From: Solicoccozyma terricola | Taxonomy: Eukaryota; Basidiomycota; Tremellomycetes; Filobasidiales; Piskurozymaceae | Direction: 5' to 3' | Length of the DNA: 64,000 bases | Assembly: GCA_001600875.1 (NCBI GenBank) | Contig: BCLD01000009.1 | Span: 924,010-988,009, forward strand | Shown: positions 1 through 64,000 of the stretch, one piece after another | Position numbering within the stretch: position 1 is the first letter of the stretch | Layout of the letters: the number at the start of each line of letters is the position of its first letter | Notes under the pieces: model-generated | The model's database searches: none | What the model was told of the DNA's origin: nothing | Seen by the model: the letters and a program-made list of their open reading frames with translations, nothing else | Program-made: the position numbers and the translations under genes

Positions 1-1787
1 TCACCTACCACAGTTCATTACCAAGCCTGTCGCTCCGCTTTGCCACATATTTTCCCACCATCGTCCCGGGATGCCATCATCGTCGATCGTGCTGCGGTTA
101 CCTCGATGGGACCCCCTGCCTCGACGACACAAGGACAGCCCGCAGAGAGCCCTTTCCACCTGATCCTCGCTGTGTCCGCAGCGAGTGGGAGTACGGTCAT
201 GAGGTCTCTTCGGAATGGGTCTGTCCATCCTTGGCGGTCGTGTGGTCGGACATATTTAGGTTGGACGGATCGATGTTGAACAGGAAAGCCGGCTTGCCCG
301 TCCTCTCCATCCCTCCATCTTCGTATCTGTGCCGAATCATTCGTCCCGTATCGCGGGATGATCGAGCCTGTGGAAGTGGTGCCATCAACAACAGGAGACG
401 CAGTGCTGTCCATCTACGAATGGCAAAGCCAACATCACATGCCCCAGCGACGGAACATGTTGGCCCTCGTTCGCTGCGAGTCGTCTGTCCATATCCGTCC
501 TAACGATGGAGAAGGCGGATCGGGAACTCTAAAGTCCTCGGTGGGTGGTTTGCCATCCACCAGACAACGGGAGTCGACGGACAGGTCTGAAGGGCGTGCT
601 TTTTCCCTTTGGGATTCGATGTGCGAGAGGTGGGAACCAGTGGTGATCACGAGCGGGATTGAAGGGTTTGAGGTGGCTTAATGGCTCGATGCCAACAATG
701 TGAAAAGGCTGTTTGTATGTTGTCAACATTCACAGACGGTTCTGATGGGTAAACGAGATTGCTTGCACCGATCTCGCGTGTGGGTACCTGTGTTCAAGGA
801 GGAAAGAGTCGACGAAGCAGGGGAGAAGAAAGCCGAACGGCGCAGCTCAAACTCTTTCCTATCGCGTCAAGCTGTGGTTTCCTTGATGTAACGTATGACC
901 CTCCCAAGTCTTGCGAGATGGAGTATCAACTTGTGGTTACTTCCTTGTTGAGCTGACTTTCCTAAGTGCAGCCAATCTTCGACGCTGGCCTGCTCATCGC
1001 CACAGGACGACAGGCGCCGGCGAGCAAGGACCGCATCTGGCGCTTCGTCATCTGCAGGCGATCTTCAATGCCTACGCTTATTGACCATAACTTGCTACGT
1101 GCTCTTCCTTTTGCTCGAGACGGAATGATTTCAGAGAAGTCTTCTCGGCACAATACCGTGCTACCGAGACCCTGTTAGGTTTCGATGGCATTGACTGCCC
1201 GGTCTGTACACCCATATGATCTCCTCTTTCTCGCACACCGATCCCTCGCCACGCTATCAGCGAGTGGAGAACGTCCTTACTTAGGTATGGGACGTTAGAG
1301 TTACGGCTCGCGTCTCCGCGCTCGGGCTGTCTGAGTGGTTGGTCGAGATGCGGGTTGAGCTAGGGTGACCCGGGGTTTCGGTGGCGAGGTTGTTGTCGTC
1401 AGGCGGAGAAGTCGTCTCGAGCGTTCGTGCTGTCTGGACGGGAGACGCAGAGAGTGGCAAGGCGTTACGGCCTGCCGATGATACGTCTCGCATGGGGATG
1501 ACCAGCGTTCCAGGGTCCGCTTCTCTGGTTGTCGCTTAGATATGCACATAGCTGGGAGTCTGTGAGACCGCAAGTCCTGCAGAGCAGGCTGGTCTCCAGC
1601 CGGGGATGTAATCTCACAAACTCTCCACTCGCAACTTCCCAGGGGAGGGCTTACGCTCGGCGATCCAGAAGGAAGTTGTGAAAGCAGGGCTAGAAGAGAA
1701 AAGCTGTAATAAATCATGCTCATACAAAGATGGTTATACATCCCGACTGATACAATAGTAACTTGGACCAGATCCGAGTACAGGTAA
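1..1787. other. Unassigned region downstream of NUF2
   Basis: No open frame here reads like a known protein family, and no chain of GT-AG exons gives a recognisable domain. The longest frames (about 130-146 codons on the minus strand near 18-413 and 1301-1741) are rich in Arg, Ser and Pro, as expected of GC-rich non-coding DNA. No tRNA or 5S rRNA was seen. It may hold the NUF2 3' UTR, a rapidly evolving gene or a decayed element. Confidence 0.4.
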
Positions 1788-3766
1788 TTACGCCTTCATG
1801 CCGAGCCCCAGCTCTTTGTCAAGCGTTGACATGTAGTGGACTGCGCGAGTTTCATAGTCAGCCGGCTGTCATTAACGTCTCCATGATTCCACTTACCCAT
1901 CTCATCCTTCGTTCGTTGGTACTCGCCGAGCAGCTCGGTAATCTGCTTCTCGCTGGCGTCTCGATAATTGTGCATCTCATCCTCCAAAGCCTTCTTTTCC
2001 GCTTGACGGATCTCGAACTCTTTGTGCTGCAGCCCGCGTTCTTTGGCCTTTGAGGTGTGTCTGTGAAGCGCTTGATTAGGAAGGTTGAGCGAGGTATATC
2101 CATGCCATCGACTCACTCAGCTCGAAGATCTTCCATGCGTGCTTTTGCTCTTGCTCGCATCTCCTCTCCCATGTCTTGCTGTCGCTTGAGCTTCTCGCCG
2201 GCATTGTCGATTTGCCGCGTTAGTTGCTAAAGAAGTCGAGGCCATCAGCAGTGTGATCTGATAGCTTAGTCCTCTCGACTTGCCTCCATTCGAGCGTCAG
2301 CAGATTGCAGCTCCACCTTCTTCATGTGCAGATCGTTTTTCAAGTTGTTGATGTCTCGCTGGACGTCTGACATTCGTTTGAGGTCTTGCTGGACACCTTT
2401 CTCAAGGTCGATCAATGATTTCAAGCTCTGCGAGGGGAGACATCGTATCAGTTGACTGGATTGAACGCGACAGACGAATGGCCACACTCACCAACTCGAG
2501 ATCATCGATCACTTTCTGCCGGCTGACGAGATCTCGGATCTTCTTTTGCACCGTCGACTCTTGCTTCCTCAACTCTGCGTACTGCTTGTTCATCTCGACG
2601 ATATTCCCTTTCATTCGTTCAGGTGATCGCAAGATCTTGCTTTGAAGCTCCGAATTGCGCTCCTGAGCGATACTAAGTTCCTCGGTCTTCTCGGCCTGGG
2701 GTAGTTCAGATGACGAGTCGAATGGTTAAAAGGTTGTCAACGAAAGTTCAAGGACAAGAGATCGATGTACTCCCTTCACTCACCGACCTATCCAACCGCG
2801 TCGCAATCTCTTTCCTCTTTTCGTCATTCGACTGGCTTAATTGCATTTGTTGGGCCCGGAGTCGGACCAACTCCTCGTTCAGCTGGTGATTGCGTTCTTC
2901 CGCTTCTCGAGCTTTCGGTGCATCCTTGTTGTGACGTTCGCTTTGGGGGAGCGGTATGTGATGTCAGTCGTTTGGTCGATATCCACCGATGTTGACTCGG
3001 CGGACTCACTCGATTTCTCTGATCTGATCCTCTACCTTCTGAATGTCGATCTTGAGCTGTTCCAGGCTGTTGCGAGCAGGCAGGATGAGGTCTCTTTCGG
3101 TCGGTAGCACACGAAGACCGATCGACGATAAACTCACTGTTGTTTGTCCTTGTTCACCTTGTCTACGAGATCATAGTAGAAGTGGGCCCGGTCATCTCTA
3201 AACTTTGCGAAATTCATGATGCCGCTCAGGATGGTCCTCAGACGATGAGCGTCTGGGCGGATGAGATCTGATTGAGAGAAGTTACCGAGACCGCAGAGCA
3301 GCGCGAGTTCGCGACAGTGTCGGAAGAACATGGCGAAAGTGAGAGCATCGTAGTAGAGTTCCTGTGGGGTCGTATGTGTGGCAGGATTATCGTCAGTGAC
3401 AGAATGAAAAACACCACGAATCATTCGCTGGAACGAGATGACAGAGTGTTTCTCGTATTGCACTTGTGTCCGGCCGACGTTCCGCTCGAAACTCACCTTG
3501 TGCTGCATCATCCCCAACAACGTTGTCCTCGGCCTGTCCAGCGCTTCCATCGGACATGCCATCAACCTATCCAGCAGTTCGGCGAATATCATCTGTGTAG
3601 TCTGCGCGGACGGTCTCTGCAAGTCCTCCTCGAAGACCTGAATGCCGATCTCGGACATGCATGCGACGATGTCGCGGAACGGCATCATGGGCACGACTTC
3701 ATGCTGCTGCTGCTGTTGTTGCGCCTGGAGATGGGAGGACGAGGATTTGTGTTTGAGTTGGGACAT
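1788..3766 (-). CDS. NUF2: Kinetochore protein Nuf2 (NDC80 complex)
   Basis: Nuf2 pairs with Ndc80 in the outer-kinetochore complex that binds spindle microtubules. The first exon has a Gln-rich leader followed by the calponin-homology-like Nuf2 head, with the signature MPFRDIVACMSEIGI. An intron of about 140 nt (near 3366-3500) separates the exon ending LLGMMQHK from the one starting ELYYDALTF, and the head continues to IMNFAKFRDDR. Later exons (about 3130 down to 1860) encode heptad-rich coiled coil containing EIRQAEKKALEDEMHNYRD. The last intron removes about 1807-1864 and joins KDEM to VHYMSTLDKELGLGMKA, ending with TAA at 1788; reading through that intron gives a different, shorter tail and is less likely. 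The start is the first ATG of the head exon. It diverges from the condensin gene starting at 4078. Confidence 0.9.
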
Positions 3767-4077
3767 TGTGGAGGAGGGAAGAGGGGGGGGGGGTTTATGC
3801 TGGTTGTCGTTGTCGCTGATGCTACTGCTACTGCTGCTGCTACTGTTGATGTTGCTGCTGAATGGTTGAGTGATGCATCTACGCGTTTGTTTACTTTTTA
3901 AAAAGTCAAAAGATTATATAATCTCAGGATATTCTCACGATGGGCATCCGCGGAATTGTCAACAAACACAAACAAACCAAATGGCAATGTTCAACCACCA
4001 TCACAGTAGGAGCGTCAACGGCGGGTCACAGTCACAGTCACAGTCCACTTCCCCCACTCACAGCCATCACAGCAGTC
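3767..4077. promoter_or_regulatory. Bidirectional promoter between NUF2 and YCG1
   Basis: These 311 bases separate two divergent mitotic genes and must hold both promoters. The interval contains a poly-G run (about 3783-3793), a CTGCTGCTACTG-type triplet stretch (about 3820-3860) and an AT-rich segment near 3895-3920. No specific factor site can be assigned by eye. Confidence 0.5.
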
Positions 4078-7000
4078 ATGCCGGCACGCAAAATCCAGTC
4101 TCCCATCCAGCTGGATCTCGAAACCATCCAACAATCCCTCTCCCTCATCCCGCCCATCTTCAGCCAAGCTCAACAGTCTCTCGCGTCTCACAAGAAGAAC
4201 CTCATTGTCGTTCGCAAGATCCAAATCCAATGCTCCAAGTTCGTACAAGAACATCCCAGTGGGAAGAGCATCAAGCTCGTAGGAGAAAAGGCCTTCAATG
4301 CCATGTTCATCGACATGGTTGGGAGGGTCCTAACAGTCAAGAAGGGCGTCACCGTTGCGGATAGGATCGTTCAGTTCGTCGGCAAATACGTAGCATACAC
4401 GACCGAGCAGGGTAGGTTGCACAGGGGGGCCTCTGTCTCGGACGTTCAATGCTGAAATGCCTCTCTCCCTCGTATCCCCCCTACCCAGATGCCACAGAAG
4501 CTGATGACGACACTGAAGACACCGTCGCTTCTCGCTTCGCCAACAAGCTGCTCAAACATCTCCTCTCCGGCTTCGAATCCAAAGACAAGAATGTCCGATA
4601 CCGCGTCGTACAGATCGTCGTGGCGATGATCAATGGTCTCGGAGAGATGGAGTGAGTGCTTTGGACGCATTCAAGACGGATCAAGCAAAGCCTGACGACG
4701 CGCTGCGCCCGCTCATTCGATAGCGACGACCTATATGTCACCCTGCGTTCCTCCCTCCTCGAACGCGCCAACGATAAGGAAGCTAGTGTTCGTGTGCAGT
4801 CGGTGCTCGGATTAGCCAAGCTGCAGAGCGGAGAGGACGAAGAAGATCTTGAAGAAGGTCAGGAGTCTTTGCAAGATGTGTTGTTGGACTTGCTGAGATT
4901 CGACCCAGCTCCGTGAGTCGACTTTGCAGCACACTCTGCTAGACATCTCGCTTAGTCGTATTGAAAACAAAACACAGCGAGGTTCGCCGTGCCGCTCTTT
5001 ACAACATGACACTTCTGCCGTCCACTCTTCCACACATTCTTTCACGCACACGAGATATCGATCCAACATTACGTCGTACCGTCTTCTTTGGATCACTTTC
5101 CTCCGCTTCTCTCGATGACCCGCGCCGTCTGACTTTGGAGCAAAGGCATGAGATCGTCAAGAATGGCTTGGGCGATCGTGAATTGGGAGTCAGGAGGGCG
5201 ACAGCAGGCATGCTAGGTGGTTGGTTGGAGGGTGATGGAGTGAAGGGTGAACTCACGGAGGTAGGCGGGGTTCTTTTTTCTGACGAAATTCATCTGCCTT
5301 CCTACCGGCTAATTCAAACGCACCGTTCGTTCATCGCAGTTCCTGCGCCGATTCGACCTCATCAATGGACCCGTCGCAGAGGACGCGTTGTTGTCTCTCT
5401 TCGTGTCCAAACCTGCCTTACTTGATGGTCTAGTATTCGATGGTGAATAAACTGACCTTGAGATGATGTCTCCGTCGTATCTGATTTGACTTGCACCTTG
5501 CAGACGCATTCTGGAGAGATCTTACACCCGAAAGGGCACTGATTGCTAGAGTTTTCGTCGACCACTGCCGATCAACCAATGTAAGCCTCCGTCGCTTGAC
5601 ATGCGGCATGTAACGTTCACTAACGTCCTGATGCCCAGGATGAAACTCGTCTCGAGAACGCTCTTCCGGTGGTCACTACCCTCGCGTACCTCATGGAACA
5701 CAACTTCAACGACGTCATGGCGATCGCTGAGCAACAAGGGAGCACTGATGAGGACGAGCAGCAGTCACCTGAACTCGAAGCCAAGGTGTTCGTCGTCGGC
5801 GAACTTTGCAAGCTGGCTCTCAGTCTCGATTACGCCGATGAGATTGGAAGAAGGAAGATGTTTCAGCTCGCTCGTGAGAAGCTCAGTCTCACTGCTTATG
5901 CCTTAGCGATATTAACACCACCTCTGATTCAGGCGAGATGATCTCTCACCGACAACTACCTCGAGCTCTAACGGCGCCACTCCTTGACGTTCTCAGCCAA
6001 ATCTCTACCAGCGAGCGGGATCTCATCCGGGTCATCGTTGACGTTGTCACCGAGCTTCGATCGAGCTATACCGAAAACAAGGAAGATGAGGAGGTAATAT
6101 CATGCTCTTCTTATGTCTTCCGTGGCATAGCTAAATGGATTGTCTCACGCAGATGGCAGACAGTCACGGGACGGAAGGATCCCAAGAAGATACTCAGAGC
6201 TCGCCTCGAAAGACATTGCTCCCTCTGGATGACTCGGAAGCTCGATATCAGGCTGCAATGACAGATCTGCGTTGTCTGTGGATCTGTACGAAGCTTCTGC
6301 AGAATGTCAATGGGGTGAGTGATGACAGCCAGGCCGATAAGCCACGTCTGTAGAGCTTATCAGGAGGCAACGATTTTAAAGACTTTCCAAGAGAACTCTG
6401 CCTTCCAAGGGATCATCGAGGATCTGGTGCTTCCTGCCGTAAAGAACAAGGAGGAGCCTGCATTGCGAGAGAACGGCATGCTCTGTCTAGGCATGTGCTG
6501 CATGGTCGATGTAGTGAGTCCCCCCCCCCCCGGGGGATTCAATAGTTCCCAGGATTTCGCTCAATAGTCCCCCGCACACACCCTCAGCAATTAGCCTCTC
6601 AGTCGCTGCGGTTGTTCATTGATCAAGTCGACAAGGCGGATGATGAGCTTCGAGTCAAGATCGCACAGATTATTTTCGATTTGCTGATGGTGCATGATGT
6701 CGGAGAGCTGCTGGGAGATCGTGGACGTCTTCTCCCCCTCCTGTCGCACATGCTCAGTCAAGACCTGCCGGCGGTGGAAGCCGTAGCTTGCGAAGGGGTC
6801 GCTAAACTCATGTTGTCCGGTATGGTGTACGAAGATAGCGTAGGTTGACCGGGATCTTTCTTCGGTCTGTCCCATTCCCTAATAGTCTCTTGTCTTGTTC
6901 TCAGCTACTCCAAGAACTGGTATTCAAGTACTTGTCGCCTGACACCGCGGAGAATCCTGCGCTCCGCCAGTGCCTTAGTTACTTCTTCCCTGTATATTGC

Positions 7001-8207
7001 TACTCGTCGGCAACTAATCAGAGGAGAATGCAGCAGGTGCGTGGCGCGATGTTGCCCTGCTGGATGAGGCGATGCTGACATCAACCCCCCGCAGTTATTC
7101 ATCCCCCTCTTTGACAGTCTCGCCGAGGCCGTGCGCGAGGCTGAGGAGGATGAGGAGATGCTGCCCATCACCCAAATCGCCCTGCTGTTGGTGGACTGGA
7201 CTGATCCGAGCAAAATCGTGTATGTGTGCTCGCCAGTCACAAAATTGTTGGGACAGACACTGAATCTCGTGAATGACACAGCGAGAGGGATGGCGTCGAA
7301 CAAGACCTTACCGTTCATATTGACGTCGCAATTGACATCGTCAAGGCTCTCTGCCAATATACCGATCGTTCGTATCTGTCCTTTGCGTCTAGCTCACTGG
7401 ACCCATTTGTTGACTTGTTCACTCCTCTCAGGCGACTTACGCAAGACCTTGATTGGCCTGCTCAGCAAGCTGTACCTTCCAGAAGACGACGTTGAAGATG
7501 TCCAAATCCATAGTCTCTTGCTATTGCTCAGAACTTTGCGAAGTGTGAGCCGTTTCGCTCAGCCCATTATCGTCTTTCACATCGTCGCTGACCCAAAATC
7601 TGCCAATGCTCAACTCTCAGCGGCGACCGCCCTCCGACGCCAGCTCTAGAAACAGTCTCGCTAGGTTTGAGAACAATCTTCTGAAGAAGTATCCAGAGCA
7701 GCTCGAGCAGCTAGATGAAGTCGCAGCTAGGGAGATTGTGGAGCTCAAGGAGATGTTTGATTTCATTGACGAGGTGTACGTGTCCGTGCTTGCACTGCAC
7801 GCGCACACACACACAACGTTGTTTTGACTGACAAGATCCCCGTCATCCCGACAGCGAGGAAGAAGCTGACGACGCAACTTCGCAGGCGGGGTCAGTGTGA
7901 GTGCTGGGGTGTTGGAAGGTGCATTCTCATCCTACCTCTCTGACTGGGCCCCCTGACATCCTCCTTCGATAGCACACCCAGCACGAGCAGTAGAACACCG
8001 TCGACCCGTCCGGTTCCCCGCGGCCCGCGACGCTCTGCCGCAAACCCCCCTATCGCGGACATTTCCGAGGGTGAAGAGGAAGAAGAGGACGACGGCAGCA
8101 CCGTGGCTGACGGCGACGGCGACGACGACGACGACGGCGACGGCGACGGCGAGCGGAGCGTGGCCACGGATGACGACGACGTTGACAGCATGCTCGGCGA
8201 GGAGTGA
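4078..8207 (+). CDS. YCG1: Condensin complex non-SMC subunit 3 (Ycg1/Cnd3/CAP-G)
   Basis: HEAT-repeat subunit of condensin, which compacts chromosomes in mitosis. The ATG at 4078 (MPARKIQSPIQLDL) begins the conserved N-terminus; an in-frame ATG at 3940 would only add a low-complexity leader. HEAT units are visible as ERANDKEASVRVQSVLGLAK (about 4765) and VRRAALYNMTLLPSTLPHIL followed by DIDPTLRRTVF (about 4980-5080). Further helical repeats run through about ten short introns up to about 7650. The C-terminal exons become acidic, with long Asp/Glu/Gly runs (8060-8200), and stop with TGA at 8207, as is usual for this family. One intron near 6514-6590 carries a poly-C run ending in poly-G. Exon limits in the middle are approximate; the family assignment is firm. 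Confidence 0.88.
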
Positions 8208-8557
8208 TATGACTGAGTGTGTGTGAAATAGATAGTCCCCCGCCAGTGCCCGGTGTATGCTCCGTGGTGCTCCAGGTGGGCACAACAGTCGTCGGAATCT
8301 AAAATGGATCGATGCGATGTGGTATAACGCCGTTGGGTGGTGGGGGTGGTGGGGAGGGTGGATGGGGAAGGGGATGGGGAAGGAAGGGGGGGGGGGGGGA
8401 AGGCAGAGCACACAGGACCCCTCTCCATTCGCTGCAGCATGTGATGGATGTTGTTGACAAGCAGTAATTTCTGTAAATAGTAGATCCAACTCCCATCACC
8501 AGCGAGTTGTACTTTCACTCAACACCGACAGCAGTGTCCCTATTCGTCTTCATCTCC

Positions 8558-8593
<36 letters not shown>

Positions 8594-8732
8594 NNNNNNN
8601 NNNNNNNNNNNNNNNNNNNNNNNNNNNNNNNNNNNNNNNNNNNNNNNNNNNNNNNNNNNNNNNNNNNNNNNNNNNNNNNNNNNNNNNNNNNNNCCCCCCC
8701 CCCCCCCCCCCCCCCCCCCACTCACATCCGCC
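8208..8732. other. Intergenic region with poly-C and an assembly gap
   Basis: Holds the YCG1 3' UTR and the UreG promoter. It contains a G-rich stretch (about 8340-8400), then 35 C (8559-8593), 100 N (8594-8693) and 26 C (8694-8719), ending 13 bases before the UreG ATG. The exact 100 N looks like a placeholder gap, so the true length of the C tract is unknown. Confidence 0.85.
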
Positions 8733-10166
8733 ATGGCACAAGCACAAGTCGCACCGACCTGCCAGTTCGAAGACCAACTCTCCTCCGCTCTGCTCAACGC
8801 CGGCGGGGCTGCAGAGCATGCGCACTCCCATTCTCATGGCGGTCTAGCAGCGAACCATGACCACGATCACTCGGGAACATGGACACCGGAGGAACACGGT
8901 CATTCTCATGAACATCTGGAGCATGCAGGTGGGTGCACACCGACATCTCTCCACTGCTTGGTCCAGCCTGCCGAACTGTCCCGGTTGCCGACCTCTTTGC
9001 TCCTTGCTCCGTGCTCTTGACAGGTAAATTCTCAGAGCGGGACATGCCAGACTACAGCGGGCGAGATTGGAGAGAGCGTGCATTTACTATCGGTATCGGA
9101 GGGTATGTGGTCAGCTACGGTAGATGGCCCAGGCGTGCGAGCAAGCGAGCGAGCGAGCGAACATCGATGGTTGACATTCGCATCCACAGTCCGGTCGGGT
9201 CAGGCAAGACAGCGTTGCTGCTCGCACTTTGTCGAGGTTTACGGGACGACTACAACATCGGTCAGTTCTCTCGCTCATGAAGCATGGTACTGGTGACTGA
9301 ATTCTTTCGCCTGCTATCAGCCGCTGTGACCAACGATATCTTTACGAGAGTTAGTTTGACCCTTTCCTTCCTTGACCGCGACGATGTCGAAGAGGAGGCT
9401 CATTTCATAGTCACTTTTCATGAGAACAGGAGGATCAAGAGTTCCTGATCCGCAACAACGCACTAGACGAAGGCCGTATCCGAGCGATCGAGACTGGGGG
9501 ATGTCCTCACGCTGCTATCCGAGAGGACATCTCGGCGAATATGCACGCTCTGGAGGAACTTCAAGCAGAGTTTGAAACGGAGATGTTGTTCGTTGAGAGT
9601 GGTGGTGACAATCTGGCTGGTAAGTGGAAGTCGTCGCCGTCTGATTGAGGTGGGGTGGGATGGGAAACTTAAGGAACTGGTTTCGTCTGTTCATAGCCAA
9701 TTACTCGCGAGAACTTGCAGACTTCATCATCTATGTGGTAAGCGCCAGTGTGATGTCGTCGTCATCGTCGTCGCATAGTCTCTCAACGCTTTCGCTCTCA
9801 CACGACAGATTGACGTCGCTGGAGGCGACAAGGTACCACGGAAGGCTGGTCCAGGTATCTCACAGTCTGACCTGCTCGTCATCAACAAGGTATGTTCCGC
9901 ATATGGCCGTATGCACCACGACCTCGCCCGAGCTCATGACAGTCAACCTGCCACAGACCGACCTGGCACCTCACGTCGGAGCTTCACTTGCTGTCATGAA
10001 GCGTGATGCTGCTGTCGTCCGAGAAGGTGGTCCTACGATATTTGCGTCTGTGCGCAATAACGACGGAGTTACCGAGATCAAGGAGGCTATCCTGAGTGCA
10101 TGGGGAGTGAGCGGAGCGAAAGGGAAGGGGAAAGGGAAAGGGAAGGGGAAGGTAGTAGGCATATAG
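8733..10166 (+). CDS. URE7: Urease accessory GTPase UreG with His-rich N-terminus
   Basis: SIMIBI-class GTPase that delivers nickel to apo-urease with the UreD/UreF homologues. Eight exons (8733-8928, 9024-9102, 9190-9260, 9321-9349, 9430-9619, 9697-9737, 9809-9889, 9957-10166) sum to 298 codons plus stop, all in phase. The P-loop GGPVGSGKT spans the 9102/9190 junction. [12 protein letters not shown], the CPH-type nickel motif in [17 protein letters not shown] and the G4-like LLVINKTDLA follow. Residues about 30-65 are packed with His (AHSHSH, HDHDHS, HGHSHEH). Fungi lack UreE, and the cryptococcal Ure7 N-terminus is known to be His-rich and able to bind nickel; the same role is inferred here. 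The C-terminus is a Gly-Lys repeat. The symbol follows Cryptococcus usage. Confidence 0.93.
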
Positions 10167-10320
10167 ATATGGGTTACGATGTTCTCGGCTGTCCCTGGCA
10201 GGTATGAATGTCTGTTCATTCGATCGGCGTACAGACATGTGCCCCGGCTTCCCATTTTTGATGTTTTTTTCGCAGCAAAATACCAACAATGTCCCTCCGA
10301 CAGGGATTTCTTTTCCATGC

Positions 10321-10338
10321 AAGGTCGCTTGCGACCTT
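10321..10338. repeat. Short perfect inverted repeat in a 3' UTR
   Basis: AAGGTCGC-TT-GCGACCTT forms an 8-bp perfect stem just beyond the minus-strand stop at 10340, in the space between two convergent genes. It could help 3'-end formation, but that is inference only. Confidence 0.5.
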
Positions 10339-10339
10339 C

Positions 10340-11194
10340 TTACTTCTGAGCTTGCTCGACCTCGTCGGCCATAGCGACCTTTGGCACATCGACGTGCTGG
10401 CAGGTCAACGCATATCGATCAGCGGGAATGTTTTGCCTGCTGACCGGTTCCTTACTCACAACGGCTTTGACGACAGACTCTTTGATCTCCTCCTCTGGGA
10501 TATCCTCAGCCTTCCTCCCCTCCTCTGGTTCGTCAGCTGGACCAGGAGAAGACTCCTCCTTGCCCACATCCGCCTTGTCATCCTCGACGGGCTTGGCGGG
10601 CTCATCAGCCTGGTTCTTGCCCTCTGTCTCCGAGTGCTGCGCTTGTGCTGGTGCATCGGTGTTCTAGAGGATGACGATGAGCGGTATCAGTCAGGTGGGA
10701 GGCTGCTGCAGCCATGCTAGTGGAGAAAGGTTGCCTACCAAACTACGCTGGACAGACGCAACTTCCGCACTCTTGCCGCTTGTCGCATCCTGGGCTTCCT
10801 CAGAGGTTGGTGCTGGCTTGTTCGTCTCCTGAAGTATATGGCAAAAGGTCAGAAGCACACCCTTCCAGCCTCGCATACTACCAAACCTGGCAAGACTCAC
10901 CGCAGCCGAGATATCAGTCTTGACTGCGTCGGCAGGTAAGGTTGGCTTCTCGTCACCAGCTTTATGCTCATGCATGTGGGTCGTGCCATGCTCGACGGCA
11001 TGTCTGGCATGGGGGTGAGGGGTAGAGCTGCTCATGAGGAGGTATGCACCAGCCGACCCGAAAACAGCAGCGGATCCTAGCATCCACGGCGTATCGGAAC
11101 CCACTGGAGCGCTCGTTGAAGCCCATCGCCTGGTGACGGTGGTGGAGCGCTGAGCTGCGCGAGTTGCTGAACGGCTAGCTACACGAGCGAACAT
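10340..11194 (-). CDS. Predicted mitochondrial single-span protein, unknown function
   Basis: Not recognised as a named family. The ATG at 11194 opens a classic mitochondrial presequence (MFARVASRSATRAAQRSTT, rich in Arg and Ser with no acidic residues). A hydrophobic segment, PWMLGSAAVFGSAGAYLLM, follows, then a His-rich stretch (HPHARHAVEHGTTHMHEHK) and a long acidic, Pro/Glu/Lys-rich tail spread over three or four exons. The last exon ends SRQNIPADRYALTCQHVDVP before TAA at 10340. Introns fall near 10830-10900, 10665-10735 and 10405. The architecture suggests an inner-membrane protein with a disordered tail. It lies convergent to UreG and just downstream of SNF5 on the same strand. Confidence 0.65.
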
Positions 11195-11210
11195 GGTTGG
11201 TCAAGCGGTG

Positions 11211-11246
11211 GCAGGCTGGTAGGCTGGTAGGTAGGTAGGTAGGTAG
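11211..11246. repeat. TAGG/GGCTGGTA microsatellite
   Basis: Three GGCTGGTA-like units followed by several TAGG units, placed directly upstream of the minus-strand start codon at 11194, in the 257-bp space after SNF5. Simple repeat. Confidence 0.8.
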
Positions 11247-11451
11247 AGTGAGGAGGGAGAGAGGTTGACGATGCGAGCACTCGAGATGGGCAAGGGTGGT
11301 CTCGGAGATCCAAGGGAAACCGTAATTGCGTCACGGCCGGCCGCTGTCTTTCGTAGCCGGGACTGGTAAAAACATCTCTCGGGGGGGGGGAGCATGATCC
11401 CTCGTCTACAAACAGCCATGGCACCTCCGCACACTACCGTCCCACTCTCCA

Positions 11452-14400
11452 TCATGAGGTCCCCGCATGGCGAGATGCCACCCTCTCTAGGTGCTTCTTG
11501 TTCTTCAGATGCATGTCAAAGTTTTGCAACGACTGGCCAGGACCGATCCGGTAGATTTTGCCGGTGCTACATCACGGTCAGGGAAACAAATCCAACCATC
11601 AGCGTCAGCCGGACCGTCACAGTCCTACGTTTTGCGACTCACCAGTCAAGACACTTGATGCGCCAAGCAGCAGCTTCATCCTCTCCCGGCTCTGCTCCCT
11701 TGTACACGAGCTCATACTTTTCTCCGGGATGCGCTTGATGGGCCTCGTTGAGTATCGTTTGCAGCCAAGCTGGTGGTTTCTGTAAACCGACAAGGGGAAC
11801 AGGTGAGCAAACCATCGGGACCACCAGGATGCCACCCACTGTACACACATGCTGCAGTGAGACTGTCCGTAGCATGGGTGTAATGACAGGCTTCGATACC
11901 ACTTCCGCCGAACTATCCCGCAGATGTGCGGGTTCCTTCTGTGGTGTAGTCGCAGTGGGCGCTAGAGGCGCCGATGGAGGAGCAGAAGACATAGTCGAGT
12001 CCGGTGAAGCGACGTCTTGGAACGGTAGAGGCGAGTCCTTGCGAGAAGTCTCGCCAGATCGCTGAGGGGACTTGGGAGCACTGGTGGAGTTGTCCTTTGC
12101 CAAGTCGGGCAGCGCTGGTGACGGCGAGACGTGTGGCTTGATATCCTCGTCCGGTTCACCATTGCCGTTACGAGCAGCGATCGCGGATGTTCTTGCACTG
12201 TCGTCGTGGGCTGCATATGCGACTGAGTAGGTCAAGGAAGAGTCAGTCGAGTTCAGAATCGGCATGATGTTGCTGCCCGACTCACTGCAATCCGGGCACA
12301 ATGTCGAAACGCCCGGCCTCCACGACGGATCCTTGGCGGCCACCACACCGCTAGGCATTCCGCAATTGCTACAGTGCCAGTCCGTCATCCTCTGCCGCTT
12401 GGCGTTCACCATATCAGGCAGCTGGCTCAGCTCGTGCTTTGGTGATGGCTTGCGTTTCAACGGCGTTTCATGACCGGCATGATCACTATCGGACGGTATG
12501 GGTGTATTTCTTGAAGCCGTCGCATCACGTAAACGATTTGGCCGGCTGATGGAGGTCGGCGGCGCTGGAGGTTCGAGGTAGACGTCCTCTGGCTGATCTA
12601 TGGCCATGTACGAGATCGTTGCCTGTGCTGCGATGGCTGCGGCTCGTCGAGAAGAATTGGTAGGCATGACCACCGGACGCTTGACCTGCTCGTCCGGAAG
12701 CGCCGGTTGAGGGATTGGAATACCTTGCTCATCAACTCCGAAGCTGATCCGAGTGCGATTAGTCTTGAGGGGTTCGCGATCCGGTAACGCCATTGCCCGT
12801 CGTCCTCTTGTACCGCGCTTCTTCTTCCGTTCCTTTTCAGCTTCCCGTTCAAGCCTCTCGAGGTCGTTGTCTGTGACCGCGTTGAGGAAGGGTGTGTATG
12901 CATTGATAGATGCTTCGTCTTTGCGGACAGCTTCTGTCAGAGGTGGCAAAAAGTCGCTGCGGAGGTCTGGATCCCCAACGAGAGACCCATCGAAAGGGTA
13001 CCCAACTAGTAGAAGCGACTTAAGGTAAACGAGGACTTGCTCTCTGATATCGTGGGCAATAGCAGTCCTGGAGTTCACGAGTCAGCAATTGTTCAGCTGA
13101 TCTCCCTGCATCTCATACTCACTTGAACTCCCCGTTCAGGCCAAGATCCGCGGCGTACACCTCGGCAAACTCCTCCGGGCTCGTTCCGGATCGTAGGTCC
13201 CATTCAAAAGAGTCAATAAGATTCATTGTCCCGGAGATGATGTCAAGCTAGAAGAGGAGCGGCAGTCAGTACCTATATCTGGATTCGAAATGGCAACATG
13301 CCCACCTGTATCCGAATGCGTAGATCGTAAAAGTCTGGTTGATGTTCCTCTGCCAGCAACTGCAAATAATCTATCGACCAGGGTCCATCCTCGGATACTA
13401 ACTTCTCGTCCTCTTGGTCGTCCATATTGGATTCCATCGAAGTCGCACGATGCCGTCTCCACCAATCGAGCTGCTCCTCGTCGGCTCCCTCGTACGACAC
13501 GCCGTCTGTCGTCTGCTTGATGGATGCCGATGACACGGGAAGCTCAGCATCACGCAGCCTCTCACGGATGGCAGCTGCTATGCGTGGAATAAAGTCTTTG
13601 GTGGGTAGACTGAGGTCTTCGCAGATAGTCTCAGCGAACATCTCGGGGGTGACAACCGTATCTAGGTGAGCCGCGAGAGTCAGTCAGACTGCTTCGTGAC
13701 GTTGTCAACCGATGATGAAGCCCTACTTACCTGCTGCATTCCAAACGAACGTGTCCCGTAGCTTCCACTCGCCATGTTCGATGTCTAACCGAACTGGTAC
13801 CAGCTTCTCCTCCACAGCAGCTGCCGCCTTCATCTGGGATTTAGTACTTTTAACATACAACAATGATGTCAGTGTCGTGCGACGGAACGTGGGACAATAC
13901 TCGACTCACAATCTGGGTGCGGTCTTGCCCTTCTTCCTATTCTTCTCCCTCTTTGCCTTTTTCTCCACGGGCCAGATGATATTCAACTTGTTTCCTTCCA
14001 ACCGTCTCCCTGTCCGGGAATCGATCTCCCACCAGGATGGCTGCATTACTGCTGACTCCTGCCATCTCGCGAGTTTCATCCCGATCTCCTTTCGCTCGAT
14101 TTCCGCTGCGCGAGAATACTCGATATCGAAGTCGAGCCAGCGTCGGACGTCAATTATCTCCTGCTCGGTCATTGGTGGCAAAGCGCCGTTAAAGGTCGCG
14201 TCCTCTGTTTCGTCTATGAGATCCACTGGCAACGATTCGATATGGGTAATGGACGGGTCAGGAAAAAGCGCCTTTCTCCACGTCTCCATTTCAGGAAGAG
14301 CAGGAGGTACCTGGGATGTTGCAGACCGATCGTGATTGACTGCTGCTAGATGATTTGCAGCATTGCTGCCTTCAGCTATATATTCCACCCTTGACGGTTC

Positions 14401-15789
14401 AATCAGCGGCTTGCGATCTTGTGACATTGACGATGTGCGCGATGACTTCTTTTCTTGCTTCACTGAGAGTACAGGGACGGGCGTTCGGGGTATCGATGCT
14501 TGCTGACTTGGGGGACGGGACGGTCCAGCTTGAGCAGACGACATGGCTAACTGATCGTAAGGGGCCACCGCCGGAGTGGCCGTCGTCCTCGCTGGACCCT
14601 GAGGCATCGGCAGGCCGGACTGATTCACTGGGAGCTGGCTTTGGTTGTGCAGCATCATTGCCTGCATAGTTTGCTGTGATATCTGCCCACTCTGCATCAT
14701 GTCGACCGCTCGTTGCACTGCAGTATACAACGCTGGCGTCTGTTGCAGCATTTGTTGACCTTGTGGCTGTCTCATCATCGCGATGTAACCAAGCAGCCGA
14801 GGATCGAACGGAAACCCTTGAGGAGGTGCTGTTGGGGCCGGCTGTGATGATCGACCATTAGTTTGCTGTTGCAGACCTTGTGGTATCGGACCTGGCACTG
14901 GAGTTCCACCCTGCGATGAAGCCGAGTGCTGTCGCATCCCATGTGATTTCCTGTCTTGTTGCTCGAAAGACGATCCGGTTGCTTGAAAGCCGGGTTGTAC
15001 ATTCGTCTGCTGGAACTGTTCGGGTGGTGGCATGCTTCCGTGTTGCGATCCGTTGATCATTGACGCATTCGCGTTCTGACGTCCGGACATGGAATGGATC
15101 GAGGTAGCGGGAGATCCAACGTCGTTCCGAGATGGAGCGCGCTGTAACGACGGGTCTGGAGGATGCTGCGAGTACATCGGAGATGGTGTCATCATGGGAG
15201 ATCCAGGATATGCGGTGGGATGGGATTGGTGAGACGCGGCGGATTGTGGTCGTTGTTGTGGTTGAGCTGCACGCATCTGCATGCCGGCTTGCTGACGACT
15301 TTGTTGCAAAAGATTCTGTTGTACGCCGACTGAATCTGTGCTACCACCAACAGACAAGTCGTGGCCGATGTTCACTTGCTGCTGTTGAGGTTGCTGTTGT
15401 TGCTGCCCTGGCATGGTGGGATGCCGTTGTTGAGCCATGTACATCGCTGCTTGCTGTCGGAGAAAGAGCTGTTGTTGTTCGGGAGTCATGCCAGCCATCG
15501 CTTGATTCGGCTTGAGCATAAATTGAGGAGTGTTTGAAGGAAAGGTCGACGGTCCGGCTGGAGACTCTCCTGGGAACTGCATCTGTTGGCCTAAGGGTTG
15601 AGCCATGCGTTGCTGGTTGATATTGCTCATGTTCATGTGGGGGTTGCCGCTGTTCACCTGCTGCTGCTGCTGTTGCTGCTGTTGCTGCTGCTGACGCATC
15701 ACCTGCTGCTGGAACAACTGCTGCTGTTGCTGTTGCCAGAGCAGCGGGTTCATGCCACCACTGTCGAACGAGGGCTGATCGCTCGACAT
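11452..15789 (-). CDS. SNF5: SWI/SNF chromatin-remodelling subunit Snf5 (SMARCB1 family)
   Basis: Core subunit of a SWI/SNF-type remodeller. The first exon (15789 to about 13906) is a very Gln/Pro-rich disordered region with long glutamine runs. The two SNF5 repeats follow over several exons: VRLDIEHGEWKLRDTFVWN with TPEMFAETICEDLSLP, then LDIISGTMNLIDSFEWDL with SPEEFAEVYAADLGL. After a linker comes a GATA-like finger, C-x2-C (CSNC), SWRPGVSTLCPDC, near 12270-12390. The last intron (11567-11642) joins IKCLD to CTGKIYRIG and ends at TGA 11452. This tail has CLDC and HLKNKKH, a C2H2-like pattern. With about 1,200 or more residues, it is longer than animal SMARCB1 (about 385). Sfh1 of RSC is the alternative, but the Q-rich N-terminus favours Snf5. 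Confidence 0.9.
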
Positions 15790-16084
15790 GGCGCCGGCTT
15801 GGGAGGGCGTGGAGACGATTCCCAGACGAGGGTTGGGGTAGACGATGTCCAGAGACGGAACGTGGCTGGTGCGGGACGAGAGAGTGCACGATGTGTGGCT
15901 GGCGTTGGTGTGCGATGGAGAGACGGGGGGTGGGGGTGTTGCTCATAGGATGTTGATTCAAGACGGTTCAACATGGGCCACCGGGGTGGGCGACGGAGAT
16001 GTGTCACGTGAAAATGTTGGTGGCGGCGATGGTATGGGATGGGATGGCATGGCATGGCATATCACATCACCCATCTCCACGGCT

Positions 16085-17920
16085 TCAGTTCTCCACCTCG
16101 TCCACATCCATACGGTCATCGTCGCCTCCACCTACATCAGCAGCGTTGACGACCTGTTTGCCCAGACGCGAGCTGCCGGTCGCAGCACCACGCTGCCTCG
16201 CCCTGCTCGGGGTTGCCAGCGCCGACGTCGACACTGCTACAGGAATCTCTGGTAGTGTTGTCGTACTGGCAGGTTCAGGCGGGGATGATGAGCGGGACTT
16301 GGGCGCAGGGTTGAAGTAGTTGCATCCTGAGGCGATTCCGGGTTGGGGGGGCCGCGCGGGGGGGGGGGGGGGGGAGGAAGGGAGGAAGGGAGAGTCAGCT
16401 ATGATGTTTCAACAGACGCCCCGACAGAAGGCGACTCCCTACTCACGAGGACAAATCCACTCTGTCAATGATCACAAGCAAAAGGTGATGAAGCGCGGAA
16501 TAAATCAAAGTTTTCGGTTTCCACCAGACACACTCACGAGTCTTCTCCCACTCCTCCTTCCCACCTCCAACCAGTCCATTATGGCGGAAACACCCGCCAC
16601 AGACTAGTGCATATTTCGTGTGGGCCGCTTGAGCTACCCATATGGAAACCGGAAAATGATCAGTGACCGATGACCCCCCACGATTCGCCGATGTGTGCAT
16701 GAAATGACCCTTACAAGGATCTTCTCCCATCAATTTGTCTGCCATATGATCTAACACATCGCCAATGAAGGGACCGTCAGAAGGGACCGTCAGAATATGG
16801 ACCAAGAGGATCTTGCGCGCGACGTTCACACTCACCATACCACTTCTTCTGCGGCGTAGGTAAGACAGGTTGTAGTTGACTCTGCTGAAGCATCCGCAGT
16901 TGTTGAATCTGTTCCGGTGACAGAGAAGCTTCGACTGTTTTTAATTTGCAATGTCACGATTAGAAATTCCCTCGTGATCAAAAGATTAAAATCCCGGCTC
17001 TTCTCACTTGACTTGATCAAGGGTGTAGCTGGACTGCCAGCCGGACCGATTGCAAGAGATGTTCCCAAATCAGTAGGTGAAGCATTAACAGGTGTTGTGG
17101 CCATCCGTCCACCCGGTTGCAGTCGTGATGCGGGACTCGGTGAATCTTGTGCTTGTCGACGGGTAGTAGGACGTTGAGAAGGTGTGGGTGTAGACTGCGT
17201 TTCATTTAAGCATCGCGATGTTGTCAACTAATGATATCTTGCCAGGATTTTTAATATGTATCATTGTACTCACCGAAGGAGCTTCATCATCGAAACGATC
17301 GATCAACTCTTTCGTCTTGTAGAAATTATTGCTCTTCTTGATATCCTCGATGCATGTATGTTGCTTATTAAGGAGGACACGAAGGTGGGTTTCCTCTTTG
17401 CCACGTTGAACGGTGTAAAAGTACCGGAGGACACGATTGCAACCTATCAACCTGTTACCAAGCAAACATGGAAAGTTTAGACGCGAGCGACACAATCATC
17501 AACCAGTCTCATATTCCGCCAATACTCACCCTAATGGCGACAACAACGTCAACCCGGTGCCAACCACTTGCGTCATCACATCGTCCCTGTGCATACCTAC
17601 TAGACCCCATGGCACACCACCAAGCCACCACACCGCCGTCCATACGATCCAAAGCAACGCTCCATATACGTTGAGTAATAACATGTACCGCCGCTCTCGG
17701 AGACGAATCTCGGACAGATTTGTCTTTGCGTCACTGATCTCGGTGGAGAGACGGGAGAGGATGGTTTCATAGTCTGGTGGGCTGGTCTGCGTGAGGGGTG
17801 GCGTCGTGGGGTTGGGGGTGGTGGGTGGGGTGGTCAGCGAAGGGGAGTTGGTTATGCGTGAGAAGCGCTTCTAGCGTTGCTTACGCTGCGCCATGGATTG
17901 AGATATGAGAATAGACCCAT
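16085..17920 (-). CDS. LNP1: Lunapark homologue (Lnp1), ER three-way-junction protein
   Basis: Lunapark stabilises ER tubule three-way junctions. The first exon (17885-17920) encodes MGLFSYLNPWRS with Gly at position 2, fitting the N-myristoylation known in this family. A 98-nt intron joins it to TSPPDYETILSRLSTEI. Two membrane segments follow (LLWIVWTAVWWLGGVPWGL and a second around VVGTGLTLLSPLG), separated from the next exon by a 3' splice site before CNRVLRYFYTVQRGKEE. The Lunapark domain with its C4 zinc finger is split by introns: YALVCGGCFRHNGLVGGGK, then QWICPRCNYFNPAPKSR after two splices. The tail is Ser/Thr/Pro-rich and ends DDDRMDVDEVEN with TGA at 16085. One intron (about 16333-16440) contains a long poly-G run, which is poly-C in the transcript. 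Confidence 0.9.
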
Positions 17921-18469
17921 AGCAGGCTGTGAAGGGGTTGCCGGAAGCGATGACACCTGGCTCCTGGCTCCTGTGATGTTGAGGGATGAATAGATGATGT
18001 TGGTTGCAGTGGACAGCTCGCGTCATGGAGTGAATCACGTGACAGTTGAGTTGAACCCAACCTCACCACCACCACCACCACCACCACCACCACCGAGCAC
18101 CCCTCCATACTCTCTCCATCAACCATTCATCCACACCAGACTGTGCAGATCCACGGCTGTAGAGTGCGTACATGCTCGCTCATATCATATCACCGTCTTC
18201 GTATAAGCTGACCATACACCGCTCGACAGGAACTAAAGCTCGTCGGCTTGGGACAGACCACGACGTGGCGTGAACCCTTTCGAGCTCACTCCAACACACG
18301 AAGCAGCCGTACTCGTTGGTGCACATACAAACGGTAGAGCTCCATCCACTGTTGACTCCAGAACCTGATCGGTGAGTTCCTACTACGTCAGAACTAAGGA
18401 CCCGGGAGACTGAGTCTGTCTACTGCCAAACCAGCTCTTCCCACCACACATCCATCAACCACCCTGACC
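17921..18469. promoter_or_regulatory. Divergent promoter region LNP1/OST4 with CAC repeat
   Basis: Separates the Lunapark start (minus) from OST4 (plus). It contains a nearly pure CAC triplet run at about 18064-18095. No tRNA or longer coding signal is apparent. Confidence 0.5.
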
Positions 18470-18586
18470 ATGATCTCCGACGACACCCTCACCAACATCG
18501 CCAACGGTCTCGGAGTGACTGCCATGTTCCTCATTGTAGCGTATCACTTTGTAGATGTCAACGCGAAGAGGATGCAACAGAAGTAG
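18470..18586 (+). CDS. OST4: OST4, 38-residue oligosaccharyltransferase subunit
   Basis: A complete mini-gene encoding MISDDTLTNIANGLGVTAMF followed by LIVAYHFVDVNAKRMQQK, then TAG. Ost4 is a tiny ER membrane subunit (about 36 residues in yeast) that stabilises the Stt3-containing oligosaccharyltransferase for N-glycosylation. The match covers the whole length: MISD start, one transmembrane helix (about residues 9-28) and a basic tail. No intron interrupts the coding part. Its 3' end converges with the minus-strand gene ending at 18757. Confidence 0.92.
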   Translation: MISDDTLTNIANGLGVTAMFLIVAYHFVDVNAKRMQQK

Positions 18587-18756
18587 ACTGCGCAGGATCC
18601 GTAGACGTCCTTTTTGTTCCCGTTTGTTCTCGTGTCGATATATTGACATCGTTTGGAAAATCGCATACATCTCTATGAATACGATCATACATGATGGCAA
18701 AGCAGACATCACAATGTCTAAAACGTCCAGCAAGACCTCATTCCCGCCATCCCCAC

Positions 18757-21325
18757 TCATATAGCCCACTCTGGCTGCGGCGACGCCTCCTCCACACCTC
18801 CACCAACCTCCATGCCTTCATCCTGCTCCACCTGACCCAGCACATTTTCCAACACTCCCGCATGTGTAGCTTGCCATACCGGATCAATCATCCAATCTGC
18901 AGATGGCATCGCACGTGGCGCCAGGTCCCGCAATGGGTTCCGGCGGAATCGAGGATGAGCGGGAGCGAAGAAATGTTCAGGACTGATTTTCCGGAGAACA
19001 ACAGGGTACAACCTGTCCAATGTACTCCATAGATCGAACAGGATTTGACTCTGCCATTGAGGTGATCTGAGCTCGAGGACGACTTTCGCTTCTAGATCGA
19101 CACCAGGGAGCTGCATCGTCGCTTGCTGCTGAAAGTCTGCCGGGTCATCATCGTCATCAGAATGTTCGCTGATAGGGGAGAGGGCCGGGTCGTCAGATCG
19201 GCGTGTATATACTTTCCGTGACGTCCACATCCGTCTTCCTCACCTGCTCATGTAGTCGATACTGAAAACCGCATCGACATCCAAATTCGAGTGATTGCGA
19301 TGCCATTCAGTCGCAAGGAAATCATCAGACTGACGAGCTTTCTGTCGTCTCATAAGTTTCTGTGTGGATACCGTGTCGGTTAGCCAAAACGATCGTACAA
19401 TACAGAGCAGAGTATAACCCGCAATCACCTCCGCTCTCCTGCCCTTTCTCCTAGTCAATCGCTTGTGCCTCGCACCCTTCTCCTTGGCCACATCATCCGT
19501 TTGCCGTTTATACTTTTCGCACAAGTTTGTGAAGCTAGTCTTTGCCGAAATGAGAGCGAGCTTTGGGTCCCGATGTTCACTTGGGATTGGTCGGCCTTTG
19601 GGTTCGGGTGCTGGCGGCGCTCGAACGACGGAGTTTGCAACCGCGACAATCCTGGTTTAGTAATCCCCCGAGTGTCAGGCGTGGAAAATAACAAACCGTG
19701 CCTCAAACTCTCGCACACTCACCACTCCTGATTCTTCTCGTCGGCCTTTTTCAACCAATTCGGTACGTATCCCTTCCACTGCGCGATCTCGTCATCCAAT
19801 GGCTCGTCTAGAAAAGTCATCGGCTTTCGGATCTGATCTGATATTCTTGGAGAGTCATGAGCGGATGGACTGTCATCATGTGCCATTCCATTCTCATCAT
19901 GATGACCCTCGGTAGACGCTTGTTCCCTTGCCGCGGCTGCCGCTGCCGCTGCATTTCCTTGATTTTGGGCAGCCATGACGAGCTGCATGACCACCGCCGC
20001 GGCGTTCTCGTCACTCTGAGCTGCCGCTAGGTCGAGTCCATGTGATCCATCTTGTCCTGTAAAAGTCATATGACTGATGTCGTCAAGATTTGTAACTGAG
20101 AGAGACGGTATGTGGATGTCAGATGCGGAAGTGTTGAGATGATGCGATGCTACGAGGGCCTGTGAGATGTCTGCTGCCATGGCGTTGCCATCTCGTGGTG
20201 TCTGCGCGGACAGGGACGTCGTGCCTGCCGGATGAAAGGTAGAATGAAGAGAGTTCTGTTCCGTGGGTTGAGACGGGCTGGGGTCGTGTGGATGGGGAAG
20301 CTAGGGGGGACAGGTCAGTTTTGCCCATTTCTTCCCCGCTAATCGAGGTGGAAGGACTCACTGGATCCTTCGGAGACCTGATGTCAAGTAACTGATACAT
20401 TCTTCGCAATACAGCACGCTGTGAAATTCCAGTGACCGAGAGACCGTCAGCGTTGCATAACTCGTCCGTCCGAATCACAGTGACAACTTACATTCAACTC
20501 GAGCGTGTGTATCTTCTTCGCTTTTGGTGCTCGCACCTTGGGTATTGGTGACGATCTTCCAGTCTCATCATCCGCATCACCACGATCATCTCCTCCGCCA
20601 GCCTCATTCCCTCCTTTCCCCTTGTTTCTCTTCCTTTTCTTTTTCGGGGGCTGTTTGCTAGACGAAGCGACCGCATTGGAGTCATCCGTCACGCTCGTTG
20701 GCAAGAGGTTTGGATCTATATGAGCTGGATCAAACGCATAATTGGAGGCTGAGGCTAGAGTCTGAGAATCGGATAGGTGATCGGGATGGACTGTGAGCGG
20801 CATAGCCATCTGAGCAGCTTGCAGCATTTCCAGTGACGCAAAATGTTCTTCTTGCTGGCGCCGTTGTTGACGTTGTTCCTCCTGCTGTAACTGTTGACTC
20901 GACGTCTCGACATGATTCCCAGTTTGAGCGTGAACCTGGTCCAATGATGTCGTTCCGCCTCTAGGTTGTTTCTCCTGCTTCAGCTTCTTGATCGCTCCTT
21001 CTAGCTTCTGCATCCTCCGTAACATCTTGCGGAGTGTGCTCGCGGACAGTTCCGCATCATCCGCGACGTCATCTGGATCTGTCTGAGCGAGCTGGTTGAA
21101 TGCCTCGTCGTCAGAGTCGTTGTCGGAGGGTGGTTGGGTGTAGCCTGCAAAGTCCAACGAGGGGGAGTAGGGACGCTTGGAAGGTCCATGTTGATGATCT
21201 GGTGTGGACGAGTACTGGGAGTGGATGGCCTGCTGCAAGAACTCGTGCGTTGTACTATGATCTACGTCGGAGTCATCCATGGTCGATGCAGGATGGGAGT
21301 GAGTGGAGTTCGGTGAAGGAGGCAT
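18757..21325 (-). CDS. Nuclear-type coiled-coil protein of unknown function
   Basis: No family recognised. The first in-frame ATG is at 21325 (MPPSPNSTHSHPAS); MDDSDVDHST at 21280 is a plausible alternative start. The N-terminal exon has an acidic region, a short coiled coil (ASTLRKMLRRMQKLEGAIKK), a Gln-rich stretch and a strong basic nuclear-localisation-like cluster (PPKKKRKRNKGKG). Later exons contain ISQRAVLRRMYQLLDI, a poly-Ala run, DDEIAQWKGYVPNWLKKADE, a basic block (KRLTRRKGRR) and a C-terminal domain with EAKVVLELRSPQWQSQILFD, ending QPEWAI before TGA at 18757. About five introns interrupt it. A chromatin or transcription role is only inferred from composition. Confidence 0.7.
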
Positions 21326-21547
21326 GCACTGGACTTTGCTTGGGTGAGAGTGAGAGCAATGCGAGATACGACGGGGTGGGATGGTTTTTTGGGCTGGCAC
21401 GAGTCACGTGACACGCGATTGCCGCCACCGGTGAACAGGTGAGAGAGAGATGGTTCTAGTATAGGCCATCCCGTCATATATACATCGCCGCCCTCCTTCA
21501 CCCCCGTCACTCCGTCTAGAACCTCTGGCACCGAGTACCATCTTGTT

Positions 21548-23501
21548 CTATACACCCTCTACAGGCGCAAGTCGGTACTTGAAGTCCTTGTAGTACTCCA
21601 TTATAAGCTGGGAGGGGGAAGGGGATGCGGGTCAGCAGGGGACCGACCATCCATCGACAGCTCATCCACACGCACCTCATTTGCCACCAATGTGATCACC
21701 GTGTGCGGTGCGATACGGAGGAAATGTGCCGTCGTTCCTATACCGAAAAAAAAAAAAAAAAAAAGGTCCTGTCAATACCTCGTGTTAGCACCAGGGTCAT
21801 TTCCCCCGTCACTCACCCTTGTACCATCCAAAGAAACCCTCAGTCTTCAACGTCTTCCACAAGCAATCTATCGGGTTCTTGTAGAGCAAGCCCACCGTTT
21901 TCCCGTTTGGTCCACGAATGGTGGGCTCTGCGAGAACCAGGGGAGGAGTAAGCGGGGCATGATGCGACTCTGGCGGTCACAAGAGGGACTTACGGTTGTA
22001 CATTCGTGTCAAGGCGGTATCTGCCGGTCTGAAAGAGGTTGTCAAATTCGTCAGTGCCGCATACTAAGGGCAAAAAAAGCATGCCTACTTCCACTCACTG
22101 CATCACGATACACTATCCGGTTGATTGATGGCATCTTGTCAGAGCCGTTTTCAATAATAAAATACGACCCTACGCAATACTCACCACACAGATACCAGAA
22201 ACAGAACTACTAGCGAGATAGGTCCAGTAGCTTGACTCCTTCAACCATCCATTACGGACGATCACGGACTTTGCGTAGTTGTATGATGGTAACTGGACGG
22301 ACGAACCCTAATCGTATCCACCGAAACTCCATTTATCAGCTCTGACCAAGACTCGGAACGGACGCAGTCAGACCCGTACCATAGCAGTCCTCAAGATCGC
22401 AGCAGAGACACCTCGTCCCAGACCCTTTACGCCTTCCTCTTGGACGACACTTTGCAGAGCATGGAAAGCAGAGCGGTAGTTGTGTTGAGCTCCAACGGGA
22501 AGAGCGGGTGAGTATGCTTGTATACGAGCCTTTATAAGGAACCTGAGGAAAGGTATATTTGATTGAAATCATCAGATTACCACCAAAGACTTGTCCAGGA
22601 CGGATCGTCAACTCACAAAGGATTTCCAAGGGTTGCTACGAGGAAGCAAACGAAAGGAATCCAATCAGCTGTATGTTGGTACGATGTGCTTCAAAGGAAC
22701 CTTCTCACCTCCTACAATACCACTTCCAGCTCCAGCCGCAATAGACGTCGCGAATACCTGCTCCTTGGGATCTCTCCCTATCGTTCTATTCATCCAATTC
22801 CTCAATGGCTCGTAGAATCCTAAGAAGGAAACGCGGGAAAGGGGAACATCAGTGATCGAGATGTTATCATGGGGCAAGTGATGTTTCTCACCTAGACGAG
22901 AGCCATTTAACAAAATCTAGCGTTTCAAGCGACTGATTAGTAACATTAACACGCATTTCCAGTCTCCTTCTCCCAAGATTCACCTGATACGCATACTGAT
23001 GGACGTATTGATGTATCAGCCACGTTTGAGAGCCCTACGCTTGAGTACCATGAGCCTTCACGCCTGACTCACCGCTGGTCCGAGTCCTCTCTGTAGCCCT
23101 TTGATACCTTCGTTATGCCATGTTTTCTTGAACGCATCGAACACGTTCTTGTATACGCGTGGTTTATCACCTGCCTTGACGAGCTCTGCATCTAATTGCA
23201 GACGTGTTTTGAGCACCTGAGTAGGGAAGGAGAGCCGGCTGTTAGATGCTAATAGATGCTAATTCGTGCTTTGATATTGCTGAAACGGACCTCTGGGATA
23301 TTGGCTGGAGGAAGAGTAGACCACCGCATCAGGGCCACTTGCTTGGGAAATTATTAGAATGAGATACCGGGAAAACTCACAAACTGTCACGGCTGCACAT
23401 CCTGCTAAACCACCGCAGAAGAAGGCTTCTGGTAGGGAGAGCGTCTGAGCGACGGGAATGGGAAGCGGTATCCCCGCGAGGGCAGACGAGGGTACTGTCA
23501 T
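21548..23501 (-). CDS. OAC1: Mitochondrial oxaloacetate/sulfate carrier (Oac1, SLC25 family)
   Basis: Six-helix mitochondrial carrier that moves oxaloacetate, sulfate and related anions across the inner membrane. ATG at 23501 gives MTVPSSALAGIP and then the first helix, AFFCGGLAGCAAVTV. Carrier repeats follow over about ten short exons: LDAELVKAGDKPRVYKNVFD, GIKGLQRGLGPA, LGFYEPLRNWMNRTIG, SGIVGASVGNPLFLIKARIQ, GVKGLGRGVSAAILRTAMGS, PADTALTRMYNR and EGFFGWYKGTTAHFLRIAPH. It stops with TAG at 21548. The second repeat pattern NPLFLIKARIQ and the overall text resemble Oac1 and animal SLC25A34/35 more than dicarboxylate or phosphate carriers. Several exons are under 80 nt. Substrate specificity is by family resemblance. 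Confidence 0.87.
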
Positions 23502-24429
23502 GGGAGACGGTGATGCTGGGAGACTTTTGATCGGAGGATGGCTCCAGTCGACGGTTACTGCCCGAGAGGAATTGGAATTCAATTCAAATGAAACTGCACC
23601 GCGGATCCCCAAGCGAAGCGAAGACCACGACTCGATAATAATTTCCTGATTGATATGACAAGGATGAAGGATAACAAGGCGGGAGGTCGCTGCATCCCTG
23701 AATATATATACACGGCTCGAGACAATGTAGAGGGTTCTCGCACCTTTCCAAAACTTGCTCCCTGCAAAAAGCAAGAGGCGCGTGGGAACCGCTGCGATAG
23801 GAGTTGGAGTTGACGCCTTTCGACTCCTTCGATCGACTCGCAAAATCGTAAAACCCTAACCATTCAGAGGACGCTGCGTACTGCAAGCTAATTGCCTGGA
23901 TAGCCCGGGGGGAGGAGGAGGAGGAGAATGATTGCAGACCTCCGGCGAATCACCCCAAGCTTGAAAGAGGCTAGGACATGAGCATCGGACTAACCTCTCT
24001 AATTGCGAGCCGCACCATTGACCCCCAAATTGCAGGACGGCAATATCGCCGTTGATTCTTATCTTCGATTCTAAAGGGCAAAATCGCTTCTCGGTGCGGT
24101 TGGAGCGATCGACATGGTGAAGCAGCGCGGTCTCGTTTCTGCTGAAACTCGAGATACTGTTGATTGGATACGCACATCGCCTACAAGGGCCGACGAATGA
24201 GGGGAAAGGGATGGAGGCGTCCACTAGTGCCACAGACCAATTCACAGGGCACAAGCGTACATACCGCTCAACATGGTGCAGGATGTATTGATGCTACTAC
24301 TTTCTGGGTCTGCCAAAGCAGCCAGCCACCGTTGACTAGAATGTTGTGAAGCTGTTGTCTTCGTTCACCGCTACCTTCACCGCTGTTTCCACAGCTGCGA
24401 GACATGCAACTTCTGAGCATTTCATTCCC
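23502..24429. other. Intergenic region upstream of OAC1 and the pseudogene
   Basis: No gene supported. Frames of 95-195 codons on the minus strand upstream of OAC1 extend its reading frame, but without a conserved sequence. A GGA-repeat stretch lies at about 23910-23927. Any N-terminal exons of the decayed agmatinase might lie near its right end. Confidence 0.4.
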
Positions 24430-25669
24430 CGCCGGCGGATATCTTCCAGCGCGATTCGCCATATGCATGTCATGTCATGCAGTCATGCATGCCAGCGCGT
24501 TCGATGACGAGAAAGAGATAACGCTACCCTGTACGACGTTGCTATAATCGGGTTGAGTGTTCCTGTGCCGATATTTCGTTGTCCAGCCGTCAACCCCTTG
24601 ACTGACGTCTCTCGAACCCCCCCGCGGCGGCGCGATGCTCTTGAGCAGTGCTCCTTTCGATACTGCTACTAGTTACCGCCCTGCTGCACGTTTCGGACCA
24701 AACGGTATCCGGCAAGGCAGTCAGCTCATAGGAGGATACAACAGGGTCCTCGGCGTCGATCCGTTCCAGAAGCTCTCCATAGGTATGTGGATACCCATTT
24801 TTTTTTATTTATTTTTCCAACACCCCCGAGCGAGCGATTTACCTAATCCTGTTCTTGCGTCGTTGGTTCCCTACAGTCGATTGCGGAGACGTCCCAATGA
24901 CTCTCTTTTCGAATATCGATGCGCTCAATCAGCTCGAGGCCGGCTACCGAATCTCATCGCCAGAAACACCGTCAGCTTCGAGGATAGCGAGACTACGATC
25001 GATAAGAAAGCTAGACCGAGGGTATTAACGCTAGGAGGGAGGAGATCACACTATTACTCTTCCTATTATGAGGGCGTTAGCGCCTGTGTATGGGCCCGGG
25101 GGGGGGGCGTCCGGAGCTGATTGGATGGGGCGGCGGGGTATCTATCCCCTACAGAGTGATTCACTTTGACAGTCAATTGGGCACATGGGAAGGGGACGAC
25201 GTGACGACTTTTACATTGGTTGGAAAGAAGGGATCATGTCATCCGATCGGAATGTTCATGTTGGAATCAAGTGCGTAATAAACTGTTTTTTCGGGGCGGT
25301 TTTCTTTTTATCCTGTTCTTTTATCCTGTTCATCCTCGGCGAGGAAGGTATATAACTCGCGACACTTTTCTGCACAGGAATGGCATGTGGGATCGATTCA
25401 ACCACACAGACGACGGGGACACGATGGGTTTGCCTTTTCCCAGGATCTATGCCGAAGAGATTGAGTGAGTTAGAGCCCGAACTGGCGGAGACTCGTTTCA
25501 ACGTGGACCTGTTCAGCGTTTTGCTAACTCCCCCCCCCCCCCCTCTTCTTCCCTTCAAACAGCGATATTGGTATTTCTGGGGTAATACAGCGGATAAGGG
25601 ATAGAGTGGGAGATGATCCAGTCTATATAACGAGACTCTCGATATTGACGTCGTAGACCCGAGTTTTGG

Positions 25670-25700
<31 letters not shown>

Positions 25701-25893
25701 TAAATGGGAACGTTTTCATAACGTAAAGGGGGAATCGCGTGCTTTGCGGCTTTTGATATAGCTCCTGCGACTGGGGAAGTGAGTTGTTTTTACTCTGCAG
25801 TTGGGGCTATGAGTATTACTGACGTCGTTGAAAGTCGCACCTGCTTATGACGAACGTAGCAGAGACTACGATCGATCTTTGCTGTCTCAATAG
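24430..25893 (+). pseudogene. Decayed agmatinase (ureohydrolase family)
   Basis: Remnants of an arginase/agmatinase-fold enzyme appear in order, still separated by recognisable introns: YDVAIIG (about 24537), APFDTATSYRPAARFGPNGI (24648 on), VDCGDVPMT (24875), RPRVLTLGG (about 25013), then DHTITLPIMRALAPVYGP in another frame (about 25042), VIHFDSQLGTWEG (25156), DIGISGVIQRIRDRVGDDP, DIDVVDPSF (25650) plus APATGE after an intron, and VAPAYD (about 25835). At least four frameshifts are needed (near 24948, 25038, 25632 and 25831). The metal-binding HFDSHxD motif has become HFDSQLG, so two ligands are lost. The region before the C-terminal motif is shortened. It was probably once an agmatinase (agmatine to putrescine plus urea). 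It cannot encode an active enzyme. Confidence 0.85.
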
Positions 25894-26400
25894 GCTACGA
25901 GTTTTTTTTTTGGGTCTTTGATGGCTTGGAAGGAGTTGTAGAGGACTGGTCACGATTCGGTCTTGGCTTGGAATGTATTAGAAAAGTTGTCATGTCATGG
26001 TATACAAATCGGTGGCGAAACGAGGGGATGACGGGGTGGTTGACAATTCGCCACAATCCAGGGCAAGCGCGAGAAATAATTGAGGGGGAATGGGATGTTG
26101 GATGTTTGACCCATGTTTTCGCGATGAAATGGGCCGTAAATAGCGTGTGACTGCGGGGTGACGGGGGTTGGTGACGTTGTGCTGCACAATTGAATGCTGT
26201 TTGAGCTGCGAGGGACGGGGGGAGGGACGAGGGGATTTCAATTATTTCCCAACCAACGCGTCCGCGTCGTAATAGCCCCCCGAAAAATAAAAAAGAGGGA
26301 AGACGAAGGGCTGTGCAGTGTATCGATCTGTCCTGTTCTTGTTCATTCTCATCGTCTCCATCCACATCCACATACCCCATCTCCATCCACATACTTCATC
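25894..26400. promoter_or_regulatory. Upstream region of the glycoprotein gene
   Basis: About 500 bases between the pseudogene and the ATG at 26401. It includes a poly-T run, a G-rich patch (about 26210-26235) and, just before the gene, CATC/CCAT-rich pyrimidine sequence (26335-26400) like leaders of highly expressed basidiomycete genes. No defined site identified. Confidence 0.4.
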
Positions 26401-28693
26401 ATGCTCGCCATCACTTCCCTACTCTGTGCTACGATCCTCGCTGTTGGTGTGAATGGCCAAGTCACCGCGACGGGTACGATGGTGAGTGGGCGGTGGGCGG
26501 TGGGCGTGGTCGCGGTCGCGGTGGTCGCGGTCTTGGCTTTCGCTTGGCTGCTTGGCTGCGTTGCTTGGCTGACTGCTTGGCTCTATATCACACTCGACGT
26601 CATTCACAACCACCATCACCACCACCACCACTAACCATCAACCAACCACCAACGATATCCCTCCCCCCCCATCATCAGGGTGTAACCAACCCCGCGGAAC
26701 CGTCCCTCGGTACATCAGTCAATCAGACATCGTATGCTAGGTTGTTGAGTGTTAATAGCGTGGATGATTTGTGAGTCGGAGAGCGAGAGAGCGAGCCTAG
26801 CGAGCTTTATTCCGCGAGCGAAGCGAGCATTCCTGTCTTCTGTCTTTGCGGAGCGAAGACCAGGCTCCCGTCAGGGAGCTCTTCTTCCGCGAGCGAAGCG
26901 AGCATTCCTATCTTCTGTCTTCGCGGAGCGAAGACCAGGCTCCCGTCAGGGAGCTCTTCTTCCGCGAGCGAAGCGAGCATTCATCTCTTCTGTCTTCGCG
27001 GAGCAAAGACCAGGCTCCCGTCAGGGAGCTCTTCTTCTGCGAGCGAAGCGAGCATTCATCTCTGTCTTCGCGGAGCGAAGACTATTGTCTTGCGAGCAAG
27101 GCGAGCATTCATTCCTCTGTCTTCGCTCGCGATACGCTCTCAGAATACGTTCCTACGCTCGCCTACTCTCTTCTCTTGTTCGCGGAGCGATCGAGCAATA
27201 CTCGCACTCCAGAGAGTATATGTCTTCGGACAAGGGAGAGGAAGGAAGACCGGGAGGCCCACTGATGGAAAATCATATCTTGTCGTTTTTACTTTTTCTT
27301 TCTTCCGCTGCTGATCTGAATTCAAAATACTGATCTTTCGTCCCTCCATCCACCTTTTTCCCGCTATCTTTACATCAGCTGCATCTTCGCTCCACCTGTC
27401 CCAAACTCCGTGATCGGTAACACAGAGACAGAAGAGGTAGCTTGGTGTGTTCGTGAGTTTTGGTTGTTGGTTTCGCATCGCATCGCACAACGGGGCAACA
27501 CGGACTGATTCCGGAAATTTCATCGCCTGGGTTTTTTCAATTTCAAGAACCTCGAAATGACGCTCGTGTCATCCCAGATGGTACCCTCCAGGCCGTGCAT
27601 TTTGTGAAAACACCTCTCTACGTCCAGGTTATGGGGTGAGTTGACTTGTCCCCCCCCCCCCCCCCTCGCGCGATACCTGTCCACTGACCACGCCACGCCC
27701 TCCTCAGATGGGGAGACTTTACCAAGCTCAACATTCAAACGGGCGATCAAGGTGGTGAACTCGATCCCCACGGTGCAACCGGTTTGGGTAACCCAATCGG
27801 AGGAAACGTAACTTCAAACGTAACAGGTACCGACGTGCACTACGAAGAGTGGATGAAGTGAGTTGGTTAGGCCGGGGGGGGGGGGGCAAGTCGATGGATG
27901 CGATGGATGCTCATACTTCTACTGCAACTCATCAGCTACATGTCATACACCCAGTTCTGTATCCGTGTTTGTACCTCGGAGAACAGCACGTACTCTGCTG
28001 GTGAGTGGGAGAGCGCGGACGGGGGCGTCGTTCATAGCCTACTGCCATACTGATCGTACCCCAATCCACTCGCAGCCCTCGAATGCCAGCACACTCTTGA
28101 CGAGATGGTGGGTTTTCTGCTCTCTTCGTCTTGGTCGAATCACCCCGCCGAAAATCGATTCTAACATAAACCCTCGGCCCTTTCCTTTTCTCCCTCGTGA
28201 ACCGTGATCTAGGGTTGCCAATGGTGAGTCCATCTCAACACGGCTAAAATTCCCCACCACACCCTATCCTTTAGTCAAAACCTAACATTCCCCATCCAAC
28301 TCTCACCACAGGGTCATGCCAGGAGACTACAGCCAGACCGGTTTCACATCATGTGATGCCGATTCTGCTTTCCCACCTGGTATTTACCCACAGGCAAACG
28401 GTTCCACTTCGACTTTTGCTCAGAGGTACACTGGTGAGCACGCCGAGTCTCTTCGTCGTCTCGTCGTAAGGTGAATGCTCATAATGGTTATTTTTTTCTT
28501 TTCTTTTTCATCGATAGGTTCTTACACCGGCGCCGACGGAGCTACATCGTTGTTCACCGTTGGTGAAACCGTCACCCCGCAAACTCCATACTCCACCCCC
28601 GCTTCCTCCAACTGTGTGACCTACTCCTCTGTCGGTAACGGTGAGTGATTGTGCCCTATCGCGATGGAGGCATTACCAAGATCTGAACCCCCT

Positions 28694-28782
<89 letters not shown>

Positions 28783-29200
28783 CGTCAACCCTTCCAGGCA
28801 TCGCCTCCCTCTCTGTGACAGCCGGCAATGTCACCGCTTCCACCACCGCCGGCGCTTCCGGTGCCAGCAATGGTGCCTCATCTGGTACAGCCGCCGGCTC
28901 TGCTGCCGGTTCCATGGCGACCAGTGCCAGGTCGTCTTCTTCCGGCGGATCGTCTGCAGCTGCTTGTGAGTATTGACGGTGGAATGGAATTGACCACGGG
29001 ACGCTATAACCGCTGAACCGTTCGACCCCCATCCTATCCCATCCCATCCCATCCCATCCCATCACACAGCCGGCGCCGCGACATCCAAGAGCGCCGCTTA
29101 CATGACTCACGGTGGCAACCGAGACGCATTCAACTACGTCCTTACAGGCGGTCTCTCCCTCTTTGCTCTCGTTGCAGGTGCAGGCGCCTTCTTCTTGTAA
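26401..29200 (+). CDS. Macrophage-activating-glycoprotein-like surface protein
   Basis: Secreted, probably membrane- or GPI-anchored glycoprotein of a family conserved in basidiomycetes. Exon 1 (26401-26481) encodes a signal peptide, MLAITSLLCATILAVGVNG. Family blocks follow: CIFAPPVPNSVIGNTE, EVAWC, NDARVIPDGTLQAVHFVKTP, YVQVMGWGDFTKLNI, GGELDPHGATGLGNPIGG, FCIRVC and CQWVMPGDYSQTGF. A Ser/Thr/Gly/Ala-rich stalk then ends in a hydrophobic C-terminus (LTGGLSLFALVAGAGAFFL) immediately before TAA at 29200. N-glycosylation sequons (NGS, NVT, NST) are frequent. Two introns are abnormal: 26771-27378 (608 nt, repeat-filled) and 28641-28797 (88 C). The name reflects the usual annotation of cryptococcal homologues; molecular function is unproven. 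Confidence 0.85.
26775..27210 (+). repeat. 75-bp tandem repeat / hairpin element inside an intron
   Basis: Copies begin at 26811, 26886, 26961 and 27036, exactly 75 bp apart, with only a few substitutions between the first three; the fourth diverges after about 25 bases. Each unit has a GCGAGCGAAGCGAGC block, a hairpin (GTCTTCGC-GGA-GCGAAGAC) and a second hairpin (GCTCCC-GTCA-GGGAGC). An inverted copy of the first block (CTTCGCTCGCG) lies at 27121-27131. The whole array lies inside the 608-nt intron 26771-27378, and the same element occurs at 42493-42915. Confidence 0.93.
28694..28781 (+). repeat. 88-nt uninterrupted poly-C tract in an intron
   Basis: A pure run of C, 14 bases upstream of the 3' splice site (AG at 28796-28797) of intron 28641-28797. 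It takes the place of a polypyrimidine tract. Its true length may differ because homopolymers are error-prone to sequence. Confidence 0.95.
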
Positions 29201-30168
29201 GGTTGCACGTACCACACACACACACACACGCGTGAATTCCCGGAAGATAGTGTCTCTTGGAAGGAGGAGCTGAAGGACGTTTTCCCGGGTTGGCGCCAAA
29301 TGATACCCTGTTTTCAAAAGATTTTGACGAGTTTTTCTTTATCTCTTAGTCTTAGGAGCATATTGCTACGCATCACATTCCTTTTACATTGATTTTTTCT
29401 TTTGCAAAGAAATTCAAAACAAGGTGGTTGATAATCTATCACGTTGCCCGTAATTGCCATTCCGGTGGTCTAGACTTGTCCAGCGCCCAGTTATCACAAC
29501 TTGCCCGCCATCCCTCCGAGCACATTCCAAGGTCCTAAAAAAAAAAAAAAAAAAAAAAAAAAACGCCACCTGTGTCCGTTATGCGCCCAAAAATGCCGCG
29601 CAAAAAAACATGGTTGTGGTGAGGTTCGAACTCACGGACCCGAAGGAGAGGTGTGTTTAAAAGAATTTACTTCTACTTAAAACCTCCGAGATTGACCACT
29701 ACCCGACGCAACCAATCAGCTGGAGGGCGGGCATAAAACATACAAGTCCATATAAGTCGCCGCATAACACTGGTGTCAGGGTTATGATCACCCGTTTCAA
29801 GACGCCGCCCAGCTTCGTTGATGCTCCTTCTGATTCCCTTCCAACCCGATGTAGACTCCTGTTCACCCGCCTGACCTCCCGATCTCACGGTCTTCGGCTT
29901 ACTCTCCGACGCTGGGTCTTTGAATTGGAGGCATACCCTCGGGGGCGGGCAGAGTGTGCTTTGCTGACGTAATGTTCGTGCTTGATCATCCCCCGAGACT
30001 CCATCCATGAGACCACTCCTACCATCTACCCGCCATCGTGATACTACTCTCGTCATCTCTCTTCTCTCGTTTCTCATTTCTCACCTCTCGTTCCCCCTCA
30101 TCACACATCCTCAAATCCTCCCGTATCGTTCTTCATATTTTGCGACCTTTGCATTCTAAACCCCAACA
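29201..30168. other. Intergenic region containing one tRNA gene
   Basis: Apart from the tRNA at 29611-29713, this holds the 3' UTR of the glycoprotein gene (with a CA repeat at about 29213-29228), a 27-nt poly-A run at about 29537-29563 and the leader of the ArfGAP gene. No further gene was seen. Confidence 0.5.
29611..29713 (-). tRNA. tRNA-Leu(UAA) with a 22-nt intron
   Basis: Read on the minus strand, the gene folds completely: acceptor GGTTGCG/CACAACC (one C-A mismatch), a 3-bp D stem GGG/CTC with GG in the loop, anticodon stem GAGGT/ACCTC, loop TTTAAG...C giving anticodon TAA, a 12-nt variable arm with a TTCG loop, T arm GTGAG-TTCGAAC-CTCAC, and discriminator A. The intron sits after position 37 as in eukaryotic tRNAs, leaving an 81-nt mature molecule. 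The short D stem, long variable arm and A73 all agree with leucine. Confidence 0.85.
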
Positions 30169-31787
30169 ATGTCCTCGGCTCGTCAGACTCGATTACTGGA
30201 AGATGTCCTGCGGCAGCCTGGGAATGGTAAGACCCCGCGTGGTATCATATCGTCAAACACTGCTCTGACTTGGCGATTCATTTAGAGGTCTGCGCGGATT
30301 GTAAAGCACCAGCACCGAGGTGGGCGAGTGTGAATCACGGTTGGTGGTTGAAAGGACGTGAGACCGCGACGAATGGCCGACTGATGGGAATACCCAACCC
30401 TCACAGGAATATTCTTATGTGTTCAATGCGCTAGCGTTCATCGAAAGATGGGGACTCACTTGTCGAGAGTGTGAGTGGGTATACGGGGGATTTGACGGGG
30501 AGGTCTACGTAGCTGAGAGACATATGTTCGTCCATCCAGAAAGAGTGTGACGATGGAGTAGGTTGACGCCGATTCAGTTAACGTACGTGAATTCGTCAAG
30601 CTAACTGTTCTCGCACAGTTTCTGGCAACGCGAGGATGTCGATGTGAGTCCTATAAAGACCTTTTTCTTTTCATGAACCTCTGTTATTGACCAACACGTC
30701 TTACCTATCCCCCCTAATCCAGCAAATGCGATCAACTGGAAACCTCAAAGCCAACGCGCTCGCCAACCCTGACGAGTCCCGTCATCCGCCACCTACATCA
30801 ACCAGCGAATTCAACGATCGAGACTCGGAGTTGGAAAAATATATAAGAAACAAGTGGGAGAAAGGGTTATTCCGTGTGGATCAGGGTAGGAAGAAGCCGT
30901 CGCCGTTGCCGTCGTCGTCTAGATCGACGAGCAAATCGATGGGTGGGAAAGAGGATAGGGATATCGTGTCTACCATAACGATCAAGGAATCTCCATTACC
31001 GGATTTACCACGAACGACAACGACAACGAACAAACCCGCTGTATTCGGCAACAACGGACGGACAGCTGCGAAACAACACGTACAGTCAAACTGGGAAGAA
31101 CTCATCCAGTCGTCAGCTGTAAAGCCTTCACCATTGACGACGACGACGACGACGACGTCGGCAACGAGGAGAATGGAAAATCCACCGACCGTGAGATCGA
31201 GCGTATCTGCACCTGTGACGGCTGTATCGCCAATGTCGGGGAATATACTGGTCGACACGATGGTCCCGAAGACTGCGATGAATCAAACTGTGCCTGTCGT
31301 GATGGTCAACACGGGGACATCATGGCCACCTCCGCAACAGCCGCAACAGCCGCAGCAGCAACAGCAACAACAGCAACAACAGCAACAGCAACAACAACAA
31401 CAACAACAGCAGCAGCCACAATATCTAGCACAGCAACCTACGAATCCATTCAACGGGATGTTATACGGTCAATTACAACACCAACAATCACAATCCTTTC
31501 CTCAATATCAACAATTCAATCCGCAGCCTGTGGTATTTCCAAGCAGTACATCCGCATTCCCACTAGCAGCTACGTCGCCATATTCTCAATTCGCGAACAA
31601 TTCGTCGTATTTTCAGCAGGCGATGCCGCAGCAATTGCAACAGACTCAACCTTTCCAACACGCACCAGGGATGTACATGCAGCAACAGGCACCGCAACCA
31701 CTCGGAGGACCAGCAGCAGGACAATGGACACATCAAGGTATGTACGGTGTGGGTGGGATGCAACAGATGCCCAGTGGATGGATGTGA
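30169..31787 (+). CDS. ArfGAP-domain protein (Age2/SMAP-like)
   Basis: GTPase-activating protein for Arf, acting in Golgi and endosomal vesicle traffic. MSSARQTRLLEDVLRQPGN leads into the zinc finger VCADCKAPAPRWASVNHG plus IFLCVQCASVHRKMGTHLSR (C-x2-C-x16-C-x2-C with the catalytic-type Arg in VHRKMG). Two tiny exons, 30540-30557 (18 nt) and 30619-30643 (25 nt), encode KSVTMD and FWQREDVD. The last exon (30723-31787) starts QMRSTGNLKANAL and becomes a disordered Gln-rich tail, with a 30-odd glutamine run near 31345-31415, ending PSGWM at 31787. The domain layout resembles Age2/SMAP rather than Gcs1. About five introns; all junctions used keep frame. Confidence 0.9.
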
Positions 31788-31948
31788 GATTGGATGTGGT
31801 GTAGGAGGATGTACTCGAGGAATATTGTATATGAGGAATGGGAAATGGGTGTGGCACGGGGATGGTTTGTTGATGTCCGTGTCTCTGCCAACCTCCTATT
31901 CAACCAAGTCAACTCCATAACGATATCGTGCAACGACCGCATACAGAC

Positions 31949-33313
31949 ATGGCCAACTCTACGCTCAAAGGTAATTCATCCCATCCTCTCGACTCCTCCA
32001 CCGCTCACTGCTCACACTGCTCCTATACCATCAGGCGCTCTTGCAATCCACGGAGGTAACCCACAGGTGAGCCATTCGGTCCCAGTCGCGCGAAATCAAT
32101 CCCACCACCCACCTCTTACAACAACCCCACACCCTTCTCTATCCAGTTCCTCATTGAAAAAGTCATCAGAGCACGGGTATACGACTCGATCTACTGGAAA
32201 GAACAGTGCTTCGCCTTGACCGGTAAGTGGGATACTGTACTCTGTACTTTCTTCCCTCGCAACAGCGGCTGACGCGCAAGGACCGTCCATCCATCCATCC
32301 CTCCCGCTCTGCCAGCCGCATCGGTTATCGACAAAGCCGTCGAACTTGACTCTATTGGAGGTGTCTATGCGAATCAAAAACCAACTCATTTCTTGTCATT
32401 GGTGTTGAAGCTGTTGGTGTTACAGCCTGAGAGGGAGATTTTATTGGAGTATCTGAAAGCCGAAGAGTTCAAGTGAGTTGCGGAGTGAGACGGGAGCTGT
32501 GGGTAGTCTGACCTCGACATGTTTTGACAAACTACAATTTCGCTACAGATATTTAAGAGCACTGGCAGCATTCTATATACGACTGACGTTTCGTTCCATC
32601 GATGTATATGAGACATTAGAACCGCTGTTAAAGGATTATAGAAAGTTGAGAGTACGCTCAGTTGGTGAGTCGTACGGGGTCGTCCCTATTATCCGCGATC
32701 GAGTGGTTTTTAACGGAACCGCTGACTGCCTCAATTGACAGGTGGATATTCTATCACCCACTTTGACGAATTCATCGATCAGCTGCTAACGGAGGAGCGG
32801 GTTTGTGATGTGATCTTGCCTAGGTTGACGAAGAGAGATGTATTGGAAGAGACTGAAGGATTGGCACCTCGTAAAAGTTTACTCGTAAGTTCTCCTCTGC
32901 TTTGCTCTCAAAGGTTACAATGTCCATCTCTTACCTTCTTTTCATCCTTCCTACAGGAAAAAGCCATGAATGCAATATCAGATTCCGAATCATCCACCGG
33001 CTCCCCTGCACGTAAACGACAACGACGACGCGGATCCTCCTCCTCGTCTCCTCCTCGTGGACGTCCACGAACACCATCCCGCACTCCTTCCTCTGCATAT
33101 GCTTCGGAAGGCGATGAAGAGCGGGGTAGGCGATACATGTCGAGGAGTCGGAGTATCAGTGCAGATAGAATGGAGGGACGGGATGAGATGGATGACGGTG
33201 GGAGGTATATCTCGAGAAGTAGGAGCCGGAGCCGGAGCCGAAGTCGAAGTCGCGGTCGGAGTGTGGAAAGCTACAAGAGTCGGAGTCGGAGCATCTCACC
33301 GGATCGATTGTAA
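31949..33313 (+). CDS. PRP38: Pre-mRNA splicing factor Prp38
   Basis: Tri-snRNP protein needed to activate the spliceosome. MANSTLKGALAIHGGNPQ and FLIEKVIRARVYDSIYWKEQ match the canonical N-terminus, followed by DKAVELDSIGGVYANQKPTH, YLRALAAFYIRLTF, YETLEPLLKDYRKLR, ITHFDEFIDQLL and CDVILPRLTKRDVLEE. The last exon encodes a Ser/Arg-rich RS-like tail (repeated RSRS) ending SISPDRL at 33313. Yeast Prp38 lacks most of this tail, whereas metazoan PRPF38 and intron-rich fungi have it. About five short introns. It starts 160 nt after the ArfGAP stop on the same strand. Confidence 0.93.
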
Positions 33314-33520
33314 TGGATGGTTGTATGGTTCATGAGAATGTTGTACTCGAATGATTCGTTGGACGCGTTCACCGGTTTCAAGGGTAGTGACATCGACATC
33401 CTTCTCCTCCTCACTCACTCAACTCCCACAGCAATGCTCAGCCTCCTCACAGACTAAGACGCAAGCCGCTCTTTACCCCCCTCCCCGTCCCCCGTCCCTC
33501 GTCCCTATCACCTCCTCGAA

Positions 33521-36290
33521 ATGCCCAGCATCGCCCGGATATGCAGGTCTTCCTTCATCCTCGCTGCCGCCGTCCTTCTCACCCTCCTCGGCACTCTCCT
33601 CTTCGCCGTCCCAGAAGAGCGTCTAGGACCTGTCCGCAGTGCATTCAAGAACGCCGTATGGGGTGTGACAAAACCGGGGTCGATATCATTCTCCAATGGT
33701 CTGTTGCAGATCACCTTACCACGACCAACGGATGAACCTTCCGTCATTACAACACGACATCCAATCCTTCATCTAATCGACACAGCGAGGGTTAGGAAAG
33801 ATGAGATCGAATTCAAGAAGCGTCAAGTGGACTCGCTCGAAGCAGCAGTAGAGGATTATAGAGCTGCTTTTGGGTTAGATCCACCACAGGGCTTCGACGA
33901 GTGGTGAGTGAAGACGGAGTTCAGGCGGCCCATCCCTGGTACTTACGCTAACCTCCTTCCAATCACCAGGTATCGCTTCGCCAAATCAGTCAACGCCGTT
34001 CAAGCACCATCACTCATCCCGGAAGCACACCTCAGTGTCCTGCCATACCTTGCACTCCCACCCCACCTCCTGCGATCTCGCTCTTTAGAACTGCAGAATG
34101 AGACTGCTATCTTTGGAATGACCTTTTACCCTGATGGTCTGGTCGAGGGTCAAGAACAGGACGGAGAAGACGTCGTTGCAGACAGGTTGATTGGGATCAC
34201 TAACACAGATTTTGTGGTGGGATACATGTCGCCGAGGTGGTGAGTCGGATCTAGATCATACAGGTATGTCAAAGTAGTCTGATGGCCATCCCGGCGTGAT
34301 ACACAGGGACTACCCAGAACTTCTCCAACCGATCATTCCCCTCCTACCTCGATCTCAACAACCGGATATACCTCTCCAACTGACTCTATGCGTTAGAGAC
34401 CAGGCGTGTCGATTGACCAGTGGTGTGATTATGGACGAGGCAAGACGTTTGGCTCGAGAGGAGAGAAGTGAGTTTGGGGTTGTATTTGGAAATCGCAATG
34501 ACTATTCACTAAATATGGTTCTTCATCTCAGCATTCGACGAAAGTGCTTTGTTAGAGCTAGAGGCAAAACATGCGAATCAACGTGGATGGTGAGGATGCA
34601 TCTGCGCGGCGGCCTACGGAATTTTTCACCCTTTGAAACCCACGTCTGCTCCGTCACAGGGAAGGCACATGCCCGCCTACCACGCAAAATCATCATATGA
34701 ACCTTGGCACCGCTCTCACCAAGTCCTTTATCGCTAGACAGGAGGAAGCCATGGACTTTTGCGTCCATCCCGAGCTAACTGCCGAGGTGAGACATGGGCC
34801 ACCCCGAACACCTACCATCGCGGTACTCATGATTATGCCTTGCAGAATGGGGAGATGATTATGGAGAGCGAGCATCTACTGAGACCACTTGCCCCGATGT
34901 TGGCTGTTTCGAGGGTGAGCGTGTCGCGAGTCGGTTGGGGGAAACTGACTTGTGATGTTGATATGCAAAACTCGCAGCCTCTGCACGGTGCAGACATGTT
35001 GGGTACTCCCACTCGTGGGGTGAGAGGTATGTACGAACATCGATGCGTTCAATGACCGCACACTTAAACCAACTCCCACACAGACCTATCCGAACACACA
35101 GGTTGGGAAACCAAAACCGACCGCCGAGTCGTCTGGCGCGGTACTCTTACTGGCATCTACCATCGCGATCGATGGGACTGGCGATCATCCCACCGACATC
35201 GACTGTCGCATCTCGCAGGGAACGCCACCGATAGGGAGTTGTCAGTGTTCGTTGAGAGACCAGAGGATGAGACGGTGGTTCTTAAAACGTGGTCAGAGAG
35301 TGAGATGACGAAGAGGTGGTTGAACGTGGGTCTGATCAAGGAGGTGAGTAATTGGCTCTAGTGTTCGTCTATTGCTAGTCGCTAGTCTGATAAGTTTGCA
35401 AACTCGACAGGATATTCACAATCTGGTGAGAATCTTATCCCGTGGTGATGAAGCCAAACTCGACCCGCTGATCCGACCCGTTCGCAGTGCGGTCCTGGTC
35501 CAACCGACGACGCATGTCGGATAGACGGCGGCCCTCAATTCGACGAATGCTCGCATTACGAGCCATCCTGTGACCAAATGCAGGAAGAGTATCAGTGGCT
35601 GGAACGATTGTCGCTCGAGGATAGCGTAAAGTGAGTGTGACCTTGCAGACCAGATTAATTCTCCCTAGCTGATTGATATACTATTCAGGTATCGTTATTC
35701 TCTGGACGTTGATGGTTACGGATGGAGCTCACGATGGAGAAAATTACTCTCGACGAACAGCGTTGTGTTGAAGAGTACCCTTTATGTGAGATTCACCCAG
35801 CCTTCTTCAGGGAGCTCTTTCACTGACTTGCCCTCTTCCTCCGATAAGCCCGAATGGTGGACAGTGAGTATGAACCGTGAACCATCAACCCATGCGCGAC
35901 CCTTACACTGCCATTTATCACAGGCACAAGCTATCCCTTGGTACCACTATGTGCCGGTCCAATACGACTACTCTGACCTCTGGGACATCATGTCCTTTCT
36001 AGATGGCGCTCCCGACGGCTCCACTCCAGGTCGGGAGGATATAGCACGAGATATTGCACATCATGGCGAGGAGTTTGCGCTCCATGAGTTGCGGTGGGAG
36101 GAGATGCAGAGTTACATGTTGCTTTTCTTGCTAGAGGTGGGTGCGGGTGTCAGAAGGTGAAATTGGCACATGATGCCGCGATGCTAATGCGATCCGGACC
36201 TTACTTTTTCCCCAGTATCGTCGAGCGTGGTCCGACGACCGGATAGCTGCTACGTACCAACCTGTGAGGGATGGGGGAGATGGACGCTGA
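33521..36290 (+). CDS. GT90 family glycosyltransferase (CAP10-like)
   Basis: Type II Golgi/ER membrane protein of the family that includes cryptococcal CAP10 and the xylosyltransferase Cxt1. An N-terminal signal anchor (SSFILAAAVLLTLLGTLLFA) is followed by a stem and the family motif GFDEWYRFAKSVNA. Exons then give DYPELLQPIIPLLP, GWEGTCPPTTQ, LTKSFIARQEEAMDFCVHPE, a WRGTLTG motif (RRVVWRGTLTGIYHRDR), KEDIHN, and the C-terminal donor-binding block KYRYSLDVDGYGWSSRW, LSTNSVVLKSTLYPEWW and AIPWYHYVPVQYDYSDLWDI. It stops with TGA at 36290. More than ten introns are present. All conserved blocks remain in frame, so the gene looks functional. Donor and acceptor cannot be told from sequence; capsule or cell-wall/glycolipid glycan synthesis is inferred from the family. 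Confidence 0.9.
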
Positions 36291-36458
36291 GGGGGGCTGG
36301 CCGCTATGGTTGTACAATATGCCATCGGTTGTGGCGGTGACTAACCCCAAAATCTGAATCAATAACAATCAAATGGCGAGATTCAATCCATGTCGTGATC
36401 GTCGGTCGACGAGAAAATATTATTAAATGGAAACAGATGGATCGTGGAGCTGGCGACG

Positions 36459-37376
36459 ATGGCGGGTCTTGATACCATACAGCTCGTCCACATGGATCGC
36501 GATTCAAGCTGCACCAGTGAGGACATGCTGGGCATCGACGCCAACAGGGCAAAGCAGCCAGAGAATGCATCCTGGAGCCAGACGCTCTGGCGTCGGATGC
36601 AGCGACTGCTGGAGATGAGGTCCAAGGTCGTGATCAATGAAGCCAGTAATGCGAGGGATTTCTGCAGTGCGTGGCCTGTTTTATCCTTCCAGACACCTGG
36701 CTGCACTACTGACCATTCTTACCGTCCCCTTCCCTCTAGCGAACGAACGAAACTATCTCACCGGTCTCAGATTATCTTTCACCCTATTGACAGTAACAGT
36801 CGCTCTGCTGCTCAAGGCGAGGCTGCCTTCGCCGCCTGCAGATGAGACTATTGTCTCCAACATCGCACACCTCGCCGCTACGACTGAGGGCGTTCAATTC
36901 CTTTCAAGTGCGATATGGGGCGACGTGCATAGAATGGATGTCGTAATCTCTCCATCCCCCTCCTCGGGACACCTCTCCTCTCTAGACGGCCGGCAAGAAG
37001 TATTCACTATTCCCCGCGATGTCCCTTACACCGTTGCGCTCATCCCTTCCTTCTCTCCCGTATCCAATGTCACCGCCACAACCTCCGACTCCGACCTATC
37101 CACCGCCGCTTCGCTGACATTGGGAATCATCTTATTTATTCTCTCTCTTCTCGTGCTCATCATCTTCACATTAATTTGGGGAGAAACCAACGAGGACTTG
37201 ATTATAGGAAGAGCGTTCGCTGGGCGAATGAAGTAAGTACCTACGTTTCTGTGACCGACACCGACTACCTCGCTGATCCTCACCCGTTTCCGACCAGGTT
37301 GAATGTGTTGGGTTTGGGAATCCCGGCGGTAGTATTGACAGGAGTCGTCATTGCTCTCATGGTACTGGAGAATTGA
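36459..37376 (+). CDS. DUF202 (YidH-like) three-span membrane protein
   Basis: The C-terminal half begins with the DUF202 signature TNERNYLTGLRLSFTLLTVT (Asn-Glu-Arg then a membrane helix), formed across an intron (about 36668-36740). A second helix (LTLGIILFILSLLVLIIFTL) and, after another intron, a third (LGIPAVVLTGVVIALMVL) complete the fold. The hydrophilic N-terminal exon starts at ATG 36459 (MAGLDTIQLVHMDRDSS). A lumen-sized loop of about 100 residues between helices 1 and 2 is longer than in bacterial YidH. Fungal relatives, including part of the VTC proteins, use this domain in the vacuole, but function here is unknown. Confidence 0.78.
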
Positions 37377-37942
37377 GACACCGATGCTTAGGGCTGTTCC
37401 GAACATCCTGCAGCCATCGACGTTCAAGAAGCATTCATCGCAACTGCATGCAATGGCCAGCGATACGTCGCTCACCGACCCTGCAAAGCTCCTCTCGTCC
37501 CGTATAGGATGCTGGAAGTCTCGGTGTCAGAGTGCATGGGCAGGCTGGCAGACTGGAAATTCTCGCCGTTGGATCGATTACCTACCCCACCTGGTGCTCA
37601 TGGGGACCAACACTAGGAAGAATCCCTGTCACAAGCGATACCCCCTCCCCTGCAGCGATGGCGAAGTGATCCTTCGCAGAACACAAACCTGGCAAACTGG
37701 AAGGCCAGCACGAAGAGGAGTGGAACTGCAGGCTCTCAGGAGGACTAGCGTGATATTCGGTTTGAAGTGGAAGACGGCCGAGCTACAGCGCGTAAAGAGA
37801 TGACTCGGGGCTGAAATGGTTGCGAGCGTTTCTTGAAACTCCAAGCACTAAGAGATCTTAAGCAATCAATCAAGGTACACATGTAATCAACCTTGTACAG
37901 TGACAATGTTCCATCAAACGCAAGCAATTGCTTTCATCCACA

Positions 37943-39567
37943 TCACACCTGCCTTCCAGTCTCCCCTAGTCGATTACCAGTCAAATGCGCCGTAACGCCT
38001 TCCTCCCTCGCTCTCCTCCACGCCTCCTCTTCCTCCTCAACGACGTACCCACCACCGGGTTCATTCTGACCCGGCGGTGGTCCAGTAGGCGGAGCATACC
38101 CACCCGCACCATTCCCAGTGAAATGAGCGGTCGGACCGTTCTGCTGAGCCTCACGCCACGCTCGATCTTGAGCCTCGTAGGTGGTATCGTACCCGGGAAC
38201 GTCGCTCTTGGTATCAGGGTTGGAGTATCCAGGAGCAGGTGCGTATGGAGACCCAACAGGTGGTGGACCAGGATAAGGCGGAACCCATCCTGGCTGCTGC
38301 TGATCGTTTGGAGGACCAGTTTGGTATTGGGGATAACTTTGCATCGGATATGAGGATTGAGGAGCGGTAGAAGGATTTTGGTTGAGAGACCGGACCGAGG
38401 ATGGATCGAGGAGTTGACGATGGTACGCGAGTGTCAATAAAATGAAGACGAGCTTTAGAGAAGAGGTAATGAGATGAGTTGTATATTCATCTTTTTATAA
38501 AAGCTTGTGGGCATACGAAGCTTGGGATACTCACGCTGATGATAGCAATCACAGCAATTAGAATGATATTCCGCCAGAGTTGACGAGTCCAGGAACTGCT
38601 ACAAGCTGTTCCGACGAAACAACCAAATTTCCATATCAGCCACAAATTACTCATGTGGAGAAGGCGGTGGAACGGTTCACTCACCGTTCTGCGCTTGTTG
38701 TAATGTGATTTGATATGCCGACTCCGTTTCCTACTTGCCGTCACCTCCATCAGTATAACGTTTCGCATACAAAGAAAAGCTGTGATGGGGGCTCACATTA
38801 ACGAGACCCTCCGTTTGTAAATCATTCACGCAAGCGTCAATCATGGCCGTCTGTTCCGGAATTTCAACTACCAATCAGCTTTTTCCCAAGTGAATATTTT
38901 TACCTTTGAACATCGAGACGCTGTACTCACCTTCAACGTCGTAGTTTCAATGATGTTTACTATCGTACTTCCCAAAGCCAACGCCGCACCGAGAGGAGCC
39001 AAGACGACGAAGATTCGAGAGAGTTTGATGTTTTTCTGTGAACCCATCCAAACCCCACCATTTCCTTCTTTATCAATATAAGATCCTTACCATATGCTAT
39101 ACCACGGTGTTTGACCTTTCCGATGCCAGGGAATTACTCACCTTGAAACCAGTGAATACACCATACGCAGCGATTACAGCGACGATTACGAAGAATATCC
39201 CTTGTATGAAGTCATAAACCTTTGCTCCATTGACTCCTGAATGATTTCCCATCCCGTGAACCCACCAATCAATCAATCAATCACCACAAACCAAACCCCA
39301 ACTCAAAAGTACCAGGATTCAACTCACCACCTTCATCCGACACATCCCTGAATTTGTATCCACCAACAACCAATGACCAAAGGCATACCATCGCTGATAA
39401 AGCGATGATCACTGGGTGCAACGAGTATCGAAATGATTTTTTAAAGAAGCGAGTGGTGATCGATGGTTGACCTGTTAGGGATGTGAGGGGTGTAAGGGTA
39501 AGGGGGGTAACGTACTTGAGAACGAGGTGATATACTGACCGGTGGGAGGGGGTGGTCGAGTTTCCAT
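37943..39567 (-). CDS. Four-transmembrane protein with proline-rich tail, unknown function
   Basis: Start at ATG 39567: METRPPPPTG, then an exon with FFKKSFRYSLHPVIIALSAM. Four membrane helices are visible: VIIALSAMVCLWSLVVGGY, FFVIVAVIAAYGVFTGF, IFVVLAPLGAALALGSTIV and NIILIAVIAIISLVFILLTL. Cysteines lie in the loop between helices 3 and 4 (MIDACVNDL, AQNACSSSW), as in tetraspan proteins. The last exon is a cytosolic Pro/Gln/Tyr-rich tail with two short repeated blocks, (Q/E)xGxTAHxTGN (NGPTAHFTGN and EGVTAHLTGN), ending LGETGRQV at 37943. It is not recognised as a named family. About six introns. Confidence 0.75.
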
Positions 39568-40561
39568 GATTGAACGATTGTAAAGAGGGTTGATGTGGTT
39601 GTTGTGTATTAACCTGGCTAGTTGTCCGAACAACCCCCCTACGTCAAAGCAGCACAAACATCAAGTAACGAAGAGCTCACGAGAGATGTCAAAGGTTTGA
39701 CTTGGGTGTTGTCGGGGAAACCGACCGACCGAAGTGGTGGTATTAGTGGAGACGAAGAGACCGACCGAGGTGATTCCTTATGAAAGAGTCGAGGTATAGA
39801 ATGCGTTTCTTATGCCAGATGAATGATATGATCGACGACCTGTATCCAATCGCTTGTCCATCAGCTGTCTGTTGAAGGGCAAACGGGGGTGAGAGAGGGG
39901 GTGTTCATGATAGGTAACCAACCAACAAAGGAGTGGATGAAACGGCCGGGCCAAACCCAGACTCACACGATATGAGAAGACTTGGGGTGGATAACGGGAG
40001 TCGAGGGAAGAGTGAGAGTGATAGAAGACTGGACTATGGTCTGTTTGGCTGCTTGGTTGACGTCGTGGTGAGTGTAGACGTGGAATGGATCGATGAAGCT
40101 CCGGGTCGCGATGGTGCACAGCACAGCCTTCGAGGAATGGAATGGAGACAGGATATGGGTGTCCAAGTAGTTGTGGGTGTATATGATGGTGGACAAATGA
40201 CAAGATGACCAGAAGCTGTAGAACTTGGAGATTCGAGACTGTTGCTTTGTGAACACCACCACCACCACCACCTCGGAATGTTATCCAAGAAAGCCAAAAA
40301 AAAGAGAATGAAGTATTTGGGAGAATATCTCGAATACCCAGACCGTCATCGGGTATCTCGTACTACATAAATAGAGACACCCCCCCCCGCTGTTCGATCC
40401 GTCTATATCCAGATACCCCCCTCCCAAGAACTCCATCCCCTCCTCCCTCCCCAGACCCCCCAAGTCGCACATTCTCTCCAACCGGCCAATTGTGTGCTCG
40501 ATGGTGAAAAATGATACGAAATCGGATCTGGGGAAATACATCCTCCGTTCCTTGAAGACGA
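39568..40561. other. About 1 kb between RPL32 and the tetraspan gene
   Basis: Both flanking genes read leftward, so this is the 3' UTR of RPL32 and the promoter/leader of the tetraspan gene. A minus-strand frame of 141 codons (39778-40203) is His/Ser/Pro-rich with no recognisable domain and is not called. A CAC run (about 40253-40272) and a C run near 40380 are present. Confidence 0.5.
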
Positions 40562-41329
40562 TTAAGCCTCCTCGGTGCGGAGCTTGGCAGATGGGTTGGT
40601 GACCCTGTTGGGGGGGGGGGAAGGGGATAGAAGATGGTTAGTTAAAATTCCCGTCCACATCACCCCCCCCCCCCCCCTCCCCGTCCCCGTCCACCAGACA
40701 AACACTCACTTGACACCCAAAACCTTTGCCCTAGCTACGATCTCGATCCTCTTCTTTGATGAGACACCGTGAGCGATAGCAGCTGCGTATTTGTTGGAGT
40801 GCATGAGAAGGAGGTCGACCTGAGATAGTTAAGGAAAAGAAAAACGATGACAAAAAAAAAACATCGAAAATCAGTAAAAGCAAGTTTATCATCATTTATC
40901 ATTCATCCTCATGATCGTATTGTCGTCGTCGAGAGGAAACGTCATACACACCTCCCTGACGTTGTGAACCAACATAGTCTTGAACCCAGATGGAATCATA
41001 TGTCTAGTCTTCTTGTTTGATCCGTAACCGATTTTTGGCATTGGAGTTTGACCCTTAAACCTTCGACGAACCCTGAAAGATGTCAAAAAAGAACAGGGTA
41101 TCCCAATCAGTGATTCCAACTCTCATGCATGTCGAAAGCAAAAGAAAAGGAAACACAACGATGTGTTGTTCCTTTGAGGGGTAGGGAAAATCAAAAAACC
41201 CAACGACACTTACCTGTTATCAATACCCTTTGGCTTCCTCCATGACTCCTTGACACCATGGTATCGATCAGATTGATGGCGCTTGAAGACCTTTGTGCGC
41301 TTCTTGACGATTGGGATTGAAGATGCCAT
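40562..41329 (-). CDS. RPL32: 60S ribosomal protein eL32
   Basis: Exons read [106 protein letters not shown] and [13 protein letters not shown], which is the whole eL32 protein at the usual length. Start ATG is at 41329 and stop TAA at 40562. Introns lie near 41075-41215, 40818-40950 and 40605-40708; the last contains poly-G and poly-C runs. It is divergently paired with RPS22. Confidence 0.96.
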
Positions 41330-42122
41330 TTTTTTTTTTTGGTTTGGTTCTGTGAAGAGGGGGAGAGGGGAGGGGGGGATTAGTATATGGGTTTGGGAAT
41401 GGGTACGTGGGTGGGTACGTGGGTGAGGAGTTGGTGGAGTTGGTGATGTCGGTAGACTTGATCAATGAAATGGAACGGAACGTCGAAGGGATGGTGTGGT
41501 ATATCCAATTTTGATCGATTCAATTTTTTCTTTATCGGGTGGATATCGAGGATTGGGTCCCTAGTTGGATTGATTTCCTGGTGAACCCTTCAATCCTTCA
41601 TTCACTGCATCCAATCCTCTGGTAACCGCCCCACCCATCAAGCTTTCCCCATCATCCCCCATTCAAACACTTTCCGGAGTCCCAATCCCAATCCAAATCC
41701 ATCTTGCGCGAGACCGAACCGATCCTTTTAAATTTTCTTTTCCAATCCCCGAGTCGTCGATGTTTTCGTCCATTGCAAGAGAGTATCCTAATGCACCATA
41801 TGTTGACTCGTACTCGTACTCCGACTCCCCACCCACGTTCGAACGGTACAGGAAGATAGATTCACTCACTTGACGGGGACCGTAAACTTGATGTGTTGGG
41901 CTGAGGGGCTAGGAGGGGGTCTTTGTCTGATGATGGATGGGAGGGGCAGGGGGGGAGTGTGGGATGGGACGGCGAGGAAGTGATTCACGCGTGAGTTTCG
42001 GGGTTAAGAGGGTGGGGAGGGGGAGGGGCAGGAGGGGAGGGGCAAGGGGGAAACTGTTGTTAACGCCGATAGAGGGACGGGGGGTTTCACGTGTCAGAAG
42101 GGAGGGGATTCACCCACACCCC

Positions 42123-42166
<44 letters not shown>

Positions 42167-42356
42167 TCCACCTACACCCCTATCCACCGCACACCCATCC
42201 ATACCATCCCCCCCCCCCACCTCACACACACTCTCTCCTTACGGCTGTTCTTCAAGTAAGGACACACCCGCATCGAGCTATACATCAAAACACAAACTCA
42301 TCCCTCCCAACCTCCTCCCTCAACCCCACCCTCCAGTTTAAAACACCTCTTCAACA
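41330..42356. promoter_or_regulatory. Shared promoter region of RPL32 and RPS22
   Basis: About 1 kb between two divergent ribosomal protein genes. It contains T-rich sequence beside the RPL32 ATG, G-rich patches (about 41890-42060) and a 42-nt poly-C run (42124-42165). Pyrimidine-rich leader sequence (about 42166-42350) precedes the RPS22 start. No specific factor site can be proven by eye. Confidence 0.5.
42124..42165 (+). repeat. 42-nt poly-C tract
   Basis: Uninterrupted C run in the RPL32/RPS22 intergenic region, about 190 nt upstream of the RPS22 ATG. Confidence 0.95.
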
Positions 42357-43820
42357 ATGGTCCGTATCTCCGTCCTCAACGATTGTCTCAACAACATCGT
42401 CAATGCAGAGCGTAGGGGAAAGAGGCAGGTCTTGATTAGGCCGTCGTCAAAGGTCGTCGTCAAGGTTTTGTCCGTTATGCAGAAGCATGGTGAGTCGCGA
42501 GCGAAGCGAGCATTCTTCCGCGAGCGAAGCGAGCTTTTGTATCTTCGCGGAGCGAAGACCAGGCTCCCGTCAGGGAGCTCTTCTTCCGCGAGCGAAGCGA
42601 GCATTCATTTCTTTGTCTTCGCGGAGCGAAGACTATTGTCTTGCGAGCATAGCGAGCATTCCTCTTCTTCGCGAGCGAAGCGAGCACTCTTTTCTTCGCG
42701 AACGGAGTGAGCAATACTGTCTTTGCGAGCGCAGTGAGCGATACTCTCTTCCGCGAACGGAGTGAGCAATACTCTCTTTGCGAACGCAGCGAGCGATACT
42801 CTCTTCCGCGAACGGAGTGAGCACTACTCTCTTTGCGAGCGCAGCGAGCAATACTCTCCTCCGCGAACGGAGTGAGCAATACTGCCTTTGCGAGCGCATC
42901 GAGCAATGCTCTCTCTCTTCCACCTTTGTCCCCGGAACGAGGGTACACCCACCCATCCACCCTCTCATCCACCCTACCCCACCACACCCACCCAAAATCG
43001 GAGTCATAACTGCTTGGTTCCTTGCAAATTCCCACTGGATCCTTTCTTTAAGGCTACCGAAAGATCCAAACCCCGTCATCTACCATCTCAACCTTTTCCT
43101 CGAAAGAACGAAAGGGTTGTCACTATCTTTATCGGCGTCCAGGAGACCGGACTGTGTGGGCGATTTTTTCAACGATTCAAGGCCTACGGCCGGGGTCGTT
43201 GGATTGCTCAACGATTTGAAGATGTGAACGGATGGATAGAATTAGATATCCGGAACATTTCCTCTCGTTTTTTCCCTTTTCTTTCCTTGTGCTCGTTTCT
43301 TACACACCCCCGCGATGACCAAACCACACGTACTGACATCCTCCCTCCGCATCGTTCACCCTCGCTCGCCCGCCCGCTCGCTTCGTTTTTTGTTAGGCTA
43401 CATTGGCGAATTCGAGCTCATCGATGACCACCGTGGTGGTAAGATCGTCATTCAGTTGAACGGTCGATTGAACAAGACTGGTGTCATCTCTCCCAGGTTC
43501 AACGTCACCTTGGACTCTAGTGAGTTACCGCCCGTCCCTCTGATGATGGGGCCCTGCAGCAATATCTGATACCCCTCCCCCCCTCCCCCCTCTTCCCTCC
43601 CCACAGTTGAGAACTGGGTCAACTTGCTCCTCCCCGCTCGTTCGTTCGGTAAGATCATCTTGACCACCTCGGCCGGTATCATGGACCACGAGGAGGCAAG
43701 GAGAAAGCACGTGAGTCGTTGGTGGTGCAGTTCGTCCCCGTACGACCCCGACCCATCCACTGAACACTTCTTTCATTGCGCTTGCAGACCGGTGGCAAGA
43801 TCCTCGCTTACGTCTACTAA
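42357..43820 (+). CDS. RPS22: 40S ribosomal protein uS8 (S22/S15a)
   Basis: Four exons (42357-42489, 43397-43519, 43607-43710, 43788-43820) total 393 nt, giving exactly 130 residues, the standard uS8 size. They read [100 protein letters not shown] and [10 protein letters not shown]. Introns 2 and 3 are normal (87 and 77 nt), but intron 1 is 907 nt (42490-43396). Its first half is filled with the same hairpin repeat seen in the glycoprotein gene. Confidence 0.97.
42493..42915 (+). repeat. Intronic hairpin/tandem repeat element (second copy)
   Basis: It starts three bases into RPS22 intron 1. Positions 42542-42661 match 26993-27110 in the glycoprotein intron almost base for base, including both hairpins and the distinctive GACTATTGTCTTGCGAGCA. 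From about 42680 it changes into a degenerate array of about 28-bp units of the form GCGAACGGAGTGAGCAATAC plus TCTCTT, alternating with a GCGAGCGCAGCGAGC variant, about nine units in all. An inverted GCTCGCTTCG lies at 43376-43385 near the 3' splice site. Confidence 0.92.
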
Positions 43821-44039
43821 GCGTTTCCCAACGGATACCACCACCACCACCACCACCACCACCACCTACAACAAAAACGAGAAGGTCAAGGGATGTTTTG
43901 GGAATTCTTTAGATAGGTTTTCGGAAATTATCCTCGCATTGAATGCATGTGTCTATATGCACTACAGATGTGATGCCTTTTACCCCCCCGCTCCGCTCCG
44001 CCCCGCCCCGCCCCGCCGAGTTCCCGTTCCAATGCAAGA

Positions 44040-46553
44040 TCATATCGAGCCGAGATGCCGTATGCCAGGTAGGTTTTGAATATCGGCGGATGTACCGATG
44101 GTTTCTACGAGATACCGCATAGCGTGGTTGGTTCCTTCCCGGATGATCGGTCGGGAGTGGATGGCGATCGTCGTCCCCCCAAGTCTCGAGATCAGGTTAG
44201 GATCGTCTAGCGTCCAGAATCGGTGTAATGACGGTGATTGAGAGGGTGATGACAGGTTGATACGATCACGCCGTCGAAGGAGAAGGAACCGAGTATGATT
44301 CGCTGGCACCCCCCGCACGGATGATTAGCGCGGACGCTCGCCCTTGGGAGAACCTCCGACTCGCCGCTACACTCACAATGAACATTCTGAATACCCTTGC
44401 CTACCACATCCAATTGATCCCCAAGTTTCTCAGCGATCGCAGTCGAACAAATCGCTGCTCCATGTCTTCCTTCTTCGTTTGCGGTGGCTGCGAGATACGA
44501 AGCGGCCTTGGCGGTGGAGTCGAATTCTCGACGTTTGGCGAGCGGGAAATGTTTCAAGAGGTAATTCGAGCATTGTCCCAGGGCCTGAAGTCGGTTTGAC
44601 AGCGTCAAGCCCCCTTCGCACAATGAAAAAGATAACCCCCCCCCCCCCGGGGGGTCCGACTCACCTGCTCATGACTCCCTACCCACGTAACATCCCCCAT
44701 CTTCGTCCCCTTCCTTACCACCAACGTATGTTGAATCGAGAGATCCGTGTCGGCAATAATCTCCCAACTCAGTTGCACTTCGTCACCACAGAAACCCTGG
44801 AGCGTCTCCTGCACGATTCCTCGTATCGTGTTCTCGAATGGCACGACGGCAAAGTCGGTGTTACTCTCAAACACCTCTGAGTGAGAGGGAGACTCGTTTT
44901 ATAAATCTCATGCGGAGAGAGGCTACCGGCATTTCGCGTCAAACTCACTGCTAATGGTGTTCTGTGGCACAAACTCCGCCGCCTCTGGTCCTTTAAATCT
45001 CAATGCCGCCTAGGTAACGCCAATAAATAATGTGATTAGTGATGGGCCATGAGAAGGAAAACACACTCTGGCTAGATTACCTCTTGGCCGTATGATCCCT
45101 CCGGTCCGAGATACGCAACCGTTTCAGATTGTGAGGAGGACGTCGGAGAATCGTCTACGACTTTGATGACGATCTTGCCAACTGCACGCCCACTCTCGAG
45201 CCGTTTATATGCCTCTCGGGCGTCCTGTTGATTGAAAATGGGTCAGAACAGTTTGTCTACCATCCGCCACCTCAACACTCACCTCGAACGAGTACACCCT
45301 ATCCAATATAATCTGTCCACCCTTTTCTATAAACGTCGGAATCGATTCAAATTGCTCGACACTCGCTTCGAGTATGATACAGACGTATCGTTTGCCAGCG
45401 ATTAACGAGCGGAGAGGTGTCCACCACGGTAACAAATCACAGAGATGACCTCGAGCACGGCGCAGCGGTTGAAGTGGGTTAAAAATGTTCGTAATAGGGC
45501 CTCCCATGGTTTCGCGGTGCGTTTCTTGAATGGATGCCCCGAACGTCAGCACGGCTGAGAAGGATCCTTAAGCGAACGCAAGCCATACTCACTGTCTCCA
45601 ACGATGGTCACGTAGATACCCAATTGCGGTTCTTCCGGGTCTTCCACAATCAAGTGATCGAGATATGGTATCAGCTCCGTTCCGCCGACGCAGTCCAGGA
45701 TGACGGAGAATGGTGCGTGAGGACTCTGCAAGACGGCTTGTGGAACGTGTCGGGTGGTGTAGTCAATTACCTAGCGACGAGGTGGACATTCAACACGATT
45801 GCACATTTATTCGTTGAAAAACGGTCTCATACTCACCTCATCCGCTCCCATCTTCTTGACAAAGTCTATGTTGGTCTGCGAGCAGGTGGTGACGACAGTG
45901 CAACCCAATTGCTTCGCCAGCTGAATTGCAACGTTCCCAGTCCCACCACTCCCACCAAGCACCAGTACCGACCTCTTCTTGGCTCCTGGTGGCCTATCAC
46001 CGAGCTTCCCATATTTCACAAGCGCAGTGTGCACCGTTGAGAATACGAGAGGGATTGAAGCAGCATGTACGAAATCCAAGCTCGTAGGTTTGCGGATGAT
46101 GGTGCAATCGCCTTGGTTGAGTGGCACAGTGACGTATTTCTGAAGACATCCGTTTCCAGCCATGTTCATACATAGTCCAAAGACCTGATCGCCGGGTGAA
46201 AGAGTCGTCACTCCCTTGCCAACGAGGTGGACGATACCGCTAACGTCAAACGCTGGAACTTTGGGTTGACGAGTCAAGACACCCATGATGCGGAGGGTGA
46301 GATCGTCGGAGTTTGCTCTGGAGTGTGGAGAAACAGGGATGTTGTCAGATGCGAGACGAGACTTGATAAAACGGCCGACAAGCGTGTGTCACACTCACAG
46401 CTGCCCATCCACCGGGTTCACAGCGACAGCATGGACTTGGATCGTGATTTCACCCTGCTTGGGAGGTACGATATGCGTGGTTTTGAGTTCCAGGGTGTCG
46501 CTCAGTCGTCCACGGCGAGTGAACTGCCATGCCTGGTTGGTTGCGGATGCCAT
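44040..46553 (-). CDS. Fusion: MDR oxidoreductase plus prephenate dehydratase
   Basis: N-terminal part (about 46553-45175) is a zinc-less medium-chain dehydrogenase/reductase: [52 protein letters not shown], the nucleotide-binding [20 protein letters not shown], and the usual MDR ending [20 protein letters not shown]. The same exon continues with a short Ser-rich linker ([11 protein letters not shown]) into [14 protein letters not shown], the start of prephenate dehydratase. Then come [65 protein letters not shown] and [14 protein letters not shown], with the catalytic-type NHTRFLLL. A divergent ACT-like tail (TTIAIHSRP) ends at TGA 44040. Prephenate dehydratase makes phenylpyruvate for phenylalanine. 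The linker exon has no stop and no internal ATG before the second domain. Confidence 0.85.
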
Positions 46554-47263
46554 GGAGGTGAGCTTGGTCGATGAATGGAGCAGCTGCACAGCGATGGCAT
46601 GCTGTTCAACAATTGTTGGAAGGAGGTGGAGGCGGAACGTGTCACGTGCTTCACAACACCGTGCGTGTCCTGTAGTCCCTCCCAATCCCCACCTCTTCTG
46701 AAGCTCATGCACAGCGACCACGATGGGTATGGTACTATTGCAGAGTATGGCGTCGTCTTCAGGAGATCGGATAGTATATCTCTGCAGAAAGAAAAAAAAA
46801 ACAACCTCGCAGAATCTGCATATATTCCACCGTCGAGTGAAAGAACTCTGTGCGTCGAATAAGCTTGCCTTCAGCACCTACGTGTAAGGTAGTTAGCACC
46901 GCATGGATGCTCGCTTGTGGGTTACATATCCTTAACGATCGCCCGTATCAGGAGTACGATGTAACAAGAACCGTCAAAGGAGTAGATGGAACGCCAAACC
47001 ATGAAATTGCGTTACGATTGCATGCTCGCCGTTTCGAACTCGGCTTCCATTCAAGCTGCACCCCGTCGTGCCTGGTTTTCACCCATCATGAGACATTGAG
47101 TCGATATAGGATACCAGCTGTGCCTGCTGCAAGCCCCAGAGCTTCACATACTAGATGAACTAATGCGCCGCTATCCTGTCGGAACCCACCCACCCCAACC
47201 TGCAGACACCAGAAACCCCATTCGCCACCCACTTCATTCACAATCACCCATCACCTTCTCGCC
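46554..47263. promoter_or_regulatory. Divergent promoter region
   Basis: Separates the start of the MDR/PDT fusion gene (minus) from the gene at 47264 (plus). Frames here are short and do not resemble protein families. There is an A run at about 46791-46802 and an AT-rich patch at about 46920-46960. Confidence 0.45.
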
Positions 47264-48349
47264 ATGCCTCCGTTCCCTCAACAAACATCCCCGCCTCACC
47301 AAAGTACCTCTTACACCAACCGCACCATCGACGACACAAACACAGCCATCACCTACAACGGATTTTCACCGCAGCGATGCGAAACTGGCAATTGCGTTTA
47401 TGACGGTACTGTTCACGAGGCTACAACTGTCGGTGCAACTGCTTCATTCACCTTCGTCGGCACCGATCTCTATTTTTACGGCATTCAAGGACCGGAATAT
47501 GGGACGTTTACCGTTCAGATTGATGGTGCTTCCAATGTCTACGATGGGAACGCCGAGTTTCCTGCTATCTACGCTCCGGCTTTCTTACTAGGAATTCACG
47601 GCCTATCCCAAGGCAGTCATAACGTCGTTTTAGAGACCTGCGAGGCAGGGAAGACAGTCGCACTGGATAGCATAATATACACGACGGGGTCTGGGTCCGC
47701 AGCTGGGGGAGGTAATGGAGACACATCACCGACAACAGTCATCGTTGGAGGTCCTGAACCTGCAGCCTCAGGTCATGTCCAGACGTATTCTACTCCCATT
47801 GCCACTATCACCACGACCGACGTATTTGGTCAAGTGGGCACCAGCGTTATCTATGGACCAGCAACCATTACCGCAGCAGGCACAGTATCAGCACCCCAAC
47901 CCGCGAAGAACAATGCCGGACCCATCGTTGGAGGAGTCATCGGGGTGCTCTTATTTCTGGTAATTGTTTGGTGGATTCTCGAAGGGAAGACCAAGTCCAA
48001 GGCTGACCCACCTGCAACACCTGACGCAACGCCTGCCGCAACGCCTGCCGCAACACCCGCCGCAACTGCTGCCCCGACCTGATCCCACTCCTACCAGGCA
48101 CTCGCCTTCCTCCTCTATCGCTATTTCAAGCGCAATCCCATCGCAGAAAAGGCGAAGGCGAAGGAAGAAAAGTCGGACGCCGAAGCGTTCACCTGGTGGC
48201 CTATGGACCGGTATCTCCCTACCTACTCTTCCAACGAGCCCGAGTTGTCGGAGAAGGATAAGGAAAAGCACAGGAAGGTGGAGGCGAGTGAGAAGGAGCG
48301 AGCAGCCAAGAGAAAGGCAAAGATGGCCGCTGCAGCTGCTGGGTCATGA
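47264..48349 (+). CDS. Single-span surface protein with alternative C-terminus
   Basis: The extracellular part begins NRTIDDTNTAITYNGFSPQR and forms a beta-rich domain (SFTFVGTDLYFYGIQGPEYG, QIDGASNVYDGN, LDSIIYTTG) of the kind common in basidiomycete membrane proteins, followed by a Ser/Thr/Gly stalk. Splicing out 47960-48097 (GTAATT...CCAG, phase 0) gives a 315-residue protein in which GGVIGVLLFL joins ALAFLLYRYFKRNPIAEKAK, one membrane helix plus a basic cytosolic tail ending at TGA 48349. Without splicing, a different helix (VIVWWILEGK) and a PAAT-repeat tail end at 48082 (272 residues). No cleavable signal peptide is seen after the ATG at 47264. Function unknown. Confidence 0.7.
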
Positions 48350-48478
48350 GTGGTTATACCTGTTGTTGTCTCTGTGATTTAGTTGTAGACGTACCATGCA
48401 TCGTTCCCTACCATACAAGACGATAACCATCACTTTAACAACCGAAAACCCTAATGCACCAATTACAAGCCAATTCTC

Positions 48479-50609
48479 TCACGCTCGAGGTTTGCCAACA
48501 ACAAACTGTCCAGTCACAGGCACCCCGTCCACCGTCACCTGACTTTGCACCCCTGACACATCCACCTGTACACCCGCCCTGCCCTTCACTCCAGCTAATG
48601 CTCCACCCTTGAAGATGATCTTGCCGACAAAGTCCGACAAGATTGTGTCTCGGCCGGGTAGGACGTCCAAGGGGACGTTATGAATCGGTGCGCGAACGAT
48701 CAACAGATTCGGATCATCTGGTGATTCTCTAGAGGAAGCTGGAAGATAGACCTCTGGGTGTATACGACCAAATGCCTTGGCAGGGTAAGGTGGCATTGTA
48801 GGATCCAGGTCTCCATCGTCTGGTGGGTCGCCGTCGAACACGAGTACATCGGGCGCGACGCCAAACACCTCGATGTCAACACCGCGCATGTCCTTTGGTA
48901 GCTCTACCACTGCTATCACCACCCCGGACGCCGTCATCTTGCCGAGCCGTTCGGAAATTTTCATGTCTTCTATGGTGATCGAGCGGATGAGGTCCGGGGA
49001 GGGGTACGGAGCGGGGAATGTGACGTTGACAGCAAAGGATAATAGCAAGCCACGTAGCCATGATGGTGGTAGTGGCGATGTAGGTGGTATACCGGCAGGT
49101 AGATGGGATGTCCCGCGGACCAGGACTTGATTATCTTCACCTCGCAGGTAGCGACGGAGGAAATCCGAAAGGGCGTCGTCGTCGATTGAAGCATTCGCAG
49201 GTGTGTCGTCGATGATCGTCCCTTGAATATGTATCGCAATTTCGTCCTGTCCATGCAGAGACACCGGCGACGTCAACACGTCAGCCATTCGGATATGTCG
49301 CGGCATGGTCCCGTTCTCGCTGCGAGCCAAGAGGAAGATTCCAAAGGGAAGCTCGAACGGGAACTCGGCTCGAACATCTTTGACAAAGTTCTGCAAGGTT
49401 GCAAGAGCGAAGACCTCGAGTTTGCAGGTGTCGTTCCCGCTGTTGATCGTTTCTGGAAGGTTCGGAGACACTATCACGGTACGAAAAGAATAAGATCGAA
49501 GTTTGATGAGAGAAGCGAGGTTTGTCCCTGGTTGAGGAATACCGGGAATTGATGCGACTGATTGAACAGCAAAAAACCACCGACACATCAACGATCTGAA
49601 GATCACAGTAAAGATCGGAGAAGAGAGAGGGGACGGGCGACTGTGGAGGTAGGAGAGGACGGGGGCGAGGTTAGGGGTGGAAGGTAGGATGGGGAGAAAT
49701 GGGCTCGGCAAGGTGGATTGCCTGCAAACACTCACCATCAAGATCCATCGGAACCACCAGACCGTGCCTGCTTCCCCGAATCCAACGTCTCCATCCTCCA
49801 CCGACGGCGTTAACTTGAACCTTCCTAACCCTCACCTCCACACTAAGCTTCCCTTTGATCCAGCCTTGCCTAGCAAACTCCAACAAATCCTCTGGATGAG
49901 CAAGTGGAGCGACCTGCGTGATCACTGTCACTGGCGATAGCCAAGCGGGTACGCCTGGACTGCCGGTATGTGGTGGAAAGGTGGGAGGATGGTCCGAACG
50001 TAGTGCAGGAGTGAGCGGAACCGGTAAAGACTTGCTTATCTGAAGAGATAACAGCGGTCGAGAGTTCAAACCGGACACCGATGGGTACACCTCGATGGAA
50101 TCGGGAATGTCCACACGTAGTTCTCCGACCTGGTCGACGGCCCATCGTCCAAACGAGCTACGTAAACTTTCCCACCAAGCAGCGCCGCCACCCCGTTCGC
50201 CATCCACCACTTCCCGCCTATCCAAACCGAGCATATGATCCGCATCCACCCCGATGTATCCATCCATCTGCACCCAAATTCCCGATTCCGTTACGTTGAT
50301 GACATCGATCCGCTCTGGACCCCGCCAGACTATGCCGCGAGTCAGCTGTGCCTCCTCTGTCCGTCCGGGTATATACGACCATGCCAGCAGCACGAAGAAG
50401 AGGCTGGCGGCGAGTAGTACGGTGAAGGAGACCACGGCCGCTGTGAGGAGGTGACCTCGCCACGCTGATCTGCCTGCTGACCGTCTTGAACGTCCATCGA
50501 CTACTCCCACCTGCTCATCATCGAGCTGTGTGTTACTTGGACCCGATAGCAGGGGAGTTGTCTCTGATCGGTCCACTGACTTTCCCTTGTCTGTCTTGCG
50601 GGGTTCCAT
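48479..50609 (-). CDS. Type II membrane protein with large luminal domain
   Basis: ATG at 50609 gives MEPRKTDKGKSVDRSETTPL with a dileucine-like ETTPLLSG sorting signal. A single membrane helix (TAAVVSFTVLLAASLFFVLL) and a lumenal domain of about 550 residues follow. A 178-nt intron (49558-49735) joins PMDLD to VASIPGIPQPGTNLASL; the frame then runs to TGA at 48479. The lumenal sequence has repeated beta-sandwich-like blocks (ERIDVINVTESGIWVQMDGY, LSVEVRVRKVQVNAVGGG, NVTFPAPYPSPDL, VTVDGVPVTGQFVV). The layout resembles fungal vacuolar proteins with tandem DUF3712-type lipid-transfer-like domains, such as yeast Tag1. That link is tentative; no catalytic motif is visible. Confidence 0.72.
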
Positions 50610-50767
50610 TGGTCTGTGAATGCCGCTGGAGATGGTCCAGATGGTCCTGTGTCCTGTATCCTGCAGATAGGCAACCAACCTGTTAACATAACTGCTACTC
50701 GCTCCCGATCCTGGAACAAAGGGGTCACGTGGTTGTTTCAGACTTCTGGGCGATGGTCATGGTCATG

Positions 50768-53644
50768 CTACAACTGCCAGCCTCGCATCCTCCCTACAGC
50801 TCTCAACACCGCACCCTCCTCCCTCCTCCCCAACGCTCCAATCTTCCCCCGCAGCTCTACCTCGCTCCGAGCCTCGCTTCCTTCCCGCCAGCGTTCCAGT
50901 TCCTCCCATTCCACGTCGAGCGCGCTGATGGCGTTGGACAGATATGCCAGGTCTGCGGCGAGTTGTGCAGATCCAGCCGGGCTCAGAGGCGGTGGAATAG
51001 ATGGGAGAATCGATTTGGTGAGATGGGAGAGCAGGCTGAGTGCGAGAGAGGACACCCAGGATGACAATACGAGCTCGGGCGGCGGATCCTTGCTTGCCGG
51101 CGCTTCAGCAGGAGAAGCTGGCGATGACGCCGCAGTCCCTGAACCACTTGCCAAAATACCCGGAGATGACAACGGCCGATGTGATCCATCCATAGACGGC
51201 AGCCCTTCATCCTGACTGCTAAGCTCCCTCAAAGCTTCATGATCGATGAAAGGTAGCGTTTCCAGCGAGAAGCTCAATCCGCCGTCAGACGCATACACCT
51301 CGAACAGGCGGAGTAGATTCAGCAGTCCTTCCGAGACGTGTGTAATCGTGTCAGTCGGAGACAGGGAGAACGTTGGGACTTGAAGTTCACCACGACGGAC
51401 GATCTTGTCCGGCTGAGACCAGACAGGGAGACCGGCGTAGTTGCTGAGAAGCACTCGTAACGGCGCGAGGATGATGTGTTGAAGAAGTAGCTGACTGTCT
51501 CTAGTGAATTCCTTTATCGCTGCTGTCCCATCTGACAACAATGGCCCACTCGCTATCCTCCCTCTCGACCTCTCCAACAGCTTCTGCAACTCAGCCGAGT
51601 GCAACGCCGTCTGCTGGAGCATCGACATAGCTGTCCGCGAGATCCCACCATCACTAGGTGTAGGGTTCTCACTCCTACGACCTTCCATTTCCTTGTCGAC
51701 TTTACGTGCGAGATCCATCACCTTTCGCTCAATCCCGAGCAGGCGATCGCGGACGGAACGGCATGTCTGCAGGATATGCAGACCGAGCTGGAAAGACGCC
51801 CAATCCTCCTCAGAGTAGTCTAATGAGCCGAGGTCATCGAGTTCGTCCAAGCCGTCTGCAGTGGCAGGAGCAGATGACTTTGCGTCCTTGGACGTAGCAG
51901 CTTCAAGGAGTGCAGTCGAATCCCTGATCGCAGTCTTCACCGCGCTATCGATAGCTTCCACCAATCCCGTCAACGCATAGCCGTACGTGAATGCCATACA
52001 TCGCGCTACTGCTTCATCTGCTAGACCTTGCAGTCGAGTCATCCTATCCATAAGGACACGCGGAGCATCTGTTCTCTTCGTCAACGGTTTGGTGAATACG
52101 GTATCCGTTTTCAGCTCGTACGCGAGCAGTTTTCGTTCCAACGCGCCGTAGTCCGACTGGTAATCAACGAACGGCTCGAGGAATGTTGGTTCCCACACAC
52201 GTAAGCCGTCATCCCCACGGGACGAAGGTAAAGCGAGGGAATGACTAATGGATCCACCGGCTCCATACGGACGAGAGAATCGTCGTGATGCACGTTTGGC
52301 CGAGTTCGTGGCGGTAATGGATGATGACCTGCGGCGATGTCCAGCTTGAACGGCATCCGCTAGCTCGTCCGTGGAACCGGTTGATGCAGCGAGCGCGGGT
52401 GATCTGTCGCCTCCAACCGTTGCGACCATATTTTCTACAAGCGACCTCGTACTGGTGACAAAGTCGGTCGTCGACTTCCATGCCATGATCAGCTGAGGTA
52501 ACGCCAGCCCGCCGTGATAGTCCGCTAACGACTGCAGACGTTGAGCGAACGAAGGGTTAAGGGCTTCGTATGTCGTCTGTACGAACGAGATGAGGGTGGC
52601 GACGGGGTCTGGGAAGATTCCAGGGATAGAAGTGACTTCGTTGGCGATAGCAGCTTGGAAAGTAGCGAAGAAGCGAGGAAGAAAGATCGAGAACGACTCT
52701 GCAGGGGGTTGCTCTTCCTCGAACTTTGAAGATCCCACGACCAGATTTACGGATTCCCACATCTTCAGCAAGTCCGATCTTCTCGCTGCAAAGTAGGACT
52801 CCATGAACTCTGTCTCCCGTTCTATCAACCCGTAGATGTCGTAGATATCTTTTAGATTCAACTTCTCCTCCTCGTCTTGTATGTCAGCCGTAACCCCATT
52901 CGCTTGATTCTTGACCGTGTCCGCCAGCACCGCATTCAACCTCGCCTCAAGCTGATTCTGCAATGACACCAACAGATTCTTTCGCATGGTATATTCTGCC
53001 GGTGTGTTCTGGAAGACCTGAATTGACGTTGAAGCTTCCGCTAGTCGTTTGGCAGCTTTGCGGTAAGATGAATTGGCTAACAGAGATGTTGTCTCCTGTT
53101 CTAAAGATGACCACGATTCGGCTTCCCTCAACACGTCTCTAGCTTCCTCCATCCTTGTCTTCACCGTGTCGAGATATGTCATGCGATCTAGTACTTTCTT
53201 CGTGTCGTCCTTTCCATCTTGCTGTATCCCGCTGCCTCCCAACCGAGCCTTATCCTGTACCGATTGCAGGGATTGCCTTACCGACGCCGCCGATTCACGC
53301 ATGAATTGCAGGTCGTAAGTGAGACGCGGTACGGTCCTTGAGATGTCATGTATCGATCGTTCCAGCTGAGCAGATGTGTCCTGAGAGAGAATGGAGAGAC
53401 GGGTGAGGATATCGGCGACGGAGCGCTCGATATATGAGAGGTCGGTTGAAGAGGAAGATGATGAGGTTGATAACAAGTCATTGAGAAATGCGGGTATGTC
53501 ATCGTATGAATCCAACAGGTCCGCGAGCGCGTTCGTTGTGGCCAGACTCTCGGAGATTTGATTGCTTGCGGGAACCAGGGCAGCTTCATCGGCTTCAGCG
53601 ATACCGTCGAGAGCGCTCGACGGAGGCGGGGTGAATGGCGCCAT
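50768..53644 (-). CDS. COG7: Conserved oligomeric Golgi complex subunit 7
   Basis: A single uninterrupted exon of about 958 codons, unusual in this intron-rich window. The ATG at 53644 gives MAPFTPPPSSALDG. The same frame is open for 15 codons upstream with no other ATG. COG7 features: an N-terminal SNARE-tether-like coiled coil (DDIPAFLNDLL, LSYIERSVADILTRLSILSQ, RLTYDLQFMRESAASVRQSL), the diagnostic YLDTVKTRMEEARDVLREAE, EYTMRKNLLVSLQNQLEARL and TTYEALNPSFAQRLQSL, with long helical bundles to the C-terminus (AVLRAVGRMRGWQL). COG tethers intra-Golgi retrograde vesicles and supports glycosylation-enzyme recycling. Low-complexity Ser and Ala inserts make it longer than human COG7 (770 residues). 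Confidence 0.87.
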   Translation of the reverse strand: MAPFTPPPSSALDGIAEADEAALVPASNQISESLATTNALADLLDSYDDIPAFLNDLLSTSSSSSSTDLSYIERSVADILTRLSILSQDTSAQLERSIHDISRTVPRLTYDLQFMRESAASVRQSLQSVQDKARLGGSGIQQDGKDDTKKVLDRMTYLDTVKTRMEEARDVLREAESWSSLEQETTSLLANSSYRKAAKRLAEASTSIQVFQNTPAEYTMRKNLLVSLQNQLEARLNAVLADTVKNQANGVTADIQDEEEKLNLKDIYDIYGLIERETEFMESYFAARRSDLLKMWESVNLVVGSSKFEEEQPPAESFSIFLPRFFATFQAAIANEVTSIPGIFPDPVATLISFVQTTYEALNPSFAQRLQSLADYHGGLALPQLIMAWKSTTDFVTSTRSLVENMVATVGGDRSPALAASTGSTDELADAVQAGHRRRSSSITATNSAKRASRRFSRPYGAGGSISHSLALPSSRGDDGLRVWEPTFLEPFVDYQSDYGALERKLLAYELKTDTVFTKPLTKRTDAPRVLMDRMTRLQGLADEAVARCMAFTYGYALTGLVEAIDSAVKTAIRDSTALLEAATSKDAKSSAPATADGLDELDDLGSLDYSEEDWASFQLGLHILQTCRSVRDRLLGIERKVMDLARKVDKEMEGRRSENPTPSDGGISRTAMSMLQQTALHSAELQKLLERSRGRIASGPLLSDGTAAIKEFTRDSQLLLQHIILAPLRVLLSNYAGLPVWSQPDKIVRRGELQVPTFSLSPTDTITHVSEGLLNLLRLFEVYASDGGLSFSLETLPFIDHEALRELSSQDEGLPSMDGSHRPLSSPGILASGSGTAASSPASPAEAPASKDPPPELVLSSWVSSLALSLLSHLTKSILPSIPPPLSPAGSAQLAADLAYLSNAISALDVEWEELERWREGSEARSEVELRGKIGALGRREEGAVLRAVGRMRGWQL

Positions 53645-54180
53645 CGCGTCGAGCTCGGCGTTGAAGTAGATGGAGAGCTGTCGGCGCAACGTCAGGATTA
53701 GAAAGGTTCAGCGGAAGTCGCAGCGAGCGTCTCACCCCGTGGCTGACCGTTCTAACCGACTGATAGAGTTGTATATTGAGTTTGCGTATGTTGTTGGTGA
53801 TGAGGATTCCACCTGAAGCTGACCTGTCTTCTCACGTGGCGCTACAAAATCCGCGGTGCACCGGAACGGGTGGCAAATTTCCAATGAGCAATATCACAGA
53901 ATAGATGGTATCACAACTACCTATGCCGTATTAAACGGCTACAAAGAGTCCTCCGCAATCCAACCTCCCAAATCGGCCCACGATTGCAACACAATTTTTT
54001 TGAACTACAGACAGTATATGAAACCGTCTTGCATGCGTTGCCTCCCAAACGATTTGTTTACGCCCAACTGCCCTTGACAGGACCAAAGTACTCGCCTGCA
54101 GTGCTGTGGATTCAGATCCAACAAGATAGAGGTCAGGAACGAGAACGACGTGTGCAAGTGTACAAAGAGGGCGGAGATGC
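53645..54180. other. Intergenic region between COG7 and OPT
   Basis: Promoter/leader of COG7 and 3' UTR of the OPT gene, both on the minus strand. Short frames only; no RNA gene or repeat was seen. Confidence 0.5.
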
Positions 54181-57100
54181 TTACGCGTTGACGTGGAAAC
54201 GAGCTCCAGCAAGACCAGAGGCGTCCAACACGTTGTTGTAAACGGTGTTGCTGGTAGAAAGGAGGTCAAGTCAGATCAAGTTCATGCATGCGCCCCTCGC
54301 GAAATGCTCACCCCCACCAAGCCTGGAGACCAGGGCCAATAGCACCCGAGAGGGGGTATTGAAGCTGTGAAGGGGGCACGTTGGTCAGTTGAAGCCCCGC
54401 GGCGAGACAACATCCAGCTCTCGGAACTCACGCAGAAGAAGATGAACAAGATGGAGAGAGCGTAACCACATGACCACGCCGCGGACAAGACGTAGTTGTA
54501 TCGGCTCCACCAGTTGAAGTTCCTCCGTCGGATGACGTACTGGAAGATGAAACCGGTGTAGATGTACGAGATGAAGTTGATAGGGAGGTAAGGTGGCATG
54601 AGACCGGTACCGGAGAAGATGACTGGGAAGTTGACGTATTTCCAGAATGATTTCGGGTACCTCTTGGCGAGGAAGTAGCAAGGAATGGGGCAAGCAGCTC
54701 CGATGAGCCAGAACCACATGAGGTCCTTGTAGATACCGTTTGCTCCAAGGAAACGGTTTGGACCGATGACACCCCAGATGATGGAAGCGGTTCCGAACAC
54801 TTGGGTGGATGGGCACCACCAAGTCTCAGTTGCAGTCTTGTCACAGATACCCTCAACGTGACCGAAGAGCCAAGCCTGAACGAACACCTGAACAATACCG
54901 GCGATCAAGGTACCCCAAACTTGGCCCCAGAACATGATGCGAGGTGGAACCTTCATGTAGTGACCGAGCTTCATGTCGTTGATGAAGGACATACCCTGAG
55001 CCATGGTGATGTAACCGTAGGTCTTGAAGATCATCATCGAGACGGGTTTTCCTGGAACGGCGTATCCAATGATGAACTCGGTGATGACGTTGAGACCGAC
55101 CTGAGTGTTGGTGATGGCCTGGATCATACCGATCGGCAGAGAGAGGACAATGGAGATAAGAAGAGCCAAGAAGAGAGACCAGACGGGCATCTGTGTTGGG
55201 TAACCTCGGATGGCGCCGATAGCGAGAGCGAGATTGACCAAGAAGATAACGATGTACCACCATTGGGGAACCTCGGGGTAGACGGACATGAGTTTGAGAT
55301 GGATGTCATCGGCGTCGTGGATAGATCGGCGTGCCTGGTTCCAGATTTGCTTTCGGTAGTAGAGGAAGGTGTGAACGACGGTGGCGCTAAGAGCAGCAAA
55401 CGACAAACCGTACGAGATGGCGAAGGTAGTGCTGAGCATGAGCGGAGAGTACGCCTTGTATGCTTCTTCGTTGAACGAGGCGTCGGCGTTGATGATCTTG
55501 GTGACGTTGTACTTGTGGCCAAAGTGGTCGTACGAGCTGGACGACGAGAATGGCAAGTAACTGAAGTAGAAGGTGTTGGTGTAGTAGAGGATGGGGCAGA
55601 GGAACCAGATGAAGAAGAGGAAACCAGCGAGAATGTTCGCGGTGGCCCACCAAGGGGTAGCCATTGGGTTTCCAATACCAGAGATTTGTCCCCAATCAAA
55701 GGTCAAAACACTCATACCAGCACCTGACTGGTAACCGAACAAGAGGTTGACCTTTTGGTTGTCCGGAGCAATCCACGTAACCCAGTCAAAGTAGGACAAG
55801 GCGGTGAAGATGTAGTTGGGGAAGAACGACCAAACGAACATTCCAATGGTTCCGTAAGCAAAGAACCTTTCCCTGGAGATTCCGCCAGCAGTTCCACCAG
55901 ACTCGCGGGAGTGAAGAGTGTTGAAAAGAGCGGTGCTGACAAGGGTAGCGGGCCAGATCATGCTGTGAATAGCGCGGGGGAAAGAGATCAGCGATCACGA
56001 AGCGTTCGTCGCAGTCGGGGTCAAGCTCAGACTAACCTTGATGGCCACACGAGCATTTTTCTGTGGCAGATGAAGAGTCTCATCAGCCTGCGATTCTTGT
56101 GACTGTTGGATAGATGTGGCCACTCACCGAAGGAGACCACCCAAGCAGAATCCAATCATTTGGGTGGAAAGGACACTGTTGCGATCGCAAAGATTAAAAT
56201 TCTGATACGACGGATGTACCAAAAGTTCATTACGGATACTCACAGCATGAGTTGGTAACCGTAACCGAAGTTTTGGTTGTAGAAGAACCTCTGAACCTAT
56301 GATGAGGAACGCAGGAGGGTATTGTAAGGACTCTTTGGGTCATGTTCACTTCAAAATGGGGTAAACTCTACTTACAGCGATGATGTCGGTGGCGTAAGCA
56401 GAGTATGCAGATACCGAAGACATGATGGAAATCTAATGCGAACCGGCGGTGGTCAGTGTTGCGCTCACACGACCCTCACGAGTAACCCGCTCACCATCGT
56501 GTGCTCCTTGATCTGTAGATTGGGGGGGGGGGGGGGAGGTTAAGATCGGTATACTAGTTCTAGCACATGATTGCGAAAACTAACGTTGAAAGGTCCTGGG
56601 TTTCCCCACCTGTTCTTTGGCATGATTTTGTGCATCGCACGACCCATTGGCTGAAAAGATGATACAGGTGTCAGCGGACCGTACGACTGGATAGAAAGCT
56701 TCGGAGGGGGGGGGGGGGGGTTATCAAACACTCACGTAACTCAGCAATTGAGCGATGATGGGCGGGATAGTGACGTTAGGGTATCGGAAGAAGAAGAACT
56801 CTGTGGCGAAGAATAGTTAGCCATGGATTTTCTCGGCGGAATGAATGAGAGGGCACGAGTCACTCACGGTTCACTCCTCTAATACACATCGAGGCAAATG
56901 AAGAGGCAAGGGGTTAGGTCCTCGACTTCGAATACCACTGACCACCAGGCTGGGACATACGCAAGAATGATACACCAGATGATACCCAACAACCACATCC
57001 TGAAAGTGTTGACTGGCATTTCCGGGTCGTCAAAGTTCGAGACAGCAGCCCGAACCTCTGGGTACGGCGAGTCCTCCTCGATGTCACTGTTGTTTGGTAG

Positions 57101-57382
57101 TAAAGATCAGCGCGAATGCCTCGATCGCGTGCGCCACAGATACTCACCCGTCGACGGGAACATCGTGTGCCGTTGCAGGATCGTAGTTGTTGTCATACAA
57201 GTGAGCTTCGTCCTCCTGTAAGCGAGCGACGAAACGATCGGTAATCAGTCTCTGCGCCGAGTCACACGACCGGGCCCGAAGAGTCCATCGATACACACCT
57301 TGGAGTAGTCTTGACCTTCGACATTATGAACACCGACGTGGGAGTCGGCCACTGTCTTCTCCTCGTATTGTGGCGCTGACAT
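54181..57382 (-). CDS. Oligopeptide transporter (OPT family)
   Basis: Plasma-membrane proton-coupled transporter for small peptides or glutathione-like substrates. The start exon reads MSAPQYEEKTVADSHVGVHN. Cytosolic acidic segments (DIEEDSPYPEVRAAVSNFDD) precede the family N-terminal motif MPVNTFRMWLLG. Small exons then give EFFFFRYPNVTIPPIIAQLL, MGRAMHKIMPKNRWGNPGPF (the OPT NPGPFN signature) and IKEHTMVSIMSS. The main exon (about 55961-54375) holds many helices and DWGQISGIGNPMATPWWATA, MQAI-type QAITNTQVGLNVITEFIIGY, FKTYGYITMAQGMSFINDMK and KYVNFPVIFSGTGLMPPYLP. Two last short exons end GARFHVNA at TAA 54181. About ten introns, two of them with 13-nt poly-G runs on the plus strand. Apparently intact. 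Confidence 0.94.
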
Positions 57383-58987
57383 CTTTGTTGCTGATGGACT
57401 TGAGGATCGCCACACAAGTACTTTCGTGAGAGAGAGAGAGAAGGGGGGCTCGCACGCCGATCCCTAGTGTTGGCCACCTATATAAGACGTCCGGATAATA
57501 CGGTCAAGACCGGTAAGACTCTCCTGTCTCCCTCTGACTCTCCCTCACTCTCCCAAGCGACGGTATGCGCCATTGGAGTCACGGCAAAAAGGCTCCAATG
57601 GGCCATCAGCGACGAGGTGGTGGGTAGGGGGTGGGTGGGTGGTGCAACGGCGACCTTATCTTGCGGCACACATGGTGTCTCTTTCTCGCTAGAAAGTTTT
57701 CAGGTACACAAGGGGGGAGCAGGGTGGAGCAGGATGGAGCAGGGTGGAGCAGCAGACAGTTGTGTGGCCCCATGTGGATCGAGAGCATGATTCCGAAAAC
57801 TCGCGGAGCACGAGGCACCCAATTACCCAAGTGGACAGCTTCCGAGTGCTCGGACGGGAGTGGGCGACAGTTGGGTGTTAATTATGGATCCTTGGTGCTT
57901 ATTTCTGGTAAACGCCCTGGCGTGAAACACCACCATGTGGAGCAAACGGTAGTATGTCGCCGCGACGGCCAATGGCATACCCCGGCGAGAATGTACAGCG
58001 TAAGGTTCTCCCCTCTTCCCATCTGGGGATCTCAAAAGACATAATACAGTGGTGCATGCATGCATGGCTTTCTTTCTTCCGTGCTCTTGGCAACCAAGGG
58101 GAATTCAGTCGTGCGGATGCGGTCGCTGAACGGCGTTTGGTTGAATGCCCCCCAATCTCACTGGAATTTTCACGGCCTGATATCAGTCGTGGGTGGGTGG
58201 GCTCGTCGTCGGTCTGCTCCTGCGTCATAGATAGCCCTCGATAGCCCTTGATATGCTATGCTTTGATATGCCTTGATAGCCCTTGACTATCGACGCTAGC
58301 GATGATCCAGAGAGGTTCATGACCACATGACGCCGCTATGTCTGATGGCGTTATCAGCTGTTTCTCTGACGGATTGCTTGGCAGGCATAGATCTGAACCT
58401 TGTACTACCGATACCGGATGTCACAGAAAATACGGAGCATGCGATGTCAACCAAGTAAACAAATGACGCGGTCACACGCGAATGTCTCGATTGCGAGGTC
58501 TCATGATTTGCGATTGATAGCGCACTACCTTCGGCCGTATCTTTCAACCCTCCACTTGGTTATCACATACCAATCTCCACATCTATGGGGAAGAAAAGAC
58601 CATACTTGGATGTAGGATGGAGGATGGAGGGATGTACTGGTGTGGAGTTTCCTCCCGGATAGTGGAGCCGTCCATCATCAGGAGATCGCCGTAGAATCCC
58701 AGCCAACCAACCTTTTGGTGGGGCGGAGCCGTGTATACTTATTCCTGCCCCTTACACCCGAACGGGATGGGAGAGTCCCCCGTATCCGAGCAATATCCAA
58801 TGGGCCATGCGCCTCGCGCGAATGGGGTAAACACATGGTTTTTTTTTTGGAGGCGTAGGCGACGGCAGTAGTTCACCTGCTGATTTGCCGGGGCCACATG
58901 GCTCCACCACCACCTTGATCAAGTTGTTGTACGAGGAAATACAGGTCATCGGTCGTTACAGAGTTTTACAAAAGATAATCCGGCTTC
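57383..58987. other. 1.6-kb intergenic region upstream of OPT
   Basis: No protein gene is supported on either strand; the longest frames (about 137 codons) have no family resemblance. Contents: a GA repeat at about 57429-57441, a GGAGCAGGGT-type repeat (about 57718-57755), a cluster of TTGATAGCCC/TGATATGC units (about 58226-58287) and a T run at about 58839. It probably contains a long regulatory region for the OPT transporter plus the 3' end of the gene to its right. Confidence 0.45.
58226..58287. repeat. Degenerate 10-bp repeat (TTGATAGCCC-type)
   Basis: At least three GATAGCCC(T/C) units and three GATATGC variants at about 10-15 bp spacing in an otherwise featureless promoter region. GATA cores recur on the plus strand; a binding site for a GATA factor is possible but unproven. 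Confidence 0.6.
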
Positions 58988-61065
58988 CTACAAATCCAGT
59001 ACAATGTTACTATATCCACCGCTCTGAATATCTATGGTGCCCCATTGTACTCCCTGCGTTTCCCTCGATACGCCCTTCCTAGCGATGTACCCTTTCACGA
59101 CCCCTGACGTTGTAGACGTATCTTCCAATCTAAGAATGCGATCGTCGTCGTCGTCGTCGTCTCGGTCCGAATCTTGATCGACTCGTACTTCAGGTCGTGG
59201 GCCATTAAGAGTCTGTAACACGAATCCACCTTGATATTCTTTGTCGATTTGCGCTGTTACTGGAGAATTCCTAGTGTCTATGTATACGTTTATCGGTCTG
59301 TGTACCGGTAAATTCTTTACCTTCAAGTTTGCCCATGCTTCTGATGTTGACATTGTGATGTGGGCCTTTACTGATGGGTCGTTGACGTGATCGAAGTGAG
59401 AGGCATTCAGAGGGATGAAACCGAGGACGATGTCCATACCCGCGAGTTGAGTCGCACATAGTAAACTCATCCTTCCCGGACTAGCAACTTCGACAATATC
59501 GACGTTGCCCCGAATGTTACCATCGCTAGTACGCATCCAAATTTCTGGAGCGCGATAAAACCCGGAAATGCTATGACTGGACGTGTAGACGTCGATGGAG
59601 CGAGTACCAGAGTAGGACCCACTGATCTCGGCGTTGGAGGTGTGAAGGATGAGCATCTCTCCATGGCAGTGGTTGCATAGGATTGGGGAATTTTGAGTTG
59701 TTAGTACGAGGGTTTGAGAGGCCGATTCGAGGTATTGAGCGACGATGGCTGCGTCGGTGGTCGATAAGTAGGCATGCTGGACGAGAAGAGACTGTGGTGG
59801 CAGAGCGAGCGATCATATTAGCATGCCCCCCTGCTCCCCCCCCCCCGGGGCGTGGGGTCGAAACCCAAGTACTCACATCGGCTACGTTGATCCCACTGCG
59901 AGCGGTCTGCACTGCTAGATCTGCGAATCCGATATTCTGCGCCTTGAAATCTCCTGAAAATGTAACTGACATGCCTGGAACGTTTATCTCGAGGTCTCCG
60001 AGATACCATACGTCTCCGTTTCGTTTGATATCGGACTTCTTCACTCCTTTCCCCCGAGGTAACGTCAATGATATGACAAACTTGAGAAATCGTGGATGCC
60101 AAGGACTGTTCGAAGTTTCTGAACCTTCTGGTCCAACGATAACGATTCCATACTCTCCTGGTGAACCTGCCATGCAAACGTGCCAACCTGCTAGGTTTGA
60201 AACACTTGGTGTGACGAAATCGACTCGAGCAAGAATGCTATCCGTAGAGCGAGATGCAGGGTCTGCCGATGCGTCGATCTCTACCGTGCCATACACGTTG
60301 GGAGCTCGAGCGTGGACAAAGATCTTGTTGAAGGGTAAGCTGAAGGTGAAATTGGTATTCGCTGTGTAGACTGGTCCGGTGGATATCGGAGTGGTCCAAG
60401 ATGGTGCGATGATGGGTTCATTGAACATGTCGCAAGAGTGCGGCGAGGCTTCGGTGGGAAGCAGCGGCGTGCGATGACTCCATGTATGATCCCATCCGCC
60501 TGAACAGGTTGAATGGGTGACTTAGTTACGGTAGTGACACCCCTGGACCCGAAACGAAAAACCCAGCTTCACACTAACCATTTCCATTCGATCCACCCCT
60601 CGTCCACACTTGTTTATCCTTATTGGCCTTGTTCACCGATCTCACCCACATCACAGCGAGAAATCCAAACCATATCGTAGCAAAAACAACTGCAACGAGA
60701 CTTTGTAATAACAACTTCCGCCTACGGTCTCTCTTACTACCAGCTGCTGCTTCAGTGTATGGTGGAGGTAGAAGCTGGCTTTGTTCCGTTGACCACGTTT
60801 CGTTATTGTCGCCGTCGTCGTCGTCGCCCGTGATAGCGTGGACGCGGCTACGTTCGTCATGGTCACCCTCGGCATGTACATCCTGCGCTCGACGAACGGG
60901 TCGAGGGTAAGGGTTGGCACTAGGTCCAGCAGTGGTATGAGGTGTGGCAGCGGCAGCGGCGGCGTTGTTGTCTGGGTGGTGGGAGACGGACTGGTAGTTG
61001 ATATGGTGATCTCGAGGTCTGTCCCTCGCGTGTTCCTCCTCCTTCTTGTCTGGTGGTAGTAGCAT
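58988..61065 (-). CDS. Single-span membrane protein, unknown function
   Basis: The first exon (ATG 61065) encodes MLLPPDKKEEEHARDRPRDH, a disordered cytosolic region with a PPPY-type motif (LLPPPYTEAAAG), and a membrane helix (LQSLVAVVFATIWFGFLAVM). After an intron (about 60505-60577) a large extracytosolic beta-rich part follows (TANTNFTFSLPFNKIFVHAR, VWYLGDLEINVPGMSVTFSG). After a second intron, containing a C-to-G homopolymer junction, it continues with ISGSYSGTRSIDVYTSSHSI and DGNIRGNVDIVEVASPGRMS. Repeated short beta strands in the second half (LHTSNAEISG, MRTSDGNIRG) suggest a beta-solenoid, as in bacterial adhesin-type domains of fungal surface proteins. It ends SGGYSNIVLDL at TAG 58988. 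An Asp run (DRDDDDDDD) occurs near the end. No named family. Confidence 0.75.
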
Positions 61066-61284
61066 GATTCGTTGGAGTCTAAGTGAAGGGATGTAAGGTG
61101 GGATGGCAGTGGTTGGGTTTCATTGTTGGTGGTGGAGATGATGGAGATGATGGAGACGGTGGACGACTTGTCATTCCACCCCTGTGGATTCATTCCAGCT
61201 GTAAATACAAATTGATCCCGCGTTCAATCTCATCCACGTCCACCAATCTACAACGTCCCAGAACCCAACAACCCATCCTCAATC

Positions 61285-62907
61285 TCACACCGCCTTCTCC
61301 CAGTTCATCAACAACCGCCTCGCTCTCACTCCCTCCCTGACCCCGCTCTCCACCGCACCAGCCACTGACCCTCGATTACACACACTCGTATGTTCACCCG
61401 CGAACAACAACCTACCCTCCCATTCTGGTTTACCGAGCGTGATAAAGTCCAATGGAGATCGGGAAACAATCGGTGGTGTGGATGTCGCACCGAACGAGTA
61501 TGGTGAGATTGACCAAGATGTCATGGTACAAGCCGTAGGAAGAAGTGGTGGAGTAGAAGGTTGTAACCTTGAAACGAGAAGTTTATGGAAAGCGAGTGCG
61601 ACAGTTTCTTCTTCCATTGATTCGACAAGTTTGGTTATCGGAACAGGTAGGTAAACCAATAATGTTGAATGTGGTGTAGGGTTAGTTTTCACTCCCAAAC
61701 TCGAAACTACGAGTGTTACCGTATCCAACAATGCGGATGGATCAGTCGAATCAACTTTATTCGAATTCCCAGGATTAGAAGGTAGGATGGTTATCGTCCC
61801 TACATCATCCCCCCACCACGTTCCGGGATAACTGATGATTAATTTCCCAAGTTGACCGACGTGTGTACCTTGAATAGCTTCGATTTTCGACTCTGATAAT
61901 GGTGGACGGAAAATATCGAGTCCTCCTGTTGCTTTGAGTGAACCTAATGGGATGGTTGAAATAACCAACCTCCCTTCATAAACCTTCTCTTCACCTGATC
62001 TTTCATTACTCGTAATAACAACCATCGAGTCGTCTTCATCACCACCACCCGGTCGATTAAACGGTTCGGTTATTGAAATCACTTTTTCACCAATATGAAC
62101 AACTGCACCGTTTGATTTCACTTTATTTTCCAAACCTTGAATTATTTTCCCAAATCCTCCAATTGGAAAAGCGTCTGTACCCTTGAATGAATCTTCATAT
62201 CCATTCCATTTCAATGCTAATTCTTCCAAAGTGACTCCTAAACCGATTTCAGAAGCTCTAATCATCGAATCAACCAGAGGTGTTTCGGATAGGTTCAATG
62301 ATTTGTGAAGAGGGGATTGGGAAGAGAAAAGGTAGGAAGCGGTGGAACGTGTGGATGGGATTTCAGGGTCGTTCGGGGTGAGAGAGTTTGCGAGTGTGAT
62401 CGAGGTTTGAAGTTTGGCGATTACTTCTGGAGAGAGGAGACCTGGTTGAGTGGATGGGATGGGATGGGAGGTGGTGGTTGCAAGAGTTCCGTTGTGAATA
62501 CGGGTGGACACAATACAACATGGAAAGGCTCGAACTCACCTTGTGGAGAAGAAACAATGTTCCTAGCTTTCTGTGGTACATACGCATGCTACGCGATCGT
62601 TTTGAAATCAGAATCAGAAGAAAAGTTCCCTCCCCCCCTCCCTCCCCGGGGGGCCAATCTCCCAAAACACTCCACAACTCACTATTCCCAATTCCTCTAT
62701 CAACTCCCTCACCGGTGTCCCTTCATTCCATCCATGTATAGTCGAACATCCTAAATCTACCGGTTGAGGGAACTTTAACGAACTCAAACATCTACCACCG
62801 ATACGACGTTGTGCTTCGATAATCAAAACCGACTTGCTAGCTTTAGTTAAGATGTTTGCAGCGGATAAACCGGCGAAACCGGAACCGATGATGATGACGT
62901 CGTACAT
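61285..62907 (-). CDS. Flavin amine oxidase (polyamine oxidase Fms1-like)
   Basis: FAD enzyme, probably oxidising spermine-type polyamines. The ATG at 62907 is followed directly by the dinucleotide-binding fold MYDVIIIGSGFAGLSAANIL, then VLIIEAQRRIGGRCLSS and LGCSTIHGWNEGTPV. Two introns (about 62572-62692 and 62448-62528) surround a short exon reading HAYVPQKARNIVSSPQ. The last exon covers the substrate domain (YEDSFKGTDAFPIGGFGKII), LVISTIPLGSLKA, WGDDVGTI and the C-terminal FAD motif LLFAGEHTSVCNRGSVAGAV. It stops with TGA at 61285. The first intron contains a C-to-G homopolymer. Putrescine or spermidine metabolism is the likely pathway, inferred from the Fms1/PAO resemblance. Monoamine oxidases are the main alternative. 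Confidence 0.87.
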
Positions 62908-63730
62908 GGTGGTGGTGGTGGTGGTGGGGGGTGGGGTGGGGGGCTTGATATGATAGACGAGGTTGAGAATATGGGTAGGTGATGATGGCGACGGAGCGAC
63001 CATCTCCATCCTCTCCACCGCCTTCCATTCCCCAGCCTGACTCCGGACCGACTAGGGAACGCGATCACGTGATACAAAGAGGGGAGGGGAGTGGAGGGGG
63101 AAGTGGAGGGGAAGGGGGGGGGCAAACCACTGCATCCACCAGCCACCGGGTACAACAGTCAGACATTGACCCCCTAAAAGCACGGGGCGTATCTCACTCT
63201 CCTCTTACCAATGACATCTATACAGCTTGATCAAATGCTTTTGGGCTTTTCCCCTCACACGATATAGCGGAGTACTAGGGTTGTTGGATTAGGTAAAGCC
63301 CCCCGGGGGTTTTATTCAGTACTTCCCGTGTTGCGAAGACTCAATATTCTTATGGGGTATGTTAAAGCGAAACAAATGACCGACGGAGCGCTGGTTTTTA
63401 GATGTACCGCCTTATAAGGCTATATGAACTATGGGGTTGGAAATATTTCAACGAGACTTGCAGCATCAACCGGTTGATATTTTGAAGGCGGGGGTTTTTT
63501 AGACCCCCACCTCCCTTCCTATATGATTTGCACCAACAACGGGGTCGATCCCTCAGTTTTGGGTTTATTCTCGGCTTTAATAATGCATATCCCGTATTCT
63601 AACGTAATACACCCCCCCCCCCCCCCCAATCTTGAAGGTGATATGGGTATGGGTATTACCTTTTTATATACCTCTCTGTCAGTGTCAAATGTATCCCGTT
63701 AAGCTGTTACAAACATTGAATTGTAGATTA

Positions 63731-63774
63731 GGAACCGTCGGGAACCGATAGGAACTGATAGGAACTGGATGGAA
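63731..63774. repeat. GGAACYGATA 10-bp tandem repeat
   Basis: Four consecutive GGAAC-type units (GGAACCGTCG, GGAACCGATA, GGAACTGATA, GGAACTGGAT) plus a partial GGAA, spaced exactly 10 bp. Confidence 0.85.
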
Positions 63775-63978
63775 AGCAGATCGGATGATATCTTTCCAAG
63801 TTCTTCAGTTTCTTTAAGATCATGTTTGAAAAGAAAAGACCAATAACTGGTATCCCTCCACTTATACCTCTTTATTTATTGGGATTCTCTTCCCAGACGT
63901 TCCCAGACGATTTGAAATAGACCTTGATAATTCCGTTGGGGTGGGTTCAAGTTTTCGCTCAAAGTATTTAATATTCGG

Positions 63979-64000
63979 GGGGGGGGGGGGGGGGGGGGGG
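63979..64000. repeat. Terminal poly-G run
   Basis: At least 22 G reaching the window edge, preceded by AATATTC. It probably continues beyond the window or marks a contig or gap edge, like the poly-C around the N gap at 8594. Confidence 0.85.

Follow-up and report, generated by a model that had tools for sequence, protein, structure and literature searches.

Arrays of short hairpin-forming repeats that belong to one dispersed family stand directly behind 5' splice sites in the genome of Solicoccozyma terricola, oriented in the sense direction of their host genes and concentrated in early introns. The explanation we favour, to which an even chance is given, is a putative non-autonomous, tandemly repeated hairpin element that has been copied into existing introns directly behind their 5' splice sites. 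The family came to light in the window, the stretch of 64,000 nucleotides of contig BCLD01000009.1 that was analysed here, where a sequence-only reading had noticed that two oversized introns in unrelated genes open with the same hairpin repeat. That observation holds, and it understates the extent of the family.

Array intron 1 (26771..27378, + strand, 608 nt) is located in a gene for an MP88-type mannoprotein (model 26401-29200), where it lies in phase 2 and splits the Phe codon of a DDFC motif. Array intron 2 (42490..43396, + strand, 907 nt) is located in RPS22 (CDS model 42357-43820), lies in phase 1 and splits the Gly codon of KHGY. A gene finder set the borders of both where they had first been proposed, at 26771-27378 and 42490-43396. 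Trusted introns free of arrays have a median length of 86 nt (quartiles 70 and 147, n = 257), and 24 of these 257 reach 300 nt or more. As the sequence-only reading had it, both window introns open with GTGAGTCG, the 5' splice site being GTGAGT in each case (26771..26776 and 42490..42495, both + strand). In intron 2 it is directly followed by CGCGAGCGAAGCGAGC, and in intron 1 a degenerate repeat (GGAGAGCGAGAGAGCGAGCC..., 26777..26813, + strand) extends from the splice site to the first good core hairpin.

Hairpin array 1 (26791..27107, + strand, 13 motif hits) was resolved by Tandem Repeats Finder into a 75-bp unit (26802-27082, 3.8 copies, 93% matches), and hairpin array 2 (42497..42905, + strand, 16 motif hits) contains a 55-bp unit (42654-42914, 4.7 copies); in both, the units are arranged head to tail and fall within the 10 to 100 bp that define a minisatellite. 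The first good copy of the core hairpin in array 1 occupies 26814..26829 (+ strand), with more copies starting at 26889, 26964 and 27039. A stem hairpin with a GGA loop (26914..26935, + strand; other starts at 26839, 26989 and 27061) is perfect, with the sequence GTCTTCGC-GGA-GCGAAGAC, and a loop hairpin GCTCCC-GTCA-GGGAGC is found in array 1 (26939..26954, + strand; other starts at 26864 and 27014) and again in array 2 (42563..42578, + strand). The 75-bp unit with two perfect hairpins that had been described is indeed present in array 1, and the reported block of about 120 bp common to the two arrays was recovered as well, 26993..27110 (+ strand) being 94% identical to 42542..42661 (+ strand). 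Behind array 1, the remainder of the intron (27108..27378, + strand) consists of decayed repeat and then of non-shared sequence up to the 3' splice site. The remainder of intron 2 (42906..43396, + strand) likewise reaches its 3' splice site. Over 26 nt it resembles locus L025, and beyond these no similarity to the other array introns was found. The window also holds runs of C (28695-28781, 8559-8593, 8694-8719 and 42119-42165), one of which is 87 bases long and lies within an intron of the MP88 gene, and C-runs precede the 3' splice site in several array introns (L040, L051, L025, L039 and L018).

The core of the repeat reads G1 C2 G3 A4 R5 C6 G7 N8 A9 G10 Y11 G12 A13 G14 C15 and is predicted under Turner RNA rules to fold as ((..((...))..)), namely two pairs, two G-A mismatches, two pairs and a GNA loop; this hairpin is not predicted for the opposite strand. 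In total, 380 cores were collected with positions 5, 8 and 11 left free and 3 mismatches allowed elsewhere, and conservation of the other positions is partly by construction, because the collecting pattern fixed them. All four bases are common at position 8 (T 145, A 135, G 56, C 44), and positions 5 and 11 covary (G-C 249, A-T 92, G-T 10, A-C 5) with the highest mutual information of all 496 column pairs. Both the G-C and the A-T form are found within 33 of the 47 arrays of the sample described below, and in the other three core pairs an A-T or T-A double change is carried by no more than 0 to 2 of the 380 cores. The covariation could be explained by a single old double change at 5-11 that then spread. 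Among 64 loose hits of the loop hairpin, the loops GTCA (22), GTTA (12), GTGA (2) and GCAA (2) were seen. GNA and GNNA loops closed by C-G are very stable in DNA, and GTCA and GTTA fall outside the GNRA class of RNA loops; stable DNA loops of this type would favour a step through single-stranded DNA. Computed DNA energies show no such extra loop stability, and a literature search for very stable GNA or GNNA DNA loops returned no printed support. A known structured RNA family was rejected as a candidate, since the window matched no Rfam family at gathering score; relaxing the cutoff to an E of 1 added two sub-threshold hits on the other strand of intron 1 (E 0.42 and 0.6) and none on intron 2.

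That the element is dispersed, as the sequence-only reading proposed from its two copies, was borne out by searching 23.9 Mb of genome in 33 contigs with the shared block and the core. The core GCGAGCGAAGCGAGCA, with at most one mismatch, gave 630 matches against 17 for the reversed control, and the loop hairpin gave 52 against 0. The shared block returned at least 125 matching pieces, the window's own included (40 of 135 candidates scored), and the 55-bp array returned 79. A GGTGAGT donor joined directly to the core was found in only 6 places with at most one mismatch, so the junction of donor and core is no fixed sequence. Arrays were defined by at least 3 motif hits with gaps below 120 nt, and were sought in the window, in 20 stretches of 8 kb (contigs 1 and 2) and in search loci of about 3 kb. 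The 20 stretches are the first 20 of 106 array clusters, some of the remaining clusters are covered by the 3-kb loci, and the loci were picked on repeat similarity regardless of gene context. Of the 48 arrays found, one at a locus end was dropped, leaving 47. At least one core match is present in 42 of them, with a mean of 3.45 per array; given the 630 core matches, about 180 arrays are therefore expected genome-wide, a figure extrapolated from arrays that were partly picked for strength. A prokaryotic or viral origin was considered and rejected, as a search of the viral and the prokaryote collections with one composite pattern gave no exact match.

The position of the arrays relative to genes was read from a home-made Viterbi gene finder. 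Its training drew on long frames in the window and in the 20 stretches and was then refined with the genes it had itself predicted; array introns were among the 264 introns used. Same-strand predicted introns hold 32 of the 47 arrays, opposite-strand introns hold 2, and 13 lie outside gene models. Against a prior of 0.127 per array for falling in a sense intron, the observed 32 of 47 has p = 2e-18, and the ratio of 32:2 between sense and antisense among the 34 intronic arrays has p = 7e-8; under a looser array definition, the counts are 34 sense, 2 antisense and 13 outside (n = 49). The sense orientation claimed from the two window genes extends in this way to the sampled intronic arrays, and the pattern that the sequence-only reading had named as fatal to its idea, copies scattered between genes and in both orientations, did not occur. 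Among the 13 arrays outside gene models, 10 precede a gene on their own strand at a distance of 191 to 766 nt, one is followed by an opposite gene, and two by the locus edge. Many of these outside arrays probably mark introns of untranslated leaders. The two antisense cases are a + array in L013, where the gene model is short of context, and a - array in L046.

Independently of any gene model, a donor scoring at least 5 was found within 60 nt upstream of 39 of the 47 arrays and was absent near the other 8. On the opposite strand at the opposite end the count was 6 of 47, and random places gave 12%. Within the 32 predicted introns, the distance from the 5' splice site to the array has a median of 15 nt (quartiles 9 and 26), which agrees with the placement directly behind the 5' splice site first noted in the window, and the distance from the array end to the 3' splice site has a median of 178 nt; the array is nearer to the 5' than to the 3' splice site in every one of the 32. 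The gap between donor and first core often holds degenerate GAGCG-like repeat, so the true array border is probably even closer to the donor. The host introns come early in their genes, ranking first in 17 cases, second in 9, third in 2 and sixth in 1 (n = 29, for genes whose start lies within the locus, with one intron cut by the locus end included and two genes counted twice), and 17 introns precede array introns in the same gene against 60 expected (28 array introns). Two genes, for NBP35 (L052) and D-2-hydroxyacid dehydrogenase (L041), carry two array introns each. With their arrays subtracted, the array introns still have a median of about 190 nt, more than twice the usual length. The donor GTGAGT is mildly enriched, being found in 21 of 32 array introns versus 116 of 257 others (p = 0.038) and versus 11 of 31 long introns free of arrays (p = 0.024).

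Judged by the reading frames on either side, the array introns are real coding introns. Among 18 junctions in 16 host proteins, 12 fall within a Pfam match and 6 do not, and the matches that span junctions include Ribosomal_S8, guanylate kinase, condensin subunit 2, adaptor small chain, NBP35 NTPase, TCP-1 chaperonin, lipoyl ligase, NmrA and She9. The RPS22 junction reads through inside Ribosomal_S8, and at both NBP35 junctions the protein continues without a break through columns that are conserved in Naganishia, Cryptococcus, Kockovaella and Vanrija. The MP88-type mannoprotein of the window has its best named relatives in Naganishia, Saitozyma, Cryptococcus and Kockovaella, which pointed to a Tremellomycete as host, and a further protein, P0001, differs from the window product by 2 residues outside one exon that is mis-set in the model. 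P0001 is encoded by a continuous 378-aa frame on a 1387-nt contig, compared with 2.8 kb for the window gene; being continuous in frame and shorter than the gene, this contig looks like a spliced transcript from the same or a very close species.

The array introns are alike at their 5' ends only. With the low-complexity filter on, array parts are alike in 429 of 496 intron pairs, whereas the sequence after the array is alike in 2 and the last 120 nt in 1. In the two pairs that are alike behind the array, the resemblance begins 7 and 18 nt from its end, as though the copying had run past it. With the filter off, many short matches appear between the remainders, and among the matches listed these are mostly C-runs. 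Because the arrays match and the sequence that follows them does not, the repeating thing is not the whole intron. Introner-like elements, by contrast, are whole introns in near-identical copies, according to PMC4457414, and near-identity across the whole intron was not found here; this restriction of the sharing to the 5' part is the clearest result against a classical introner. What stands of the introner-like behaviour suggested by the sequence-only reading is a dispersed, intronic, sense-oriented repeat placed behind the 5' splice site, and the likening to introner-like elements, as it was put, is not supported.

An introner-like element whose insertion makes the intron together with its 5' splice site, the 3' site coming from the surroundings and the 3' part having since diverged, is nevertheless an explanation to be weighed, although we consider it unlikely. 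The array start hugs the splice site, GTGAGT is enriched there, and introner families that carry the 5' splice site alone are described in PMC9860276. Under this explanation, a separate origin would be required for the non-shared 3' part of about 180 nt. The paralogs of the MP88 gene speak both ways on intron gain versus insertion into an existing intron. The array intron that splits DDFC in the window gene is absent from the paralog on contig C8, where the coding sequence reads straight through; this fits intron gain as well as loss. In a third paralog, on contig C1, the match begins at residue 58, the residue split by array intron 1. The C8 paralog has an array intron of its own, of 660 nt, which opens with GTGAGTCGCGAACG... 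after the codons for VAYCTK (L060:711-1370, its borders read by eye, as the gene finder model there is out of frame). The window gene has a plain 95-nt intron (27453-27547) only 2 nt from the corresponding place, which argues against an intron-making insertion and suggests, from this one paralog pair with its 2-nt offset, insertion into an intron that already existed. The offset itself may reflect intron sliding, or loss and re-gain; it also resembles the fungal introner-like insertions at 1 to 8 nt from other introns described in PMC4457414. A further point against intron creation would come from RPS22, whose array intron probably stands at the position of an intron in animal RPS15A.

A selected function, in which hairpins near the 5' splice site raise expression by intron-mediated enhancement or aid the splicing of long introns, is held to be quite unlikely. 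Elements of intron-mediated enhancement are promoter-proximal and orientation-dependent, and the arrays are both, lying in sense only and in early introns. Their hosts include basic genes, e.g. those for RPS22, NBP35, TCP-1 chaperonin, condensin and guanylate kinase, and the covarying core pair 5-11 would agree with a maintained structure. The whole window introns also fold stabler than 20 shuffles each (z -2.7 for intron 1 and -4.9 for intron 2). Over 32 introns, however, RNA folding was unsupportive. Splice site accessibility was 0.35 and fell to 0.29 when the arrays were shuffled (p = 0.17), the distance through the fold from one splice site to the other stayed the same (p = 0.82), and array folding stability had a mean z of -1.1, below -2 in 9 of 32; the idea that arrays improve accessibility or shorten the structural distance was rejected for want of a significant effect in folding. 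Within the 13887 nt of the arrays, GTGAGC is found 92 times and GTGAGT is absent, 3 or 4 being expected from length, which would speak for a function, but 53 of the 543 internal GT sites still score at least 5 as donors, and avoidance of donors inside arrays is weak at best. A zipper that would pair the array with an antisense stretch close to the 3' splice site, an idea prompted by the RPS22 fold, was rejected as a rule, since an antisense core (at most 3 mismatches) follows the array in 1 of 34 introns, the single case being window intron 1 at 248 nt before the AG. At the end of the RPS22 intron, 43361-43385 reads CTCGCTCGCCCGCCCGCTCGCTTCG, which is antisense to its own array with pairing predicted, and this stretch falls below the pattern used for that count. 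The wide variation of the arrays in copy number and length also speaks against a function.

The arrays are freshest near the splice site, as shown by units that grow more divergent with distance from the 5' end of the array (mean rho 0.22, with a positive value in 23 of 35 arrays; p = 0.006, with symmetric ends and at most 2 mismatches, the strictest setting); mismatches per unit are 0.54 in the first half and 0.81 in the second (p = 0.02). Ordinary minisatellites, grown by slippage within each intron and tolerated only near the 5' splice site, would account for the tandem structure and for the GAGCG-rich degenerate stretches beside donors, but this account is very unlikely. Composite units are common to introns on different contigs, with best matches 83 to 94% identical, which rules out independent slippage as the source of the shared units, and tolerance alone leaves the bias between sense and antisense unexplained.

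Among 114 listed places, 11 array pairs are less than 2.5 kb apart against 1.35 expected, and 9 of the 11 point apart at 0.9 to 1.4 kb, none being convergent. The core matches entered in this list extend into contig 9, and 4 places known solely from the pattern that joins donor and core were set aside. This geometry is what divergent arrays serving as the terminal inverted repeats of a transposon of about 1.1 kb would give, a reading that is scarcely credible, given that no second array lies within 2.5 kb of 92 of the 114 places listed, that arrays of the same stretch are mostly not alike, and that the paired arrays lie in or before predicted genes of opposite directions. Close pairs were noted on C1, C5, C6, C14 and C17, and where two genes diverge from one promoter, arrays may tend to be present in both. 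Local spreading between neighbours was also rejected, and it fails to explain the clustering, because the 12 same-stretch pairs are no more alike than others (p = 0.87). Two of the 12 do rank high, with the two window arrays in the top 1.4% of 1128 pairs and one pair in L041 in the top 3%.

To return to the favoured explanation, copies of the hairpin element would have been added, in sense orientation and behind a GTGAGT-like donor, to introns that were already present and that mostly come early in their genes. Once placed, they would expand and homogenise into tandem arrays, the freshest units staying near the splice site and decay proceeding towards the 3' end. New copies would be made by copying along the sense strand, with the 5' splice site as the anchor. 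The fixed left border, the direction, the freshness at the border and the unshared right part together point to copying in the 5' to 3' direction from the splice site. One possible route is template switching on the GTGAG common to units and splice sites, and an alternative is that a single strand capped by a hairpin is captured in DNA that is being transcribed; candidate machines would include template switching, single-strand capture in R-loops and an unseen transposase. In the introns listed, read by eye, the repeat behind the splice site is mostly out of the phase expected from priming on GTGAGC.

A bolder form of this explanation, possible but distinctly tentative, sees in the arrays a selfish element of a class of its own, with the 5' splice site itself as its landing site, in early introns and in sense direction. 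Its source would be a hairpin-forming single strand, either the displaced coding strand or the 5' intron RNA, and the array would grow from the splice-site end. If this were true, a selfish element would lengthen introns without making them, hidden where sense insertions do little harm. The family bears on the questions of what makes introns longer and of how repeats get into them, and would separate the making of introns from their lengthening. A splice-site-anchored family whose fresh and decayed units stand side by side in a single 24-Mb genome would permit a direct test of what guides insertion, the candidates being the splice site itself or the R-loop and U1 binding there.

In a literature search that covered titles and abstract openings of part of the literature, no hairpin array anchored at 5' splice sites was described, and comparison is therefore made with systems that are similar in part. 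The very stable GCGAAGC-type mini-hairpins resemble the core with its GC-GNA-GC and the loop hairpin with its GNNA loop, and the hairpins described here differ from them in being natural, in the tandem G-A mismatches that flank the inner pairs, and in the A-T variant of one pair. Bacterial repeats of the REP/BIME type are likewise short palindromic units that are dispersed and form small arrays; the present units are eukaryotic, strand-fixed relative to genes and placed behind 5' splice sites. Intronic minisatellites share the tandem units, here of 27, 55 and 75 bp, and the variable copy number, whereas in S. terricola a single unit family is found at many loci with near-fixed distance and direction to the 5' splice site. 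The likeness to introners (PMC9860276 and PMC4457414) lies in a dispersed family that sits in the introns of unrelated genes and is tied to splice sites, extending for some introners to the 5' splice site alone (PMC9860276). Unlike introners, the arrays share a tandem repeat at the 5' end only, the branch point and 3' splice site region is not common to them, and one copy stands nearly at the site of a paralog's plain intron. The family is close to dispersed intronic repeats and to introners, and there is a fair chance that it is a kind of its own.
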